A DNA stretch of 64,000 nt from assembly GCA_017472605.1 (NCBI GenBank), contig JAFUPV010000002.1:248001-312000 (forward strand). The letters run 5' to 3'. This stretch comes from Lachnospiraceae bacterium. Its GTDB lineage: Bacteria; Bacillota; Clostridia; Lachnospirales; Lachnospiraceae. The notes beneath the pieces were generated by a model, which saw only the letters and a program-made list of their open reading frames with translations, searched no databases and was not told the origin of the DNA. Made by a program: the position numbers and the translations under genes. This document shows, piece after piece, positions 1 to 64,000 of this stretch; position 1 is the stretch's first letter, and each line of letters begins with the position of its first letter.

Positions 1-211
1 AAAAGAATTTGAAATTCTCCAGTCCGACAAAAGGACTGTCAAAAATACCTAAATTGGGATTGTAATCCACAAAAGCCATATACACTCCGATAAATGGTGC
101 ATAGTTAAATATTAACAGCAGTATTGTTGCCGGAATCATTAAAATCAGAAGCTGTTTGTTTTCTTTTGCAGCCACCTTACTGTATTTCTTTTTTTCCTTA
201 TATTTTTTCAC
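1..211 (-). CDS. Sugar ABC transporter permease, N-terminal part (cut by window edge)
   Basis: The first 70 codons of an integral membrane subunit, probably of the LplB/YteP type that imports oligosaccharides. The start is GTG at 211 with a strong AGGAGG site 9 bases upstream (221-227 on the plus strand). A basic N-terminus is followed by one hydrophobic helix (LLILMIPATILLLIF) and then the segment YAPFIGVYMAFVDYNP and GLENF, which is typical of this permease family just after its first membrane segment. The gene runs off the left edge. It is divergent from the YesN/YesM pair, a common arrangement in which the two-component system controls the transporter. Family assignment rests on the N-terminus only. 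Confidence 0.8.
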   Translation of the reverse strand, partial: MKKYKEKKKYSKVAAKENKQLLILMIPATILLLIFNYAPFIGVYMAFVDYNPNLGIFDSPFVGLENFKFF

Positions 212-322
212 TAAGCCGTACCTCCTTGCTTATCTTAATCTTATTGTAGTTCAGTCTCCTGCTTCTATCCAGATAAAATAAGTGACATTCTGCTCGGATT
301 TATTACCTCTTTCTGGAATTGT

Positions 323-352
323 TTGAATACACACAGCTTCGTGTGGTATACT
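323..352 (+). promoter_or_regulatory. Likely promoter of the YesN/YesM operon
   Basis: TTGAAT (323-328) and TATACT (347-352) are separated by 18 bases. The spacer holds a small inverted repeat, CACAC...GTGTG, a possible regulator site. The response regulator ATG lies 37 bases downstream. Confidence 0.5.
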
Positions 353-388
353 CACTGCATAAATACAAAGGAAACCCGGAGGTATATC

Positions 389-1573
389 ATGTATAACCTG
401 ATCATTGTAGAGGACGAAAAAATCGTAAGAACCGCACTTGAAGAATACATCACCGAAACCAGCAGAGATTTTACCATATGCGGATCTTTTTCGAATGGTG
501 AAGATGCCCTGCACTATGTTCAGAAACATCGTGTCGATATCGTTTTGACCGATATTAAAATGAATAAAATGGATGGCCTGACCCTATGCTGTGAACTTCA
601 CCAGAATTTTCCACACTGTCATGCGATTATTATCAGCGGCTTCAGCACCTTTGACTATGCCAAAAAAGCACTTCAGTACGGTGTTAAAAATTATCTGTTG
701 AAGCCCATTGACTTTAAAGAACTGACGGACTGCCTGAATTCCGTCCGAAAATCCCTTGATGCAGAAATTGCATTTGCCGATTCAGCGGAAGAAGATGCAG
801 CACTTTTCTTTACAGAACTTGTTTCCGGCAGTATGAAATCTCCGAAACAATTGGACGAACAGATATCCCGACTGAATTTACCATTTCTCTCAGATGATAA
901 CAATGGTTGTGTGCTGCGCCTTTCTCTTTGCGCCAATGATTATGCCTCCACCTGGCGCTATGAAAAAGACCGTTTGCCTTACACGTTTGCCAATATTCTC
1001 CGCATGAAGCTTAAAAATGTCTATGTAAACAACTTTTTTTCTACCGGCTCCTATTCCTATTACATTGTAATCTTCTTGGATAAAGGCCTTCGGGTATGTC
1101 CACAGGAACTGGAAGAAGACATGTTAGAGTTACTTCACATCAAATGCAATATCACTTTCGTTTGCCACTTTGCGAATCTGACTCATCTGTCTACCCAAAG
1201 GATACTGGAAAATTTATCCACTTCACCTGAGGACAGCAATACAGACGAAAACACTGTTATCAGAAAGATAAAGGACTATATTAATCAGAACTACTATAAA
1301 GACATCTCCCGTCAGGAGCTTGCAGATATGTTTTACTTTTCTACCGCCTATTTCAGTAGATTTTTTAAGAAAGAAACAGGCTTAAATTTTATTGATTACC
1401 TCACTACCACAAGAATGGAGAAGGCAATTGAGTTATTAAATTCCAGGACTTCTATCGACGAAATAGCCAGAAAAGTGGGATACAAAAGCAGAAATCATTT
1501 TATCTTAAATTTCAGACAGTATACCTCTATGTCACCAACAGAATATCGTAAACAAATACTAAAACTGAAATGA
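389..1573 (+). CDS. YesN-family response regulator with AraC-type DNA-binding domain
   Basis: A cytoplasmic transcription factor of 394 residues. The N-terminal receiver domain (about 1-120) has the acidic pair VEDE and the phospho-acceptor Asp near residue 55 (TDIKM), followed by KPID with the conserved Lys. The C-terminal 100 residues form an AraC HTH pair (FSTAYFSRFFKKETG, then VGYKSRNHFILNFRQ and SPTEYR). The ATG at 389 is chosen because GGAGG lies 7 bases before it; an in-frame ATG at 323 lies in the promoter. The kinase gene starts 10 bases downstream, so the two form an operon. By family analogy it activates the divergent sugar transporter. Confidence 0.93.
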   Translation: MYNLIIVEDEKIVRTALEEYITETSRDFTICGSFSNGEDALHYVQKHRVDIVLTDIKMNKMDGLTLCCELHQNFPHCHAIIISGFSTFDYAKKALQYGVKNYLLKPIDFKELTDCLNSVRKSLDAEIAFADSAEEDAALFFTELVSGSMKSPKQLDEQISRLNLPFLSDDNNGCVLRLSLCANDYASTWRYEKDRLPYTFANILRMKLKNVYVNNFFSTGSYSYYIVIFLDKGLRVCPQELEEDMLELLHIKCNITFVCHFANLTHLSTQRILENLSTSPEDSNTDENTVIRKIKDYINQNYYKDISRQELADMFYFSTAYFSRFFKKETGLNFIDYLTTTRMEKAIELLNSRTSIDEIARKVGYKSRNHFILNFRQYTSMSPTEYRKQILKLK

Positions 1574-1583
1574 GGAATCCGTT

Positions 1584-3347
1584 ATGCTGAAAAAATGGTT
1601 ATATTCTTTGCGGCACATACAACCGATGCTGCAGAACAAATACTTTATTAAGAACCTGACAATCCTGATCGGAAGTATCCTGCTGTTATTTTTCGCGTCC
1701 ACTTACATGGTAAACAGTAATTCCCGGAAGATTCTGGAAAACGAATTACTTGCCTCTGACAGAAACTATATAGAAATTGTAAATAATTCTGTTGATTCTG
1801 TATTATTCGATATGCGATATATTGCTGCGACTCTTAATATTGATACTATGGTAAGCACCTTCTTATTATCCGAGCAGCCGGAGGACATCATTTCAGACTT
1901 TTATCTCAGACTTCAGGAAAAGCTGGATGGTTACGTAAACAGTTATCCATGTATTCACTCCATTTACCTTTATTCCGGAATAACCGATACCATTATTACC
2001 TCTTCCGGAAAATTCTCTGTATCCACCTTTAAGGATTTAAACTGGATGGAGTATTTTACAGAAGAACCAGAACCCTATATTATTTTTTCACGATTAGGGG
2101 AAAAAAATTACCCCAACTTTTTGTGTATTATGAAACAGATTAAACTAGAAGAAAGCACTGCTGCAATCGTAATCAATATCCAGTTAAAGGATATTCCGAT
2201 CCTGTCAGAAACGAAACAACGTTATTCCGACATCTACATTATAAACGATGACTCCCAGGTAATATACCATGCAAATCAACGCTATCTGCTGGAACCTTTA
2301 AGTATTTCAGACAACTTAAAGCATTTTTCCGCAGAGGCAGACGAAGCCTCTCTCCTTTCCACCTCAGCAGAAAAGACCTATGCCTATACACAGCTTCACT
2401 CTGCCGAATATCCTTTCAGCTATGTACTGATTACCAATTTAGAAAATTATTCGGAAGAGCTTTCCAGCAGGCAGACCATCTTTTTTACTATTTTCATTGG
2501 GTTATTTTTGGTTATCGTACTTTTATCCATGATTATGGGACTTCGGTTTTTTAAACCAATCGAGATGCTGACTCAGCTCTTAAATGAATCCTCTGATTTC
2601 ATTGAAAATACAGATTATCCAAGTCAGGAAATTTCCGACCTGGCAAACAAAATTATTTCCTATGCGCAGACGAACAGACAGCTGGCAGATGAACTGGCAG
2701 CCAGTCTTCAACGTCTGACCCAATCCCAGATGCTTGCATTGCAGGTCCAGCTCAATCCACATTTTCTGTTCAATACTTTGAGCATTATCCACATAAAGGA
2801 ATGTCAGGAGCTGGGTTATACACACCCATTACCGGAGATGACTTTGAAGCTGAGCCGCATTCTCAGACATGCGATCAGCTCCACCGATATGGTTACGCTT
2901 CAGTTTGAACTGGAATATATCAAACAGTATATTGATTTAATGAAATTCCGGGATTTAAATGAAATTATCATTCAATATGATATTAATGAAAAGCTTTTGG
3001 ATACCATGGTTCCAAAGCTCTTTATTCAACCTCTTATTGAGAACGTTTTCCTGCATGCCTTCCCGGAGGATTATCGAAACGATAATCACCTGATTCTTTC
3101 AATCCAGGAAGAAAATAATAATTGTGTCGTGATACTCTCAGACAATGGGATTGGAATGACACCTGAGAAATGTAATGAAATACTTAATTACTTCGATGAA
3201 GATTCCCTGCCGGTTAACAGTATTGGCGTCAAAAATGTAATCAGACGAATGAAGTTGATTTACGGGGACTCTTTTACCTTAAAACTGCACAGTAAAGAAA
3301 AAGAGGGAACCAGCTTCTGCCTGATTTTTCCGAAGAAGGGAATATAA
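1584..3347 (+). CDS. YesM-family sensor histidine kinase
   Basis: A 587-residue membrane kinase and partner of the upstream response regulator. A helix at about 24-46 and a second near 300-325 bracket an extracellular Cache-like sensor. The cytoplasmic part has the His_kinase box LNPHFLFNTL with the phospho-accepting His at about residue 393, and a HATPase domain with DNGIGM near 518. This layout is that of the YesM/LytS class, which senses extracellular sugars or cell-wall signals and works with AraC-type regulators. The ligand is unknown. A hairpin terminator follows the stop at once. Confidence 0.93.
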   Translation: MLKKWLYSLRHIQPMLQNKYFIKNLTILIGSILLLFFASTYMVNSNSRKILENELLASDRNYIEIVNNSVDSVLFDMRYIAATLNIDTMVSTFLLSEQPEDIISDFYLRLQEKLDGYVNSYPCIHSIYLYSGITDTIITSSGKFSVSTFKDLNWMEYFTEEPEPYIIFSRLGEKNYPNFLCIMKQIKLEESTAAIVINIQLKDIPILSETKQRYSDIYIINDDSQVIYHANQRYLLEPLSISDNLKHFSAEADEASLLSTSAEKTYAYTQLHSAEYPFSYVLITNLENYSEELSSRQTIFFTIFIGLFLVIVLLSMIMGLRFFKPIEMLTQLLNESSDFIENTDYPSQEISDLANKIISYAQTNRQLADELAASLQRLTQSQMLALQVQLNPHFLFNTLSIIHIKECQELGYTHPLPEMTLKLSRILRHAISSTDMVTLQFELEYIKQYIDLMKFRDLNEIIIQYDINEKLLDTMVPKLFIQPLIENVFLHAFPEDYRNDNHLILSIQEENNNCVVILSDNGIGMTPEKCNEILNYFDEDSLPVNSIGVKNVIRRMKLIYGDSFTLKLHSKEKEGTSFCLIFPKKGI

Positions 3348-3394
3348 AGGAAAAGCGACCGACATGAGGAAGTCGGCGCTTCCCTTTGTTTTTT
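3346..3394 (+). terminator. Rho-independent terminator after yesM-like gene
   Basis: A hairpin with arms containing AAGCG-CCGAC and GTCGG-CGCTT, extended by AAAGG/CCTTT, followed by GTTTTTT. It begins at the kinase stop codon. The bases from 3395 to 3568 hold no gene I can support. Confidence 0.8.
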
Positions 3395-3568
3395 ACAAAA
3401 TATCGTATCTATAGGTCTTCATTTTACTTCACAATATCTACACCTATCACACACGCCTTTAACAACGAAACAGGTGTGAACATGTTTCTATTTCAAAGGA
3501 AATACAGACATATCCACACCTATCTTTCAATGTATTCAATTACAATACGCAAATTTGTTATGAAACCA

Positions 3569-4564
3569 TCACCGCGTCAGCATCGTCCCATAGCTTCCCG
3601 TCTCCGCCATCTTCACAATTCCTTCCACACCGCAGCGAACCATGCTGTCCACCGCCTGTTCCGTATAGAACGCCATGTGCTGGGTCATGATGACGTTGCG
3701 GAACTGATGGAGATAGAACCAGTTCCGGTTGGAGATGATGTCGGTTCTGCGGTCCGCATGGACAATGCCTTCTTCGCCCTCGACCGTATCCATGCCAAGA
3801 GCGCCGATCTTCTCCGTTTCAATTCCGTCCACCAGCGCATTGATATCCGTCAGTTCGCCTCTGGCACAGTTAATGAGAATCACTCCATCCTTCATCTTTG
3901 CAATGGTCTCCGCATTAATAATGTGTCTGGTAGACGGCAGAAGCGGCATGTGGAGAGTAATAATGTCACATTCGCGGTAAATTGTTTCCACATCCACATA
4001 CTGCGCCATGCTTTTGGCTTCCTCGTTCTGATAGACATCGTATGCCAGCAGACGGCAGCCGAATCCGGACAGGTTGCGAAGCACCTGCATGCCGATCTTT
4101 CCGGTTCCCATGACACCCACCGTCAAATCTTTCAGGTCACGGCCCTGCAGTCCGTGAAGGGAGAAGTCGTTGACCTGTCCTCTCCACATCGCCTGCTTAT
4201 AGTGGCGCAGACACATCAGAATCATCATGACCGTGAAATCCGCTACGCCGTTGGGCGGATAGCAGGCGTTGCAGACCAGAATTCCCAGTTCTTTTGCAGC
4301 TACCAGATCAATGTGATTGAAACCGATGGTTCTGGTGGAAAGGCAGCGAACGCCCAGCTTCTGATATGCTTCCAGCAGCTCCCGGTTCAGTTTTCCCATG
4401 CCAAGAGTCGTTACCCCTTCACAGCCCTTCACCAGCTCTGCATTGGCAAGAGTCGGCACCTCAGAAGACATGATCACCTCCACGCCGCACTCCGCCGCCA
4501 TCCGGTCAAAAGCTTCCCGCTCGTCAGCTCTTACTTCAAATGCATAAATTTTCATGATTCCCAT
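3569..4564 (-). CDS. D-isomer-specific 2-hydroxyacid dehydrogenase (D-lactate dehydrogenase-like)
   Basis: NAD-dependent enzyme reducing a 2-oxoacid such as pyruvate or 2-oxoisocaproate to the D-hydroxyacid. It is 331 residues, the usual family length. Visible landmarks are STRTIGFNHIDL in the substrate domain, the nucleotide-binding GVMGTGKIGMQV, the catalytic-Arg segment INCARGEL, GMDTVEGE, and the catalytic-His segment MTQHMAFYTEQA. The ATG at 4564 is close to a GGAAAGG site; an ATG three codons in (4555) is an equal alternative. It is the last gene of the minus-strand peptidase run, 130 bases after the S9 gene, and may dispose of deaminated amino-acid carbon (inference). Confidence 0.9.
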   Translation of the reverse strand: MGIMKIYAFEVRADEREAFDRMAAECGVEVIMSSEVPTLANAELVKGCEGVTTLGMGKLNRELLEAYQKLGVRCLSTRTIGFNHIDLVAAKELGILVCNACYPPNGVADFTVMMILMCLRHYKQAMWRGQVNDFSLHGLQGRDLKDLTVGVMGTGKIGMQVLRNLSGFGCRLLAYDVYQNEEAKSMAQYVDVETIYRECDIITLHMPLLPSTRHIINAETIAKMKDGVILINCARGELTDINALVDGIETEKIGALGMDTVEGEEGIVHADRRTDIISNRNWFYLHQFRNVIMTQHMAFYTEQAVDSMVRCGVEGIVKMAETGSYGTMLTR

Positions 4565-4694
4565 CCCTTTCCTTCTATATTAATGAGTGAACTGTCTATA
4601 ACCGGCAATTCCGCCGCAAACCGCTGCCCATGCCGGCAGCCGACACGATTCTCATCCGCGCACCTTCACGCCGCCTTTCCAGACCGCCGCCGGT

Positions 4695-6686
4695 TTACAG
4701 ATAAGCCCGGAACCAGTCCACCATTTCCTGATAATACAGCTTCTGCAGCTTCGGATGAGACGGCTGCTCGTGACCGGTGTGGGGGAAGATCACCATTTTT
4801 ACCGGCAAATCCGGATGCAGATCCTTCACCGCCACAAAAAACTGATGGGCGCCCTCCACCGGTGTGCGGTAGTCATCCGTTCCATGGAGAATCAGCAGCG
4901 GCTTATCCACACGTTCCGCATAGGAAACGGCCGATTCCTTCAGCTTTGCCACCATAAAATCCTCATAGCTGACATAGTCTGTACTCTTTCCCTGCATATC
5001 CGAATTCGCGTAGGAAATCAGCTCATTGGAAATGCTTCGCTGGGTCACATAGGCTTTGAACTTCTTCGCATGAGTCGCCATGTAATTGGTCATGTAACCG
5101 CCGTAGCTGCCGCCGGTCACACCAAGCCGGTCCCCGTCGATCCAGTCGAATGTCTTCACCGCTTCATCCACGAACTGCAGCAGATCATAGTAAGCCGAAC
5201 CATCAAAAGCCCGTTCCATGTTCTCATGCGCCCAGCCATAGCCGCTGCTTCCGCGGGGATTGCAGTAAAGAATGCCGAAGCCCTGCGCTGCCAGACACTG
5301 AAACTCCATGGTCAGTCCATAGGTATAGAACGGATGAGGGCCGCCGTGAACATAGAGAATGGTGGGATACTTCTTTCCGTTTTCCCGTCTGTGAGGCGGG
5401 AAAGCCCAGCCGTGAACCATGCTCTCGCCGTCCAGTGTTTCAATCCACAGGTCTTCCGGTCTTCCAAACTCCACCTCTTCCAGAAGCGCCTCCGCTGACT
5501 GCGCCGCCTTCTGCAGCACTTCACCGGTCACCGCATCCAGAATGTAGTAACCTTCCGGCAGATCCGGTTCTGATTTTGCAACCATCATCCGTCCATTCTG
5601 CACTTTGCTGATTCCGTGGCAAACCTGCTTTCCTCCTGCAAGAAGCCTTGCATGGCCGTCTCCTTCCAGATCCAGACAGAACAGCGCTCCCTGTCCCTTC
5701 CAGCCGCTGACAAAATAGACATATCTGCCGTCCGGACTGATCTGTACCTTATCCATGCCCCAGCCGCAGCCTGCGTTATAGGGGAACTGTACACACTGAT
5801 AACAGGTTTCATCCCCAAAGAATACCTGTGTCTTCTCTCCCGTTTCCACTTCAAACCGGAAGAAATAGGCCTCCGGATATCCGCGGTTCGCATTCACCAT
5901 CTCCGGGTTCAGAATTCCGGCAATTACGGCCTTTCCATCCGGCGTAAACACAGGACGGATGGGGTTGGGATAGGACACGATCCAGCTTCCTTCGGAAAGC
6001 TTTTTCGTCTCTCCCGGCTTCTCAGCGGCATTGATTAAAAGAAGATCATATCCGATGGATTCCTGTCTTGAACGGAACCGGTTGCTGACGCAGACAATCG
6101 TCCTGCTGTCCGGCGCCCAGTTGGCATGGAGATAGTCATATCCCCCTTCTGTCAGCTGAACCGCTTCCCCGCCGGCAGACGGAACGACAAACAGCTGCCA
6201 GTGATTATCCGGCGTGATAAAGCCCATCCCGTCAAACTTATAACCAAAATCTTCGATTACAACCGGCTCATCCGGGCGCTTTTTCGCCGAAGCAGCACCA
6301 GACTCACCTTTCTTTGCGCCTGCGATCATGCCAAACAGAATCTTCGTTCCATCCGGCGACCAGATCGGTTCCATGGCTGCGCCGCGGATCTGCGTCACCT
6401 GACGGTTCTCTCCCGTTTCCAGATCATGGCAGAAAATCTGCCGTCCCTGTCCCTTTACAATGGAAAGGAACAGAATCTGACTGCCATCCGGTGAAAAAGA
6501 CGGATTTGCTTCCCCGCTTCCTCCTGCGGTCACAAGCTTTGTCTCCCCGGTTTCCAGATTCTTTACAACAATTCCCTTTGTCTGTGCCGAGGCATAGCAG
6601 ACAAGATTCTTCTTCTCACAATAATCACCGCCGTTAAAACGTTCCAGCTTCTGACAATCGGCAAATTCCGGCAACCGCTTACTCAT
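4695..6686 (-). CDS. S9-family serine peptidase (acylaminoacyl/prolyl oligopeptidase type)
   Basis: A cytoplasmic oligopeptidase of 663 residues. The N-terminal two thirds carries TolB/WD40-like propeller strands (repeated SPDGSQILF, SPDGTKILF, APDSRTIVC, SPDGRYVYF). The C-terminal alpha/beta hydrolase has GGSYGGYMTNY with Ser near 527, Asp near 605 (HGTDDYRTP) and His near 639 (HTGHEQ). There is no signal peptide. The start is the ATG overlapping the upstream gene stop by 8 bases (ATGAGTAA), which implies translational coupling; an in-frame longer reading contains an Arg-rich stretch that is just the shadow of the upstream gene. It is a paralog of the next gene. Confidence 0.93.
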   Translation of the reverse strand: MSKRLPEFADCQKLERFNGGDYCEKKNLVCYASAQTKGIVVKNLETGETKLVTAGGSGEANPSFSPDGSQILFLSIVKGQGRQIFCHDLETGENRQVTQIRGAAMEPIWSPDGTKILFGMIAGAKKGESGAASAKKRPDEPVVIEDFGYKFDGMGFITPDNHWQLFVVPSAGGEAVQLTEGGYDYLHANWAPDSRTIVCVSNRFRSRQESIGYDLLLINAAEKPGETKKLSEGSWIVSYPNPIRPVFTPDGKAVIAGILNPEMVNANRGYPEAYFFRFEVETGEKTQVFFGDETCYQCVQFPYNAGCGWGMDKVQISPDGRYVYFVSGWKGQGALFCLDLEGDGHARLLAGGKQVCHGISKVQNGRMMVAKSEPDLPEGYYILDAVTGEVLQKAAQSAEALLEEVEFGRPEDLWIETLDGESMVHGWAFPPHRRENGKKYPTILYVHGGPHPFYTYGLTMEFQCLAAQGFGILYCNPRGSSGYGWAHENMERAFDGSAYYDLLQFVDEAVKTFDWIDGDRLGVTGGSYGGYMTNYMATHAKKFKAYVTQRSISNELISYANSDMQGKSTDYVSYEDFMVAKLKESAVSYAERVDKPLLILHGTDDYRTPVEGAHQFFVAVKDLHPDLPVKMVIFPHTGHEQPSHPKLQKLYYQEMVDWFRAYL

Positions 6687-9192
6687 CCGTTTCACCACCT
6701 TTCTCAGTTCTCTGCGCCTCAGGCTCACACGCGTCCGTGCACGTCGCCGCCGCACCATTCTCACCCTTACACGGCTCCATCTCCGTCTGCACCGACATAT
6801 CACCGCCAAAACGGGGCGCATTTTCATCCAGATACTTCACAAACCAGTTTACCATCTCCTCCAGATGCCGGATCTGATGGTGCAGCTTTCCGGTTCTGGT
6901 CATTCCATGGTTTTCGCCCGGGAACATCACCAGACGAACCGGAATCTCCGGATTCCGCTCCTTCATCGGGATGAACACCTGCTCTGCCTGCTCAAATCCG
7001 CAGCGGTAATCCTCATAGGCGTGGAGAATCAGCAGCGGAACCTTGAAATGATCAATGTAGGAAATGATGTTTCCTCTTGCGCGGTTGGTCAGATAGTCCA
7101 GCATCCGGAAATCCTTCGGAATCTCCCTTGCGGAAACAAATCCCATGTCTCCGGTTCCATAGGAGGTCGCTGTGTTGGCAAGACAGCGCTGTGTCACCGC
7201 AGCGGCAAACGCCTTCGTGCGTCCGATCAGCTTATTCGTCATGTAACCGCCATAACTGCCTCCGGTTACTCCGACTCTCGCCCGGTCAATCCAGCCGCGG
7301 CTTACCGCGTCATCGACAAACTGGAGCAGGTCATCCATGGCTTCTTTTCCCCAGCAGACCTCATCTGCCAGATACTTCCGTCCAAAACCGGCGCTTCCTC
7401 TGGGCTGACCGAAGATCACGGCCATTCCCGCTCCTGCCAGCGCCTGGAACTCATGCCAGAAGGTCAGACTGTACATCGTCTCCGGGCCTCCCTTGATGTC
7501 CAGAACCGCCGGATAGACCTTACCTTCCCGCCATCCTGCCGGGCGAACCAGGAAATACTGCAGCATTGCCTTTTTGTCCCTGCTGGTCAGATTCACTTCC
7601 TCCACATCCGCCAGCTCATAGTCCTCCAGCCAGGAATTGCTGTCTGTCCGAAGGCTTCCATCCTTCCAGATCTCACAGGGTCTCTTCCAGGAAGACATGC
7701 ATGCCGCGATCTGACCGCTGCTGTTCATTCCAAACTCATGGAGATCCGTCGCGCCTTCCGCAACCATCTCCACCTTCGCCGGCCGAAAGCCGAATCCGCC
7801 TGCCGCTTTGCTTCCAGACGCACCTTTTGCGTTCACTCCAGCCCCACTTACCGCTTCTGCTCCGATCCCACTTACTGCTTCTGCTCCGGCCTCACTTACC
7901 GTTTCCGCTCCAGTCTCACCGGCCGCTTCCGCTTTGGCCTTCTCTGTTTCCCCATACACATTCACCCGGTACAGGCTGTTCTTTCCGCGGAATCCGGAGA
8001 CAAAATACAGATACCTTCCATCCGCTGACAGCTTCATGTACGGAGACTTATCTCCCAGATCCAGTCTTCCTGCCCCTGCCGGATGCAGGCCAGAACAGAT
8101 CGATTCATCCCACTCGCCAATCAGGAACTGTCCCTGTCCGTCTTCCAGATCCACACACCAGGGCAAAGCCGCATAGCTGCCATCCTCATACATCTGATAC
8201 GCAGCCGTAATCACCGCGTCGTCCTCCGCCGCAAACACAGGCGCATGATCCGCCGTGAAAACAGCTCCCTTCGTCACCTGACGCAGCCCGCTTCCGTCCG
8301 CGCCGCAGACAAACAGCTCCACACGACGGCCTTTTGCACCGCCGTACGGATAACCAAAGAACGCCACCATTTCCCCATCATGGGAATATGCCGGATAAAT
8401 TGCCTCCATCCCGTTGGTATTAATCACCTGGGCTCCGCTTCCGTCCAGATTCACCGTTCCAACGTGGGAAAACTCTCCCTTGCGCATGCCATGCCACTCG
8501 TCCATCTTATAGGTCAGATCCGTCGCGTAGTATGGCCGCCAGTCCAGCTCCTCTTCCCAGTCTGCCTTCTCCTGCGCGTTCATCTCCACGAATTCCGTTC
8601 CCGCTTCCAGTTCCTCCGGCCACAGCGTCGCCTCAAACGCAAGGGCTGTCTGCGCACCGTTCAGCTCATAGCGCAGAACGCCATGGCGCAGCGTCGTAAT
8701 CTGTCTCGTCCCGCCTGTTTCCAGATTGCGCAGAAAGACCTGATACTCGCCGGTCTCATCAGAAAGATACGCCATGTGCACGCCGTCCTTCAGAAAAACA
8801 GGCTGTTTCTCGGAATGTCCGTCTGTCGTCAGGCAGATTCGTCCGTCTGTCCATCGCAGGTTCTCCTCTGCCAGTCCCCCATCTTCCAATCCAACCTTCA
8901 CTTCCGCCGCTTCCGCGCCTTCCAATCCGTTCTTCACCGACGCCGCTTCCATGCCTTCCAATCCGGCCTTCGCTTCTGCCGCTTCCGCGCCTTCCAATCC
9001 GTTCTTCACCGACGCCGCTTCCGCGCTTTCCAAATCTGTTTCTTCTATATAATATATCTTCGAAGGAAAGGTTCCCCCTTCCTCCTCTCCATGATAATTT
9101 ACCCAGGCAATCCTGGTTCCATCCTCCGAAATTACTGGCCATGTCACATAATTAATATGCTTCATGGAATCCGGCTTAAACTGTTTCTTCAT
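6679..9192 (-). CDS. S9-family serine peptidase with two in-frame repeat insertions
   Basis: A second S9 oligopeptidase of 837 residues, larger than its neighbour. The hydrolase domain shows GGSYGGYMTNK with Ser near 646, Asp near 728 (AYEDYR) and His near 762 (GENHG). The propeller half is interrupted by two low-complexity, tandemly repeated stretches: four 12-residue units at about 8888-9031 and roughly four 8-residue units at about 7810-7935. The C-terminus carries about 40 extra, probably disordered residues. The chosen ATG has AAAGGA 9 bases upstream; earlier in-frame ATGs exist at 9240 and at residue 8 of that reading. It is co-transcribed with the next S9 gene (8-base overlap). Confidence 0.9.
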   Translation of the reverse strand: MKKQFKPDSMKHINYVTWPVISEDGTRIAWVNYHGEEEGGTFPSKIYYIEETDLESAEAASVKNGLEGAEAAEAKAGLEGMEAASVKNGLEGAEAAEVKVGLEDGGLAEENLRWTDGRICLTTDGHSEKQPVFLKDGVHMAYLSDETGEYQVFLRNLETGGTRQITTLRHGVLRYELNGAQTALAFEATLWPEELEAGTEFVEMNAQEKADWEEELDWRPYYATDLTYKMDEWHGMRKGEFSHVGTVNLDGSGAQVINTNGMEAIYPAYSHDGEMVAFFGYPYGGAKGRRVELFVCGADGSGLRQVTKGAVFTADHAPVFAAEDDAVITAAYQMYEDGSYAALPWCVDLEDGQGQFLIGEWDESICSGLHPAGAGRLDLGDKSPYMKLSADGRYLYFVSGFRGKNSLYRVNVYGETEKAKAEAAGETGAETVSEAGAEAVSGIGAEAVSGAGVNAKGASGSKAAGGFGFRPAKVEMVAEGATDLHEFGMNSSGQIAACMSSWKRPCEIWKDGSLRTDSNSWLEDYELADVEEVNLTSRDKKAMLQYFLVRPAGWREGKVYPAVLDIKGGPETMYSLTFWHEFQALAGAGMAVIFGQPRGSAGFGRKYLADEVCWGKEAMDDLLQFVDDAVSRGWIDRARVGVTGGSYGGYMTNKLIGRTKAFAAAVTQRCLANTATSYGTGDMGFVSAREIPKDFRMLDYLTNRARGNIISYIDHFKVPLLILHAYEDYRCGFEQAEQVFIPMKERNPEIPVRLVMFPGENHGMTRTGKLHHQIRHLEEMVNWFVKYLDENAPRFGGDMSVQTEMEPCKGENGAAATCTDACEPEAQRTEKGGETDE

Positions 9193-9269
9193 AATTATCT
9201 GTCCTTTCGCACCGGCCATTGCAACTTCTCCCGACTTCACCGGGCTTCAATCGGCACCATTTCCGGCGT

Positions 9270-10649
9270 TCATTCCTTCACAACCCACTGATAAGCCACA
9301 ACCGTCTTCCCGGTATCTGCCTCCGGCATTTCCTTCTCAACGATGTCAAAATATCCGCCAAAGCTTCCCTTCGCCGGCACAATATGCACACCGTCTCTCA
9401 TATCTTCCAGATCCTTCTTCACATCCAGTCCGGAAATTTCCTTCACCACGTCAAGGAACACCTGATTTCCCAACGTTACACCGGCACGGTCCTTCTCCAG
9501 AATCATCAGCATCACATCGTCAATGCTGAATTTACCATGGGTCGCCCTGCGGATCGCCGCATCCACATTGGCAATGAAGATCATGCCGCGGCCATAGGGA
9601 ATTTTTTGCGCGCGGCGGTCTTTCCAGCAGATCCTGATGGATTCCATGTCGCTCAGATACCTGGTTGGATTGGTGTAGTACTGATCTGTCCGCTTCTGCA
9701 GTTCCTCCTGCACCTCCCGGGGCGTGATCAGCCCGTGGCGCAGCGGCAGCATCATGCTGTAATACTCCGCCATGCCCTCGGAATACCAGGTTGTTGTTCC
9801 ATAGGGATTGTCATTCAGCTGAGGCCAGTTGTGTACCATCTCGTGGGCAAGGATATACTGCCGTTCCTTCACCTTGCAGGACTGCGTCTCATTCCAGCCG
9901 AACATGTAGGAGCGCAGAAGGGCGGTTCCGCCGCTGCTGGTAAACGGATCCTTGCGTACAAAAATCCGGTAAACAGGATTGGTATCACGGAAGAATTCCT
10001 GCATTTTCGCAAACAGCTGACGGGTATAATCCGCAATCTCCTGCATGTCAAAGGTCGGCTTTGCCAGCCAGTAGAAACCGAACTCCCCTTCGCTGATCTC
10101 CTGAATGTCTCCCATTGCATAGTAGCCCTGCTGAAAAAGCTCCAGACCGCCATCCCGTTTCACATCCCCCACTCCGTAGGTGCAGACACCGCGGCTGCCA
10201 TCCGGCATCCTGCTCAGATCCCAGTGAAGAGCGACCGTTCCGTCAGCTCCCTCAACACGCGGCAGAAACGCCAGACCGGAGCTGTTTGCGCCGCCATCCT
10301 CGTTGCGGAAATCGAAATATGGTCCGCAGGTCTCCTTCCCGGTCATGGCACGGGGACGCACCGTGTATTGAACGGTAACTGTGCCAACCGTGTCCCGCTC
10401 CACCGCCCAGTGCTTCAGCTCATAGGGATAGGGACTGGACAAAGATGTGCTCACGGCAACCGTTCCTGCTTCATCAGCGACACGAAAGTTTTCCGGATCA
10501 CAGCCGGGAATGGAAACCGTTACCAGCTGCATGGAGCAAAGTTCCTCTCCCGCTTTTCTCGAAAGACCGTCGAACGACAGCGTCACGTCCATCTTTTCCA
10601 CCTGGCGGTCTGCGCCATACGGCTTTAAAATCAAATTTACTCCGCACAT
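9270..10649 (-). CDS. M61/M1-like gluzincin metallopeptidase
   Basis: A predicted zinc aminopeptidase of 459 residues. The zinc site is clear: HEMVHNW within LAHEMVHNW, followed after about 20 residues by EGMAEYY, the gluzincin Glu helix. The N-terminal half is beta-rich, as in the glycyl aminopeptidase (M61) group, and a PDZ-like tail is possible (SFGGYFDI). No signal peptide is seen. I use the ATG at 10649 because GGGAGGAG lies 9 bases before it; the in-frame ATG at 10745 lies in the opposite gene's promoter region. It heads the peptidase operon (M61, S9, S9, dehydrogenase), suggesting intracellular peptide breakdown. Confidence 0.85.
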   Translation of the reverse strand: MCGVNLILKPYGADRQVEKMDVTLSFDGLSRKAGEELCSMQLVTVSIPGCDPENFRVADEAGTVAVSTSLSSPYPYELKHWAVERDTVGTVTVQYTVRPRAMTGKETCGPYFDFRNEDGGANSSGLAFLPRVEGADGTVALHWDLSRMPDGSRGVCTYGVGDVKRDGGLELFQQGYYAMGDIQEISEGEFGFYWLAKPTFDMQEIADYTRQLFAKMQEFFRDTNPVYRIFVRKDPFTSSGGTALLRSYMFGWNETQSCKVKERQYILAHEMVHNWPQLNDNPYGTTTWYSEGMAEYYSMMLPLRHGLITPREVQEELQKRTDQYYTNPTRYLSDMESIRICWKDRRAQKIPYGRGMIFIANVDAAIRRATHGKFSIDDVMLMILEKDRAGVTLGNQVFLDVVKEISGLDVKKDLEDMRDGVHIVPAKGSFGGYFDIVEKEMPEADTGKTVVAYQWVVKE

Positions 10650-10676
10650 ATTACTGAATACTCCTCCCATAAATAC

Positions 10677-10705
10677 TTGATTTCTTTCTTCATTTTCGTT
10701 ATAGT
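10677..10705 (+). promoter_or_regulatory. Likely promoter of the YheO-like regulator
   Basis: TTGATT (10677-10682) and TATAGT (10700-10705) with a 17-base spacer, 58 bases before the regulator ATG. The site is inside the 114-base divergent gap shared with the peptidase operon. Confidence 0.55.
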
Positions 10706-10763
10706 AAAAGAAAGTTATCCCATCCGGTACAGATATTACTGCCATTTGCAGACAGGAGCTTCC

Positions 10764-11393
10764 ATGAAGAAAGATGAATTATTTCTATTATTAAATACGA
10801 TCGCCAAAGGAATCGCCGACACCTTCGGTCCGGACTGTGAGACTCTGATCCAGGATCTGGACACCACAGATCACCGGATCCTTTCCATCTACCATGGGCA
10901 TGTCAGCGGCCGTCAGACCGGCTCTGTCACAGACATCCTGGGCTCCACCTCCGACTCCAGTCTGGATCTGTCCAGGCTGCAGCAGCCCCACGTGGGAATG
11001 CTGGCAAAGCGGGGCGGACGGAAGATCAAATCCACGACCCTTCCTTTTGCGGCAGAAGACGGAGTCCTCGGTCTCGGCATCAACTTTGACTACACCAATC
11101 TCGCCCTGGCGGAGCAGGCACTGAAAGCACTGACCGCCGTCAACGGCTACCTATACGACGATATCCGAAAAAATCAGCCGTCCCACATCGACGCTCTCCT
11201 TCAGGAAGCTTCCCGGAGCCTGTCATCCCCGTTAAAACAACTGAACAAAAAAGAACGGCACCAGCTTCTGACCAGACTCCATCTCAACCACTTCTTCGAA
11301 CAGCAGCGGGCGATCCCCTATCTGGCAGAACAGCTGGACGTCTCCCGCTACACCATCTACAAAGATCTGAAAGAGCTGGGATTCAGTGACTGA
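10764..11393 (+). CDS. YheO/DauR-type PAS and HTH transcriptional regulator
   Basis: A 209-residue DNA-binding protein. The N-terminal half (about 1-115) matches the YheO-like PAS domain (FGPDCETLIQDLD, ILSIYHGHVSGRQTG, LGLGINFDY). The C-terminal 60 residues carry the HTH_22 motif with AIPYLAEQLDVSRYTIYKDLKEL. ATG is preceded by GGAGCTTCC. Related DauR proteins respond to D-amino acids, but the ligand here is unknown. It is divergent from the peptidase operon and is the obvious candidate to control it (inference from position). Confidence 0.88.
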   Translation: MKKDELFLLLNTIAKGIADTFGPDCETLIQDLDTTDHRILSIYHGHVSGRQTGSVTDILGSTSDSSLDLSRLQQPHVGMLAKRGGRKIKSTTLPFAAEDGVLGLGINFDYTNLALAEQALKALTAVNGYLYDDIRKNQPSHIDALLQEASRSLSSPLKQLNKKERHQLLTRLHLNHFFEQQRAIPYLAEQLDVSRYTIYKDLKELGFSD

Positions 11394-11394
11394 G

Positions 11395-11484
11395 TCCGAC
11401 CGAACATGTCACTGGCACGTTCGCCTGGATGCATAGGCAATCCGACCGAACATGTCACTGGCATGTTCGCCTGGATGCAGAAGC
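11395..11484 (+). repeat. Tandem pair of 46-base hairpin repeats (copies A and B)
   Basis: Two head-to-tail units begin with TCCGACC at 11395 and 11441. Each has a stem GAACATG...C(A/G)(T/C)GTTC around the loop TCACTGG and a tail CCTGGATGCA. Copy B pairs perfectly and copy A has one G-T type pair. The same unit recurs at 53660-53751 and, in the other direction, at 49651-49691. The elements sit just after a stop codon. Confidence 0.8.
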
Positions 11485-11490
11485 AAAACA

Positions 11491-11535
11491 GGCAGCAGAA
11501 GCACGATGACACTGAGCGTCCCTGCTTCTGCTGCC
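11491..11535. terminator. Strong hairpin terminator between regulator and YARHG gene
   Basis: A 13-base perfect stem (GGCAGCAGAAGCA / TGCTTCTGCTGCC) with a 19-base loop. On the plus strand it is followed by CCATTTACAC; on the minus strand by TGTTTTG, so it may work in both directions. The remainder up to 11769 is AT-rich, with no coding region seen. Confidence 0.65.
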
Positions 11536-11584
11536 CATTTACACAATTTCGTCCCAGACAAACGCGCCGGCTTCCTATACTATA

Positions 11585-11613
11585 ACATTAAAGCATAGTT
11601 GTCTTTTTGTCAA
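11585..11613 (-). promoter_or_regulatory. Promoter-like site with no gene downstream
   Basis: On the minus strand TTGACA (11608-11613) and TAATGT (11585-11590) are spaced by 17 bases. Transcription would run towards the hairpin at 11535-11491, giving a transcript of roughly 90-100 bases. No open reading frame is evident. Confidence 0.35.
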
Positions 11614-11769
11614 GCAACCATTTTTTTACTTCACTTGCCGACTCTTGATTTATTTTAATCACAGTGCAAGACACTTCCGTATATTTGTGATTATTTGCAT
11701 CAAATTTTTCTTCACATGTACCTTTTCTTTCTGCTTCCGTGCTGCAAGCTCAGTTGACAATTTGTTGCC

Positions 11770-13287
11770 TTACCGGCTTGCCTCCACTTCCATGATCCGG
11801 TCCACGTTCTGACGTTCAACTGCGGACAGCATGCCCTCGTTAAAAGCCTCCGGCGCAACTGTTCCCTCATACCAGCTCTGTGCGTTGAAATAGTTCTGCA
11901 GATCCGCGTTCTTGAACGTCCTTCCATGACGGGCATAGATCTCATTTCTTGCAAGACGAAGCTCTTCATTGGAAAACGCCATCAATTCTGCCACAGAATA
12001 CAGACGGCTGCCGCTGTCCGGAAGGATGTATCCGCTTAACGGAGTCAGGTTCTCAATCCAGTCGTAGCGGACAACCCAGCCCTCGCCCAACTGGAACTGG
12101 TCTCCGAACTTTGCGGTATCCATCCACTGATAATAACCGGTATAATCGCCATTTCCCTTCTGGATTACCTCAACTACAGGCACCGGATCCGCTGTGTAGG
12201 ACATGGCAGTCAGACTGCCGCTTACAACACCGTCCAGATCAATGGAATTAATTCCCAGCTTCGCGAAGGACTGCGGAACATAGGTATCGAACTCCGCCGA
12301 TCCGGCACAGGAAAATCCATTGAGCCACTTCATCGAAGCTCCATCATACTTATAGTAATCACAGGCAAGGGTAATGCCATCCGCGCAGAAGCTTGCCAGT
12401 TCCCAGCTGTAGCGCACGATCACCGGCCCCGCATTCACATCCTCATAGAGATAAACCTGAATCAGACCTTCTTCCAGCGGGTAAGATCTTCGTCCCGTGT
12501 TCAGGGATGCCGCCAGCTGCACCTTTCCGCTGCGAACCTCATAAATATCAAAAACCATGGTTTTGTAGGGATCACCGGACGCGGAACGAACCATCAGCAT
12601 TTCCCGTCTTCCATCCTGGTCATAATCCTCCAGGTGAAATGCCTGCGCCGCATCTGCCAGATGAGTCTGAACCGGCCAGTAACCGGAATAGTCGCCGCCC
12701 GTCGCCTGGTCATAGGAAATCAGGACCGGATACACGCTGTCCGTTACCCAGGTCTGGTTCCATGCGTAGTTCTGCAGACGAAGTGTTTCCTGCAGATGAC
12801 TTTCCGCCATGGTCATTCCTTCTTTTTCATCGGTCCAGGTCAGCACATCAATTCCATTGGAAACAATGGCAGATGCCGCGCTTCCACCGGCTGCCGCTCT
12901 TCCGCCCGGAAAGATGCAGATCTGATTTCCTTCATCCAGCGCATAGCAGCTGTTGTTTGCTGCCAGATAGTCTGCCATCGGAACCCAGTCCGTCGAGTTC
13001 CCCTGAAGCAGAGTTTCTTTCTTCAGACCAAGTGCCAGATCCAGCCAGTTCTGATCCACCCAGACAACGCCGTCGGAAATCTTCACCTGCTGAAGCAGCA
13101 TGCTCTCGCCCCTTGTCCATCCCGGAAACGCATCCTCCCCCGACGCGTTCTGCGCTCTGTCCATGACAGAAAACATGCCATAGACATATTCCGTTTCTGT
13201 TGCCAGCGCTGTCACGGAAGGGATACTTCCTGTCAACACCGCCGCAGCCAGACACATTCCCATCACCTGTTTCCGCCTTTTTCTCAT
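11770..13287 (-). CDS. Secreted YARHG-domain protein
   Basis: A 505-residue exported protein. The N-terminus is a classical signal peptide (MRKRRKQVMGM, a hydrophobic stretch, then TALA at the cleavage site). The last 60 residues form a YARHG domain (LARNEIYARHGR, then LQNYFNAQSWY), found in bacterial extracellular proteins and of unknown function, perhaps cell-wall related. An early segment (about 45-110) resembles a copper-amine-oxidase-N-like fold only loosely. The middle part is beta-rich and not recognised. ATG 13287 has AAAGGAG 7 bases before it. It is divergent from the two-XRE protein. Confidence 0.85.
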   Translation of the reverse strand: MRKRRKQVMGMCLAAAVLTGSIPSVTALATETEYVYGMFSVMDRAQNASGEDAFPGWTRGESMLLQQVKISDGVVWVDQNWLDLALGLKKETLLQGNSTDWVPMADYLAANNSCYALDEGNQICIFPGGRAAAGGSAASAIVSNGIDVLTWTDEKEGMTMAESHLQETLRLQNYAWNQTWVTDSVYPVLISYDQATGGDYSGYWPVQTHLADAAQAFHLEDYDQDGRREMLMVRSASGDPYKTMVFDIYEVRSGKVQLAASLNTGRRSYPLEEGLIQVYLYEDVNAGPVIVRYSWELASFCADGITLACDYYKYDGASMKWLNGFSCAGSAEFDTYVPQSFAKLGINSIDLDGVVSGSLTAMSYTADPVPVVEVIQKGNGDYTGYYQWMDTAKFGDQFQLGEGWVVRYDWIENLTPLSGYILPDSGSRLYSVAELMAFSNEELRLARNEIYARHGRTFKNADLQNYFNAQSWYEGTVAPEAFNEGMLSAVERQNVDRIMEVEASR

Positions 13288-13330
13288 ATCATGCTCCTTT
13301 CTGCACAAACGAATCATTACAACTACCATA

Positions 13331-13359
13331 ATTTTATCAAAACTGATAGGTGATGACAA
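13331..13359 (-). promoter_or_regulatory. Likely promoter of the YARHG gene
   Basis: On the minus strand TTGTCA (13354-13359) and TAAAAT (13331-13336), spacer 17, 44 bases upstream of the ATG. Confidence 0.55.
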
Positions 13360-13411
13360 CGTTTTTTCAACATTTTATTTACGAAAAAATGGGAATGTTC
13401 CCGAATTGTCA

Positions 13412-13461
13412 TTGACAGTTGAGGGAATTTCCTTTTAAGAAAATCGGGGTTGTATTATAAT
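13412..13461 (+). promoter_or_regulatory. Candidate promoter(s) of the two-XRE gene
   Basis: TTGACA at 13412-13417 has TAAGAA 18 bases downstream (13436-13441). A second option is TATAAT at 13456-13461 with a weak TTTTAA 17 bases upstream. The ATG is at 13495. Confidence 0.45.
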
Positions 13462-13494
13462 AACCCTATAACTAAAAATGAAAGGACGATGCCT

Positions 13495-15222
13495 ATGACC
13501 CTCAGTAAGCGCTTAAATCAATATCTTGAGCTACTTAACTGTTCCGCCAGGGAACTGAGTGAGGCTTCCGGCATTTCTCCTGCTGCGCTGAGCCGCTACC
13601 GTTCCGGTGAACGTGTCCCGGACCCGGAAAGCGCCAATTTTGAAAAGTTAATACACGGGGTCGCCCTGCTTGCAGAGAAGCGCGGGCTGACCGAAATCAC
13701 CAAGGAATCGATACGAACCGAGCTGCTAACCGTATCCGACAAGAAGAATATCGATTTTCCAACCATGGCCGCCAATTTCAACCGACTGATCTCCGTTCTG
13801 CAGATCAACCTGAATGAGCTGGCCAAAGATTTAAATTTTGATGCGTCATATCTTTCCCGTATCCGCTCCGGTCAGCGGCGTCCAGCCGACCCGGAAGCGT
13901 TCGCAGAAGGTGTGTGCCGTTTTGTTCTGCGCCGCTACTCCAGAGAAACCGAAAAGCATTCCATCGCCGATCTCATCGGCTGTACCTCCGACGACACCGT
14001 TTCGATGCAGACCCTGTTCCAGTGGCTTTGCACCGGAGCAACCGAAACAGACGACTATGTGGGTAACTTCCTGCACAGACTGGACTCCTTCGACATCAAC
14101 GAACAGATTCCGTCCGATCGCCTGGAAGCGCTGATGCCGCCGTCTGCTCCGTTTCCCTTACCGCCATCCAGGAACTACTATGGCATTGAAGAAATGCAAT
14201 GCGCAGAACTGGAATTTTTCCATTCCACCGCCTGTTCCCCTTCCAGCGAACCCGTTTTCATGTGCAGCGATCTTCCTGGCACTGCTGTCACCGATGAAAC
14301 CGGATTTTCCGGCAAATGGACAACAGGAATTGACATGCTTCTGAAAAAAGGTCTTCACCTGAACATGATCCACAACATCGAACGTCCCTTTAAGGACATC
14401 ATGCAGGAAGTAGAAGCCTGGATTCCGGCCTACATGACCGGTCAGGTCTCCCCCTACTATCTGAAAGGATCGCAGAACCACATTTACTGCCGCCTGAACT
14501 ATGTTTCCGGCAGTGTTGCACTCAGCGGTGAATGTATCTCCGGTTTCCACGAAAAAGGAAAGTTTTATCTGACCTGCGATCCGGAAGAAACCGCCTACTA
14601 TAAAGAAAAAGCGGCTCACCTTCTTTCCAAGGCACTGCCGCTGATGGACATTTACCGTCTGTCCTCCCGTACATCCTATTCCTCTTTCCTGAAATCATCG
14701 GCTCTCGAACGGGGAAAACGACACAACATCCACTCCAGCCTTCCCATCTACACGATTCCGGAAGAGCTTCTGGTGCGGATCCTGCGTGAAAACCAGATCA
14801 CAGACGGCGAACGGGACATGATCCTGACCTACGCGGCCGAGCAGCGGGAGCTGATCAAGACAGTCCTGAAAAACGACCTGATCCTTGACGAGATCTGCGA
14901 ACTGTCCGCCGAAGATTTTGCCGCCTCGCCGTTGGCGCTGTCGCTGGCAGACCTGTTCCTGGAAAAGGAAATCTTCTATACTTATGAGGAATATCTGGAG
15001 CACCTGCGCCACACAAGACAGGTCGCTCAGAACACGCCGAACTACTCGGTCAAATGCAGTTCCACCCATGTGTTCAAAACCATCCGCATCTCCATTCTGG
15101 AAGGAAAATGGGTGCTCATTTCCAAGTCCACCTCGCCGGCAATCCACTTCGTGATCCGGCACCCGAAAATGCGCAATGCGCTGGAGAACTTTATTGTTCC
15201 AGCGGCTGAGCAGACGATATAA
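13495..15222 (+). CDS. Protein with two tandem XRE-type HTH domains and a large unknown C-terminal part
   Basis: A 575-residue protein. HTH 1 (about 3-45) reads LSEASGISPAALSRYRSGERVP and HTH 2 (about 90-135) reads LAKDLNFDASYLSRIRSGQRRP; the two have the same layout, so an internal duplication is likely. The rest (about 150-575) contains no motif I recognise and no membrane helix. AAAGGA precedes the second of two nearby ATGs by 8 bases, so 13495 is preferred to 13489. It probably binds DNA as a regulator; partner and target are unknown. It ends in a very strong hairpin. Confidence 0.75.
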   Translation: MTLSKRLNQYLELLNCSARELSEASGISPAALSRYRSGERVPDPESANFEKLIHGVALLAEKRGLTEITKESIRTELLTVSDKKNIDFPTMAANFNRLISVLQINLNELAKDLNFDASYLSRIRSGQRRPADPEAFAEGVCRFVLRRYSRETEKHSIADLIGCTSDDTVSMQTLFQWLCTGATETDDYVGNFLHRLDSFDINEQIPSDRLEALMPPSAPFPLPPSRNYYGIEEMQCAELEFFHSTACSPSSEPVFMCSDLPGTAVTDETGFSGKWTTGIDMLLKKGLHLNMIHNIERPFKDIMQEVEAWIPAYMTGQVSPYYLKGSQNHIYCRLNYVSGSVALSGECISGFHEKGKFYLTCDPEETAYYKEKAAHLLSKALPLMDIYRLSSRTSYSSFLKSSALERGKRHNIHSSLPIYTIPEELLVRILRENQITDGERDMILTYAAEQRELIKTVLKNDLILDEICELSAEDFAASPLALSLADLFLEKEIFYTYEEYLEHLRHTRQVAQNTPNYSVKCSSTHVFKTIRISILEGKWVLISKSTSPAIHFVIRHPKMRNALENFIVPAAEQTI

Positions 15223-15223
15223 T

Positions 15224-15268
15224 AACACCCCATGATACCAATCAATCGAACTGGTATCATGGGGTGTT
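15224..15268. terminator. 17-base perfect inverted repeat, probable terminator
   Basis: Arms 15224-15240 and 15252-15268 (AACACCCCATG... / ...CATGGGGTGTT) pair perfectly around an 11-base loop. It starts one base past the stop codon of the two-XRE gene. Downstream T-richness is weak on the plus strand. Confidence 0.65.
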
Positions 15269-15328
15269 TAGCTATTAGGCAACCATTTTTTTCAGCAGAC
15301 AAACCGCGAGTTCATTTGCCTGCTTTTT

Positions 15329-15721
15329 TTACTGTGACCATGTTCCTTTTATTCTATAATCCTCATACGCTCCAACAACTGCCGGATATGCAGATAAACA
15401 ATACGACTGTTCCACACCTCCATATCCTGTGTTCCACGTAAATGTACTTTTTACTGTATTACTCTTTGCAATAACATTGGTAGCCCGTATCGAACTTTTC
15501 TTTTGCACTGAAATGAAATAGTTTGTTGAAATGGTAATTAGTCCCGGTTTTACATATGCATTTCCAGACTCAATTTTCTGATAAAGTTCCGTAGACTGCA
15601 TACTTCCGGGCAACGGATACGGAATTTGCATTTCGTAGTCACGTGCAAATACCATGGTAGAGCAGGTAATCATCACCAAAAGTGCAGACAACACAGAAGC
15701 CAAACGCCATAAACGTCTCAT
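15329..15721 (-). CDS. Small secreted protein B, paralog of the 19.5 kb protein
   Basis: A 130-residue protein with a signal peptide (MRRLWRLASVLSALLVMI..., cleavage near VFARD). The mature part shares a long pattern with the protein at 19276-19674: YEM.IPYP..GS.QST, KSNT.KSTFTW, GYGGV, YCLSAYPAV and a KG.WS end. One Cys lies in the mature part. It is the last gene of the ABC operon, after the ATPase, with an AAGGAGG site. The size and secreted nature recall DUF2712-type and lactococcin-972-type proteins, but I cannot prove membership. Confidence 0.75.
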   Translation of the reverse strand: MRRLWRLASVLSALLVMITCSTMVFARDYEMQIPYPLPGSMQSTELYQKIESGNAYVKPGLITISTNYFISVQKKSSIRATNVIAKSNTVKSTFTWNTGYGGVEQSYCLSAYPAVVGAYEDYRIKGTWSQ

Positions 15722-15793
15722 AAAATTCCTCCTTATCTATTTCAGTTGCCTACTCGCAAGACAACTATATTTTCTCTCATTATTACCTGACAA

Positions 15794-16432
15794 TCACTTC
15801 TTACGACTAAACAAATGCCCTCCATCCATCTCATATACAGTATCACATAACACCTCAATATCCTCTGCGTAATGAGATGACAGCAATATTGTTTTACCCT
15901 CCTTCTTCAATGCCAACAGCAGTTCACGAATATCCTCAACCCCCTGCTTATCCAGACCATTCATCGGTTCATCCAGGATCAACAGTTCCGGATTCTCCAT
16001 AATCGCCTGCGCAATTCCAAGGCGATGCCGCATACCAAGCGAATATGTTCCAACATGCTTTTTTTCCTTTGGATCAAGTCCTACAAGCTTTAAGGTTTCA
16101 ATAATCCGTTCGTCTGCAATACATTTCTTAATCGATGCCAGAAGTTTCAAATTCTTAAATCCACTTACAGAGCCAATAAATCCGGGATCTTCAATAATAA
16201 TTCCTATATCCTGCATTACTGCCGGATTTACTTTCTTTCCATTTACAATGATTTCTCCTTCATCCGGCTTCATAAATCCACAAATACACTTGAACAAAAC
16301 GGTCTTACCGGAACCATTTCTCCCGATTATTCCGTGAATTTTTCCTTTTTCAAACGTAACTGTCACATGATCTAATGCAATCATCTGCTTAAATCGTTTT
16401 GTCACCCCTTTTACAACGATCATTTCATCCAC
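15794..16432 (-). CDS. ABC transporter ATP-binding protein
   Basis: A 212-residue ATPase with Walker A GRNGSGKT, signature YSLGMRHRLGIAQA, Walker B LLILDEPMNGLD and the switch His in LLSSHYAED. It resembles the ATPase subunits of bacteriocin-immunity and antimicrobial-peptide exporters. The GTG at 16432 is chosen: GGAGG lies 9 bases upstream, inside the end of the permease gene, and the permease stop is 2 bases away. An ATG three codons in is the alternative. It powers the two permeases encoded just upstream. Confidence 0.9.
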   Translation of the reverse strand: MDEMIVVKGVTKRFKQMIALDHVTVTFEKGKIHGIIGRNGSGKTVLFKCICGFMKPDEGEIIVNGKKVNPAVMQDIGIIIEDPGFIGSVSGFKNLKLLASIKKCIADERIIETLKLVGLDPKEKKHVGTYSLGMRHRLGIAQAIMENPELLILDEPMNGLDKQGVEDIRELLLALKKEGKTILLSSHYAEDIEVLCDTVYEMDGGHLFSRKK

Positions 16433-16434
16433 AG

Positions 16435-17313
16435 CTACATACCTCCGTCTGTAAGCATAATATCCTTTTTGCAGAATCCACAGCATCCTGCTGCTGCAAG
16501 ACATACAATTACAATCACATAAATCAGAACCGCTCCCTGTGGCTTCTGGGAGGTTCCTATATCAAACCAGTCCAGATAACTGATGCAGCTCCAATTCACA
16601 GGTGAAATGCAGTACATCCACTCCCCATAAGATAAGCGTCCGAGATAGCAGGAAAAATAAGCAAACGATGTCAGCGCCCCACAGATTGATATACCGCTCA
16701 TCTTTCCAAAGTGAATATGAAAACACAGGATAATCATTCCACACATCGCAGCACAAAGCCAGAACACTGCAATTGCTGTCGCCATTGCAAGCTTCGGCGA
16801 TATCAGTTCCATAATTGCCGCATAGGGAGCAAATGCCTGGTTTGCACCTGCCAGCCGAAACACCTCCGGGCTGGATGCGATTGTATATAATGCCTGTCCC
16901 CATTCCGCTTCATAAGCAACACACGGGCTTATTATCAGCAGGGAACAGGCGCAATTCCATAATGTATAGATGAAGGAAGATACAAGAATTGTTATTACCT
17001 GACCAATAATCCAATTTCTTTTTCCAACCCTTATCATAACAAATGGTGACTGCCTGTCCCAAAAAGGAGCCTTACAAAACAGAAGAATCGCTAATGCTCC
17101 ATAGATAATGAACAAAGTGGGAGAGCCAAGAAAAAACGGAAAAACCCATGGTGATACCGTAATCTCCAAATACTCACAGATTAAAGGAATACTGTCAAAC
17201 GTGTAGTAATGAAAAATAAAACAAATGATATATACTGTTAATACCCGGATACTCGTAAATTCCTTTCTCAGACTCATGCCAACACATAAACAAATCTTTC
17301 CTGCGCTATTCAT
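16435..17313 (-). CDS. ABC transporter membrane subunit 2
   Basis: A 292-residue integral membrane protein with about six hydrophobic helices (near 25-45, 65-90, 105-130, 165-190, 200-225, 250-275). There is no recognisable enzymatic motif. The ATG overlaps the previous permease stop by 8 bases (ATGAATAG), so the two are translated together. It is similar in size and layout to permease 1, and presumably pairs with it to form the channel for the ATPase. Confidence 0.82.
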   Translation of the reverse strand: MNSAGKICLCVGMSLRKEFTSIRVLTVYIICFIFHYYTFDSIPLICEYLEITVSPWVFPFFLGSPTLFIIYGALAILLFCKAPFWDRQSPFVMIRVGKRNWIIGQVITILVSSFIYTLWNCACSLLIISPCVAYEAEWGQALYTIASSPEVFRLAGANQAFAPYAAIMELISPKLAMATAIAVFWLCAAMCGMIILCFHIHFGKMSGISICGALTSFAYFSCYLGRLSYGEWMYCISPVNWSCISYLDWFDIGTSQKPQGAVLIYVIVIVCLAAAGCCGFCKKDIMLTDGGM

Positions 17314-18082
17314 GCAGCAACCGCCTCCTCACATTAATTCCTGCAAGTACTCCCATTATCACGCATAATGCCAATGATATTCCAATCTTAATTATTATCG
17401 TTTCTCCTGCCGTATCTGCATAATACATTCCGCTGTTCCAGTTAATCGGATCCAAAGCTGCCGGTAACGGAAGTCTCCCTGTAATGCGAAGCAGAAAAAA
17501 ATAGAGTACAAGCGGTGCTGCCGCTGCCGCAAATGGATCCGGTATCATAGAAGAGAACCACATGCTGCACACGGAAGTTAAGCCCCCCGTTATCCCATGA
17601 TGAATCATATATAGAAGCATTCCAATTATTTCCATATTTTGATCTGCCAGCAGCTCATACGGTGAATCGGAATACATAAATGTATGTATCGGAAAAAACG
17701 GGAGCAATAGAATTGCAAACAGTGCAATTCCAATAAACACCACAAGAAAGCCCGACAGAAAGCTGATCGCCACCTTTGAAAATACATACAGATTCACGCC
17801 AGTACGAACCATCCAGAAACGTTCTGCTTTCTGCATCCATTCACTGGCATAACTGATTCCGAAAGCAAATACCGGCAAAATGCAGAAAATCAAAGTGGTC
17901 GTTCCACTTCCCTGAATTGATAAATCCATCAGATACCAGACAGATGCATTTTGTGTCTCCATACCGCCAATTGCCATTAGCATCATTCCTGCAACCCCAA
18001 GGATCCCGACCATGAATCCCCATGAAGTAACTGCCCGTTTCAAGTCTGTCAGGAGCACTTGCTTTAATCTCCAGAAATTCAT
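17306..18082 (-). CDS. ABC transporter membrane subunit 1
   Basis: A 258-residue membrane protein with about six predicted helices, including a first helix in SWGFMVGILGVAGMMLM and a last in IGISLALCVIMGVLAGI. The ATG at 18082 has GGAGG 5 bases upstream; an ATG five codons earlier (18097) lacks a ribosome site. It follows the secreted-protein gene by a few bases. The substrate is unknown; operon context suggests a peptide or protein made by the operon, or defence against one. Confidence 0.82.
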   Translation of the reverse strand: MNFWRLKQVLLTDLKRAVTSWGFMVGILGVAGMMLMAIGGMETQNASVWYLMDLSIQGSGTTTLIFCILPVFAFGISYASEWMQKAERFWMVRTGVNLYVFSKVAISFLSGFLVVFIGIALFAILLLPFFPIHTFMYSDSPYELLADQNMEIIGMLLYMIHHGITGGLTSVCSMWFSSMIPDPFAAAAAPLVLYFFLLRITGRLPLPAALDPINWNSGMYYADTAGETIIIKIGISLALCVIMGVLAGINVRRRLLHE

Positions 18083-18099
18083 CTCTACCTCCGCCATTA

Positions 18100-19224
18100 C
18101 TATTCGACTGCCGTAAGCATCTGTTCACCTGTGACTGCGTTTACTACAAAATGTTCATATTCCTTTATGGTAACCAATTCCCCATTATCAGGATCTTCCC
18201 ATTCTTTTTCCCTTGCAATACAAAAGATCCAGGCCGGAATCAACTGCAATTCTTCTTTTTTTACATATATTACATAATTCAACTCCATTGATTCTATATA
18301 AACAGGAGTGACATTTATTTGCTTCTGCAGATTCTTAATCAATAATTCTTCTGCAGCCTGCGGTGAAAGCAACGCTTCCTCTTCGCCTTCCTCTATCACC
18401 TCAACCGCTCCCCACATTAATAACTGATTCAATCCATCTTCCGAAATCAGTGCCTGAATCCTTGTTTCTGCAATGACATTCTGTACAGATTCATTCCATT
18501 TATGGTTTACCAGCGGTATTCCATTAATAATCTGAGATCCATAAATCAGATACGCTTCTTTCTCCGCCATTTTCGCATCTGCATCCGGATGTCTCTCAAC
18601 ATATATTTTACCATGTTCTTCAAGCGTTTTCACATCCAATGCATACACTACATCAACTTCTATATCAATGTCTGTTAACTCACTGTTCAATTCTTCTATA
18701 TATTTTACTGCGTCCTGCAGATCCTTAAACCCCAGCGATACGTTTGTCTGAAAATCTGCCCGGTTTTCATATCCGTATAGCTGTTCTACAATCCCTGCAT
18801 GCCATGAATTCACAGCAACCTGACAACTATAGTTGTTACTTGCTTCCCCATTGTTTTCAAAGAGAGCATAAGAAAAACCTCCATAAATTCCGCTCTCCGC
18901 TCCATTTTCATAAATCGTTAACACTTCTCTTGAATACGCATCTGCATTCACATCTGCCCGCTCCGCATATATTGTTCTGCCAAACGCATTGTCACCCTCA
19001 CCTGTAATCTGCATTGTCATCAGAGTCTTCAACATCTCCTCATCTGTTTCATACCATTTCGCTTCATAGCATGATGCATATTCCGGGGCATCTATCTCAC
19101 TGAGCTGATACTGAAAAAAAATGTTTTCTAACTCTCTTTCTAACTGTTCTACCGGAATACTGCAAGACTTCCCCATGCACACGAAAGCGATCATTCCTGC
19201 TGCTGCGCAATTCCATCCTCTCAT
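18100..19224 (-). CDS. Secreted or membrane-tethered protein of unknown function
   Basis: A 374-residue protein. A short N-terminal hydrophobic segment (AAAGMIAFVCMG) suggests an export signal, possibly a lipoprotein with Cys near residue 17, but the lipobox is not canonical. The C-terminus (YVKKEELQLIPAWIFCI, then FVVNAVTGEQ) resembles the ending of PepSY/YycI-like domains. It lies between secreted protein A and the permeases, so it may be an accessory or sensor subunit of the ABC system. The family is not recognised with certainty. Confidence 0.7.
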   Translation of the reverse strand: MRGWNCAAAGMIAFVCMGKSCSIPVEQLERELENIFFQYQLSEIDAPEYASCYEAKWYETDEEMLKTLMTMQITGEGDNAFGRTIYAERADVNADAYSREVLTIYENGAESGIYGGFSYALFENNGEASNNYSCQVAVNSWHAGIVEQLYGYENRADFQTNVSLGFKDLQDAVKYIEELNSELTDIDIEVDVVYALDVKTLEEHGKIYVERHPDADAKMAEKEAYLIYGSQIINGIPLVNHKWNESVQNVIAETRIQALISEDGLNQLLMWGAVEVIEEGEEEALLSPQAAEELLIKNLQKQINVTPVYIESMELNYVIYVKKEELQLIPAWIFCIAREKEWEDPDNGELVTIKEYEHFVVNAVTGEQMLTAVE

Positions 19225-19275
19225 CGTTCATCTCCCGTTTTATTGTGCAGGCTGCGAGTCTGCCTGCAGATATAA

Positions 19276-19674
19276 TTAATTGGACCATACCCCTTTCACT
19301 ACATAAGCATCATATTCTCCATTTACTGCTGGATATGCTGACAAACAATAATGATTACCCACTCCACCATATCCTTCATACCATGTAAATGTACTCTTTG
19401 TCGTGTTGCTCTTTGTAATAATATCCGTTGCAAGAGTCTGACTATCCCCCCATGGTGATACAAAATACTTCGTTGCAATTGTATTAATGCTTGGTTTAAA
19501 ATAAGCAGCACCGCTTGTATCTTTTACATAAACTGGCGTAGACTGTAAACTTCCTACGTAGGGATATGGAATTGTCATTTCATAGGAACGTTCTGTTGCA
19601 AAGACAGGCACAGACATCAATATCAATGCTCCTGTCATTCCAATTAGGCTGATTTTTCGAATGTTTCTTCTCAT
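19276..19674 (-). CDS. Small secreted protein A, first gene of the ABC operon
   Basis: A 132-residue protein with a signal peptide (MRRNIRKISLIGMTGALILM, cleavage near VFA-TE). It is a paralog of the protein at 15329-15721; both share YEM.IPYP, KSNT.KSTFTW, YGGV, YCLSAYPAV and KG.WS, while differing widely elsewhere. There is a single mature Cys. An AGGAGG site precedes the ATG. It is the first gene after the promoter at 19788-19816. The two paralogs bracket all the other genes of the operon, which suggests they are its product or partner. Function is unknown. Confidence 0.78.
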   Translation of the reverse strand: MRRNIRKISLIGMTGALILMSVPVFATERSYEMTIPYPYVGSLQSTPVYVKDTSGAAYFKPSINTIATKYFVSPWGDSQTLATDIITKSNTTKSTFTWYEGYGGVGNHYCLSAYPAVNGEYDAYVVKGVWSN

Positions 19675-19787
19675 TCTTCCTCCTATCCGCAGATATTTAC
19701 TCGCTCAATATCCGCATTCTTTTTTGTATATAAAAACTGTTTGCTCAGTTTCTATCGTATTATTCACATTAACTTTTATTTATTCAT

Positions 19788-19816
19788 ATTATAATAGCCG
19801 CTATTTTTAAAGTAAA
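19788..19816 (-). promoter_or_regulatory. Promoter of the secreted-protein/ABC operon
   Basis: On the minus strand TTTACT (19811-19816) and TATAAT (19788-19793) with an exact 17-base spacer. The -35 box lies inside the left arm of the 21-base inverted repeat. The leader to the first ATG is roughly 105 bases. Confidence 0.65.
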
Positions 19817-19870
19817 TGACGTAGAGCTCCAATTTTTAACGACTTTTTTGAGCTCTACGTCATTTACTTT
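19809..19870. promoter_or_regulatory. 21-base perfect inverted repeat between divergent promoters (candidate operator)
   Basis: Arms 19809-19829 (AAAGTAAATGACG...) and 19850-19870 (...CGTCATTTACTTT) are perfect reverse complements around a 20-base AT-rich loop. Each arm ends in the -35 box TTTACT of one of two divergent promoters. Because both flanking genes point away from it, it is not a 3' terminator. It is the natural binding site for a dimeric regulator of both promoters. Confidence 0.7.
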
Positions 19871-19891
19871 AATTACTTTATACATTAAACT
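19863..19891 (+). promoter_or_regulatory. Promoter of the small peptide gene
   Basis: TTTACT (19863-19868) and TAAACT (19886-19891), spacer 17. This mirrors the minus-strand promoter on the other arm of the palindrome. The ATG is at 19937. Confidence 0.5.
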
Positions 19892-19936
19892 AATGGCACA
19901 TTTTGCAAATCACATTTACATAGGAGGATATTTCGT

Positions 19937-20161
19937 ATGAAAACAAAAACGCGTAACCACTTATTCCTTACAGGCTGTGCACTTCTTTCTTCCGCCTGCA
20001 TCGGACTTGCTTTTCATGCAGCTGCAGCTGTTTCATCTGCCGAGTTTGACCGTGAGCGGGATTTTACAGTCGAAGAAACAACCGCAGAAGAACTGGTAAT
20101 TGTTCCACCTTTACCTGAACTTCAGCCACACGGTGATAGAGGTCCTAAGGACAACCAGTAA
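19937..20161 (+). CDS. Small exported peptide precursor, candidate pheromone
   Basis: A 74-residue protein with AGGAGG 9 bases before the ATG. A basic start (MKTKTRN), a hydrophobic core and a cleavage-like AAAA mark a signal peptide ending near residue 31. The rest is an acidic linker (FTVEETTAEEL) and a Pro-rich tail ending HGDRGPKDNQ. A signal peptide, a spacer and a short tail is the layout of exported pro-pheromones such as PapR or NprX, which are sensed by TPR-type regulators. Its 3' end overlaps by 17 bases the end of the convergent HTH/TPR-like gene. A simple small secreted protein remains possible. Confidence 0.7.
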   Translation: MKTKTRNHLFLTGCALLSSACIGLAFHAAAAVSSAEFDRERDFTVEETTAEELVIVPPLPELQPHGDRGPKDNQ

Positions 20162-22100
20162 TTGATTCCACATATTCATACTTACTTTTTCTCGCCTGCA
20201 GAAAAAGAAGAAATTCCCGATTCCCTTCCAGTAATGCCTTATGCCAGGACAACGCAAAGAAATGAGTGCTGCTTTCCTTCTGAAAATCTCCCCGTTTCTC
20301 AATCTCCTTCAAATCCCAGGCGATTTCATACAGTGCTTCTGCCATTCCTTTTCCACAGCCAAGCATCAGCATCATTTTCAGGATTTCGTCACTCAATGAA
20401 ATCGCCTCCTGCGTCTTCCCAACAGCGCCAACCTTATTTGCCAAATTGTTCAAAATCATTTCCAGATAACGCAATGGATACTTCTGATTCACCTTCCGCT
20501 GTTCCAGATTCTGTCTGCACTTTTCATAAAGCGTAATCGCCTCCTCATCCCGTTCCATCATTTCATAATAAATGGCAATGGCATTAACCAGAACCACCTC
20601 ATTCCGCGTCAGGAATGTACGATCCCAATTAATATCCGGGTAACCCGGCAGCGTCATCCGCAGCAATTCCAGATATCGCTTCTCCATCGCCTCATCTGCC
20701 TTGATCCGATATCGCTGCTTCTGTACCGTCATTTCATAGCACTGCAGCAGCTGACGATTCACCACGCTGTTCAGATCCAGTTCCCGCTTCCAGCACCGGA
20801 TCTGTTCCATTGCCGCACCTGGCTGCCACGTTCCCAGATGCGTTCCCAGCTTCCAAAACCGCATCACAGTCTCCACCTGGTCACTTTCAACAAGAAGCCA
20901 GATTTTCTTCGACTTCATCCCCAGACGCTCCAAAAGCTTCATCACCGTACTCCATCTCAGACGAAGCTTTCCCGATTCAAACCGGGACACAGTCTCTGGC
21001 TCCACAATCCCGTCACTCAATTGCCGCTGTGTCATTCCCAGGCTCACCCTGCCCCGCTTCACAGCTTCGCTGGCAAGAATCCCATTCTCCATCGTCATCA
21101 TCGGATAAATTCCATAGGGATTTTCCCCATATCTCTGATACAGTTCCAGCAAACAGTCTCTTTGCGCTTCCAGTTCGTTCCTTGATGTGGAATATCCGCT
21201 CCCTTCCTGCCAGTTCTCCAGCATAAAATCCATCAAAGCCACTTCACCGCGCAGACTGTGCGCCTCAGCCAAAAGTTCCATTGCTTCTGCGCACAGAGCA
21301 AAAGCGATATTCCGATTTCCCTCAGCTGCTTCCAGCTGCGCCAGGTATCGAACTGCATAGGGGTAAATCTTTACCTGTTCTTCCAACTCCTGTTCATGAT
21401 GACCACGGTAATTCCAGATACGGTACAAAAGCGTTTTCGCCTCTCTTCTCTTGCCCTCTGTCTCATAAACATGTGCGGCAAGCATCAGACATTCCAGTTC
21501 CATTGCAGACAAAAACGGCCACTGTTCCTTCTCCATCAGTGCTTCAAACGTCTCTGTCCGCAAGAAGCTCCATGTTTTCTCAATCTGTTTCCTCCGCTCA
21601 TTTCCATTACCGGATTCGGAACTCGCTGCCGTTTCTGCCAGCAGCAAATATGCTTCCATCATTCCGGAAAAGAACTGATGAACCGAACCGTCCGAAACAA
21701 ACCGATCCCCCAATTTCTTCCAGCTGGACTGATAGCGCCTGACTGACAAATACCCCTCTTTCACCAAATCCGGTACCTTTTCCAGCTCCCGCTTCCGGTA
21801 CAGCTGTTCCAGAATCTGATTCACCTTACAGCGAATTTCCATCCGCTGGTCATACAGTTCCAGCTCCTGATCGGATATGTAGCACTCATAAAAAAGGCTA
21901 GAGAGCCCCGCGCGCGCCAGCAGAAAGTCCATCGTCATCTTATCTGCATGTTTTATTCCCTCTTCCAGTTTCTGCAGCACATTCCCGGATACAATTCCTG
22001 CGCCAAAATCTTCTCTTGAAATTTCATGTTCCCTGCGAAACCGTCGGATCAGTCTTCCCAGTGTATATTCTTCCAATGATGACACCCCATTCTTGTGCAT
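20145..22100 (-). CDS. Large XRE/TPR-like transcriptional regulator (RRNPP-like) with two HTH segments
   Basis: A 651-residue cytoplasmic protein. HTH 1 (about 15-67) starts LGRLIRRFRREHEISREDF. A helical, repeat-like stretch follows. HTH 2 (about 349-395) has LGMTQRQLSDGIVEPETVSRFESG, a canonical XRE helix pair. Another helical region with TPR-like helices (EAITLYEKCRQNL; TQEAISLSDEILK) ends the protein. Such HTH plus TPR proteins are peptide-binding regulators in Firmicutes. A promoter at 22110-22138 makes the ATG at 22100 the first start after it; a TTG at 22076, with GGGGTG upstream, is also plausible, while upstream readings begin inside the promoter. Confidence 0.8.
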   Translation of the reverse strand: MHKNGVSSLEEYTLGRLIRRFRREHEISREDFGAGIVSGNVLQKLEEGIKHADKMTMDFLLARAGLSSLFYECYISDQELELYDQRMEIRCKVNQILEQLYRKRELEKVPDLVKEGYLSVRRYQSSWKKLGDRFVSDGSVHQFFSGMMEAYLLLAETAASSESGNGNERRKQIEKTWSFLRTETFEALMEKEQWPFLSAMELECLMLAAHVYETEGKRREAKTLLYRIWNYRGHHEQELEEQVKIYPYAVRYLAQLEAAEGNRNIAFALCAEAMELLAEAHSLRGEVALMDFMLENWQEGSGYSTSRNELEAQRDCLLELYQRYGENPYGIYPMMTMENGILASEAVKRGRVSLGMTQRQLSDGIVEPETVSRFESGKLRLRWSTVMKLLERLGMKSKKIWLLVESDQVETVMRFWKLGTHLGTWQPGAAMEQIRCWKRELDLNSVVNRQLLQCYEMTVQKQRYRIKADEAMEKRYLELLRMTLPGYPDINWDRTFLTRNEVVLVNAIAIYYEMMERDEEAITLYEKCRQNLEQRKVNQKYPLRYLEMILNNLANKVGAVGKTQEAISLSDEILKMMLMLGCGKGMAEALYEIAWDLKEIEKRGDFQKESSTHFFALSWHKALLEGNREFLLFLQARKSKYEYVESITGCP

Positions 22101-22109
22101 GATGTCATT

Positions 22110-22138
22110 ATTATAAATCATATCCTCCAAAAGTGCAA
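22110..22138 (-). promoter_or_regulatory. Promoter of the HTH/TPR-like regulator
   Basis: On the minus strand TTGCAC (22133-22138) and TATAAT (22110-22115), spacer 17. Transcription would begin near 22103, close to the chosen ATG, so the leader is very short. Confidence 0.55.
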
Positions 22139-22186
22139 GTCCCCCTGCATTCCGGTAAAGATTCGGCAAAGATTTCCCATTTCTGA

Positions 22187-22215
22187 TTGAAGGAACACCC
22201 CATCAACGGTAAAAT
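22187..22215 (+). promoter_or_regulatory. Promoter of the P-type ATPase gene
   Basis: TTGAAG (22187-22192) and TAAAAT (22210-22215) with 17-base spacing, about 35 bases before the ATG. Confidence 0.55.
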
Positions 22216-22250
22216 CAATCATATCACTACATTGATAAGGAGAGGAACCC

Positions 22251-24917
22251 ATGAAAAAAACCTACACCCAGTCCGCGGACGAAGTCCTGCGCGACCTCGG
22301 CGTGACGGCAGAGGGACTGACCAGTGCTCAGGCGGCAGAACGCCTGGCAAAATATGGTCCCAACAAGCTGAAAGAAGCCGAGAAACCGACCCTGCTTCAG
22401 CGTTTTGTTGCCCAGCTGAAGGATCCCATGCTGATCATCCTGATGATCGCTGCCGCTGTTTCCGCTGTTACCAACCTGATCGCCGGTCACAATGAGATGG
22501 CAGAAGTTGCCATTATTCTGGCCGTTGTTCTGCTCAACGCCGTCCTCGGTGTGCTGCAGGAGAGCAAGGCGGAAGCAGCCATTGAAGCACTGCAGACGAT
22601 GACTGCCGCAACCTGCAAGGTTCTGCGTGACGGAAAAATGACCGTCCTCCATTCCGATGAACTGGTTCCCGGCGACGTTGTGCTTCTGGAAGCCGGCGAT
22701 GCCGTTCCCGCGGATGGCCGAATCATCGAAAACGCTTCCTTAAAGATTGAGGAAGCAGCCCTGACCGGCGAATCGGTTCCGGTCAACAAGGTTCTGGAAG
22801 CCCTTGGCCTGACAGACGAACAGGATGATGTTCCTCTTGGCGACCGCAAGAACATGTGCTACATGGGCTCTACCGTTGTTTACGGACGCGGCAAAGCCGT
22901 TATCACCACCACAGGTATGGACACGGAAATGGGTAAGATCGCCGGTGTTCTGGCTTCTACCGAAGAGGAACAGACGCCGCTGCAGCGCAAGCTGGATGAG
23001 CTTGGCCAGATGCTCAGCAAGCTGGTTCTCGGCATCTGCGTTTTCATCTTTGTGTTCAACCTGATCATGGCAGGCGACTTCCATCTGGAAGTGATTCTGG
23101 AAACCTTCATGACCGCCGTTTCTCTGGCTGTTGCAGCAATCCCGGAGGGTCTGGCGACAGTTGTTACCGTGGTTCTTTCCATCGGTGTTACGAAAATGTC
23201 CCAGCGCAACGCGGTAATCCGCCGCCTGACCGCTGTTGAGACCCTTGGCTGTACACAGGTCATCTGCTCCGATAAGACAGGTACCCTGACCCAGAACAAG
23301 ATGACGGTTGTGGATCACATAGGCGAGACAAAGCTGGTTGCCACCGCCATGGCTCTCTGTTCCGATGCAAACCTGAACGAGTCCAATCAGGCAGAAGGCG
23401 AGCCGACCGAATGCGCACTTGTCAACTTTGCCTATTCCGTTGGACTGAAGAAACAGGATCTGGAAAAGGCGACACCACGTGTGGATGAAGCGCCGTTCGA
23501 TTCCGGCCGTAAGATGATGTCCACCGTTCATGACCTGGGCGGTTCCTGGATTCAGTATACCAAGGGCGGTCCCGACGTGGTTCTTGCCTGCTGTACCCAC
23601 TACTATGAAAACGGTCAGTCCAAACTGATGACTGATGCAAAGCGCGCCGAGATCATGGCTGCAAACAAGGCCATGGCAGACAAGGCGCTCCGTGTGCTGG
23701 CTGCTGCGAAACGTGACTGGAAGGAAAAGCCTTCCAGCAACACCCCGGAATTCCTGGAGCATGATCTGATCTTCCTTGGTCTGACCGGCATGATCGACCC
23801 GGTTCGTCCGGAGGTTAAGGCTGCGATTGACGAGTGCCGCAGTGCCGGAATCCGCGCAGTCATGATCACCGGCGACCACAAGGATACCGCCGTTGCGATT
23901 GCAAAAGAGCTTGGAATCATCAAGGATGCCTCCGAAGCAATCACCGGTGCCGAACTGGACAAGATCCCGGAGGATCAGCTGAATGAGGCGATTAAGAAAT
24001 ATGGTGTCTATGCCCGTGTTCAGCCGGAGCATAAGGTTAAGGTTGTTACTGCATGGAAGGCAAACGATGCCATTGCCGCAATGACCGGTGACGGTGTCAA
24101 CGACGCCCCGTCCATCAAGACTGCGGACATCGGTGTCGGCATGGGAATTACCGGTACTGACGTTACCAAAAACGTTGCCGACATGGTTCTTGCGGACGAT
24201 AACTTTGCAACCATCGTTGCCGCCGTTGGCGAGGGCCGCCGCATCTACGATAACATCCGAAAGGCGATCCAGTTCCTTCTTGCCTCCAACATGTCTGAGG
24301 TTCTCGGTGTCTTCTTTGCAACATTAATGGGATTCACCCTCTTAAAGCCGGTTCACCTGCTGTTCATCAACCTGGTTACCGACTGCTTCCCGGCGCTGGC
24401 TCTCGGCATGGAAGAGGTGGAACCGGACACCATGAACCGTCCGCCCCGCGATTCCAAAGAAGGCATCTTCGCCGGCGGTCTCTTCGTGGACATCGCATAT
24501 CAGGGTATTCTTGTTACTGCCCTGACGCTGATCTCCTACCTGATCGGCAGTTCCTTCGAATTCGGCGGAAGCTTCTTCTCCCAGCTGCGTGAGCTTGGCG
24601 CTTCCGACCACGGCATGACGATGGCCTTCCTGACCATGTCCATGTGTGAAATTTTCCATTCCTTCAACCTGCGCTCTCAGAGAAAGTCCATCTTCTCCCT
24701 GAAGGGCCAGAACAAGTTCCTGTGGGCTGCCATGATCGGCTCCTTCGTGCTGACAACCCTGCTGCTGGAGGTTCGCCCGCTGGCAAATGCCTTCGGCTTC
24801 ACCCCGATCGGACTGACGGAGTACAGCATCGCCATCGTACTGGCAATTATGGTAATCCCGATTGTTGAGGCGGTTAAGTTTGTGCAGAGAAAACTGGCGA
24901 AAAGCGCAAAGGGATAA
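22251..24917 (+). CDS. Calcium-transporting P-type ATPase (PMCA/SERCA-type)
   Basis: An 888-residue membrane pump, the normal length of the bacterial P2 ATPases. The actuator domain has TGES (about 172-175). The phosphorylation site is Asp341 in SDKTGTLT. The hinge is TGDGVND, and the ion site helix holds PEGL, typical of the Ca2+/Mn2+ group (compare VAAIPEGL). N-terminal cation-ATPase motif AAERLAKYGPN is present and about ten membrane helices are predicted. AAGGAGAGG precedes the ATG. It extrudes Ca2+ from the cytoplasm using ATP. It has its own promoter and terminator. Confidence 0.95.
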   Translation: MKKTYTQSADEVLRDLGVTAEGLTSAQAAERLAKYGPNKLKEAEKPTLLQRFVAQLKDPMLIILMIAAAVSAVTNLIAGHNEMAEVAIILAVVLLNAVLGVLQESKAEAAIEALQTMTAATCKVLRDGKMTVLHSDELVPGDVVLLEAGDAVPADGRIIENASLKIEEAALTGESVPVNKVLEALGLTDEQDDVPLGDRKNMCYMGSTVVYGRGKAVITTTGMDTEMGKIAGVLASTEEEQTPLQRKLDELGQMLSKLVLGICVFIFVFNLIMAGDFHLEVILETFMTAVSLAVAAIPEGLATVVTVVLSIGVTKMSQRNAVIRRLTAVETLGCTQVICSDKTGTLTQNKMTVVDHIGETKLVATAMALCSDANLNESNQAEGEPTECALVNFAYSVGLKKQDLEKATPRVDEAPFDSGRKMMSTVHDLGGSWIQYTKGGPDVVLACCTHYYENGQSKLMTDAKRAEIMAANKAMADKALRVLAAAKRDWKEKPSSNTPEFLEHDLIFLGLTGMIDPVRPEVKAAIDECRSAGIRAVMITGDHKDTAVAIAKELGIIKDASEAITGAELDKIPEDQLNEAIKKYGVYARVQPEHKVKVVTAWKANDAIAAMTGDGVNDAPSIKTADIGVGMGITGTDVTKNVADMVLADDNFATIVAAVGEGRRIYDNIRKAIQFLLASNMSEVLGVFFATLMGFTLLKPVHLLFINLVTDCFPALALGMEEVEPDTMNRPPRDSKEGIFAGGLFVDIAYQGILVTALTLISYLIGSSFEFGGSFFSQLRELGASDHGMTMAFLTMSMCEIFHSFNLRSQRKSIFSLKGQNKFLWAAMIGSFVLTTLLLEVRPLANAFGFTPIGLTEYSIAIVLAIMVIPIVEAVKFVQRKLAKSAKG

Positions 24918-24943
24918 GCGCTGCGCCTGAATGCATATGCAAT
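24918..24943. repeat. Degenerate tail of the 46-base repeat family
   Basis: GCGCCTGAATGCATATGCAATC resembles the unit tail GCCTGGATGCATAGGCAATCC seen at 11420-11446 and 53685-53710. It sits just after the ATPase stop. The hairpin half of the unit is missing or replaced. Confidence 0.35.
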
Positions 24944-24946
24944 CAA

Positions 24947-24985
24947 AAAACGGCTGTGGAATTTGATATGTTCCACAGCCGTTTT
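24947..24985. terminator. Bidirectional terminator
   Basis: AAAACGGCTGTGGAA and TTCCACAGCCGTTTT pair perfectly over 15 bases with a 9-base loop. It separates the convergent ATPase and EEP genes and has A/T tracts on both sides. Confidence 0.88.
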
Positions 24986-24998
24986 CTGATTCTGTTGT

Positions 24999-25772
24999 TT
25001 ACCGTTCCCGTTCGTCCCATTCCAGTTCCGCGCACACCGGATAATGGTCAGACAGATACACACCATTTTCCATTTCTTCCCATTTGTACACCCGGCTGCA
25101 TCCGGCAAAGCCCTTCTGAAACATGTAGTCGATGGTCTGTGCATCCCTTCCATAGTCGTGGAACGTTGCGCCAATCCCTTCCGTCACATTCACAAATTCC
25201 GGCTCCTGTTTCATCATCTGAATCTCCGGGCTGTCCGGCTCTGCATTCAGATCACCCATGAAAAGAACTGGCACGTCGCCAAAACTGCATCCGTTCTTCA
25301 GATGGGCCATGATCTGTTTCATTCCCTGCACTCTGGCTCCAGAACCAAGATGATCCAGATGGGTATTCAGCACACGTACCACCCGACCGCTCTCCGTTTC
25401 CACAAACATGGCATCCGTGCAGGTCCGCGGGCAGGTACTCTGATCTTCATAGCGGGATCCCGGCACACGCGGTGTTTCGGAAATCCAGAAGGTATCCATG
25501 GCAATCAGATTCAGCCGGTCTTTCCGGTATGCGATCGTTGCCTGTTCTCCGCTCAGATCCTTTTCCCGTCCGCAGCCGATCACACAGTAACCCTCCAGGT
25601 TATCCCGAAGCCACGCTGCCACATGGGGCAGTACCTCCTGGAAACCGATCACATCCGGCATCTCTTCCCGGATTTTCTTTAAGATATACTGCTTACGAAA
25701 GGAAAAATTGTTGCTGCCGTCCTGTCCGTAGTCACATCTGATGTTAAACGTTACCGCTTTTAATCTCATCAT
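24999..25772 (-). CDS. Endonuclease/exonuclease/phosphatase (EEP) family hydrolase
   Basis: A 257-residue EEP-fold phosphodiesterase without a signal peptide. The characteristic motifs are in order: FNIRCDYGQD (Asn and metal site), GFQEVLPH (Glu), NTHLDHLG (His/Asp), MGDLNAEP (Asp, Asn), TIDYMF and LSDHYPVCAEL (C-terminal His). The start at 25772 follows GGAGGAGAGAA; an ATG one codon on is also possible. A longer in-frame reading to 25994 only translates the 38-base tandem repeat. The substrate may be a phosphate diester of nucleic acid, lipid or sugar. Confidence 0.85.
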   Translation of the reverse strand: MMRLKAVTFNIRCDYGQDGSNNFSFRKQYILKKIREEMPDVIGFQEVLPHVAAWLRDNLEGYCVIGCGREKDLSGEQATIAYRKDRLNLIAMDTFWISETPRVPGSRYEDQSTCPRTCTDAMFVETESGRVVRVLNTHLDHLGSGARVQGMKQIMAHLKNGCSFGDVPVLFMGDLNAEPDSPEIQMMKQEPEFVNVTEGIGATFHDYGRDAQTIDYMFQKGFAGCSRVYKWEEMENGVYLSDHYPVCAELEWDERER

Positions 25773-25800
25773 TTCTCTCCTCCCTGACGGGCACGCTCCG

Positions 25801-25990
25801 TCAACCATTGTTCCAGCAGCCTTCCGGGGAACGCTTCGTCGCCCATTGCCCCAGCAGCCTTCCGGGGAACGCTTCATCGCCCATTGCCCCAGCAGCCTTC
25901 CGGGGAACGCTTCGTCGCCCCATTGCCCCAGCAGCCTTCCGGGGAACGCTTCGTTGCCTGTTGCTCCGCGTCCATCCGCGGAACGCTTCT
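25801..25990. repeat. 38-base tandem repeat (minisatellite), about 4.5 copies
   Basis: Copies start with CAGCAGCCTTCCGGGG at 25814, 25852, 25890 and 25929, with a degenerate fifth near 25964; spacings are 38, 38 and 39 bases. It fills the gap between the MATE gene end and the EEP gene start. Each unit contains the palindrome TTCCGGGGAA-like core. Confidence 0.9.
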
Positions 25991-25994
25991 TCAC

Positions 25995-27446
25995 TCAATG
26001 CTCCGCTGCAATCCGGTCTGCACCCTGCGTTTCCCGCCTGCGTCCTTCCTTCTCATTCTCTGCCTCATCCTTCTTCAGCTTCCAGAAGAAGGATCCGGTC
26101 AGTCCAAGAATTACCAGTACCGCCGCCAGATCGGCAATCGGTGCCGCATATAAGATTCCATTAATGCCGATACCAGCCATCTCCTTTTCCAGCATCCGGG
26201 GAAGAAACAGTGCCAGCGGTGTAAAGCAGACAATATCACGGATCAGGGATGCAACCACCGCATGAACGGACCGTCCGATGGACTGAAAAAATACAGCAGT
26301 CATCTTAACCAGACAGGTGATTGTCATCAGCGACAGATAGATCCGGAATGTTTTCACTGCAAACTCCTGATACAGCGCATCACCGCTTCCGAAGATTCCG
26401 ATGACTGCTTCCGGGTACAGCTGGAAAATCAGCGTGGAGGCCATTCCTACCGCCAGCGTGGACAGCAGTACCATCCGATAGGTCTCACGCACTCTTCCCA
26501 TCTTTCCTGCGCCATAGTTATAGCCGAAAATCGGCTGACCGCCCAGCACAATTCCCGTTACAATGTTGCAGACAACGGTATATACCTTCGTCTGAATGCT
26601 GAATACGGAAATCGGAATGTCCGGTCCATATTTGGATAACTCACCGTAGCGGAACAGGGTCATGTTGCAGACCAGCGACAGCACTACAATTGAAATCTGA
26701 GTCACAAAGGTCGCAGCACCAAGCGAAACCGTGCTTTTCAGAACCTCCCTGTCGATCAAAAAGCTTTTCTTCGTCAGCACAAAGCTCTTCGGCTTACGGA
26801 AATATACTGCGCACACCAGGAAGGAAGCCGCCTGACCGATGGCCGTTGCCCATGCCGCGCCTGCGATTCCCCACTTGAATCCAAAGATGAACAGCGGATC
26901 CAGAACCAGGTTGGTGATGGCGCCGACCAGCATCGCGCTCATGGCATAGGCCGGACTTCCGTCAGCGCGGATCATGCTGTTCATCACATTCATCAGCAGG
27001 TAGCATGGGAAAAATGCCGCAACGATCCGAAAATATTCCACTGCCATTCCCATGGTCTGTTCCGATGCACCAAACAGACCCATCAGCGGCTCTGCAAACA
27101 CCTCACAGATTACCATCAGCAGGATGCTGATCAGAAGGGTTGCTGTAATTCCCGTTCCAACACATTTATGAGCACGCTCCGTATCCTTGCGTCCGGAGCA
27201 GATGCTCAGATAGGACGCCGCACCGTCACCGACACACCACGCAAAAGCATTGGCAATGCAGATAACCGGAAACGATACACCGGTTGCCGCATTTCCCAGA
27301 TAACCAAGCTCACTGTTTCCAATAAAAATCTGATCCACAATGTTGTACAGAGCACTGATCAGCAGACCCATGACACATGGGATTGAGAATTTCAGCAAAA
27401 GGCTGGAAATTTTTGCTTCACCTAACATTCTGTTATTCTGATTCAT
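25995..27446 (-). CDS. MATE-family multidrug/cation exporter
   Basis: A 483-residue integral membrane transporter with about 12 helices. The start MNQNN...LLLKFSIPCVMGLLISALYNIVDQIFIG has the family pattern, and VSFPV, GQAAS and IFGYNYGAG follow in the usual order. It probably exports drugs or metabolites in exchange for Na+ or H+. AGGAGG is 8 bases before the ATG. The last residues (about 15) are hydrophilic. The tandem repeat starts immediately after its stop. Its upstream 238 bases hold a small hairpin followed by a T run (near 27500-27520), a possible attenuator. Confidence 0.92.
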   Translation of the reverse strand: MNQNNRMLGEAKISSLLLKFSIPCVMGLLISALYNIVDQIFIGNSELGYLGNAATGVSFPVICIANAFAWCVGDGAASYLSICSGRKDTERAHKCVGTGITATLLISILLMVICEVFAEPLMGLFGASEQTMGMAVEYFRIVAAFFPCYLLMNVMNSMIRADGSPAYAMSAMLVGAITNLVLDPLFIFGFKWGIAGAAWATAIGQAASFLVCAVYFRKPKSFVLTKKSFLIDREVLKSTVSLGAATFVTQISIVVLSLVCNMTLFRYGELSKYGPDIPISVFSIQTKVYTVVCNIVTGIVLGGQPIFGYNYGAGKMGRVRETYRMVLLSTLAVGMASTLIFQLYPEAVIGIFGSGDALYQEFAVKTFRIYLSLMTITCLVKMTAVFFQSIGRSVHAVVASLIRDIVCFTPLALFLPRMLEKEMAGIGINGILYAAPIADLAAVLVILGLTGSFFWKLKKDEAENEKEGRRRETQGADRIAAEH

Positions 27447-27684
27447 TTTTTCAACCTCCTCTATTGAAACAATGATAAATCAGCAGCCGCATGGACAAAA
27501 AAACACCGCAACAGTTGCCGATCGATCTTCGAAAAGACTTATAGCAAAACTATTACGGTAGTTTGTAGAAACATTCACCCAATTGTGAATCTATATAAGT
27601 ATCTGATTTTTTTACCGACCTATCATACCACAGACATCGGATTTGTGCAAGGGATTTCTGAAAACTTCCATGCGTTTCCTTCGC

Positions 27685-29289
27685 TTATACAACCGCTTCA
27701 ACCAATCTTTTTTCACCAACAACAATCTCATGAACTCCAATTTTCTTTTTCTTATTAAAGTTAAAGCTGACCATGTATCCTTCTTTTTTATGATATGCAT
27801 CCAGATAACCGACCAGTTGTTTTTCTCCACGGGTGTGATACTCATCACCATGCCAGATTTTCATTTCAATAATATACTGTTCTCCCAAATAGTCCACAAT
27901 AATGTCAGTTCGTTTTCGATCTCTGGTTCTGGATTCAATGTAATAGTTTCCTGTCCCATTGATAATCGGTCTTAAATACAAAAGAAAATAACGTCGTCCT
28001 TCCTCTTCAATAAAGGTCTCGTCCCTGTCTCCATATAAATCCGTGAAATGCACCACAAATTTCTCCAAAACACGCCGGAGATTCAAATGACCATTCACTA
28101 TAAACTGATTTTTCTCACGCAAAGAGACTGCATATATATCTGAATTCTGCATCTCCGCCGTAGACAAATACCAGTTATAAAGCCAGGTTTCAAAAATACG
28201 GTTCGATACAGCTATCACATTATTTTGATTCTTGATAAATCCAAACAACGTAGCAATATTGATCGATGGTTCGTAAAAATTATAGACAATCGAATTTCCC
28301 GCAAAAAGAACATTACAAAGCATCGAGTTCAGCACAGGGTCATTAATCAGCTTTTCACTGAACGATTCAAACAGTGTATTCTTTTCCATCAACAACAGCT
28401 TAATCGCTTCATGAAAGCCTTTCTCTGTCCACACATCTCTCCTTGCCACAAAGCTGTCCTTCCCCACAAGCTCCTCATCCATAAGCTTACAAAGTCTGGA
28501 TACAAGAAACGGATAACCCGATGTATAATCGAAAATATTTTTTGCCATCATACTGATATTCATACCTGTATGATAATCATCCTCATATTCCTGCAGCATT
28601 CCGGCAATTTCCGCTTCTGAAAAACTCATTTCAACCGTAAAATCTGTCGCAATGTTCCACGGACTGTTCACCTTTCGATCTCCATCTCCGCGAATCTTCC
28701 GCTTCAGATTCTTCACATCATAAACTCCGGCAAGTATCACAGACTGAAACGTAGGATTAATATCCCTGTCAATATAGTACGCACGCAGCATCGCCAGAAA
28801 ATCAAGAAACACCTGATTATTGGTGGCACTGTCCACTTCATCAATCATCAGCACAATCGGCTTGTCTGCACCAATACAAATCTCGTTTAAACATTCGAAT
28901 AATTCCGGCAGTTCGAAGTCCGGATTTTTCTCCTTCATCTGTCTGTCAAGGCTGTTGATTCCATTCACAAAATCATCTTTTGCAGACATCTGGTTCGCTT
29001 TTAATCCGCGCAGAAACATTTTGGAAAAAGACAACGAAAATGAATTTTCGCTCTCAAACTTCGCATGACTGATTTTCTGAAAATCCATCAGCACTACATA
29101 ATAATCATTCTGTAAATAGCGATTCAAGCATCGAAGAAGCGTTGTCTTTCCATACTGTCTTGCCCGGTTAATGGTAAAATATGCGCCGTCGTCAATCATT
29201 TCTTTCATCGCCGCAAGCCGTGCATCAAGGTTGACCATATAGTGAATACCCGGCTTACAATCTGCCGTAATATTAAAAACTTTTGCCAT
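27685..29289 (-). CDS. AAA-ATPase-like protein with C-terminal PD-(D/E)XK nuclease domain
   Basis: A 534-residue protein. The N-terminal AAA domain has a Walker A-like loop ARQYGKTT (about 43-50), Walker B-like MIDEVDSA and an Arg-rich sensor. The C-terminus has DIIVDYLGEQYIIEMKIW, an Asp...Glu-X-Lys nuclease motif (PDDEXK_9 type). The combination matches pfam AAA-ATPase_like plus DUF1703, common in gut Firmicutes and Bacteroides, of uncertain role (mobile element or defence). GGAAAGGAG precedes the ATG at some distance. Confidence 0.85.
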   Translation of the reverse strand: MAKVFNITADCKPGIHYMVNLDARLAAMKEMIDDGAYFTINRARQYGKTTLLRCLNRYLQNDYYVVLMDFQKISHAKFESENSFSLSFSKMFLRGLKANQMSAKDDFVNGINSLDRQMKEKNPDFELPELFECLNEICIGADKPIVLMIDEVDSATNNQVFLDFLAMLRAYYIDRDINPTFQSVILAGVYDVKNLKRKIRGDGDRKVNSPWNIATDFTVEMSFSEAEIAGMLQEYEDDYHTGMNISMMAKNIFDYTSGYPFLVSRLCKLMDEELVGKDSFVARRDVWTEKGFHEAIKLLLMEKNTLFESFSEKLINDPVLNSMLCNVLFAGNSIVYNFYEPSINIATLFGFIKNQNNVIAVSNRIFETWLYNWYLSTAEMQNSDIYAVSLREKNQFIVNGHLNLRRVLEKFVVHFTDLYGDRDETFIEEEGRRYFLLYLRPIINGTGNYYIESRTRDRKRTDIIVDYLGEQYIIEMKIWHGDEYHTRGEKQLVGYLDAYHKKEGYMVSFNFNKKKKIGVHEIVVGEKRLVEAVV

Positions 29290-29397
29290 GATTCCACACT
29301 CTCCTTTCCTTCAAATGTGGTTACAAGTACAATTATTATGGAAATATTCTATCACAAATATCAACCTGCATCAAGTAGTCATCTGGCAGGCGCCTCC

Positions 29398-30168
29398 TTA
29401 CTCCTTCACCGATCCCTCTTTTCGAACCGGAACCTCATCTTCTTCCGCTAACCGTTTCGGTAATTCAACCTTTAACCAGTACCCGACCATCAGAAGTATC
29501 ACAGTCAGTATCAGTACCGTTTTTATCCCATTTTGAAGACTTACATCATATATGATCGTTTCTTCTCCATCGGCACCGATCATGACCAGCTGGGAATAGG
29601 AAAATGCGAAACCATTTAATATCCCCAGATTCTTCCTCATGACATATTTCCTGTCTCCCACCGTTTTTTTTCTCATGGCATCCAAATAGTTTGCATATGT
29701 ATTATTTTCTCTCGTATCCAGAATATCCGCGACCAGTTCCACATCACCCTCCGGATTAATCCGAATCATAAAATCACCTCTGACCAGATAAAGGATCAGA
29801 TCCTCCTGATCCAGCTCCAGACGAAAGGCTCCGGATGTCTGAAACCGGTATCCATACCGAAAGATACCTTCTGAATCGTAGATGCCAATCGCTTTATCGT
29901 TTGTCCGGCGAAAGCCAATGGCAATGCTTCCCTCCTCATTCACATCAAATCCTGTCATTGAAGCGCTCTCCGGCTCCGCGTATATTCGAATTAAATTCAC
30001 CTGCTTCAGAATTTCCTCGGCCCGCTCATCACTCACCTGCACCGTTTCAAAACCGGTTCCCGGATCCACAACCTCCCGATTCACTGCGCAGGCTTTCATC
30101 ATCACAACAATCGCCAGAAAAAACAGACCATACCACAGCATAACAGTCAATTCATCTTTTCCGCTCAT
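29398..30168 (-). CDS. Membrane protein with extracytoplasmic domain, function unknown
   Basis: A 256-residue protein with one helix near residue 10-27 (LWYGLFFLAIVVMMKA) and another near 220-240 (TVLILTVILLMVGYW). The part between is beta-rich and hydrophilic, probably outside the cell (repeated short strands such as SIAIGFRR, IGIYDSEG). A short charged tail ends the protein. It is not recognised. No operon partner is clear; the AAA gene lies 108 bases downstream. Confidence 0.6.
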   Translation of the reverse strand: MSGKDELTVMLWYGLFFLAIVVMMKACAVNREVVDPGTGFETVQVSDERAEEILKQVNLIRIYAEPESASMTGFDVNEEGSIAIGFRRTNDKAIGIYDSEGIFRYGYRFQTSGAFRLELDQEDLILYLVRGDFMIRINPEGDVELVADILDTRENNTYANYLDAMRKKTVGDRKYVMRKNLGILNGFAFSYSQLVMIGADGEETIIYDVSLQNGIKTVLILTVILLMVGYWLKVELPKRLAEEDEVPVRKEGSVKE

Positions 30169-30189
30169 TCATACTCCCGCTTTCTGCAC

Positions 30190-30312
30190 GCTCGCCCGGC
30201 TCGCTGCCCGCGTAAATGAGAAGAAGCACGCGTCTCAAGTTCTTCTCGTTATCACGGCGCTCGTCGAATGAGTGCGCAAGCGCCCTCGCCCGACTCGCTG
30301 CCCGCGTAAATT
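30190..30312. repeat. Pair of 27-base direct repeats
   Basis: CTCGCCCGGCTCGCTGCCCG (30191-) and CTCGCCCGACTCGCTGCCCG (30285-), each followed by CGTAAAT, differ by one base and lie 94 bases apart in the gap before the kinase terminator. No coding region is seen here. Confidence 0.6.
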
Positions 30313-30317
30313 CAAAA

Positions 30318-30384
30318 AGAATCCTTCTGCTTCTCAAGCCGCGCTGCACACAACAGCAGTCATCCGGAAACAAAAGGATTCTTC
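30318..30384 (-). terminator. Likely terminator of the FGGY kinase gene
   Basis: AAGAATCCTT and AAGGATTCTT pair perfectly across a 47-base loop. In the kinase direction the hairpin is followed by TTTTTG. The large loop makes it weaker evidence. Confidence 0.5.
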
Positions 30385-30388
30385 CTGT

Positions 30389-31864
30389 TTACTTCAAAAT
30401 CATTCCAACCGCATCCTGCCAGCCGCCATACAGCTTCTGTCTGGTCTCTTCCTCCATCTGAGGCGTAAACGGTGCATATTTCATGCTCTCGAATACGCTG
30501 GAATCATAGATTCCGGCGCCAAGTCCCGCTGCGTAAGCAGCGCCGATGCCGGAAAGCTCCTCTGCCTGCGGCACCTGAACACGACAGTCCAGGATGTCGC
30601 TCTGGAACTGCATCAGGTAACGGTTTCTGGTCGGACCGCCGTCGACGCGAAGCTCCACCTCGGCGATTCCTGCCGCTTCCTTCATCAGGCGGACAATGTC
30701 CGTGATCTGGTAAGCAATGCAGTCAAGTCCTGCCTTCACGACCTCCGCTCTGGTGGTGGTGCGGCTCATGCCAACAAGGGCAGCAGACACATCACTTCTC
30801 CAATAGGGCGCACCAAGGCCGGAGAATGCCGGTACCAGATAGGTGCGGTCAGCCGGATTTGCCTCCCTTGCCAGAGCCTCTGATTCACCGGCACTGACAA
30901 GCAGACCCATCTGATCCTTCAGCCAGGTGATTACAGCGCCCGTGTAGTTGATGTTTCCTTCCAGAACATAGTTCACCCTGCCGTTTGTCTTCCACGCAAG
31001 AGACGTTACAACGCCAAGGTCGGAGAAAATGGGCTCCTCACCGATGTTCATCATGATGGAAGAACCGGTTCCGTAGGTGGTCTTCATCATACCCCGTTCC
31101 AGACAGCCCTGACCAAACAGCGCACCGTGGGAATCGCCCAGCACGCCGTGGATCGGGATTGGGTGAGGCAGAAGTCCTTCAAAATCCGTCTCTCCAAACA
31201 GTCCGTCGGAATCCGTCAGCTCTGCCATGCAGCAGGACGGAATGCCGAAGGTTTCACAGATTTCCTCATCCCAGCGCAGTTCGCTGATGTTGAACAGCTG
31301 GGTTCTGGACGCGTTGGAATAGTCGGTACGGAACTCTTTTCCATCGGTCAGCTTAAAAACAAGCCAGCTGTCCACCGTACCGCAGCAGATATCCCCCTGC
31401 TTTGCCAGTTCTTTTACGCCGTCCACCGCTTCCATGATCCATGCCAGCTTTCCGGCGGAAAAATAAGGTGACAGCTGCAGACCGGTCCGCGCCTTGATCA
31501 TGTCCGCTTTTCCCTGCTTCTCAATCCGGTCACAGATTGCAGCTCCGCGGGCACACTGCCACACAATTGCGTTATAGACCGGCTTTCCTGTTTTCCGGTT
31601 CCATGCAAGAGCTGTCTCGCGCTGATTGCTGATGCCCAGCGCGCAGACTTCGCCGCGGTCGATGCCGGACTTCTCCAGAAGCATCTTTACCACTTCGATG
31701 GTGTTTGCGTAAATCTCCTCCGGATCATGCTCCACCCATCCCTTTTCATCAATCAGCTGCGCATGGCTCTTATCGGTACGCAGAAGCAGAGCGCCCTTCT
31801 CATCAAAGAGCATGGCCTTTGTTCCCTGCGTACTCTGGTCAATTCCAATGATATATTTTGCCAT
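30389..31864 (-). CDS. FGGY-family carbohydrate kinase (glycerol-kinase-like)
   Basis: ATP-dependent sugar kinase of 491 residues. The phosphate loop GIDQSTQGTKAML, the DYSNASRTQLFNI segment, GDSHGALFGQ, GTGSS and the ATP-binding YTGAVITWL are FGGY features. The C-terminal LRVDGGPTRNRYLMQFQSD is also typical of the glycerol-kinase branch. In canonical GlpK the first loop reads GTT...R, so the substrate here is likely another polyol or ketose. The ATG at 31864 has GGAG 8 bases upstream. It is the last gene of an operon with split transketolase and an isomerase. Confidence 0.85.
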   Translation of the reverse strand: MAKYIIGIDQSTQGTKAMLFDEKGALLLRTDKSHAQLIDEKGWVEHDPEEIYANTIEVVKMLLEKSGIDRGEVCALGISNQRETALAWNRKTGKPVYNAIVWQCARGAAICDRIEKQGKADMIKARTGLQLSPYFSAGKLAWIMEAVDGVKELAKQGDICCGTVDSWLVFKLTDGKEFRTDYSNASRTQLFNISELRWDEEICETFGIPSCCMAELTDSDGLFGETDFEGLLPHPIPIHGVLGDSHGALFGQGCLERGMMKTTYGTGSSIMMNIGEEPIFSDLGVVTSLAWKTNGRVNYVLEGNINYTGAVITWLKDQMGLLVSAGESEALAREANPADRTYLVPAFSGLGAPYWRSDVSAALVGMSRTTTRAEVVKAGLDCIAYQITDIVRLMKEAAGIAEVELRVDGGPTRNRYLMQFQSDILDCRVQVPQAEELSGIGAAYAAGLGAGIYDSSVFESMKYAPFTPQMEEETRQKLYGGWQDAVGMILK

Positions 31865-32003
31865 AGATTTATCTCCATTCCACTGCCGGTTTCTGTCCGC
31901 GCAGACGCTCTCAGCACCTTCGTCACACAAAGACTTCTTCATTCACTTGCCGTACCGTTTTTCACGTTCCGGGAAAGACTGAGATGACACACGCACCAGA
32001 CAC

Positions 32004-32936
32004 TCATCCAAGCAGTTCAACCACTTTCTTCGCAATGCCTTCCCCATTCAGTCCATAGTAATCAAAAACTTCCTTCGAAGTTCCCGTGATTACCGGCGCA
32101 TCCGGCAGTGCCAGGTTGCAGATCTTCGTCGGGCAGTTTGCGCCGACCACCTGAGCAACCATGGAACCGAGACCGCCAAACGGTGCATGCTCCTCAACGG
32201 TGACTACCAGCTTTGCCGGTTCTGCCGCCCGAATCACAGCAGCGGTGTCCAGCGGCTTCACACAGTACATGTCAAGAACCGTTGCAAAAATTCCCTGTTT
32301 CTCCAGAATTTCAGCCGCTTCCTTTGCCGGGCGGACCATCTCGCCGCAGGCGATGATCGCAACATCCGTACCTTCCTTCAGAACGGTAGCCTGATCCATC
32401 GCAAACGGAACGTTGTCCTCTTCATAAATATCTTCAACCGGATTTCTTCCCACACGGATGTAAGCCGGCTTATTATCTTCCAGCAGTGCTTCAACCAGCT
32501 TTCTTGTCTGGTGACGGTCACTTGGCAGATACACTCTCATGTTGGGGATTGCGGACATGGCTGCGATGTCCTGCGCGGAATGGTGACTCATTCCCAGCGC
32601 GCCATAGCTGACACCGCCGCTGATGCCGATCAGCTTTACGTTGGTATTGGAATAGGCAACGTCAACCTTTGCCTGCTCATAGCTTCTTGTGCTTAAAAAG
32701 CATGCAGGGGACGCCGCGAAGGGCTTCTTGCCGCACTTCGCCAGACCGGCGGAAATGCTGACCAGGTTCTGCTCTGCAATACCAACCTCAACAAACTGCT
32801 CCGGAAACGCATTGGCAAACGGAGCCAGGGAAGCGCTTCCTCTGGAATCGCTGCACAGCACCACGACATCTCTGTCATCCTTTGCTCTCTCCATCAGCAC
32901 CTCGCAGATGGCCTGTCTGTTCGGAATCTTATTCAT
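32004..32936 (-). CDS. Transketolase C-terminal subunit (pyrimidine/C domain)
   Basis: A 310-residue half of a split transketolase. It begins MNKIPNRQAICEVLMERAK, with SDSRGSASL, FVEVGIAEQNL (conserved Glu for thiamine diphosphate activation) and MSHHSAQD, PSDRHQT, and a C-domain after residue 190. It pairs with the N-half encoded upstream, whose stop overlaps this start by 8 bases. GGGAGG precedes the ATG. Together they form a two-carbon transfer enzyme; the split form is used in several sugar-specific pathways. Confidence 0.93.
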   Translation of the reverse strand: MNKIPNRQAICEVLMERAKDDRDVVVLCSDSRGSASLAPFANAFPEQFVEVGIAEQNLVSISAGLAKCGKKPFAASPACFLSTRSYEQAKVDVAYSNTNVKLIGISGGVSYGALGMSHHSAQDIAAMSAIPNMRVYLPSDRHQTRKLVEALLEDNKPAYIRVGRNPVEDIYEEDNVPFAMDQATVLKEGTDVAIIACGEMVRPAKEAAEILEKQGIFATVLDMYCVKPLDTAAVIRAAEPAKLVVTVEEHAPFGGLGSMVAQVVGANCPTKICNLALPDAPVITGTSKEVFDYYGLNGEGIAKKVVELLG

Positions 32937-33759
32937 GTAACGCTGCCTCCCTTCTCGCTTCCAGATCTTTCATGATCTGCTCATATTCGTCCTGAGACGG
33001 AACCTTATGATGCCAGCCTGCCTTGTTCTCCATCACCGGAGAACCGCAGCCCTTGATCGTGTTTGCAATAACCACTGTTGGCTTGCCCTTGGTCGCCTTT
33101 GCCTCTTCGAAGGCATCATGAAGCGCCGAAATATCATTTCCGTCCACAGAAATCACATGCCAGCCGAAGCTTGCCCAGCGTTCCTCCTGAGAATCATGGT
33201 GCATCACATCCTCCGTGGAACCGGAAATCTGCAGACGGTTTCTGTCAACGATGGCACACAGGTTGTCCAGCTTGTAGTGACCGCCTGCCATTGCGCCTTC
33301 CCATACCGATCCTTCTGCCAGCTCGCCGTCACCCATTACTGTGTAGACGCGGTTGGTTCTTCCATCCATTCTGGATGCCAGCGCCATTCCGATGCATACC
33401 GGCAGACCATGACCCAGCGAGCCGGAATTCATCTCGATGCCCGGCAGCTTGTTGTTCGGATGACCGATGAACTTGGAACCGAATTTGGAGAAGTTCTCCA
33501 GAACCTCTTCATAGGAGAAAAATCCTTTTTCCGCCAGAACCGCATAGTACGCCTCAACGGAATGCCCCTTACTGAGAACAAACAGGTCACGGTTTGGATC
33601 GTCCATGTTTTCCGGAGAAATGTTCATCTGGTCAAAATAAAGGGTTACCAGAATATCAATCACACTCATATCTCCGCCGATGTGGCCGCCCTTTCCGGCC
33701 ATGATGATATCCACCACATGCTTGCGGAGCTCATATGCTTTTGCTTTTAAATTTTCCAT
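32929..33759 (-). CDS. Transketolase N-terminal subunit (thiamine diphosphate-binding)
   Basis: A 276-residue half containing the thiamine diphosphate domain: GGHIGGDMSV, LSKGHSVEAYYAVLAEKG, GSLGHGLPVCIGMA, and the GDGELAEGSVWEGAMAG motif with the metal-binding NLCAIVDRNRLQ. The ATG at 33759 is supported by GGAGG 8 bases before it; a TTG five codons earlier lies in that ribosome site. It is co-translated with the C-subunit. Confidence 0.93.
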   Translation of the reverse strand: MENLKAKAYELRKHVVDIIMAGKGGHIGGDMSVIDILVTLYFDQMNISPENMDDPNRDLFVLSKGHSVEAYYAVLAEKGFFSYEEVLENFSKFGSKFIGHPNNKLPGIEMNSGSLGHGLPVCIGMALASRMDGRTNRVYTVMGDGELAEGSVWEGAMAGGHYKLDNLCAIVDRNRLQISGSTEDVMHHDSQEERWASFGWHVISVDGNDISALHDAFEEAKATKGKPTVVIANTIKGCGSPVMENKAGWHHKVPSQDEYEQIMKDLEARREAALHE

Positions 33760-33790
33760 TGCTGTCTCCTCCAAATCTCACTCAATCCAA

Positions 33791-35197
33791 TCACTTCGTC
33801 GGAGCATAGATCTCAGCCTGAACCTGATCCTCAATCGGATCATAGAGATCCGGCTTCACACCGATGTACTTGCAGGCCTCATAGAGAACCGGCACAACAT
33901 CCTTGTGGATACCGACACAATGATGGATGTACGGACCGCAGACGATCTTGTTCTCCAGACGGTTCAGATCCGCTACTTCTACCCATACATAAGTACCCTT
34001 GGTGTACGGTCCCTCAACGCCCTTTGCATGGCCAAGCAGCAGGGAGTAGTCACCATTGTCGCCGTCGAAGCGGCAGAGGGTCATGTCGCCATATTTCGCC
34101 AGTGCCTCCACAGCGCCCGGATGGTCGAATGCCAGAGGATAGCCGATGGTTGGCTTCTCCTGTGCAACGGAAATCGGCCACGGACCGCAGTGCTGCAGCA
34201 GCTCACCGTTCTCATTGTCCGGATGGCGAACCGTCCAGTCCGCGAAGAACGTACGGGCCTCGTCCATTCCGGCTGCCTCTGCCATCAGAGCAGTGATTGC
34301 ACCGTGGATGTCCGTCTCACAGACAACCGGGATTCCCTCTTCATTCAGCAGGGAGTTTGCCGCACACGGCATGATGCCGATTTCACCCTGAAGCGCATTC
34401 CAGCACTGGATTGCAATGGCGTTGCAGCCATATTTCTCAGCCAGGTTCTTCATGGCAACCTTCAGCGCAGCCACATTCTCCAGCTCATTTTCTTTTACTT
34501 TAATGCACATGTTGCAGTGGCAGTATTCAACCACTTTGGAAACTTCTGTTCCCTCTTCCTTTACCTTCTTCATTTCTTCCGTCAGCTCCGGCAGCGGAAT
34601 CGGGGACAGCTGGATGTTAAACTTCTCCAGAAGCTCGCCCTCATTGCACATGGTGGACCAGAAGTCGAAGGGACGCGGTCCGATCTGGAGGATTCTGGTG
34701 CGGCGGAATACCTTAACTACGTTACACACGGCAAGGAAGTTACGGATACCGTACTCAAACTCCGGATCGGTCAGACGGCAGTTGGTCAGGTATGTAAACG
34801 GCACACAGAATCTTCTGAGAACCTTGCCGGTAGCAAACAGACCGCACTGGCTGTCACGCAGACGGATACCGTTCTCATCCGGACGCTCATCTCTGGGACC
34901 CCAGAGCAGAACAGGAACGTTCAGTGTCTTTGCAAGACGGGCACAGACATATTCCGTACCGAAGTTGCAGTGAGGAAGGAACAGACCGTCAACGCCTGCT
35001 TCCTGGAATTTCTTCACAATCTTTGGAAGATCCTTGTCATCGTAGAGCAGACCTTCTTCATTGATATCGTCGATGTCCACAAACTCAACACCCAGCTCTT
35101 TGAGGCGCTCCTTTGTCAGTCCTGCAAACTTTAACGCATCCGGTGCGCTGAAAATACTTCTTCTTGTCGGGGCAAAGCCCAGTTTAATTGTAGCCAT
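33791..35197 (-). CDS. L-fucose/L-arabinose isomerase-family protein
   Basis: A 468-residue aldose-ketose isomerase candidate. It starts MATIKLGFAPTRRSIFSAPDALKF; the middle has FDFWSTMCNEGELLEKF, IAIQCWNALQG and GIPVVCETDIHGA, and the end holds CGPYIHHCVGI and DLYDPI. These are features of the fucose isomerase C-terminal fold with acidic metal ligands. AAGGAG precedes the ATG. It is the first gene of the operon with transketolase and the FGGY kinase, behind a strong promoter. The real sugar is unknown (pentose, methyl-pentose or apiose-like). Confidence 0.82.
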   Translation of the reverse strand: MATIKLGFAPTRRSIFSAPDALKFAGLTKERLKELGVEFVDIDDINEEGLLYDDKDLPKIVKKFQEAGVDGLFLPHCNFGTEYVCARLAKTLNVPVLLWGPRDERPDENGIRLRDSQCGLFATGKVLRRFCVPFTYLTNCRLTDPEFEYGIRNFLAVCNVVKVFRRTRILQIGPRPFDFWSTMCNEGELLEKFNIQLSPIPLPELTEEMKKVKEEGTEVSKVVEYCHCNMCIKVKENELENVAALKVAMKNLAEKYGCNAIAIQCWNALQGEIGIMPCAANSLLNEEGIPVVCETDIHGAITALMAEAAGMDEARTFFADWTVRHPDNENGELLQHCGPWPISVAQEKPTIGYPLAFDHPGAVEALAKYGDMTLCRFDGDNGDYSLLLGHAKGVEGPYTKGTYVWVEVADLNRLENKIVCGPYIHHCVGIHKDVVPVLYEACKYIGVKPDLYDPIEDQVQAEIYAPTK

Positions 35198-35257
35198 AAA
35201 AAAATCTCCTTTCTGTTTATCAATCCGTTCAGAATGAAATCGCTGAATTCTATCTTA

Positions 35258-35286
35258 ATAATACTAAACATATTTGAATATGTCAA
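35258..35286 (-). promoter_or_regulatory. Promoter of the isomerase/transketolase/kinase operon
   Basis: On the minus strand TTGACA (35281-35286) and TATTAT (35258-35263), spacer 17. The spacer contains the palindrome CATATTTGAATATG, a possible operator. Confidence 0.75.
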
Positions 35287-35327
35287 CTGAATCTTGACTC
35301 TTTCCTGGTAAATTTCCCCTTTTCTTT

Positions 35328-35343
35328 ACGCAAACGTTTCCGA
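35328..35343. promoter_or_regulatory. LacI/CcpA-type operator
   Basis: ACGCAAACGTTTCCGA is centred on the AACGTT core used by LacI/PurR/CcpA-family repressors. It lies between the two divergent promoters, next to the LacI-type gene, so it may be an autoregulatory or catabolite site. Confidence 0.55.
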
Positions 35344-35400
35344 CTGAAAACGCAGATTAAATTCACATTTAAATTTAGTTGAATTTTTCTGAATCTGCAA

Positions 35401-35429
35401 TTGACGTTTCACCTGAAATCGGTTATGAT
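35401..35429 (+). promoter_or_regulatory. Promoter of the LacI-type regulator
   Basis: TTGACG (35401-35406) and TATGAT (35424-35429), spacer 17, 46 bases before the ATG. Confidence 0.65.
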
Positions 35430-35474
35430 AGACATAATAATAAGTCAGCCGCAGAAACAAAAGGAGGAACGCTC

Positions 35475-36488
35475 ATGGCTATATCAGCAAAAGAACTGGC
35501 TCAGATTCTGAATCTCTCGCCTGCCGCCGTTTCCATGGCGCTTAACAACAAACCGGGCATCAGTGAAAAAACCCGTGAAATGGTCATCGCCGCCGCCAAT
35601 CAGTACGGCTGCCATCTGACCCGCAAGCAGGAATCTTCTCTTGGAAAATCCATCCGCTTTGTCATCTACAAGCAGCACGGTGAAATTGTCTCCGACACGC
35701 CTTTTTTCTCCCAGATGACAGAGGGAATCAACACCGGCTGCCGAAACGCCGGATATGAACTGAAAGTTTCCTATTTTTATGAGCATGAAAACCGGGACGA
35801 GCAGATCCGCGCTCTGGCCGATACCAACTGCAAAGGAATGATTCTCCTGGGAACGGAGATGAGCCGTGAATTTTTCCAGCCTTTCTCCCAGCTGAAGATT
35901 CCCATGGTTGTCCTGGACACCTATTTTGAAGAGCTGGACTGCGACTCCGTTCTCATCAACAACGTTCATGGTGCCTACATGGCAACCAACTACCTGATTG
36001 AAAACGGTCACAAAACCATCGGATATCTGCGCTCTGCGTCCCAGATCGGCAACTTTGCCGAGCGTGCAGACGGCTACTATAAAGCCCTGCGCCACCACAA
36101 GATCCACACGGATCACCCCTATGTCCACCGGCTCACTCCTTCCATGGAAGGCGCCTATGCCGACATGAAACACATCCTCGCCGCTGATCCGGAAATCGCC
36201 GATGCCTATTTTGCCGACAATGACCTGATCGCCGCCGGTGCCATCCGGGCTTTCAAGGAATTCGGCTTAACCATCCCGGACGACGTCTCCATCATCGGCT
36301 TTGACGATCTGCCGATCTGCGAATTTCTGGAGCCCTCGCTCACCACAATGGCCGTTCCCAAACAGTACATGGGAGAACTGGCCGTCGAGCGGCTCATCGG
36401 AAAGATGAACCAGCAGACGCCGGTGTTCATTAAAACGGAGGTCAGCGCACAGCTGAAGGTAAGGGAGAGTGTGAAGAAGGCGGAGTGA
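35475..36488 (+). CDS. LacI-family transcriptional regulator
   Basis: A 337-residue repressor. The N-terminal HTH (AKELAQILNLSPAAVSMALNNKPGISEKTRE) is followed by a periplasmic-binding-type ligand domain (LLGTEMS, LDTYFEELDCDSVLINN, IGYLRS, ADNDLIAAGAIRAFKEFGL, IIGFDDLPICEFLEPSLTTM). GGAGG lies 7 bases before the ATG. It is divergent from the sugar operon and probably represses it until the sugar or a phosphorylated intermediate is present. Confidence 0.93.
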   Translation: MAISAKELAQILNLSPAAVSMALNNKPGISEKTREMVIAAANQYGCHLTRKQESSLGKSIRFVIYKQHGEIVSDTPFFSQMTEGINTGCRNAGYELKVSYFYEHENRDEQIRALADTNCKGMILLGTEMSREFFQPFSQLKIPMVVLDTYFEELDCDSVLINNVHGAYMATNYLIENGHKTIGYLRSASQIGNFAERADGYYKALRHHKIHTDHPYVHRLTPSMEGAYADMKHILAADPEIADAYFADNDLIAAGAIRAFKEFGLTIPDDVSIIGFDDLPICEFLEPSLTTMAVPKQYMGELAVERLIGKMNQQTPVFIKTEVSAQLKVRESVKKAE

Positions 36489-36528
36489 TCGGCTGATTTC
36501 TCAAATACAGGTAACGCTGATTTCTTCC

Positions 36529-36552
36529 GTGGGCCGCTCAATAGCGGCCCAC
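36529..36552. terminator. Bidirectional terminator
   Basis: GTGGGCCGCT and AGCGGCCCAC form a 10-base perfect GC-rich stem with a 4-base loop between the convergent LacI and carboxylesterase genes, followed by TTTCTT on the plus strand. Confidence 0.85.
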
Positions 36553-36557
36553 TTTCT

Positions 36558-38114
36558 TCAGTGCTGAATCTTCTCCCGATTCTTCTCCGCTTCCTTCTTC
36601 ATCGCCGGTCCCACAACCTTCGCCGCCATCGGTACCAGCTTCTCATCAAAATTACAGCGAACCTCCGTCAGCCGGTCAAAGATCATCACATATTCTTCGT
36701 CCGGCGTACATGCCTTCCACTCCGGAACCGCATAAGTATTCGGATTTCCGGTCCGTGCAAAGGCCATCACGCTGTCAAAGATCTGCTTTTCCACAATCTT
36801 GCTGACCAGCGGCTCGTTGGCATAAGGAACCAGATCCGTGTTGTGGAAGAAAAACGGAATGTCCGCACAATGCCACGGCGTACTTCCGCCCTCAATCGGC
36901 ATGTCCAGGTTGAACAGATAGGAATAGGTGCAGTCATTCAGTGCGCTTCTCTGACGGACATACTGCTGGGTTGGAAGACGGAAAATGAAATCAATCATCA
37001 AAAGATCCACCGGATTTCGTCTCGGATATGCCTCTTTGAACAGAGCCAGAATTTCTTCTGCATCCGCGCCAAGCACATCTCTTACGATCTTCTCCCCTTC
37101 CTCTGCCGTCATTTGAGGCTTTCGGTACGGTGACTGGGCAAAGGACGTAAATTCTCCGTAGACCGTTCCCACCATCAGCGGAACATGAGCCGTTTCCTTA
37201 CGGAATCCGTTTGTCTCCGGCATTCCTGCATAGAAATCGTTGGCTCTTGGCATTCCGGCCGCATATTTTCCGTGGTCTGCAAATTCATGTTTTAATTTCA
37301 TGTAAGCCGCGGCAAGCTCCGGATAGGGAACGGTCTCCATCTCCTTCACCGTCTCCACACCCAGCTCCTTCATCATCGCCAGCGCAAACTCCCTTCCACT
37401 GCCCGCGCGGTCTGCCAGAATCGGTCCGATGACACCGCTCATGTTGATTCCCTTTGCAAACAGTCCATCCGCCGCCGGTGTCTGAAGCAGAGCCGTCACC
37501 TTTGCGCCTCCGCCCGACTGACCAAATACCGTCACATTCTGAGGATCACCGCCGAAGGCTTCAATGTTCTCATGGATCCATTTCAGGGAAGCCACAATGT
37601 CATCCGTTCCCGCATTGGCGGAATTCGCATATTCCTCTCCAAATTCCGACAGGTCAAAATAGCCCAGCACATTGAGCCGATGGTTAATCGTAATCACCAC
37701 CACATCGCCCTCCCGGCTCATGTTTTCGCCTTCGTAGGCGATGTGCTCAATGGCAGAACCGGCTTCAAATCCGCCGCCGTGCAGCCACACAAGAACTGGT
37801 CGCTTTTTGTCATCCAGCCCCGGTGTCCACAGGTTCAGGTTCTGACAGTTCTCGTCCATGATCCAGTAACGGTGGGGAACTCGCAGCTCGTTGCGCGGCT
37901 TTGGCATTTCCGGCAACGGGCAGACATAGCCAAAGCTGTCCGCCTCCAGCACGCCGTCCCACGGTTCTACCGGCTGCGGCGCGTGGAAGCGCTTTGCCAT
38001 CGCATAGGGAATTCCCTTAAATACATAAAGACGATCCCAGTAATAACCGCGGATCTTTCCCTGCTTTGTATCGACTACTGCTGTTTTCTGATTATAAATA
38101 AACTGATGATTCAT
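36558..38114 (-). CDS. Type-B carboxylesterase/lipase family protein
   Basis: A 518-residue alpha/beta hydrolase of the carboxylesterase B (PnbA-like) family. The oxyanion loop is LVWLHGGGFEAGS, the nucleophile is in FGQSGGGAK, Glu is likely in VYGEFTSF, and His in WHCADIPFF. No signal peptide is seen. A possible role is removal of acetyl or feruloyl esters from imported plant oligosaccharides. GAGGAG precedes the ATG. It stands alone between two terminators and gaps. Confidence 0.9.
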   Translation of the reverse strand: MNHQFIYNQKTAVVDTKQGKIRGYYWDRLYVFKGIPYAMAKRFHAPQPVEPWDGVLEADSFGYVCPLPEMPKPRNELRVPHRYWIMDENCQNLNLWTPGLDDKKRPVLVWLHGGGFEAGSAIEHIAYEGENMSREGDVVVITINHRLNVLGYFDLSEFGEEYANSANAGTDDIVASLKWIHENIEAFGGDPQNVTVFGQSGGGAKVTALLQTPAADGLFAKGINMSGVIGPILADRAGSGREFALAMMKELGVETVKEMETVPYPELAAAYMKLKHEFADHGKYAAGMPRANDFYAGMPETNGFRKETAHVPLMVGTVYGEFTSFAQSPYRKPQMTAEEGEKIVRDVLGADAEEILALFKEAYPRRNPVDLLMIDFIFRLPTQQYVRQRSALNDCTYSYLFNLDMPIEGGSTPWHCADIPFFFHNTDLVPYANEPLVSKIVEKQIFDSVMAFARTGNPNTYAVPEWKACTPDEEYVMIFDRLTEVRCNFDEKLVPMAAKVVGPAMKKEAEKNREKIQH

Positions 38115-38233
38115 CCGTTCTCCTCTCTGATAACTTATCTTTTCCCTTCCATTTGAACCGTTGCAGAAAATACAGAAGTTCTCTCTCAGACAAGCTCCCC
38201 CTTTGAATAAATACTTTTATGTGCCTTGAATTT

Positions 38234-39394
38234 CTACCGCTTCATCTTCCCAATCTGCGCCAGACGTTCCAGCGCAGCCTTCAGCGTCTCATCTTTCTTT
38301 GCGAAATGGAACCGGATCAGATGGTTTACATCTTCCTTAAAGAAGCTGGAACCGGGAACTGCGCCAACACCAACCGTTCTCGCCAGTTCCTCACAAAACT
38401 CCAGATCACTTGCATATCCAAATTCCCCAATGTCCACCAGAACATAGTAGGCGCCCTGAGGCTCCGTAAACGTCAGCCCGATTTCCCGCAGTCCGCCGGT
38501 AAACAGCTCTTTCATGTGGCTGTAGTGCGCCTGAAGTCCTTCATAATAATCATCTCCGAACTTCAGACCGGCAACGGCTGCCTCCATCAGCGGCGCTGCA
38601 GCGCCGACCGTCAGAAAGTCATGAACCTTTTTCACCCGGTCAATCACCTCGGGAACCGCGATCACATAGCCCAGGCGCCAGCCGGTGATGGAATAGGTCT
38701 TGGACAGAGAGCTGCACAGAATTGTCCGCTCTCTCATTCCCGGCAAAGTGGCCATGTAAACATGGCGGTGGGGTGCATAGACGATGTGTTCATAGACTTC
38801 GTCGGTAATGACCCAGCCGTCATAGCGGATCACAATCTCTGCAATGACTTCCAGCTCTTCCCTGGTAAACACTTTGCCGCAGGGATTGGACGGATTGCAG
38901 AGCACAAGCGCCTTCGCCCCTTTGCGAAACGCATCCTCCAGCACATTGGGATCAAACGAAAACGCGGGCGGATTCAGCGGAATGTAGATCGGCTGTGCCC
39001 CGCAGAGGATTGTGTCCGCACCATAGTTCTCATAGAACGGGGAAAAAATCGCGACCTGATCTCCCGGGTTCGTCACGGACATCATGGCCGCCATCATTGC
39101 TTCCGTACTTCCGCAGGTCACTACAATCTCCTGATCCGGATCCACCTTCATCCCGGAAAAGTGCTCCTGCTTTTTCGCCAGAGCCTCACGGAAATTCTGG
39201 GCACCCCAGGTAATCGCATACTGGTGCGGTCCCTTTCCTGCCGCCTCTGCAAGACGGTCCGTAATCTCCTTTGGCGGATCAAAATCAGGAAAGCCCTGAG
39301 ACAGATTAATTGCCCCATGCTGATTGGAAATCCGTGTCATACGCCGAATCACTGAATCGGTAAACGCCGCGGTGCGGCTGCTTAATTCTCTCAT
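38234..39394 (-). CDS. Class I/II pyridoxal-phosphate aminotransferase
   Basis: A 386-residue aminotransferase. The N-terminus has NLSQGFPDFDPP, the cofactor-binding PSNPCGKV, TDEVYEHIVY, and the catalytic Lys in SSLSKTYSITGWRLGY. The C-terminal Arg segment is NHLIRFHFA. It resembles kynurenine/aspartate/methionine-type transaminases. The ATG at 39394 has GGAGG 7 bases before it. It nearly abuts the glycosidase gene (2-base gap), so these form an operon. Confidence 0.92.
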   Translation of the reverse strand: MRELSSRTAAFTDSVIRRMTRISNQHGAINLSQGFPDFDPPKEITDRLAEAAGKGPHQYAITWGAQNFREALAKKQEHFSGMKVDPDQEIVVTCGSTEAMMAAMMSVTNPGDQVAIFSPFYENYGADTILCGAQPIYIPLNPPAFSFDPNVLEDAFRKGAKALVLCNPSNPCGKVFTREELEVIAEIVIRYDGWVITDEVYEHIVYAPHRHVYMATLPGMRERTILCSSLSKTYSITGWRLGYVIAVPEVIDRVKKVHDFLTVGAAAPLMEAAVAGLKFGDDYYEGLQAHYSHMKELFTGGLREIGLTFTEPQGAYYVLVDIGEFGYASDLEFCEELARTVGVGAVPGSSFFKEDVNHLIRFHFAKKDETLKAALERLAQIGKMKR

Positions 39395-39396
39395 AC

Positions 39397-40884
39397 TCAC
39401 TCCTCCAAACTCCATCTCATCTCTACCCGATAAGCTCCGCCGGCATCAAACCCAATCCAGTTTCCGACTTTTCCGTTAATCCGGATTTCCATCCTGTGCT
39501 CTGCCTGACCATCCTGTTTTGTTATCTCCGCATCCGCTCCGTCCAGACACAGATCCAGCACCACATTCCGAATCCGAAGCCCTTTCAGACTTACCGCTCC
39601 CAGCCCCTCAGGCAGACACGGAGCAAACGAAATCCCGTTTTCATGCAGCGTCACGCCAAACAAGCCAAAAACAATCATCCGGATCAGGCCGGTAGCCGAC
39701 CAGGTCTGATCTGCTACGGAATCCCAGTGTCCGCCGCACTGCCAGCCGCCGTCCGGCTCTTCCGTCTCCGGATTGTAGATCTCATAAAAACAGCCGCCGC
39801 TCTTCTCCACCAGCTGCGAAACATGTGTCAGTTCTTCGCCAAGAAGATCGGCTCTTCCCAGTTTCGCCGCTGCGGAAGCAAAATATCCGTTTACAAACGG
39901 CCAGATCAGATTGTTGTGGCGAAGCGGCTTTTCAATGGAAGAAATCCCATCAAAGGGCGGCCAGATGGAAACCAGTCCGTTTCTGCTGATTTCCACATGA
40001 TCCAGGATCCGCTCTGCCCGTTCCCGGTCGCAGAGACCAAACAGAATCGCAAAAGAAAGACCACAGCCCTCCTGAGACGCATCCACCCGTCCATCCGGAT
40101 ACACAAAATATCCATATCTTCCCTTTTCCTCCAGCCACAGAAAACGGTTCACCGCCGCCTTCACCGCCGCCGCTTTCTGCCCATATCCCGCACACAATTC
40201 CTCTCTGCCAAGAATCCGGCTCATCTTTTCCAGCACACAATAGGCATGATAATACAGGCAATTGGTACTCAGTGACATGATACCGGAAACAGCCGGGTGA
40301 TCGCCCACGAAGGACGATTCATTTCCCTCCTGATGAAGTTCTGCCGGATATCCGGTAATCCCGTCGTTAAAAAACGAGCCTCCTGCAAACAATCCAAACG
40401 CCTCCCGGTACTGCGTCTTCTCCAGAAGCGACAAAGAATAGAAAATCGTTTCATATGCATCCACCAGAAACTCATGGTCTCCGGTCGCCAGATAGTACTC
40501 CCACGCTCCGGCAGCCCAGATAATCTTATCCCAGCTCTGGTTATCCATCTGAAAGCACAGCTTCCCGTCCACCCGCTCACAAACCGCCCAAAGCGTATTC
40601 TTTGCCACCTCCGGTTCCAGAAAACATGCCGCATTCATCGTGTTCACAGCTGCATCCCGTGTCCACGGTGTCGGATAACCGCCCCCGGCACGGATCATCA
40701 GCCCCGGCGTGGGACTCCACAGACCGGTCCGGTTGTAGGTTTCAGGCGGACAGCTGACGGTGCTGATGTTGAGAATAGTATGGATTGCCCGGTTCCATGC
40801 AGATGCAATCGTTTGATTGGAAACAGAAAACTCCGGTGCCCGGTTCATTGCCTCTCTGATATATTCATTTCTTGCCATATCCAT
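39397..40884 (-). CDS. Six-hairpin glycosidase-like protein (amylo-glucosidase/MGH1-like)
   Basis: A 495-residue cytoplasmic protein with an (alpha/alpha)6 barrel pattern. It contains GGGYPTPWTRDAAVNT, QMDNQSWDKIIWAAGAWEYY, FFNDGITGYPAE, IWPPFDGISSIEKPLRHNN and GGHWDSVADQTWSATGLIRM. The Trp/Asp-rich active-site segments suggest a glucosidase or mannosyl-oligosaccharide glucosidase fold. ATG 40884 has an AAGGAAAGG site; ATG 40878 is possible. A C-terminal beta-sandwich begins near 420. The specificity is unknown. Confidence 0.78.
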   Translation of the reverse strand: MDMARNEYIREAMNRAPEFSVSNQTIASAWNRAIHTILNISTVSCPPETYNRTGLWSPTPGLMIRAGGGYPTPWTRDAAVNTMNAACFLEPEVAKNTLWAVCERVDGKLCFQMDNQSWDKIIWAAGAWEYYLATGDHEFLVDAYETIFYSLSLLEKTQYREAFGLFAGGSFFNDGITGYPAELHQEGNESSFVGDHPAVSGIMSLSTNCLYYHAYCVLEKMSRILGREELCAGYGQKAAAVKAAVNRFLWLEEKGRYGYFVYPDGRVDASQEGCGLSFAILFGLCDRERAERILDHVEISRNGLVSIWPPFDGISSIEKPLRHNNLIWPFVNGYFASAAAKLGRADLLGEELTHVSQLVEKSGGCFYEIYNPETEEPDGGWQCGGHWDSVADQTWSATGLIRMIVFGLFGVTLHENGISFAPCLPEGLGAVSLKGLRIRNVVLDLCLDGADAEITKQDGQAEHRMEIRINGKVGNWIGFDAGGAYRVEMRWSLEE

Positions 40885-40917
40885 TCTTCCTTTCCTTATC
40901 GACTGACGGGGAAAAAC

Positions 40918-40966
40918 AGCCTGCATGATAGTCGCCCAATTCCTTTCAGCAGCTATCATACAGGCT
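40918..40966 (-). terminator. Terminator of the ABC exporter gene
   Basis: A 14-base stem (arms 40918-40931 and 40953-40966, one mismatch) with a 21-base loop. In the minus direction it is followed by GTTTTTCCCC. It lies 110 bases past the ABC gene stop. Confidence 0.7.
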
Positions 40967-41079
40967 ATTTGATTCCTTATCACTCAGCATAACTGCTGTA
41001 ACTTCCCGCAGATGATTCCACAGATCAAAAAACAGTCCGTCATCAAAGACGTCACGTTCCATTTTATCTCTTTTCGGAC

Positions 41080-42807
41080 TTATCTCGCTCCATGGTCCAC
41101 CCGGAACTGCAGCTGATACAGATCCGCATACATGCCATTCTTCGCAATCAGCGTCTCGTGATCACCCTGCTCCACGATGTTTCCGTCCGCAATGACGGCG
41201 ATCTCATCCGCATTCTTAATTGTAGAGAGACGATGAGCCACAACAAGAGTCGTTCTTCCTTTGCAGAGCTCATCCAGTGCCTGCTGAATCAGGATCTCGG
41301 TCGTGTTGTCCAGCGCGCTGGTCGCCTCATCCAGAATCAGAATCGGCGGGTTCTTCAGGAAGACACGGGCAATGCTCAGGCGCTGCTTCTGACCGCCGGA
41401 CAGACGGACACCGCGCTCGCCGATCTGCGTATCATAGCCACTCTCCAGCGTCATGATGTAATCATGGATGTTGGCGCGTTTTGCCGCTTCAATGACTTCT
41501 TCCTCTGTCGCGTCCAGCTTGCCGTAAAGAATGTTCTCACGGATACTGGCATTAAACAGATAAATATCCTGCTGCACAATTCCGATGTTTCTGCGCAGAG
41601 ATTCCATGGTCACCTCATGAATTTCTTTTCCGTCAATAAAGATCTTTCCGGAATCAATATCATAGAAATGCGGGATCAGGTGACAGATTGTTGTCTTTCC
41701 GCCGCCGCTTGGGCCAACCAGAGCAAAGGTCTTTCCTTTTTCGATGGTCAGGTTTACATGCTTTAAGACATCCTTTTCCTCATCATAGCCATAGGAAACA
41801 TCTTCAAACACGATTTTTCCTTCCACCTTTCCGATGTCAACGGCTCCCTCAGCGTCCTTCTCCGGCTCCGAGTCCATGATCTCAAGGAAACGGGAAAAAC
41901 CGGTAACACCGTTCTGGTACTGCTCCATGAAGTTAATCAGCGTATTGACCGGAGACAGGAACAGGTTAATGGAAACAACAAAAGCGGAATAGTCCGCAAA
42001 ATTGATCTGGCCGTCATACATCAGCAGACCGCCGGAAATCAGGATCACCACATTAAAGATGTCCGTAATGAACGCCGTGGACGAATGGAACTGACCCATT
42101 GCCTGATAGGAAAGCTTTCTTGCGGAAATGAAGCTCTTGTTTCCTTCTTCGAATTTTTCCGATTCCTTTTTGGCATTGGTAAATGCCTTGGTCACACGAA
42201 TGCCGGAAATGCTGCTCTCCAGCGCGGCATTGATCTGGGCGATGGCCTGTCTGCTCTCCATGAACGCCTGACGCATCTTTTTGCGAAGCACCAGCGACGC
42301 AACCGCCAGAAACGGCACACAGCAGAACACGATCATCGTCATTCCAAAATGGATTGTTGTCAGATAAAAGAAGGATACCAGAATGGAGATCGTACAGATC
42401 AGAACATTCTCCGGACCATGGTGCGCCAGCTCACTGATGTCCATCAGATCGTTGGTCATTCGGGACATGATCTTACCGGTTTCCCGTTCATCATAGAACT
42501 TGTACGGCAGTTTCTCCAGATGATTGAACATATCGCTTCTCATCTGTGCCTGAATCTTAACACCCATCATGTGACCCTGATACTGGATGAAATAATTCAG
42601 CATCATGCGAATTCCGTAGATTACCAGAAGTGTCAGTCCGAAGACAACAATCATCTGATATTTCCGGTTCGGGATCAGGTCATTGAGCATGGTTCTTGTT
42701 ACAATCGGATACACAATACCAGTCAGCGCAACAAGAAGTGACGCGCCCATGTCCAGGGCAAACAGCTTCTTATGAGGCTGATAGTATTTCATAAAACGTT
42801 TCAGCAT
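41080..42807 (-). CDS. ABC exporter, fused membrane and ATPase domains (MsbA-like)
   Basis: A 575-residue half-transporter. Six membrane helices in the first 320 residues carry an EXE-loop-like segment (YQNGVTGFSRF). The nucleotide domain has GPSGGGKTT, the signature LSGGQKQRLS and Walker B ILDEATSALD, plus VAHRLST. The ATG at 42807 follows GGGAGG; a longer reading into the promoter region lacks support. It is likely a homodimeric exporter of drugs, lipids or peptides. Confidence 0.93.
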   Translation of the reverse strand: MLKRFMKYYQPHKKLFALDMGASLLVALTGIVYPIVTRTMLNDLIPNRKYQMIVVFGLTLLVIYGIRMMLNYFIQYQGHMMGVKIQAQMRSDMFNHLEKLPYKFYDERETGKIMSRMTNDLMDISELAHHGPENVLICTISILVSFFYLTTIHFGMTMIVFCCVPFLAVASLVLRKKMRQAFMESRQAIAQINAALESSISGIRVTKAFTNAKKESEKFEEGNKSFISARKLSYQAMGQFHSSTAFITDIFNVVILISGGLLMYDGQINFADYSAFVVSINLFLSPVNTLINFMEQYQNGVTGFSRFLEIMDSEPEKDAEGAVDIGKVEGKIVFEDVSYGYDEEKDVLKHVNLTIEKGKTFALVGPSGGGKTTICHLIPHFYDIDSGKIFIDGKEIHEVTMESLRRNIGIVQQDIYLFNASIRENILYGKLDATEEEVIEAAKRANIHDYIMTLESGYDTQIGERGVRLSGGQKQRLSIARVFLKNPPILILDEATSALDNTTEILIQQALDELCKGRTTLVVAHRLSTIKNADEIAVIADGNIVEQGDHETLIAKNGMYADLYQLQFRVDHGAR

Positions 42808-42943
42808 CTGTCTTCCTCCCACTGATTTCTGTTCGAAAAGATAGAAACGTGTTTCAACCTTTCGGAAGAGATTCAAACACGTTCCTCTCTATCATAGCTG
42901 AATTTTCCTTGAAAAACAATGGAATTTCGTCATTATTTTTCTA

Positions 42944-43660
42944 TCAGCCCTCCAACTTCCACCCATAATCATCGTGATATATCATCTGTTTCGTCATTCC
43001 TCCGTCAATGCAGATATTTTCACCGGTAATAAATCCGGCTTTGTCGGAGCATAAAAACAGAATCATGTTTGAAATATCCAGTGGATTTCCCACACGTCCA
43101 ACCGGCTGCTGCACCGCATCCGGTCCTTCATATTCCTTAAATGACGTATCGATCCAGCCTGGAGAAATGGAATTCACCCGGACCTTTCCCGCCAGGCTCA
43201 CCGCCAGCCCATGCGTCAGAGCCGCAATTCCGCCCTTTGCTGCCGTATAGCTCTCCGTCTGCGGCTGGCTCATCCGGTCTCTGGAAGAGGAAATGTTCAC
43301 GATGGAAGCCCCTTTTGCAAAATACGGCAGAAAAAGCTTCGTCAGATAAAACGGAGCCGTCACACCTACCTTCAGGGAGTAGTTAAACTCCTCCCATGTA
43401 CAGGAATCAATCCCTTTCGACCGTCCCATCGCATTGTTAACCAGCACATCCACATGCCCATAGTCGTCAATCACTTTTACGGCAAATGCCTCCAGCACCG
43501 CCTCCTCAGCCAGATCTCCCACAAAATATTCATTGGGCTCCTTATCGATCACACAGACATGAGCCCCCTGCTTTCGGAATTCCTCAGCAGTTACCCTGCC
43601 GATTCCCCGGGCTCCTCCTGTAATCACAACAACCCTGTTTTCAAAGCCATTTTCCTTCAT
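42944..43660 (-). CDS. Short-chain dehydrogenase/reductase (SDR)
   Basis: A 238-residue oxidoreductase. TGGARGIG is the cofactor loop, NNAMG the structural Asn, and YTAAK the catalytic Tyr-Lys, with Ser in VNISSSRD. The start ATG at 43660 lacks a clear ribosome site. The next upstream gene is GH28, only 28 bases away, so this SDR probably belongs to the same transcription unit. The substrate is unknown; sugar-acid or polyol dehydrogenases of this class often accompany pectin use. Confidence 0.88.
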   Translation of the reverse strand: MKENGFENRVVVITGGARGIGRVTAEEFRKQGAHVCVIDKEPNEYFVGDLAEEAVLEAFAVKVIDDYGHVDVLVNNAMGRSKGIDSCTWEEFNYSLKVGVTAPFYLTKLFLPYFAKGASIVNISSSRDRMSQPQTESYTAAKGGIAALTHGLAVSLAGKVRVNSISPGWIDTSFKEYEGPDAVQQPVGRVGNPLDISNMILFLCSDKAGFITGENICIDGGMTKQMIYHDDYGWKLEG

Positions 43661-43688
43661 ATCGTCTGTTATTGCTTCCTTTCCGCGC

Positions 43689-46600
43689 TTATCTCTCTTC
43701 TTCCATCTCCACACAGCTGTCCACGCACACAAATTCCTTCACATGCCGCAGAATGCCCGGCGCTCCGCCTCCGTCACAGCCCTCCATGCGAATCTGCTCC
43801 ATGCAGCTGTCCTCCAGTCCGGTAAACAGAAATCCTTGTCTGGTGTTTCTTCCTTTCACGTTTTCCAGCGTCAGATTCCGCAGTCTGGGAAGCTCATCTG
43901 CCGGATTCACCACATTTGTCATTCCGCCCTTGGAATGGTCAAAGCTGAACCGGGCAATCGCGTTTGCCGTATCCACTTCCATATCCCGGATCTGGATATT
44001 CTGAGTCAGCCCGCCTCTCCAGCGCAGTGTCTTAAACCAGATTCCATTCATAGCGGAACGTTCCACATGAATATTCTGGATCAGCACATCATGGGTACCT
44101 CCTGCGTTTTCCGATCCCACGCCGAAACCGCCAAGGGATCCGGCTGACGTGCAGTCTGTAATCCGGATGTAGGCATTTGGCTTGTCCATCTCATTTCCTT
44201 CTTTATTCCGTCCTGATTTCACTGCCACCGCGTCATCTCCTGTTGTGAAATAACACTGGCAGATGTTCACATGCACACAGCACTCCGGGTCAATTCCGTC
44301 GCCGTTTAAAATGTGTCCAAGCTGTCTGACATCCTCCGTTCCCATTCCAATCTGACCGTTGCCCTGTGTCACCACCTTCACCTGCTCATAGGTTGCATTT
44401 TCACAGAAAATGCTGTGAACGCTCCACGCAGGAGAATAAGCCACAAGAAGATCCCTGACAAACAGATTCTTCACGTTATGGGTACTGATCGCCCTTCCAC
44501 GCAGGAAAGACGTTTTAACCGGAGAAACCTTTGTTACATGATAATATTCCTTACAATCCGGTTCCTGAATCGCACCGCACGGTCCCTCGTTGTAGCTGAG
44601 ACTGAATCCGTTGGCATTGATCTGTCCGCATCCGCAGATCACCAGATTTTCCAGATGATACGGCGGCAGCTCGCCCGGATTTCCTTCGTCATAGGTACCT
44701 GCGTTAATCAGGCTGGATCTTGCGTAAATATTGTAGGGCATGTTGGGATAGGCATTGGGCCAGTCCGCCTGATTCAGTGAACGCCATCCTTCCCAGCGGC
44801 TGATGATCCGCGGATAATCGGTGGGATTATCGCTTCCAATCAGAACGCCATCCACCTGGAAGGTCATGTTGCTCTTGAGAAACAGGGCGCCGGAGCGGAA
44901 CACATGTCCTTTTGGCAGATAAACGGTTCCGTTTTCCGGACATTCGTTGATTGCCCTCTGGATTGCAAAGGTATCACATGTGCTGTCGTCTCCCCTTGCT
45001 CCATAGTCCAGAACATTGAGAACCTGTGATTTTTCCTTCGTTGCCGCCGAAACCGTCTGCTCACACAGGACAGTTTGATCTGCTCCGATTGCTTTTACCG
45101 TAAACCGGTATGCAGTTTCCGGCTTCAGATTCCTTACCGGGTAACTGAGCGCAGAAGTTTCTCCGAGGCAGGTGCCGCGGCCTTCCTGATTCATCCAGAT
45201 TTCATAATGATCCAGTTCCGCCGCCTGCAGCATCGAGGCTCTATTCCACAGAAGGCTGACGGAATGATCTGTGACTGTCTCTACCGGCACATGAAGATTC
45301 CGCAGACAGGGCGATGATTCCCGAACAGTAACCCTGCAGCTTCCCCAGACCGTTTGATCCAGAACGGCTCTGACCGCTTCCTCTGAAACAATCCGCATCT
45401 CTCCCAGCGCCAGAACCGCTGCACATTTCTCCTCAGACAGAGAATCTCTGGCAACCGCATAGACCGTAATCGTTCCCGGCCGGTATCCCTGCACCGTTCC
45501 TTCCCGGTCAACCGTCGCTATCTCTCCGTCCGTTCCAATCCACAGCAGCCTTCCGTCCTGCGCATCCTCCGTTCCCTGCGGCGCAAAGCGATACACTTCA
45601 TCCACGTCCAGCGCTTTCTCCGGCTCAAGCACAACAGCGCCAACCTTCACCGGTTCCGCCGTAACCTTCACCACACAGCAATCCGACTTACCGCCGCAGC
45701 TCGCCGTGATCACTGCGCTTCCGCATCCGCAGGCGCGCACCAGAACCTGTCTTGCTCCATAAACCGTATCCGCAGCAGGCGTCACTTCCACAACCGCGCT
45801 GTCACTGGTTGTCCACTGAATCTCCGGCAAAAGCCGACTTGACGGGCCGAACACCGCAGTCATGCAGATTTCCCCGTTCTGCGTCAGCGTTTTCCTGTGC
45901 ATATTCATCTTCACAAACGAAACTTCCGTCTTCGCAGCCGCAACACATACTTCAAATTTCGCAGCTGCACCGCCATCCTCCGCCGTCGCATAGATTGTAA
46001 CCGTTCCCGGCTCATAGGAAACCTGAAATCCATCCTCCGAAACAACCTGCCGGTCACTGGAGGAATATCCGGTCACAACGCCGTTCTCATCCACATCCGC
46101 CACATATCGGTTTTCCGACCGCCAGATGATTCTGCTGTCTGACTCTGCCTGCAGACAAACCTGCTCACCGACTGACAGCGCAGCCGTTTCTTCCCTGACA
46201 CATCGGATTTCGCTCTTCTTTACCTGATCCTGAACCGTAACTTCACACTGTGCCCGTCTTCCCACGTCCTTCGAGATCGCCGTGATCACCGCGCATCCAT
46301 TTCCGACCGCTTTTACCCGTCCGTTCGTAACCACTGCCACCGACTCATCCGAACTCTCCCAGCTCACGGAAGAATCCAGAATCCCATTCTGGAAATAGTC
46401 CTTCGGATACAGAATGACACGAAGCTCTGCTTCCATTCCGGCAGAAAGCTTCAGCCGATCCGTCTGAAATTCCATCGTTCTCACCGTCATTCGCGAGGTA
46501 TTGTCAATCACCGTCACACAGCACGATGCCTTTTCTCCATCCGGCAGCGCAGCCGTCACCACAGCCACACCGGTCCGTCTTGCGCAAATCTCCGCCGTCG

Positions 46601-46931
46601 CCTCAGTCACACCAGTCTGTCCCCCGCAAGCCGCAGCCGTCACCTCAGCCGCACCGGTCTGTCCCTCGCAAGCCGCAGCCGTCACCTCATCCGCACCGGC
46701 CTGTCCCTCGCAAATCTCTGCCGACGCACTGCCAACTCTGACCGCCAGTACCTCCGGATCCGATACCGTCCAGACGACATCCTCGGCACCATATTTTTTC
46801 GATAATATCTCTGCCTTTACGATAAACGAACTTCCAAATCCGTCCCACTCCAGGAAATCCGTAAAATTCTTATTTCCAACATATAACGCGTATTGCGTTC
46901 TGTCCAATGCAATCCCCAATTTTTCCGACAT
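43689..46931 (-). CDS. GH28 polygalacturonase-like enzyme with Ig-like (Big) domains
   Basis: A 1080-residue protein. The catalytic right-handed beta-helix begins near 637 (VLNVLDYGARGDD) and has NGDGIDPE (near 877), TTGDDAVAVKSG (near 898), GFGVGSE and WFKTLRWRGG, the GH28 Asp/Asp-Asp/His/Arg-Lys set. Before it are several bacterial Ig-like (Big_2) domains and a fibronectin-III-like segment. No signal peptide is visible, which is odd for Big-domain proteins. A 14-residue repeat lies at about 46567-46737. The ATG at 46931 has GGAG 6 bases upstream. It likely trims pectic oligosaccharides. Confidence 0.88.
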   Translation of the reverse strand: MSEKLGIALDRTQYALYVGNKNFTDFLEWDGFGSSFIVKAEILSKKYGAEDVVWTVSDPEVLAVRVGSASAEICEGQAGADEVTAAACEGQTGAAEVTAAACGGQTGVTEATAEICARRTGVAVVTAALPDGEKASCCVTVIDNTSRMTVRTMEFQTDRLKLSAGMEAELRVILYPKDYFQNGILDSSVSWESSDESVAVVTNGRVKAVGNGCAVITAISKDVGRRAQCEVTVQDQVKKSEIRCVREETAALSVGEQVCLQAESDSRIIWRSENRYVADVDENGVVTGYSSSDRQVVSEDGFQVSYEPGTVTIYATAEDGGAAAKFEVCVAAAKTEVSFVKMNMHRKTLTQNGEICMTAVFGPSSRLLPEIQWTTSDSAVVEVTPAADTVYGARQVLVRACGCGSAVITASCGGKSDCCVVKVTAEPVKVGAVVLEPEKALDVDEVYRFAPQGTEDAQDGRLLWIGTDGEIATVDREGTVQGYRPGTITVYAVARDSLSEEKCAAVLALGEMRIVSEEAVRAVLDQTVWGSCRVTVRESSPCLRNLHVPVETVTDHSVSLLWNRASMLQAAELDHYEIWMNQEGRGTCLGETSALSYPVRNLKPETAYRFTVKAIGADQTVLCEQTVSAATKEKSQVLNVLDYGARGDDSTCDTFAIQRAINECPENGTVYLPKGHVFRSGALFLKSNMTFQVDGVLIGSDNPTDYPRIISRWEGWRSLNQADWPNAYPNMPYNIYARSSLINAGTYDEGNPGELPPYHLENLVICGCGQINANGFSLSYNEGPCGAIQEPDCKEYYHVTKVSPVKTSFLRGRAISTHNVKNLFVRDLLVAYSPAWSVHSIFCENATYEQVKVVTQGNGQIGMGTEDVRQLGHILNGDGIDPECCVHVNICQCYFTTGDDAVAVKSGRNKEGNEMDKPNAYIRITDCTSAGSLGGFGVGSENAGGTHDVLIQNIHVERSAMNGIWFKTLRWRGGLTQNIQIRDMEVDTANAIARFSFDHSKGGMTNVVNPADELPRLRNLTLENVKGRNTRQGFLFTGLEDSCMEQIRMEGCDGGGAPGILRHVKEFVCVDSCVEMEEER

Positions 46932-47078
46932 TCTTTTCTCCACCTTCCCGTTGAAATGAAAATACTTCCTGAACAGTTTACCATATCTGCCGCCGAAACA
47001 AAAGCAGGTATTCGAAGTACAGAAAAAAAAGATTGCAATCTGGTAATATAACTTTATCCTCATTTGTGAAAGAATCCC

Positions 47079-47107
47079 TTGCCATATTCCGTTTTCTGTG
47101 TTATACT
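47079..47107 (+). promoter_or_regulatory. Promoter of the Rpn-like gene
   Basis: TTGCCA (47079-47084) and TATACT (47102-47107) with 17-base spacing, 90 bases before the ATG. Confidence 0.55.
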
Positions 47108-47196
47108 CGATATGGAACATGCATTTTATTCTTCGAAAACCTGTTTTCAGCAAGAATCTGCGGAATTCTCTCTGTCACTGTACGGAGGTTTCTGTC

Positions 47197-48510
47197 ATGA
47201 AAAATTCTAAGCTGAACAGAAGAAAAAAGAACAGAAATTCCAAAAGAAAAAAGCAGACAAGACTGCTGGCATCCGTCAATGGTGCAAACAGCAAAATCTC
47301 TGCTAACCATACAAAAAGAGAAAATGGAAATCCTTCCATCACTGCGCAAACGAAAAAATCAACCGCAGACTATGTTCATAATGCCGCTGTCCATTCACAA
47401 AATGCAAACAGCCGCACTCTTTTCAAAAATGCAACACTGACCTGTCAGTTTTTGAAAAACTATACCAATCTTTCGATTTTCAAGGATCTGAAACCGGAAG
47501 ATATCGAGGATGTTACAGAAAAATATCAGGCTTTTCTTGGCATTGAATTCGAATCCGATACAATCAAACGAATCCGAATTCAGCTCAACGGAAATGAAGA
47601 ATCCATTTTTGTAATTCCTCTCATTGAACATAAAAGCTCTGTGGACTATGACGTGGCCATGCAGCTTCTCCGCTATATGACCGTGATCTGGTACGACTAT
47701 CGAAACGAAGAGAACGCGAAAAAAAGCGGTTTCAGCAGGCTGAAATCGTTTCGCTACCCTCTCATCATTCCTCTTGTCTACTATGAGGGCAGCGCGAACT
47801 GGACAGCTGATCTCCATCTGCGTGACCGGATCAGTCACTGGGAACTTGCTGAACAGTTTGTTCCCGATTTCACCTATCAGGTAGTTCGTGTACATGACTA
47901 TACAAATGATGATCTGAAAAACAAAAGCGATGAGTTTTCACTCGCTTTAATGTTTAATCGCTTACAAACGGTAAAAGATTATACAGAGTTCGTTGAAACA
48001 TCCAGGGACTTTGTGAATCGAATCTACGCAAACGCACCGGAAGATATCAAAAAAATCTTTCAGGATATTCTCTGGTCCCTGCTGATCAAAATGAACGTCC
48101 CTACGGACGAAGCACAAAAGATGGTTGAAGAAATGGAGGCGGACGGTATGGGATATCTTTTTGAAAACATGGAAAAAATAGATATACAGGCAGAACGCCG
48201 CAATACCATGCTTGCGCGAAAAGACGCAGAGATTGCCAGACTGGAAGCAGAGATCGCGAAACTTGAAAAAGAACAGGCATCACACGATGCCGAGCAGGCA
48301 AAACGTGATGCCGAGCAGGCAAAACGTGATGCCGAAATCGCCAAGCGCGAAACAGAGCAGAATAAAGCTGTTTTAACAGCTATTTTCGCCCCGCTGATTG
48401 CCCAGTGCAAGGCAGAACAGCTTACCAGAGAAGAAACAATCAGCAGACTTCTGGAACTCTATCCGATGATTTCCAGAAACGCGCTGGAACGACTCCTTGA
48501 TACCAATTGA
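47197..48510 (+). CDS. Rpn/PD-(D/E)XK nuclease-family putative transposase
   Basis: A 437-residue protein. The N-terminus is very basic. The core (about 75-290) has the family pattern: KNATLTCQFLKNY, ELIEHKSS-like Glu-X-Lys (LIEHKSSVDY) and PLIIPLVYYEG. The C-terminus holds a coiled-coil made of AEQAKRD repeats (about 345-395). These proteins nick or cleave DNA and are linked to recombination or mobile elements. The ATG at 47197 follows GGAGG 8 bases upstream. It is divergent from GH28. Activity is unproven here. Confidence 0.85.
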   Translation: MKNSKLNRRKKNRNSKRKKQTRLLASVNGANSKISANHTKRENGNPSITAQTKKSTADYVHNAAVHSQNANSRTLFKNATLTCQFLKNYTNLSIFKDLKPEDIEDVTEKYQAFLGIEFESDTIKRIRIQLNGNEESIFVIPLIEHKSSVDYDVAMQLLRYMTVIWYDYRNEENAKKSGFSRLKSFRYPLIIPLVYYEGSANWTADLHLRDRISHWELAEQFVPDFTYQVVRVHDYTNDDLKNKSDEFSLALMFNRLQTVKDYTEFVETSRDFVNRIYANAPEDIKKIFQDILWSLLIKMNVPTDEAQKMVEEMEADGMGYLFENMEKIDIQAERRNTMLARKDAEIARLEAEIAKLEKEQASHDAEQAKRDAEQAKRDAEIAKRETEQNKAVLTAIFAPLIAQCKAEQLTREETISRLLELYPMISRNALERLLDTN

Positions 48511-48563
48511 ACATGATAACGAATTGTAACAGAGAGTAATTTCGTAACAGATGCATGTACCAG

Positions 48564-48595
48564 GCAGCCATTTTGCAATCACGCAAAATGGCTGC
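48564..48595 (+). terminator. Terminator-like hairpin after the Rpn-like gene
   Basis: GCAGCCATTTTGC and GCAAAATGGCTGC pair perfectly around a 6-base loop, 53 bases past the stop. No long T run follows. Confidence 0.5.
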
Positions 48596-48805
48596 TCCTG
48601 TCTTTGCCGGCAAAATTCCCAGGAACACACCGTAACTTGTCCGATTGCATCCCTCCAGTCCGGACACAGATTCCACACCACAAATAATCTGTCAAAACCG
48701 GTTTTCATTTTCCGGATTATCAGTTATAATCAGGGTAACATATCTGCAGCAAACCAGTCACTTTTACTGATGCAGATACTTAAAACGCTACAGGAGGCAA
48801 GACTT

Positions 48806-49549
48806 ATGTTAAAAGGAAAATTAGCTGTCGTAACCGGCGGCACAAGAGGGATCGGATACGCAATCGTTAAGAAGTATCTGGAAAATGGCGCAAAAGTAGT
48901 TCTCTTCGGTTCCAGACAGGAAACCGTTGACAAGGCACTGGCATCCCTCAAAGAGCTGAACGCAGACTGGGAAGTAGAAGGCGACTGCCCGAACCTGACC
49001 GATCCGGAGTCCGTAAAAGCGGCGATCCTGAAAGTAAAGGAGAAATTCGGTAAGATCGATATTCTGGTAAACAATGCCGGTGTTTCCGACAGCACCAAGA
49101 TCGACAATTACCCGCCGGAGCAGTTCCAGAAGGTAATGAACCTGAACGTCAACGCAATCTTCAATGCCATTCAGCCAACGGTTGCCATCATGAAGGAGCA
49201 GGGCGGCGGATGCATCCTCAATACCAGTTCCATGGTAAGTATCAGCGGACAGCCTGGCGGTGTTGCTTACCCGGCAAGTAAATATGCAGTAAACGGCCTG
49301 ACCTGGTCCCTGGCAAGAGAACTTGGACCGAGCAACATCCGTGTAAACGCAGTTGCTCCCGGAATCACCAGAACTGACATGGTTGCAGCTCTGCCGGAGC
49401 AGATGATCCAGCCGCTGATCAACACCATTCCACTGCGCCGCGTCGGCGAGCCGGAGGACGTTGCAAATGCCTTCCTCTTCCTTGCAAGTGATATGGCAAG
49501 CTATGTAACCGGTGAGATCCTTTCCGTTGATGGTGCTGCACGTTCCTGA
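48806..49549 (+). CDS. SDR oxidoreductase, BaiA/hydroxysteroid dehydrogenase-like
   Basis: A 247-residue NAD(P)-dependent dehydrogenase. The motifs are TGGTRGIG, NNAG, the catalytic Ser in NTSSMV and YPASK. Beyond the generic SDR pattern it shares with BaiA a cofactor-binding FGSR.QETVDKALASLKEL segment and the end LASD.AS.VT..LSVDGA.R. BaiA proteins of gut clostridia oxidise the 3-alpha hydroxyl of bile-acid CoA esters. FabG-like reductases are the alternative. AGGAGG lies 8 bases before the ATG, and a promoter-like TATAAT lies about 85 bases upstream. Confidence 0.8.
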   Translation: MLKGKLAVVTGGTRGIGYAIVKKYLENGAKVVLFGSRQETVDKALASLKELNADWEVEGDCPNLTDPESVKAAILKVKEKFGKIDILVNNAGVSDSTKIDNYPPEQFQKVMNLNVNAIFNAIQPTVAIMKEQGGGCILNTSSMVSISGQPGGVAYPASKYAVNGLTWSLARELGPSNIRVNAVAPGITRTDMVAALPEQMIQPLINTIPLRRVGEPEDVANAFLFLASDMASYVTGEILSVDGAARS

Positions 49550-49605
49550 TCTTAACAGGCAGCTCTGATATCACAATATCAATCAAACGATTCTTGTTTT
49601 TTCAA

Positions 49606-49640
49606 CATCAGGCAGCCAGAAGAAATCTGGCTGCCTGATG
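49606..49640 (+). terminator. Terminator of the BaiA-like gene
   Basis: CATCAGGCAGCCAGA and TCTGGCTGCCTGATG form a 15-base perfect stem with a 5-base loop, preceded by a T-rich tract and followed by CTTTGC. Confidence 0.8.
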
Positions 49641-49650
49641 CTTTGCTTAT

Positions 49651-49691
49651 GAATCCGATTGAACGTTCCAGTGACACGTTCAATCGGATTC
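49651..49691. repeat. Single copy of the hairpin repeat family, opposite orientation
   Basis: A 16-base perfect inverted repeat (arms 49651-49666 and 49676-49691) with loop TCCAGTGAC. Read on the minus strand, the loop is GTCACTGGA and the flank is ATAAGCAA, matching the units at 11395 and 53660. It lies at the 3' end of the HTH gene and may serve as its terminator. Confidence 0.75.
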
Positions 49692-49694
49692 CTT

Positions 49695-49979
49695 TCATAT
49701 CAAATCAATCTTTAACCTCTTTCCAAGCGACTCAGCCACCTTCGTCAGAAAATCCAGACTCGGATTATAGTTTCCACTCTCCAGCCTGGATATATTGCTC
49801 TTCTGCGTTCCGACTCTGCGGGCAAGTTCCGACTGTGTCATGTTCTGTTCTTTTCTGGCTGCAATAATCTGTTCAATTGCTTCATATCTTGGCTTCAGTT
49901 TTTCATACTCAATCCGAAACTCCTCGTCTTTAAGCATTTCTTCCTTTACCAGCTCAAATGATATGCCAACTTTACTCAC
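49695..49979 (-). CDS. Small XRE-family regulator, HigA-like antitoxin without a visible toxin
   Basis: A 94-residue protein. The HTH (NMTQSELARRVGTQKSNISRLESG) is in the C-terminal half, and the end SLDFLTKVAESLGKRLKIDLI is typical of HigA-2/antitoxin-type proteins. The start codon is GTG at 49979, supported by GGAGG 7 bases upstream. No toxin gene is next to it: upstream is a promoter region, downstream is a repeat. It may be an orphan antitoxin or a regulator. Confidence 0.8.
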   Translation of the reverse strand: MSKVGISFELVKEEMLKDEEFRIEYEKLKPRYEAIEQIIAARKEQNMTQSELARRVGTQKSNISRLESGNYNPSLDFLTKVAESLGKRLKIDLI

Positions 49980-50018
49980 TTCTACTCCTCCTTCGATAAT
50001 CTTCCATATATCTTTTGT

Positions 50019-50047
50019 ATGTTATCGTATATGATAACTCATGTCAA
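50019..50047 (-). promoter_or_regulatory. Promoter and operator of the HigA-like gene
   Basis: On the minus strand TTGACA (50042-50047) and TAACAT (50019-50024), spacer 17. The palindrome GTTATC...GATAAC (50021-50038) overlaps the spacer and -10, a typical autoregulatory operator. Confidence 0.7.
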
Positions 50048-50170
50048 TCAGTTCATTCTCTCACTCTATCATTTTTACCCATACTCTTCAACAAAAATCC
50101 ATCTACTTTTTTCGCACTTATTGACATACTTAGCCTGAATACTCAAAGATACAACAATGAGAAAAACGCA

Positions 50171-51619
50171 CTACGGAAATTTCCCGCAGTGCGCTCCTTT
50201 CGCCGACATTACACCGATTTCTTCTTTTCCTTTCATTCCTTCACTCTGCGAATCTGAATCGCCATATACTGCCGTCCCGGCAGCTCCACCCGGTGTCAGC
50301 TCCTCCGGAACCGCCCGCGCCTCATCCCACTCCGCCTGAACCGGAGCCAGACCGATACCCGGCGTCTCCTTCATCACATCCAGCAGAAACTGAAACCGCT
50401 TATGGCTCTCTCCGTGAAGCTCACCGCCATGCGACCACCACAGAATATCCTCCGGGTGAAAATATGTCTCTCCATGACCCGGATAACCGCCCCTGCAGAC
50501 CGCTTCCCAGAACCGCCGCACCATTTCCTCTGCCGTGATGTTGCCCCAGCCGAACTGGATGTTTCCCTCATAGGCAATTTCATCCATCACCACCGGCTTG
50601 CCGTAACGGGTTCTCCACTCTGTCACCATCTCCGAAGACTTATACAGATCCACACGCTGAATGCTGCAGTGCGTGATCCACGGTCTGGTGTAGTCATAAT
50701 GCTTTGCACAGTTATGGATGGAACGCATGTGATGATAGGGATCCTTTTTGCAGAGAATTGCCGCGTAACGTTCCCAGTCCGCAATTGTCTTGTGGGGCAT
50801 CAGATCATATTCATTAGCAAGAGACCACCAGACATTGCTGTAGGCACTGAATCTTGCAGCCGCATAGTTCCAGTACCGGTCATCCGCCTCTTTGCTCATC
50901 CGGGAAAAGCCCCAGCGGTCATAGGGGTGCATCATGATCAGGTCCGCTTCAATTCCCAGTTCCTGCAGCTTTCTGATGCATGTCTCAATATGCCTGAAAT
51001 GCTCCGGATTAAACCTTGTAAAATCCCACTCATTTCCCTCTGTCTTACCCGTGTAACTCCAGAAATTCTCTTTCGTCAGGACAGAAGAATCCATAGGTGT
51101 TCCCACATAGGGATAGGAACGTGGCTCCCGCAGATTATAGTCGTAGTGCTTGGGGAAAACGCAGAAACGGATCTTATTAAACGCGCTTTCCTTCAGGGTC
51201 TTCAACGTCGTTTCAATCAGTTCATCGCTCTGCAGTTCCCATACATAGCAGGTGGTTCCGATGGAATAGTAGGGCGTTCCATCCTCATATGCCATGTGCC
51301 AGGTGTTGGCAACACGAACCGGTCCGTGATTCCATCTTTCCGGCTCCGTTACCTGAAATCTTCCCTCGCAGGGATTCCCCGCCTCCAGAAAGCTGCTTTC
51401 CACACAAAATGTATACTCTCCCTCAAAGGATGGCATAAACCGCACTCTGTAAATTCCATCGCCATCATAAAAACCGTCGCAGGAAACCGTTTCATTCTGA
51501 CTGTGGAATACACCGCGAATCCATTGCTCTGTAAACGGATTTCCTTCTTCCGGTCCATGTATCGCTGCTTCAAATACACCAAAACGATGGCATTCATTTC
51601 TGTAAATTAACTGATTCAA
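50171..51619 (-). CDS. DUF5060/DUF5605-type glycoside hydrolase, C-terminus damaged
   Basis: A 482-residue protein whose first 430 residues match the DUF5060 (N-terminal, EGNPFTEQWIRGVF) plus TIM-barrel DUF4038/DUF5605 architecture of apiosidase-like enzymes (RWGFSRMSKEADD, WWSLANEYDL, VMDEIAYEGNIQFGW, HGETYFHPEDILWWSHGG). The start is TTG at 51619 with AAAGGAG 7 bases before it; no ATG is suitable. After AVPEELTPGG the frame goes off, and the expected final strand appears in another frame as VELPGRQYMAIQIRRVKE. So a middle piece of about 50 residues is missing, with a frameshift. It may be a pseudogene. Confidence 0.8.
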   Translation of the reverse strand: MNQLIYRNECHRFGVFEAAIHGPEEGNPFTEQWIRGVFHSQNETVSCDGFYDGDGIYRVRFMPSFEGEYTFCVESSFLEAGNPCEGRFQVTEPERWNHGPVRVANTWHMAYEDGTPYYSIGTTCYVWELQSDELIETTLKTLKESAFNKIRFCVFPKHYDYNLREPRSYPYVGTPMDSSVLTKENFWSYTGKTEGNEWDFTRFNPEHFRHIETCIRKLQELGIEADLIMMHPYDRWGFSRMSKEADDRYWNYAAARFSAYSNVWWSLANEYDLMPHKTIADWERYAAILCKKDPYHHMRSIHNCAKHYDYTRPWITHCSIQRVDLYKSSEMVTEWRTRYGKPVVMDEIAYEGNIQFGWGNITAEEMVRRFWEAVCRGGYPGHGETYFHPEDILWWSHGGELHGESHKRFQFLLDVMKETPGIGLAPVQAEWDEARAVPEELTPGGAAGTAVYGDSDSQSEGMKGKEEIGVMSAKGAHCGKFP

Positions 51620-51734
51620 AGTAATTCTCCTTTTCCTGATTTTCAGATAGCTCCAGTATATCAGAAAGAATTTCATTTCACAATGAATAATCACAAAGTC
51701 AAAAAACGGTTCCACTCTGATTTGCTTCCTCATA

Positions 51735-51763
51735 TTGACGATTCCATTTCGGCGATTTATAAT
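51735..51763 (+). promoter_or_regulatory. Promoter of the oligopeptidase gene
   Basis: TTGACG (51735-51740) and TATAAT (51758-51763) with 17-base spacing, 94 bases before the ATG. Confidence 0.65.
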
Positions 51764-51856
51764 GAAACCAATTGGTTTATTTGCTTAACGTATGAAAGCT
51801 GATTCCATGCGTTCCCCGCTGCCAATCAACTTTACTCAGAAAGGAATTCGATCATC

Positions 51857-53659
51857 ATGGAACTGAAAGCAAGAAAAGATGTCCCGGTGGAACTCACCTG
51901 GGACCTGTCCTTAATTTATGAAACCGAAGAAGCAATGCTCGCGGACGCAGACAGACTGAAAGAGCTCTGCGCTCACATCGAAACCACCTACAAGGGAAAA
52001 CTGAACACACCGGAAACCATCAACGCCTGCCTGGATGAATACCGCGAGGTATACCGCCTTGTTGTCCTCACCGGAAACTACTGCGACCTGGCAGCCTCCG
52101 TCGATTACTATGACAGCTACAATCAGGAACGCAACGAAAAAATGAACCGCCTCACTTCCGATGTCTTCAGCCGTCTCAGCTTTATTGAGAGTGAAATCAG
52201 CGAGCAGAGCGTGGAAACCCTGAAGGCAACGATCGAACTTGCATCCGCAAACAGACTTTACCTGCAGGATATCCTTCGCAACAAGCCCCACCTTCTCCAC
52301 CCGGAGACAGAGCGTGTTCTTGCAGCTCTTTCTCAGACCATCCATGCGCCGTCCCAGATTTATAACATGGCAAAACTGGCTGACATGCGTTTCCCGTCTT
52401 TTACCGTGAATGATAAGGAATATCCCCTTGGCTATTCCCTGTTCGAGGACGACTATGAATATGAATCCAATACTGAGGTTCGCCGCGCCGCATTCGAAAC
52501 CTTTTCCGCAAAACTGAGACAATATGAAAACGTAACCGCCGCGGCTTACAACACCCAGATTCAGACAGAAAAGACCATGGCAACCCTGCGCGGCTTTGAC
52601 TCCATTTTCGACAGTCTCCTGTTCCCGCAGAAAGTCACCAGAGAGCTTTACAACCGCCAGATTGATCTGATTACCGAAAAGCTGGCTCCTCACATGCGCA
52701 AATATGCCCGCCTGCTGAAGAAAATCCACAAGCTGGACAAGATGACCTTCGCTGACCTGAAAATCTCCGTTGACCCGGAATATGATCCGACCGTCACCAT
52801 CGAGCAGTCCAGAACCTATATTAAGGAAGGACTTTCCATTCTTGGCGAGGAATATGTTTCAATGGTAAATGAAGCCTATGACAAGCGCTGGGTTGACTTT
52901 GCCCAGAATGCCGGAAAATCCACCGGCGGTTTCTGCGCAAGCCCCTACGGAAAGGGTTCCTACATTCTTCTGAGCTGGAACAACCGGATGGCAGATGTCT
53001 TCACCCTTGCCCATGAACTTGGTCATGCCGGTCACTTCAAGGCCTGCAACAGCGCACAGTCCATCTTCGACACCGATGTTTCCACCTACTTCGTGGAGGC
53101 TCCGTCCACCATGAACGAGCTCCTTCTGGCTCACCACATGCTGAAATCCAATCCGGACAAACGGTTCCGCCGCTGGGTACTTTCCTGCATGATCAGCAAG
53201 ACCTACTACCACAACTTCGTCACCCATCTGCTGGAGGCGGCTTACCAGCGCGAGGTCTACAAGATCATCGACGCAGGCGGCAGTGTTCAGGCAGAAACCT
53301 TAAACCGCATCAAAAAGGAAACACTCCAGAAATTCTGGGGCGACGATGTGGAGATCATTGACGGCGCAGAACTGACCTGGATGCGCCAGCCCCACTACTA
53401 CATGGGCCTCTACTCCTACACCTACAGCGCCGGCCTGACCGTGGCAACTCAGGTCTGCAAGCGCATCGAAACAGAGGGCCAGCCGGCTGTGGAGGACTGG
53501 AAAAAGGTTCTTGCTGCCGGAAGCACAAAGACCCCGATTGAACTGGCTCAGATGGCAGGCATCGACATCACTACCGACGCGCCGCTGCTGGATACCATTG
53601 AGACAATCGGCGGTATGATCGATGAAATCTGGAAGCTGACGGAGGAATTGGAAGGATAA
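51857..53659 (+). CDS. pepF: Oligoendopeptidase F (M3 metallopeptidase)
   Basis: A cytoplasmic zinc peptidase of 600 residues, the usual length for PepF. The zinc motif is HELGH in LAHELGHAGHFKAC, followed by EAPSTMNELLLAHHM with the third ligand Glu. The C-terminus holds the substrate-binding YMGLYSYTYSAGL. The N-terminal helical domain starts at PVELTWDLSLIYETEEAM. It cleaves medium peptides inside the cell. The ribosome site AAAGGA is somewhat far from the ATG. Its 3' end is followed by two repeat units and a terminator. Confidence 0.95.
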   Translation: MELKARKDVPVELTWDLSLIYETEEAMLADADRLKELCAHIETTYKGKLNTPETINACLDEYREVYRLVVLTGNYCDLAASVDYYDSYNQERNEKMNRLTSDVFSRLSFIESEISEQSVETLKATIELASANRLYLQDILRNKPHLLHPETERVLAALSQTIHAPSQIYNMAKLADMRFPSFTVNDKEYPLGYSLFEDDYEYESNTEVRRAAFETFSAKLRQYENVTAAAYNTQIQTEKTMATLRGFDSIFDSLLFPQKVTRELYNRQIDLITEKLAPHMRKYARLLKKIHKLDKMTFADLKISVDPEYDPTVTIEQSRTYIKEGLSILGEEYVSMVNEAYDKRWVDFAQNAGKSTGGFCASPYGKGSYILLSWNNRMADVFTLAHELGHAGHFKACNSAQSIFDTDVSTYFVEAPSTMNELLLAHHMLKSNPDKRFRRWVLSCMISKTYYHNFVTHLLEAAYQREVYKIIDAGGSVQAETLNRIKKETLQKFWGDDVEIIDGAELTWMRQPHYYMGLYSYTYSAGLTVATQVCKRIETEGQPAVEDWKKVLAAGSTKTPIELAQMAGIDITTDAPLLDTIETIGGMIDEIWKLTEELEG

Positions 53660-53751
53660 TCCGATCAGACGTGTCACTGGCACGTCTGCCTGGATGCATA
53701 AGCAATCCGATCAGACGTGTCACTGGCACGTCTGCCTGGATGCGAAAGCAG
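53660..53751 (+). repeat. Tandem pair of 46-base hairpin repeats (copies C and D)
   Basis: Units begin with TCCGATCA at 53660 and 53706. Each has the stem GACGTG...CACGTC around TCACTGG and a tail CTGGATGC. Compared with copies A and B, the stem bases change on both arms together while the loop and tail stay the same. Confidence 0.85.
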
Positions 53752-53758
53752 CATAAAA

Positions 53759-53799
53759 CACAGGAGCACCAGCCATAACCATTTGGCTGATGCTCCTGT
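53759..53799. terminator. Terminator between pepF and the HTH gene
   Basis: ACAGGAGCACCAGCCA and TGGCTGATGCTCCTGT pair with one mismatch around a 9-base loop, then CATTTTC. It serves two convergent genes. Confidence 0.75.
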
Positions 53800-53818
53800 C
53801 ATTTTCGATCCATCTCGT

Positions 53819-54733
53819 TTAATCCGGCAATTCCTGCTCCCTTACTTCCTTCAATCGACGATAAAACGTCGAGCGCGAAGAAATTCCTGTTCGCTTCATA
53901 GCCTCCTCTTCCGTAACTTTCTTTTGTTCAAACTCTTCTGAAACCTGCCGCAGCAGATTCCAATCCACCGCAATCCGCTTACGCCCGGTATATTTTCCTT
54001 CCTGCTTTGCCCGCTCAATCCCTTCCGCTCTCTGCTCTCTGTTATGCCTTCCTTCCAATTCCCCCTGAACCAGAAGCAGTTTCAGCAGAATGCTGCACTC
54101 TTCCTTTGAAAGCTTCCGCTCTTCCGACTGATCCCAGATCTGAGCGCCGCTGCGCAGAACCTGCATCAGCAACAGGCGAAGCTGCCGGTTCGTATCCGCC
54201 ATCTCCCGCATACTTTTCATTTCAACCCGGTCCCCCGGCTGTAAATCATCCGGAAGCAGGCACCCTTCGCCGATTACAAAACACCTTGGCTCCACGGCCC
54301 GTTCCACAATCAGTTGATCGGTTCCGCAGCGCATGTCGGTGCGAAGCAGCCATTCAAACCGGTCATAGTAATCAAGTCCAACTGCTTCCAGCAGTTCCCA
54401 GAGATCCTCACGGCCTTCACCGGGTGTACGCTCCAAGATAAAATGGGGCGTCATGTTGACCCGATAGTAACGCTCCAGACGAAGAGACATGTCAAGCCCC
54501 GGAATCCCCTGGAAAATGGAAGCGGGAAGCGCATCAATCACACTCCATTCCGGGGAAAAAATATACTGAAAATTCTGCTCATCAAATCGTTCCAGATCAA
54601 CCTGACCAACCGCATATCTGCATCCGTGCTGATCCACAGCATAAATGATGCCGCTGCTGCGATTGTATGGAATTCCGTCCAGGGGAGTGGTATATATATT
54701 CTTCACTTGATTCTCACAGAATACCGACTTCAT
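53819..54733 (-). CDS. Protein with C-terminal resolvase-type HTH, associated with a HipA remnant
   Basis: A 304-residue protein. The last 60 residues (KYTGRKRIAVDWN, then VTEEEAMKRTGISSRSTFYRRLKEV) match the DNA-binding HTH of serine resolvases, but no resolvase catalytic domain is present. The N-terminal part (FQYIFSPEW, then FILERTPGEGREDLWELLEAVGLDYYDR) recalls the N-region of HipA-type proteins; that is tentative. GGAGG lies 8 bases before the ATG. The stop of a HipA-like remnant lies 20 bases upstream, so it was once part of that operon. Confidence 0.7.
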   Translation of the reverse strand: MKSVFCENQVKNIYTTPLDGIPYNRSSGIIYAVDQHGCRYAVGQVDLERFDEQNFQYIFSPEWSVIDALPASIFQGIPGLDMSLRLERYYRVNMTPHFILERTPGEGREDLWELLEAVGLDYYDRFEWLLRTDMRCGTDQLIVERAVEPRCFVIGEGCLLPDDLQPGDRVEMKSMREMADTNRQLRLLLMQVLRSGAQIWDQSEERKLSKEECSILLKLLLVQGELEGRHNREQRAEGIERAKQEGKYTGRKRIAVDWNLLRQVSEEFEQKKVTEEEAMKRTGISSRSTFYRRLKEVREQELPD

Positions 54734-54752
54734 CTGTCCCGCCTCCTTCGTT

Positions 54753-54956
54753 TCATAACTTATGGTATGTGAACAATAAGATTTTCTCATACCGCTGCTG
54801 CAGCATTGTCTGATAAAATTTTTTTCGTAAGTCCGAGATTCCTTCTATCTCATCAATGATCCGATTAATCCTTTGAAAATCAATTCGGGGAACAATCCGC
54901 TTCAACGCTTCATTACAGGCTTCAAACTGCACGCTGCTGATTACTTCAAAGTAAGA
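54753..54956 (-). pseudogene. HipA-like C-terminal remnant
   Basis: The minus strand reads YFEVISSVQFEACNEALKRI, then RIDFQRINRIIDE, ISDLRKKFYQTML and QRYEKILL, ending in TGA at 54753. This is a typical HipA-domain C-terminus. There is no upstream coding part: at about 54956 the sequence switches to the hydrolase remnant on the other strand. Confidence 0.65.
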
Positions 54957-54964
54957 ACTTTTTC

Positions 54965-55417
54965 AATGACTATTATCGCGCCGATGAAACAGCCATCACC
55001 GCAGCAGCCGGCAGCGAAACGGTAACGGTTCGTCAGCAGGACAACATGCTTGTCTTCACACCAAACCATCCAACCGCAGGCTTCATCCCCTATCCGGGCG
55101 GTAAGGTTGAGTCTGCCGCCTACGCACCGCTCATGCTGGAACTGGCAGAACAGGATGTTCTTTGTGTTCTGATTGAAATGCCCCTGAACCTTGCTGTGCT
55201 GGACAGCAAGGCGGCAGACGGTGTTCTGAATCTGGAAAAATATCAGAAATACCTTGCAAATCTTCCGGAGAATACCACCGAAACAATCATCGAAGGCGGT
55301 AATCACGCCGGATTTGGAAGTTATGGAAAGCAGGAGGGGGACGGAGAAGCCAGCATTTCCGGTTCTGAGCAGATTCATAAGACGGTTGAATTGCTTCTTG
55401 ATTTTTTTGCCGCATAA
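54965..55417 (+). pseudogene. Alpha/beta-hydrolase remnant, 5' truncated and internally deleted
   Basis: From NDYYRADETAI to the stop, the frame is open and matches an alpha/beta hydrolase (Abhydrolase_5 type): TAGFIPYPGGKVES, VLIEMPLNLAVLD, then directly GVLNLEKY and IIEGGNHAGFGSYG. The nucleophile region (GHSLGG) that should lie between LDSKAADG and GVLNLEK is absent, an in-frame loss of about 60 residues. There is no signal peptide or start codon (ATG only at 55046; an upstream TGA precedes). It is not expected to be active. Confidence 0.75.
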
Positions 55418-55423
55418 TATTTA

Positions 55424-55475
55424 AAAGCCAACAGACAGAATTTCGGATACAAGATCCTTTCTGTCCGTTGGCTTT
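55424..55475. terminator. Terminator after the hydrolase remnant
   Basis: AAAGCCAACAGACAGAA and TTCTGTCCGTTGGCTTT form a long stem with one mismatch, then CTTTTTC. It separates the remnant from the sialidase gene. Confidence 0.75.
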
Positions 55476-55517
55476 CTTTTTCTTCTGATTCCGTTCACTT
55501 CGACAGAATTTTATGCG

Positions 55518-56894
55518 TCAGCAAATTACCTCAAACGAAATCGGCCACTCTCCCCCTTCATACAACAACCCAACCGCCCCATCTTCCATCTCCGTCAGAC
55601 AGGAATAGGCAAAGCGTTCCGCTTCCCCGGTGATTTCCTTCTTCCCACACCACTCCATTTCCCCGTCTTTGCCAATCCGTGCCGCGAAAACGGTTCCATG
55701 AACCCGTTCCTTCGCATCAGCCGGACAGGACACCAGAATCACCTGTTTCCCGTCTGCGGACCGTTTCCGTGCAATTACCGAAATCTGGCAGTTGGAGCAA
55801 GCGGTGATTTCCGTGCGGACAAATGGCTCCCACCGGTATCCCTGCTTTGTTTTCCACGCATCCGCATAGCAGACACGTTCCAGATTATTCCGGAAAAAAC
55901 AGCGAATCCGTCCGTCTTTCAGTTCCACCAGCTGACTTTCCCCGGAATAAATTGTCTTTGTCGCATCTTCTGTCCGTTTCCAGCTTTTTCCATCGTCGTC
56001 CGAATAAATGAAGCTGGAGCGCTGCCCTTCCACACCGTCATACACATAGCATGGAAACAGGATTCGTCCTTCTTCTGTCACCAGTCCGCGCCCCGGCCCG
56101 ACTCCATAAAAACTCTCCGATGCATGTTTCACCTGCGGATTCAGCATCATCGGAGCTGACCAGCTCCTGCCGCCATCCTCTGATTTTGTCAGGTACAGAT
56201 AACTGGTCGAAACTACCTTCCAGGGAGAATCCGCAAAAAACAGATTCCCTTCGGGCCTGATTTCCTGATCTCCACCGGTTCCCTGACCCGATTCCCATTC
56301 CTGACCCGACTGTTTCCCGTAAAACAGCGTTTCTTTCGCCACAGGTTTCCCCCGATACCAGTTAAACCACCGGTCCACCCAAACATCACGTTCCTCAGAA
56401 ACAATCCCGGAAGCTTCATCCCGACAAAGAATCACCGCCCATCCATCAGTCCAGTCACTCAGAAAACAGCGGCAGGACTCCTCGTCCGCCCGCTTCAACA
56501 GTAAATGCCCATTCTCATCATAGCCCGTTCCGCGAACCGCATTTCCAATATAAATCCCACCCGGATACAGATCCACCAGCAGATAAACCGTATTTCCCTT
56601 CACCGCCATCGCCGGATCAATAAAGGCGGTCGATTCCGGATGATACCGGTCTCCATTATCACCCAGATAATTGACAAAGGAATAATTCCATGTATTTCCT
56701 CCGTCTGCGGAACAGGACACCATCGTATCAATTCCAAATCCGTCTCCCATGTGATTCCATCTTGCATCAGCAGCGGCAAGAAGGGAACCATCCGGCAGCG
56801 TCACAAGCGACGGAATCCGGAAACACTGGCTTCCACCGGTTCCGCTGACGAACGGCTGATATGTAACAGTACCTTCATCTGGTTTACACTTCAT
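55518..56894 (-). CDS. Exo-alpha-sialidase family (GH33-like)
   Basis: A 458-residue six-bladed propeller enzyme without a signal peptide. The Arg of the carboxylate-binding triad lies in FRIPSLVTLPDG. Asp-box motifs SADGGNTW, SEDGGRSW and SDDDGKSW mark the propeller blades. Later Arg segments and the likely nucleophile Tyr-Glu pair are in the second half (FFRNNLERVCYAD, GLLYEGGE). It would release sialic acid from glycoconjugate oligosaccharides. ATG 56894 has GAGGGAG before it and overlaps the upstream remnant stop by 4 bases (ATGA). Confidence 0.88.
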   Translation of the reverse strand: MKCKPDEGTVTYQPFVSGTGGSQCFRIPSLVTLPDGSLLAAADARWNHMGDGFGIDTMVSCSADGGNTWNYSFVNYLGDNGDRYHPESTAFIDPAMAVKGNTVYLLVDLYPGGIYIGNAVRGTGYDENGHLLLKRADEESCRCFLSDWTDGWAVILCRDEASGIVSEERDVWVDRWFNWYRGKPVAKETLFYGKQSGQEWESGQGTGGDQEIRPEGNLFFADSPWKVVSTSYLYLTKSEDGGRSWSAPMMLNPQVKHASESFYGVGPGRGLVTEEGRILFPCYVYDGVEGQRSSFIYSDDDGKSWKRTEDATKTIYSGESQLVELKDGRIRCFFRNNLERVCYADAWKTKQGYRWEPFVRTEITACSNCQISVIARKRSADGKQVILVSCPADAKERVHGTVFAARIGKDGEMEWCGKKEITGEAERFAYSCLTEMEDGAVGLLYEGGEWPISFEVIC

Positions 56895-57187
56895 CTTGCT
56901 CCCTCTGCTCTGGTAATCACTCCTTCCTCTACCAATTCGCATAAAATCTTAATTCTCCCTCTGACTTCTGCCTTATCCAACGCTAAACATGTCATCGTTT
57001 TCTTTCCTCCTTTCTCATCCATACCATCGAACATCTTTTTATAGCGTTCATCTCCCGTTACCGCCGCCATCAGTTCCATCACCGCCTCCACATGCTCTAT
57101 TTCTTCCTGCTTTGGCTCATAGTCCCGATTTTTTCTCATCTGCACAAAATAATCTGCAACGATTCGAAAATCACTCTGCCCTTTCAT
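56891..57187 (-). pseudogene. Rpn/PD-(D/E)XK family C-terminal fragment
   Basis: A 98-residue reading with DFRIVADYFVQMRKNRDYEP, then HVEAVMELMAAVTGDERY and MTCLALDKAE. This is the C-terminal third of Rpn-type putative transposase/invertase proteins, related to the gene at 47197. The catalytic Glu-X-Lys core is missing and a stop precedes the ATG in frame. It overlaps the sialidase start by 4 bases. Translation may still start here (ATG 57187), but the ribosome site is weak. Confidence 0.65.
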
Positions 57188-57447
57188 TATATTCTTTTTT
57201 CATAAGCAGCACAAGATTATTTTCCTCATCTGCGTACGAACAAAATCCATTTTACCATACAGGGTCGATTTACGCAATCAAAACTCGTCGTATTTTATCG
57301 ACATAATTTTCACCAAACATCCTGTTAAATTCTTTATTTCGACGGCAATTTCCACACCATATCCGTCTTCTCATAAAAAAGAATTGCGAAAGGAACAGAC
57401 AATTGCCCATCCCTTTCACAATGCTCCGTCTCATTCTTTATTCCCTG
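57188..57447. other. Gap without a recognisable gene
   Basis: These 260 bases lie between the Rpn fragment and the GH1 remnant. A TTGTGC/TATAAT pair on the minus strand just before 57187 is promoter-like. Otherwise I see nothing supportable. Confidence 0.5.
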
Positions 57448-57611
57448 CTACAGGTTCTCTCCATTCTCCCGAATTACCTTCCCATACCACTCTGCTGACT
57501 CCTTCATCGTCCGCTTCTGGTCCCGGTAATCCACATGGATCAGTCCAAACCGCTTATCATATCCACAGGTCCACTCAAAGTTATCCATCACCGACCAGTA
57601 CTGGTACCCGA
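57448..57611 (-). pseudogene. GH1 (beta-glucosidase/6-phospho-beta-glucosidase) C-terminal remnant
   Basis: Right after the GH3 stop the minus strand reads, in another frame, [20 protein letters not shown], then [19 protein letters not shown] and [11 protein letters not shown], ending in TAG at 57448. This is the diagnostic GH1 C-terminus (WS..DNFEW...RFGL..VDY). The catalytic part is gone; the breakpoint is at about 57607, at the GH3 3' end. Confidence 0.85.
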
Positions 57612-59852
57612 TCAGAACACAACACTCACCTGTCCTCTGATGTCCTTCACAGACGCACCGACAAACACGTCATACCTGCCCTCTTCCAGGCACATGCGCC
57701 GCTCCTGCTCATCATAGTACATCAAATCCTCCTTCGTCAGGCAGAAAAGAACCTCTGCTTCCTCTCCCGGTGCCAGATTCACCTTCTCATAGCCTTTCAG
57801 CTCCTTCGCCGGCCGCTCCACACAGCTCTGCGGCTTATGCACATAGAGCTGCACCGTTTCCTTACCGGCGCGCTCTCCCACATTTTTCACCCGGCAGCTG
57901 ATCGTAACCGCAGCATTCTCTCCATCCCCGCAACAGACTGCCCGGCAGTCCCCGTAAGAAAAAGAAGTATAGGAAAGTCCATGTCCAAAACAGAACGAAA
58001 CAGGAACATCAGCCGTTTCATAATGCCGGTATCCCACAAAAATCCCTTCCCGGTAATCCGCCAGTTCCCGGTCACCGAAAGTGCCAATGCTGTGCGCGCT
58101 GCAGTCCATGTGGGTCACCGGGAACGACTCCGGCAGCTTTCCGGACGGATTCACCTCACCAAGAAGAACCTCCGCCAGAGCCGTGCCGCCCTCCATTCCG
58201 GCATACCAGTGCCAGACAATTGCCTTTGCCCTGTCCGCAAACCGGTGCATCTCAACCGGTGATCCGGCATTCATGACAAGAATAGTATCCGGATTTGCGT
58301 CCAGCAGCGCCTCAATCAGCTCATCCTGTCCGTAGGGAAGCTTCATGTCTCTCCGGTCCTGATCCTCCAGATCAAACTGGTGATTCAGTCCACCGATAAA
58401 AATCACATCCTCATACTCCGCTGCCAGCGAAACCGCCTCTTCCAGAAGCGCCTTCCGTTTTGCCGCGGTTTCCGGTGTCACCAGCTCTTCTGCCGCTGTC
58501 TTTCCTTCCCGCTCCTTCAGACTCTCCTCCTGCCAGTTTTCTGCCTGCTCCCTGTTGTCCGGAATGTAATATCCAGGAACATAGGTAACCTCCGTGTTTC
58601 CTCCAAGCAGACATTTCAGTCCCATCAGCGGCGAAATTTCATAAAGTGCCTTAATCTCCGCGCTTCCGCCGCCCAGGGAATGGAGACAATCCGCGTTGCA
58701 GCCCACAACCAGCAGTTTTTTCAGCTTCTCCTTCTGCAGCGGCAGCCTGGAATCCTCGTTCTTCAGCAGAACCACCGACTCCCTTGCCGTCTCCAGCGCC
58801 GCCTGACGATGGGCAGGCGCATTATAGCAGCCGCACTTTCTTTTCCTTCCACTGCTCCTGTCGTCTCGCATCGTATGCCAGTCTGTCCGTTCCTCAGCTG
58901 TACCGCTTCCGTTCTCATTCCCGTTCATCTGTTCCGCGCCATCCAGCATATGAAGCGCCATCATCATGCACAGAATCCGGTACACCTTCTCATCAACGGT
59001 CTCCTCTGCAATCTCCCCATTTTGAACGGCTTCCAGAAGCGGTTTCGCAAAAAAGTACTCATCAAAATTGGAATAGATCGACATTTCCACATCCATGCTG
59101 ACACAGGCAGACTCCTTCGTCCTCAGGATTCCGCCCCAGTCCGAGATCACAACGCCGTCCCATCCCCACTCCTTTCTCAGGATCTCATCCAGCAGATACT
59201 CATTCTCACAGCACCGGCTGCCGCGCACCAGATTATAGGCACCCATCATGGACAGAGCCTCTCCCCGTTCTGCTGCCGCCCGAAACGCAGGAAGATAAAT
59301 CTCGCGAAGCGCCCGCTCCTCCACCTTTGTGTCCACCCAGAGCCGGTTCCGCTCCTGATTATTCAGGGCGAAATGCTTCACACATGCTGCCACATCATTC
59401 TCCTGAATGCCCTGGATTAACGGAACACACTGCTCCGCTGTCAGATAGGGATCCTCACTCATATATTCAAAGTTCCTGCCGCACAGTGGGCTTCGCTTAA
59501 TGTTAATTCCCGGCGCAAGGATCACATCCTTCCCCCTGCCCCGCGCCTCCGCACCAAGAACCTTTCCGCTCTCATATGCCAGCTCCCGGTTCCAGGTTGA
59601 TGCAATGGCGCTGTTTGACGGAAGGTAGGTCACATAATCATCCGTATTCCCCGCCGGTTCCCAGGAGTCCTTCCGAAACTCCCTGCGGACTCCCATCGGC
59701 CCATCCGACATCTTCAGCGGCGGAATGCCAAGACGCTCCACACTTCCCGTCTCAAACAATCCCGCGCCATGTATCATGCAAATCTTCTCTTCCAAAGTCA
59801 GCCGCTCCAGAAGCGCTTCCGCCCTCCGGCGCTGCTCCTCACGTATCTTCAT
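57612..59852 (-). CDS. GH3 beta-glucosidase-type enzyme
   Basis: A 746-residue cytoplasmic glycosidase. The N-domain has [43 protein letters not shown] and the nucleophile Asp in GVVISDWGG. The second domain follows with [12 protein letters not shown], and the C-terminal FnIII-like domain carries [15 protein letters not shown] spacer ([12 protein letters not shown]...) between domains is poorly conserved. The ATG at 59852 has a GGGG site; an upstream TTG is less likely. The end VSVVF lies exactly at the junction with the GH1 remnant, so its last residues may be altered. Confidence 0.92.
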
Positions 59853-59977
59853 TCCGTTTTTCCCCTTTCCTGTCAAACATAATCACCTGTCTTCATTCGC
59901 TTCCATCAAGCAGTGAGACAGCTCCGTCAGACCGCAAAACCGATATTCCCACTTTTCACAGCCTTCCGTACAATCCA

Positions 59978-62900
59978 TCACGCCAGCACAGCTGAAAACT
60001 CATATTCCCCGGACTCCAGCTCCCTCTTTGTTCCATCCGGCAGCACCAGCGTCGCCGTAGCTCCAACCGGAATCCGGCAGCTGTAATGAAGCACAGATCC
60101 GTCCTTCTTCCATCCGCTGAAAATCCTTCCATAGGGACTCGCCACGCTTCCCTGCGCAAATTCCAGCATCCGGGCCGACGGCTTCAGCAGAAAATGCCGG
60201 TATCCCGGGTATTCCTCCAGCCTGCGAATACCAAGAATCCACTCATACATCCAGGACAGTACACTTCCCAGCGAATAGTGATTAAAGGAATTCATGGAAT
60301 TGTACTCCCCGAATCCATTCTCCGTCGTGTAAGAATCCCAATGCTCCCAGATCGTTGTCGCCCCCTGGGTCACCGGGTACAGCCAGGACGGAAACTCCCG
60401 CTGCAGCATCATCTTCCACGCATCCATCCCATAGCCATGTCTGCTCAGCGCCTGATTCAGCAGACCGGTTCCAAAGAATCCGGTGCCGACCCGATATCCG
60501 TTCTCCCGCACCTTCCGCGCCAGATGAGCCGCCATCTGCTCCGACTTTTCTGTTACGCCATATTCGATGGCAAGGGCATAGGATGTCTGCGTATCACAGA
60601 GTTCACCGTCAAGAGTACATGTCTTTCCGCTTTCTGCCTCCACAAACGTCTGATTCCAGAACGCACGAATCCGACGGCTCAGCGCCTCAAACTGCTGCCT
60701 GTCCTCATCCATACCAAGAACGGCGGCTATCCTCGCCATCAAATCCGCCTCCCGGTAATAAAATGCATTCCACATCAGCTGCGGATCCGTCTCCTGAAAC
60801 GCCAGCCAGTCCGCCAGCGGTCCGATCACCGCCGGATTTCCCCAGCCCGGAAGACCTTTATCCTCCATATATGCCATATATTTTTTCATTCCCGGATAGA
60901 ACCGTTCCAGCGTCCGCTTATCTCCATACTGCTGATACAACTCCCACGCCATAAAAATCGTCGCGCATTCATAGGTAATTCCACCGAATCCGCCGCCGAT
61001 AGGCGCAATTTCCGGGTATCTGCCCTCTTTTGTCTGCAGATCTGCCATCGCCTGCAGATTTCTCTCATAAAACAGCTTCAGATCTCCATGATGAAGCGCG
61101 GTGTGACAGAACACATGCGTATCTCCTGCCCAGCCCATGCGCTCATTCCGCTGCGGACAGTCGGTAGGAATGTTAATAAAATTGCAGAGCTGAGACCACT
61201 TCACATTCTCCGCAAACCGGTTCAGCACCGGATCCGAAGACTGGAAGCTTCCCTGAAACTCCGTCACAGAGGAATACTGCAGCGCCTTTACCTCATCCAA
61301 ATCCGGCAGATTCACAGCTCCGGTAATCTCCAGATACCGGAATCCATGGAACGTAAACCGCGGCCTCCATGTCTCTCCTCCATCCAGTCCACAGCAGATG
61401 TAGACATCCGTACTCTCCGCATCCCGGTAATTCTCTCTCATCAAAGTTCCGACATTTTTCCCATACCGCGGCAGATCCGGATACAGCATCTCGCCATAAC
61501 GAATCAGAATCCGTGTTCCTTCCTTTTCATGGAACGTAATTTCAGGCACACCGGCCATCTCCTGCTCAAAATCATAAATGCAGCTGCCGTCTTCCTGCCA
61601 GATCTGCTTCTTTGCCGTCCGCTCCTCCACGACAGCCACAGGCGCGTCATAACCGCCAATCAGCTCCGGTTCCTGGGCGTTCACCTCGGGCCACGTTCTT
61701 GCGAACCCCGCATTCCATTCCGGAATCACCGTCGTTTCATAGACAACCGGCTTCTCCCACCCGGAATCATCAAAACCGGGACAGGAAAACGCCTTCCCGA
61801 TCCATCCCTTCCGCGCATCATACTGTTCCCCCATAAAATAGCTTGCATATTCATATGGACCGTCACCAAAATATTTCCACTGCTCCGGCTCGGAAACAAT
61901 CACCTCTCTGGATCCGTCCTCATACTCCAGCACCAGTCTGCATAAAAAGGCCTCTCTGTCACCGAAATAGTTATAGTTGCACACAGTAAAGGTCTGCGCA
62001 TCACTCCACCAGCCGGGAGCCAGAATCACTCCCAGTCCATTTTCCCCTTCTTTCAGAAGCTTTGTCACATCATAGGTCTGGTAGTGAATCCGCTTATCAT
62101 ACTGCGTCAGCCCCGGCGCCAGCAGACTGCCCGTCATCGCCTTCCCGTTCACATACAGCTCATAAATTCCTCTGGCAGTCGCGTAAATCCGTGCTCTTTT
62201 CAGCGACTTATCGACAGAAAATCCCCTGCGAAGCATGGGAATCTGATTCAGTCTCGGATAGGTCAGCACATCGTTAATGCCCCGCGGATTCAAAACTCTG
62301 CCGCCGGGACCGCCGTACCATGCCGGAAATGAGTCAACCAGAACCTCATCAAACCAGGCCATCGCCTGATTGCCGGATACCTCAATCATCAGCGTATGAA
62401 ACTGCTCCCGGTTCTCTCTGGTCAGCAGCAGTCCTCCCTCCACGTTTTCACGTTCTTCCGGCTTCTGATTCCCTTCTTCGTCTCCGGAACATACCGCATC
62501 CATCCACTGCTTTGCTTCTCCGGAACCTGCCGCATCCGTTTCCCGTCTCAGCTCCACACTGGCAAACGGAACCTGATCGGAATCCTCTTCTGCATATCCA
62601 ACCCGATAAATGTCCAGCCTCGGTGCATCCGGATCCTGCCCATTCACCTCATATCGGATGTAATTCTCCCCAGCTAATCCATATTCATTGAGATGACCAT
62701 TCATCAGCCGCTCATCCGCTGCGCCGAACACAATTCCCGCGCGGTCTGCGCCCTCGGCAAAACGGAATGTCGAGGTAATCCGGAACACACCGCGGGCTCT
62801 TGCCATCACCGTATCTTTCGGTGCGGCAATCCATTGCGCACCCTCCCAGGCACGGATATCCGGATCCATCATTCCTGTTTCAAACCGGCTGGCTGGCTCC

Positions 62901-63262
62901 GTCATCTCTCCTTTTTCATCCCATATCTGCAGAAAAATCCCATATCCGGTACAGGGTTCCAATTTCGCCCCTCCGTAAACAACTCCGGCTGCCGATCCAT
63001 CTCCGGCAGCTCCGCAGGCATCTCCAGCGTCTCCGCAACCAGTTCCGGCTTTCAATCCGTCTCCACTGTCCTCACAACCGGTTATCACCTTCCCCGAATC
63101 CCACATCTCTTCTCCATCCGTCTCTCTGCACACCCGGATCCGGTACGCGCACGGCTTCGCGCCCTGCCGTTTCGACTCCAGCAGCCACGAAAAACGCGGC
63201 AGCGCCTCATCCAGTCCCATCGGCTGTTCCTGATATTCCGTATAAATCTTCTTAACCTTCAT
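59978..63262 (-). CDS. GH78 alpha-L-rhamnosidase
   Basis: A 1094-residue glycosidase with a rhamnosidase N-domain, two beta-sandwich regions and an (alpha/alpha)6 catalytic domain. The signature CPQRNERMGWAGD with the general acid Glu, then ATIFMAWELYQQYGD, and a C-terminal LPDGTKRELESG beta domain are seen. No signal peptide. Residues about 62-100 form a Gly/Ala/Asp/Cys-rich repeat absent from ordinary family members. The ATG at 63262 has GGAGGAG. It would remove rhamnose from pectin rhamnogalacturonan or plant glycosides. Confidence 0.93.
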   Translation of the reverse strand: MKVKKIYTEYQEQPMGLDEALPRFSWLLESKRQGAKPCAYRIRVCRETDGEEMWDSGKVITGCEDSGDGLKAGTGCGDAGDACGAAGDGSAAGVVYGGAKLEPCTGYGIFLQIWDEKGEMTEPASRFETGMMDPDIRAWEGAQWIAAPKDTVMARARGVFRITSTFRFAEGADRAGIVFGAADERLMNGHLNEYGLAGENYIRYEVNGQDPDAPRLDIYRVGYAEEDSDQVPFASVELRRETDAAGSGEAKQWMDAVCSGDEEGNQKPEERENVEGGLLLTRENREQFHTLMIEVSGNQAMAWFDEVLVDSFPAWYGGPGGRVLNPRGINDVLTYPRLNQIPMLRRGFSVDKSLKRARIYATARGIYELYVNGKAMTGSLLAPGLTQYDKRIHYQTYDVTKLLKEGENGLGVILAPGWWSDAQTFTVCNYNYFGDREAFLCRLVLEYEDGSREVIVSEPEQWKYFGDGPYEYASYFMGEQYDARKGWIGKAFSCPGFDDSGWEKPVVYETTVIPEWNAGFARTWPEVNAQEPELIGGYDAPVAVVEERTAKKQIWQEDGSCIYDFEQEMAGVPEITFHEKEGTRILIRYGEMLYPDLPRYGKNVGTLMRENYRDAESTDVYICCGLDGGETWRPRFTFHGFRYLEITGAVNLPDLDEVKALQYSSVTEFQGSFQSSDPVLNRFAENVKWSQLCNFINIPTDCPQRNERMGWAGDTHVFCHTALHHGDLKLFYERNLQAMADLQTKEGRYPEIAPIGGGFGGITYECATIFMAWELYQQYGDKRTLERFYPGMKKYMAYMEDKGLPGWGNPAVIGPLADWLAFQETDPQLMWNAFYYREADLMARIAAVLGMDEDRQQFEALSRRIRAFWNQTFVEAESGKTCTLDGELCDTQTSYALAIEYGVTEKSEQMAAHLARKVRENGYRVGTGFFGTGLLNQALSRHGYGMDAWKMMLQREFPSWLYPVTQGATTIWEHWDSYTTENGFGEYNSMNSFNHYSLGSVLSWMYEWILGIRRLEEYPGYRHFLLKPSARMLEFAQGSVASPYGRIFSGWKKDGSVLHYSCRIPVGATATLVLPDGTKRELESGEYEFSAVLA

Positions 63263-63390
63263 AGAGCTCCTCCAATTCTTCCTGCTGCTTCCGACAGTTA
63301 CCCATCTTCTGAAGTCATCATACACGCAATGCCCCTCTTCTCACAATAGAACGATTTAAGCAATTTTCTTATCATTTTTTATCCTTCCTA

Positions 63391-63419
63391 TTGCCCCCGC
63401 CCTGCTTTTCTGCTACACT
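63391..63419 (+). promoter_or_regulatory. Promoter of the AraC-type regulator
   Basis: TTGCCC (63391-63396) and TACACT (63414-63419), spacer 17, 31 bases before the ATG at 63451, in the divergent gap with the rhamnosidase gene. Confidence 0.5.
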
Positions 63420-63450
63420 GTCTGCATATCCAACTGTCCGGAGGTTCTCC

Positions 63451-64000
63451 ATGAACATCGAAATGATCCTGAATTCTCTCAATGCATACAATGAACATGA
63501 ACGATTCTATCAGGAATACTATGATAAAAAGAAAAATCCCGATGAGTTTGCCCGTTTTCTCCATTCACTGGATCCACAATTTGTCCGTGACAGCTATCTG
63601 GTCGTTCCCGAACTTTCCGCCTTCGGAAATCCGGGAGAAACACCTCTGCAGGAAGACTACTATTTCAAAATGTCTCCCCAAAAAAGCATTTACCTGACCA
63701 AACACAACCGCTGCACCCCACCCTTTGAGCATACCCACACCTTCTTCGAGATCATCTATGTTCTGCGCGGCACCTGCCAGAACACCATTTCCGGTACCGA
63801 ATGCAGGATGCAGGAAGGAGAATATGCGGACCGGCTGATCAGTACCATGTTAATGATCTTCTTTGCAAAAGTTGTCCGCAAATACAAAGATACCGCGGAA
63901 TCCCCCATGTATGGGACTAATAATCTGTACCAGTCCTCCCGGCTGATCAGCTGTATCCAGGAAGACTACCGAACCATCTCCCTGAGCAGGCTGGCCGATA
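63451..64000 (+). CDS. AraC-family regulator with shortened cupin domain (cut by window edge)
   Basis: The ATG at 63451 has GGAGG 6 bases upstream. The N-terminus (MNIEMILNSLNAYNEHERFYQ) and a cupin start (PPFEHTHTFFEIIYVLRGTC) are typical of Lachnospiraceae sugar regulators. After CRMQEGE the frame jumps at once to YADRLISTMLMIFFAKVVRKY, which in relatives lies about 90 residues later. So a large part of the cupin and linker is missing, without loss of frame. The HTH starts at TISLSRLAD at the window end. It is divergent from GH78 and probably controls it. Confidence 0.8.
   Translation, partial: MNIEMILNSLNAYNEHERFYQEYYDKKKNPDEFARFLHSLDPQFVRDSYLVVPELSAFGNPGETPLQEDYYFKMSPQKSIYLTKHNRCTPPFEHTHTFFEIIYVLRGTCQNTISGTECRMQEGEYADRLISTMLMIFFAKVVRKYKDTAESPMYGTNNLYQSSRLISCIQEDYRTISLSRLAD

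Follow-up and report, generated by a model that had tools for sequence, protein, structure and literature searches.

Gene layout of the locus

An ORF check of the window (the whole 64,000-nucleotide stretch of Lachnospiraceae DNA analysed here) recovered every open reading frame named in the original prediction at its predicted position. The gene for a candidate pheromone precursor of 74 aa (19937..20161, plus strand) lies tail-to-tail with that for a 651-aa regulator (20145..22100, minus strand), the two overlapping by 17 nt. The precursor has a Sec-type N-terminus (basic, followed by a hydrophobic stretch), a variable acidic/proline-rich tail and an AGGAGG ribosome site, in agreement with the exported-type precursor, convergent and overlapping with the regulator, that had been foreseen. 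The regulator may start at 22100 or at an in-frame ATG 21 nt upstream; leaderless translation of this gene was considered and dropped because most relatives have a ribosome site.

Divergent from the precursor gene, an operon extends over 15329-19674 on the minus strand. It encodes a 132-aa candidate secreted cargo protein (19276..19674), a 374-aa protein with a short hydrophobic stretch that is possibly exported and has no assigned function (18100..19224), two ABC permease-like membrane proteins of 263 aa (17306..18097, about six hydrophobic segments, no family match) and 292 aa (16435..17313, about four segments, no credible family match), an ABC ATPase (15794..16504, with a true start probably some 70-80 nt inside this ORF) and a 130-aa protein (15329..15721). 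The 130- and 132-aa proteins are 55% identical, bearing out the paralogy originally proposed.

Between the divergent precursor gene and operon lies a candidate operator, an inverted repeat at 19807..19872 with arms (19807-19832 and 19847-19872) that are 96% complementary, so the palindromic region described earlier is indeed there. A candidate operon promoter (19788..19816, minus strand) consists of TTTACT (19816-19811, within the left arm), a 17-nt spacer and TATAAT (19793-19788); it is a consensus match only, from a scan that found 3 sites compared to 1.6 in shuffles.

A doubled PlcR-like regulator

The original prediction noted two XRE segments in the regulator. Two HTH units are present, but these belong to two complete receptor units, which the earlier reader had not seen. 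The N-half (21129..22100, minus strand, 324 aa) and C-half (20148..21128, minus strand, 327 aa) each combine an HTH with a TPR-like part, and their profiles align with one another over 295 of 296 columns (E 2.4e-48). In profile searches of solved structures, PlcR was the best match for the whole regulator (E 3e-24), for the N-half (2qfc, E 1.4e-11, over PlcR 1-260) and for the C-half (2qfc, E 1e-23, over PlcR 6-285), with PrgX and ComR among the lower matches of the N-half. The N-half also matched PDB chains of 280-288 aa, presumably Rgg-type; these are single, whereas the window's regulator is doubled. Pfam places an HTH_3 domain at residues 348-395. Pfam TPR matches fell below cut-off; the profile alignment of the C-half reaches the TPR region of PlcR. 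Across their HTH and TPR parts both halves are thus homologous in sequence to an RRNPP receptor of solved structure. The suspected RRNPP similarity is supported at the level of sequence, and the regulator consists of two PlcR-like receptor units in a single chain. An AlphaFold model made from the single sequence had a mean pLDDT of 40.5, too low for use.

Relatives of the regulator, single and doubled, occur in 55 of 397 genomes of the same family, including the window's own (profile search, E<=1e-15). Scans with the regulator yielded no confirmed relative in a genome-contig collection and none in a plasmid collection. Across the family, N-halves and C-halves form separate groups, and two-gene versions hold one of each. 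Relatives in the 55-genome listing that lie outside our locus set are G164:C45, G356:C297, G053:C273, G204:C18, G068:C10, G276:C31, G373:C19, G064:C4 and G305:C1 (G305 being represented as L027).

Pairing of precursor and regulator across loci

Loci were picked solely by regulator similarity, and precursors were called with a filter on hydropathy, charge and ribosome site rather than with SignalP. A convergent Sec-type small ORF abutting the regulator stop, the adjacent exported propeptide by which RRNPP systems are recognized, was found at 40 of 62 doubled loci (the window and 39 others) and at 6 of 36 single-unit relatives (p 6.5e-6). The first batch contributed 34 of 53 testable doubled loci, from 23 genomes; the 53 exclude L084, which has a single unit and lies at a contig end, as well as L070 and L072, whose flanks are shorter than 100 nt, and L065 was scored as a miss though its second regulator has a precursor. 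With the second batch, the counts were 37/57 doubled versus 2/26 single (p 7.8e-7), and later loci added 3 of 5 doubled (L097, L101 and L129; not L027 or L128) and 4 of 10 single-unit relatives (L100, L103, L104 and L130). Strict detection finds no precursor at 22 of the 62 doubled loci, though relaxed rules suggest one at 3 or 4. Viewed from the other direction, 38 of 410 large ORFs at L034-L093 had such a small-ORF neighbour, and 34 of these 38 belong to this regulator family.

A strict tie of the precursor to doubled receptors was rejected, as L088, L100, L103, L104, L130 and, doubtfully, L115 are single-unit relatives that have one. The pairing is therefore shared with single-unit regulators and may predate the doubled form.

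The C-terminal tail of the window's precursor, ELQPHGDRGPKDNQ (20117..20158, plus strand), is the likely source of a signal peptide, with ELQPHGD, LQPHGDRGPKDNQ and GDRGPKDNQ as candidate peptides. A core common to 37 precursor tails beat 50 of 50 shuffled sets at widths of 7, 9 and 12, with equal search effort for real and shuffled tails; the 36-aa precursor of L078 was too short to be included, and the window's tail ranks 29th of 37 on the 9-residue motif (first motif fit).

These data bear on whether the small ORF encodes a signal at all. The regulator could instead be an autoregulatory repressor, descended from PlcR, that acts on the divergent promoter, with the small exported protein as its secreted or antimicrobial cargo: the ORF looks exported and sits at the controlled divergent promoter, tails are highly variable, and some loci encode small secreted proteins on the opposite side as well. 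Yet the ORF remains tail-to-tail with this regulator family despite differing neighbours, its tail core exceeds shuffled controls, and PlcR relatives, to which both halves are homologous, are peptide receptors. We consider the cargo interpretation unlikely and favour a signal precursor.

A palindrome at the precursor promoter

At up to 3 mismatches, the palindrome's 20-nt core has no match in the window beyond its own two arms (0 matches expected), and the same holds across the 3.68-Mb genome. Among loci, strong palindromes concentrate at the precursor-promoter side (30 in 21.9 kb versus 28 in 838.7 kb elsewhere). Palindromes with ATGAC-type cores occur at 18 of 61 loci, including the window, versus 2 sites elsewhere; the remaining loci have different palindromes or none. 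Four human faecal scaffolds, of seven matching phage-collection records, were examined: L130 has an ATG-core palindrome and the other three lack one. Cores span 34-51 bp across loci (48 bp in the window). Loci with more similar regulators also have more similar operators (Mantel r 0.43, 0 of 5000 permutations; r 0.36, p 0.0002 in a reduced set of 24), in a test that omits L089 (short length) and, by hand, the repeat of L074 and one of the two at L066.

Long inverted repeats can also fold as RNA, and loops of 0-28 nt are present, so that the palindrome might be a terminator or leader hairpin and the regulator-precursor tie a matter of gene order only. Several features argue against this hairpin model. 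In 22 of 24 listed loci, 43-167 nt separate the end of the palindrome from the downstream precursor start (4 and 216 nt in the other two), and in several the palindrome immediately precedes a -10-like element, as judged by eye. Core letters are common to loci whose regulators share only 18-34% identity, core spacings form two groups that differ by roughly one helical turn (suggestive only), and no terminator-like site was found at the palindrome in the window. A hairpin thus seems highly improbable, and we interpret the palindrome as a probable operator.

Operon and cargo

The original prediction expected precursor, regulator and operon to be conserved together. The precursor-regulator pairing and the upstream palindrome recur over many divergent loci, but hardly any other genome has the secreted proteins of the operon, and to that extent the expected co-conservation of precursor and operon was only half borne out. 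Of 397 family genomes, 2 hold a match to the 132-aa protein, the window's own being one, and the genome-contig and plasmid collections gave no confirmed match; we therefore make no claim of a conserved cargo. This protein had no credible match among solved structures (best E 0.48), and its AlphaFold model, from two sequences, was too low in confidence for use (pLDDT 38.5).

Several loci have in common a slot for a divergent operon (of export, bacteriocin-like or RiPP type) rather than the window's cargo: at several other loci the slot holds RiPP-maturase or secreted-protein genes together with ABC genes, and at several it is occupied by unrelated-looking genes. Whether the window's operon is bacteriocin-like is close to evenly balanced. 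A different secreted-protein/ABC system, serving the envelope or stress, could stand under the same peptide switch, as the secreted proteins matched no family in the search, the 374-aa protein matched none credibly, and the ATPase, at 196 bits, falls under the 309.75-bit cut-off of TIGR03740 and so is not assigned as a LanFEG ATPase. Against this, that lantibiotic-protection subfamily is the ATPase's best NCBIfam match, and some related circuits adjoin RiPP maturases. We give the non-bacteriocin alternative slightly less than an even chance and retain bacteriocin-like cargo as a candidate.

A putative single-chain double-receptor switch

Read from sequence, tandem PlcR homology occurs at this locus together with a recurrent exported-precursor pairing and a recurrent palindrome at the precursor promoter, and we think it probable that the locus is a local peptide-signalling switch of the RRNPP type with a single-chain double receptor. 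Sec would export the precursor, and trimming would leave a short peptide from within its C-terminal tail; this peptide would re-enter through an oligopeptide importer and bind the regulator's TPR part; the window's genome has 8 matches to SBP_bac_5, an oligopeptide-binding family, one a fragment. Two PlcR-like units per chain would give two DNA-binding heads, which we infer to bind one arm of ~17-20 bp, with two chains covering the whole palindrome. Peptide-altered binding would then set both divergent promoters, that of the precursor (as feedback) and that of the operon, with activation by the peptide thought more likely. Under this control the operon would yield a pair of small bacteriocin-like proteins, both secreted, along with an ABC transporter that serves their export or self-protection.

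More broadly, we lean slightly toward regarding these regulators as a distinct class, single-chain "double PlcR" pheromone receptors of one large bacterial family. Their two non-equivalent units, mostly from one old duplication and sometimes encoded by two overlapping genes, would each carry one DNA-binding head; a 40-50-bp palindrome would be recognized by two chains, together forming a dimer of pseudo-dimers, and fast-changing local peptide codes would control private bacteriocin-like and RiPP cargo.

Comparison with known systems

Like the candidates of the RRNPP_detector survey, the window has an adjoining small exported propeptide and a TPR-like receptor with an HTH. According to the accessible part of its report, the survey retains receptors of 250-500 aa (PMC10075063); the 651-aa regulator is longer than this, although each half alone would fit, and doubled receptors of ~580-700 aa therefore fall outside it. 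Comparable sets recur in related genomes; they resemble a system for signalling between cells, in a form that would escape a standard search. A doubled receptor beyond the usual length rule would expose many unread circuits. The combination of a palindrome, in many cases with cores of ATGAC type, and a tail-to-tail small ORF offers a cheap joint predictor of signal, receptor, site and cargo; this extends to cryptic clusters for RiPPs and bacteriocins, which may depend on an inducing peptide. With two receptor units covalently joined, the part that each pocket plays in an RRNPP dimer becomes open to direct test. In the open-licence literature searched, we found nothing combining RRNPP with Lachnospiraceae.

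In the PapR layout an exported precursor adjoins the receptor, as in the window, and both regulator halves match PlcR along nearly its whole length. The likeness extends to a palindromic operator and exported target proteins, with PlcR acting, in the accessible text, at an 18-bp box, wTATGnAwwwwTnCATAw (PMC2464732). The window's operator candidate does not fit this box, its cores, like those of its relatives, being far more widely spaced. The PlcR chain in the PDB is a single HTH-TPR unit of 293 aa, in contrast to two units here; the window's precursor is convergent with its regulator and overlaps it; and its palindrome, found once in the window's genome, suggests a local switch rather than the scattered regulon of PlcR.

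The gene layout matches the TprA/PhrA pattern of a peptide gene opposite the regulator and beside an ABC operon, the window's cargo being bacteriocin-like by candidate status only. As described in the accessible part of one report, the peptide gene of TprA2/PhrA2 in Streptococcus pneumoniae lies on the strand opposite its regulator, beside ABC genes and a lanthionine-peptide gene (PMC5436883). The window shares the opposite-strand peptide gene and ABC neighbours; its cargo comprises candidate secreted proteins with no family match rather than a predicted lanthionine peptide, and its receptor is doubled, a form that the same portion of that report does not describe for TprA/PhrA or TprA2/PhrA2 (PMC5436883).

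Precursors here have Sec-type N-termini, whereas SHP precursors of Rgg/SHP systems use PptAB, per the accessible text of the survey report (PMC10075063). RRNPP receptors are linked to RiPPs in the Rgg/SHP and RaS-RiPP circuits of streptococci, as far as the available part of the source goes (PMC13361665), and in a likeness to the latter, radical-SAM genes adjoin five related loci here (L046, L056, L067, L077 and L078).

Regulator architecture

Single-sequence searches of the 651-aa window regulator (20145–22100, minus strand) gave one clear HTH and weak TPR matches. The profile of an alignment combining it with twenty doubled relatives (A2) ranked PlcR first among solved structures (E 3e-24). 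PlcR was also the top match of the N-half profile (E 1.4e-11, spanning PlcR 1–260), followed by 5w4m and 4yv6, chains titled 'Transcriptional regulator' that we take to be Rgg-type, with PrgX and ComR further down. The C-half profile spanned PlcR 6–285 (E 1e-23), and mutual alignment of the two half profiles covered 295 of 296 columns. Judged from these profiles, the window regulator is a doubled PlcR-type chain, with two PlcR-like units in one protein.

In a tree of 78 units, whose deep branches are long and in part open, the six split N-units all grouped with 25 of the 26 fused N-halves (100/98). All C-halves and 14 single-unit regulators fell on the opposite side, as did one exceptional N-half (L051; L-numbers denote loci with regulator relatives from other genomes or scaffolds). 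Both units are kept as two genes with overlapping reading frames at L081, L085, L086, L090 and L101, all in the tree, and at L027 and L129. One in-frame stop interrupts the L078 regulator, which could be a split form or a broken gene; L077, its counterpart in the same genome, is fused, and these two sister circuits each adjoin radical-SAM genes. Doubled regulators with a convergent precursor at L118 (968–2881) and L119 (5197–7101) have a more C-like first half and a more N-like second half, and possibly represent an independent doubling.

RRNPP_detector retains receptors of 250–500 aa, and validated RRNPP receptors range from 285 to 473 aa (available sections of PMC10075063). Fused or two-HTH receptors are not mentioned in the accessible portions of PMC12700828 and PMC9765709, and no description of the doubled form was found among the open-licence papers listed for PlcR/Blautia, fused or tandem receptors, and Lachnospiraceae with related terms, none being listed for RRNPP/Lachnospiraceae. 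Since coverage was restricted to open-licence papers, this negative result is weak evidence that the doubled form is novel. The layout nearest to the window circuit, going by the available part of PMC5436883, is that of TprA2/PhrA2.

Window layout and proposed circuit

The open reading frames, their strands and the overlap of precursor (19937–20161, plus strand) and regulator in the original prediction were all borne out, with a 17-nt overlap joining the two genes tail to tail. A single inverted repeat (26-nt arms, 19807–19832 and 19847–19872) separates the precursor from the minus-strand operon (15329–19674), and its 20-nt core matched only its own two arms at up to 3 mismatches in the window and the 3.68-Mb genome. 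By consensus match, the operon has a promoter-like pair whose −35 hexamer falls within the left arm of this palindrome. In our best reading of the sequence, a putative peptide would be exported, trimmed and re-imported, and would then act on the doubled PlcR-type receptor, which would sit on one palindrome between two promoters. The window's genome holds eight SBP_bac_5 matches, one of them a fragment, and a peptide importer is plausibly present.

A promoter-like TTGCAC-17-TATAAT, seen by eye at 22100–22170 (minus strand), stops 9 nt short of the regulator ATG at 22100, making the start or leader of this gene uncertain. A second regulator (13450–15222, plus strand), its 3′ end convergent to the operon, has two HTH segments of XRE type close to the N-terminus (~24–61 and ~114–146); it scores weakly against doubled-PlcR profiles and is therefore of another kind. 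Between the convergent ends of this gene and the 130-aa gene of the operon lies a perfect 17-bp inverted repeat (15224–15268), perhaps a two-way terminator.

Candidate precursors and their tails

Loci were selected on regulator score alone and screened, with a fixed filter, for convergent ORFs of 30–110 aa with a ribosome site and a basic plus hydrophobic N-terminus, ending −80 to +150 nt from the regulator. Such an ORF was present at 36 of 61 loci, with stops frequently overlapping by 4 nt; once five single-unit loci and three untestable ones were set aside, 53 doubled loci were left, 34 of them (in 23 genomes) with a precursor. Relaxed rules suggest further precursors at L042 and L062, and perhaps at L044 and L080. 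In a second batch (L108–L127), the same filter found precursors at L118, L119 and L127 (an N-unit plus partial C-unit), none at the partial L126, and one doubtful match (L115) among 21 single-unit regulators; among the last-tested loci, 3 of the 5 doubled and 4 of the 10 single-unit ones had a precursor. The totals are 40 of 62 doubled versus 6 of 36 single-unit loci (Fisher p 6.5e-6, loci not corrected for kinship). Among the 410 ORFs of L034–L093 that reach 250 aa, taken as a control, such a convergent neighbour at −45 to +60 nt was seen for 38, regulators of the family studied here making up 34 of them. Doubled receptors commonly show this pairing and some single-unit ones do too, so it may be older than the doubling.

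The four single-unit regulators with a convergent Sec-type small ORF among the last-tested loci are those of L100, L103 (another family of the class), L104 and L130. At L065 (5151–9347) two doubled regulators stand in tandem, the second with its own convergent precursor, and at L110 (2983–10346) five single-unit relatives share one strand within ~7.4 kb, and all five lack a convergent precursor.

The precursor tails vary around a common core, which in an earlier fit read roughly G/E, I, x, P/T/V/I, C/H/L/Q, x, D. When real and 50 shuffled sets were fitted with the same effort, the 37 real tails, uncorrected for kinship, exceeded all 50 shuffles at widths 7, 9 and 12 (log-likelihood 109.4 versus 91.9±3.4, 143.7 versus 117.9±3.9, and 184.9 versus 153.1±5.0, respectively). 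The window tail, ELQPHGD, agrees with the 7-residue form and ranked 29th of 37 at width 9 in that earlier fit.

Candidate operator palindromes

Inverted repeats scoring at least 16 numbered 30 in the 21.9 kb lying 80–450 nt past the regulators' 3′ ends versus 28 in the remaining 838.7 kb, with 29 of 61 loci having one in this zone. A stricter scan (two inverted ATG[AGT]C cores, span 30–56 bp, arms at least 75% alike), descriptive because it was shaped on the same loci, matched in the zone at 18 of 61 loci and at two sites elsewhere, one of them (L063) 623 bp from the end of a truncated regulator; its two matches in the second batch, L120 and L123, were at loci without a precursor. The consensus of 36 arms is approximately ACCATGACGTTTTnGGAAAA. 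It comprises two blocks separated by roughly one helical turn, which might be targets for two different HTH heads of one chain; the window arms have the outer block and lack the inner. Core spans were 34–43 bp at 11 loci and 47–51 bp at 7, a distribution only suggestive of 10.5-bp periodicity (Rayleigh p ~0.005). The PlcR box is 18 bp, wTATGnAwwwwTnCATAw (available part of PMC2464732). A Mantel test of 27 loci linked operator similarity to regulator similarity (r 0.43, 0 of 5000 permutations), as did one of a thinned set of 24 (r 0.36, p 0.0002), which is what binding by this regulator would predict.

Genes across the palindrome

In the 60 regions L034–L093, no relatives turned up for the permeases of the window operon, its 374-aa protein or its secreted proteins. 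The ATPase alone among the operon proteins had any (up to 43% identity, L039), and ABC ATPases often find relatives. ATPase-like genes occupied the divergent slot, across the palindrome from the precursor, at L038, L039, L046, L056, L059, L060, L077, L078, L082 and L083. Radical-SAM enzymes of the peptide-maturase kind were found there at L056 and L077 (above the Pfam cut-off) and at L046, L067 and L078 (weaker matches, or NCBIfam matches under curated cut-offs), together with a PqqD-like protein at L078, a ThiF and M16-peptidase pair at L058, and, ahead of ABC genes, a small protein whose N-terminus is signal-like at L039, L060, L082 and L083. At other loci, e.g. L036, L037 and L085, the slot appears to hold genes of other sorts. 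Because of these contents, and because the window ATPase is nearest to a lantibiotic-protection subfamily (score under the cut-off), the window operon has about an even chance of being bacteriocin-like.

Distribution

Relatives of the regulator were found in 50 of 397 same-family genomes, its own included, by single-sequence search (E ≤ 1e-3), and in 55 of 397 by profile search (E ≤ 1e-15, single-unit matches counted in), which scored up to three candidates per genome and gives copy numbers as lower bounds. The window regulator had no match in two further same-genus genomes. A class-wide draw of 391 genomes had matches in 7 (E ≤ 1e-30), those of full doubled length only within the window's own family. 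Relatives also occur on human faecal scaffolds labelled 'Bacteriophage sp.' (L128–L131; label unverified), including one doubled form and one split pair.
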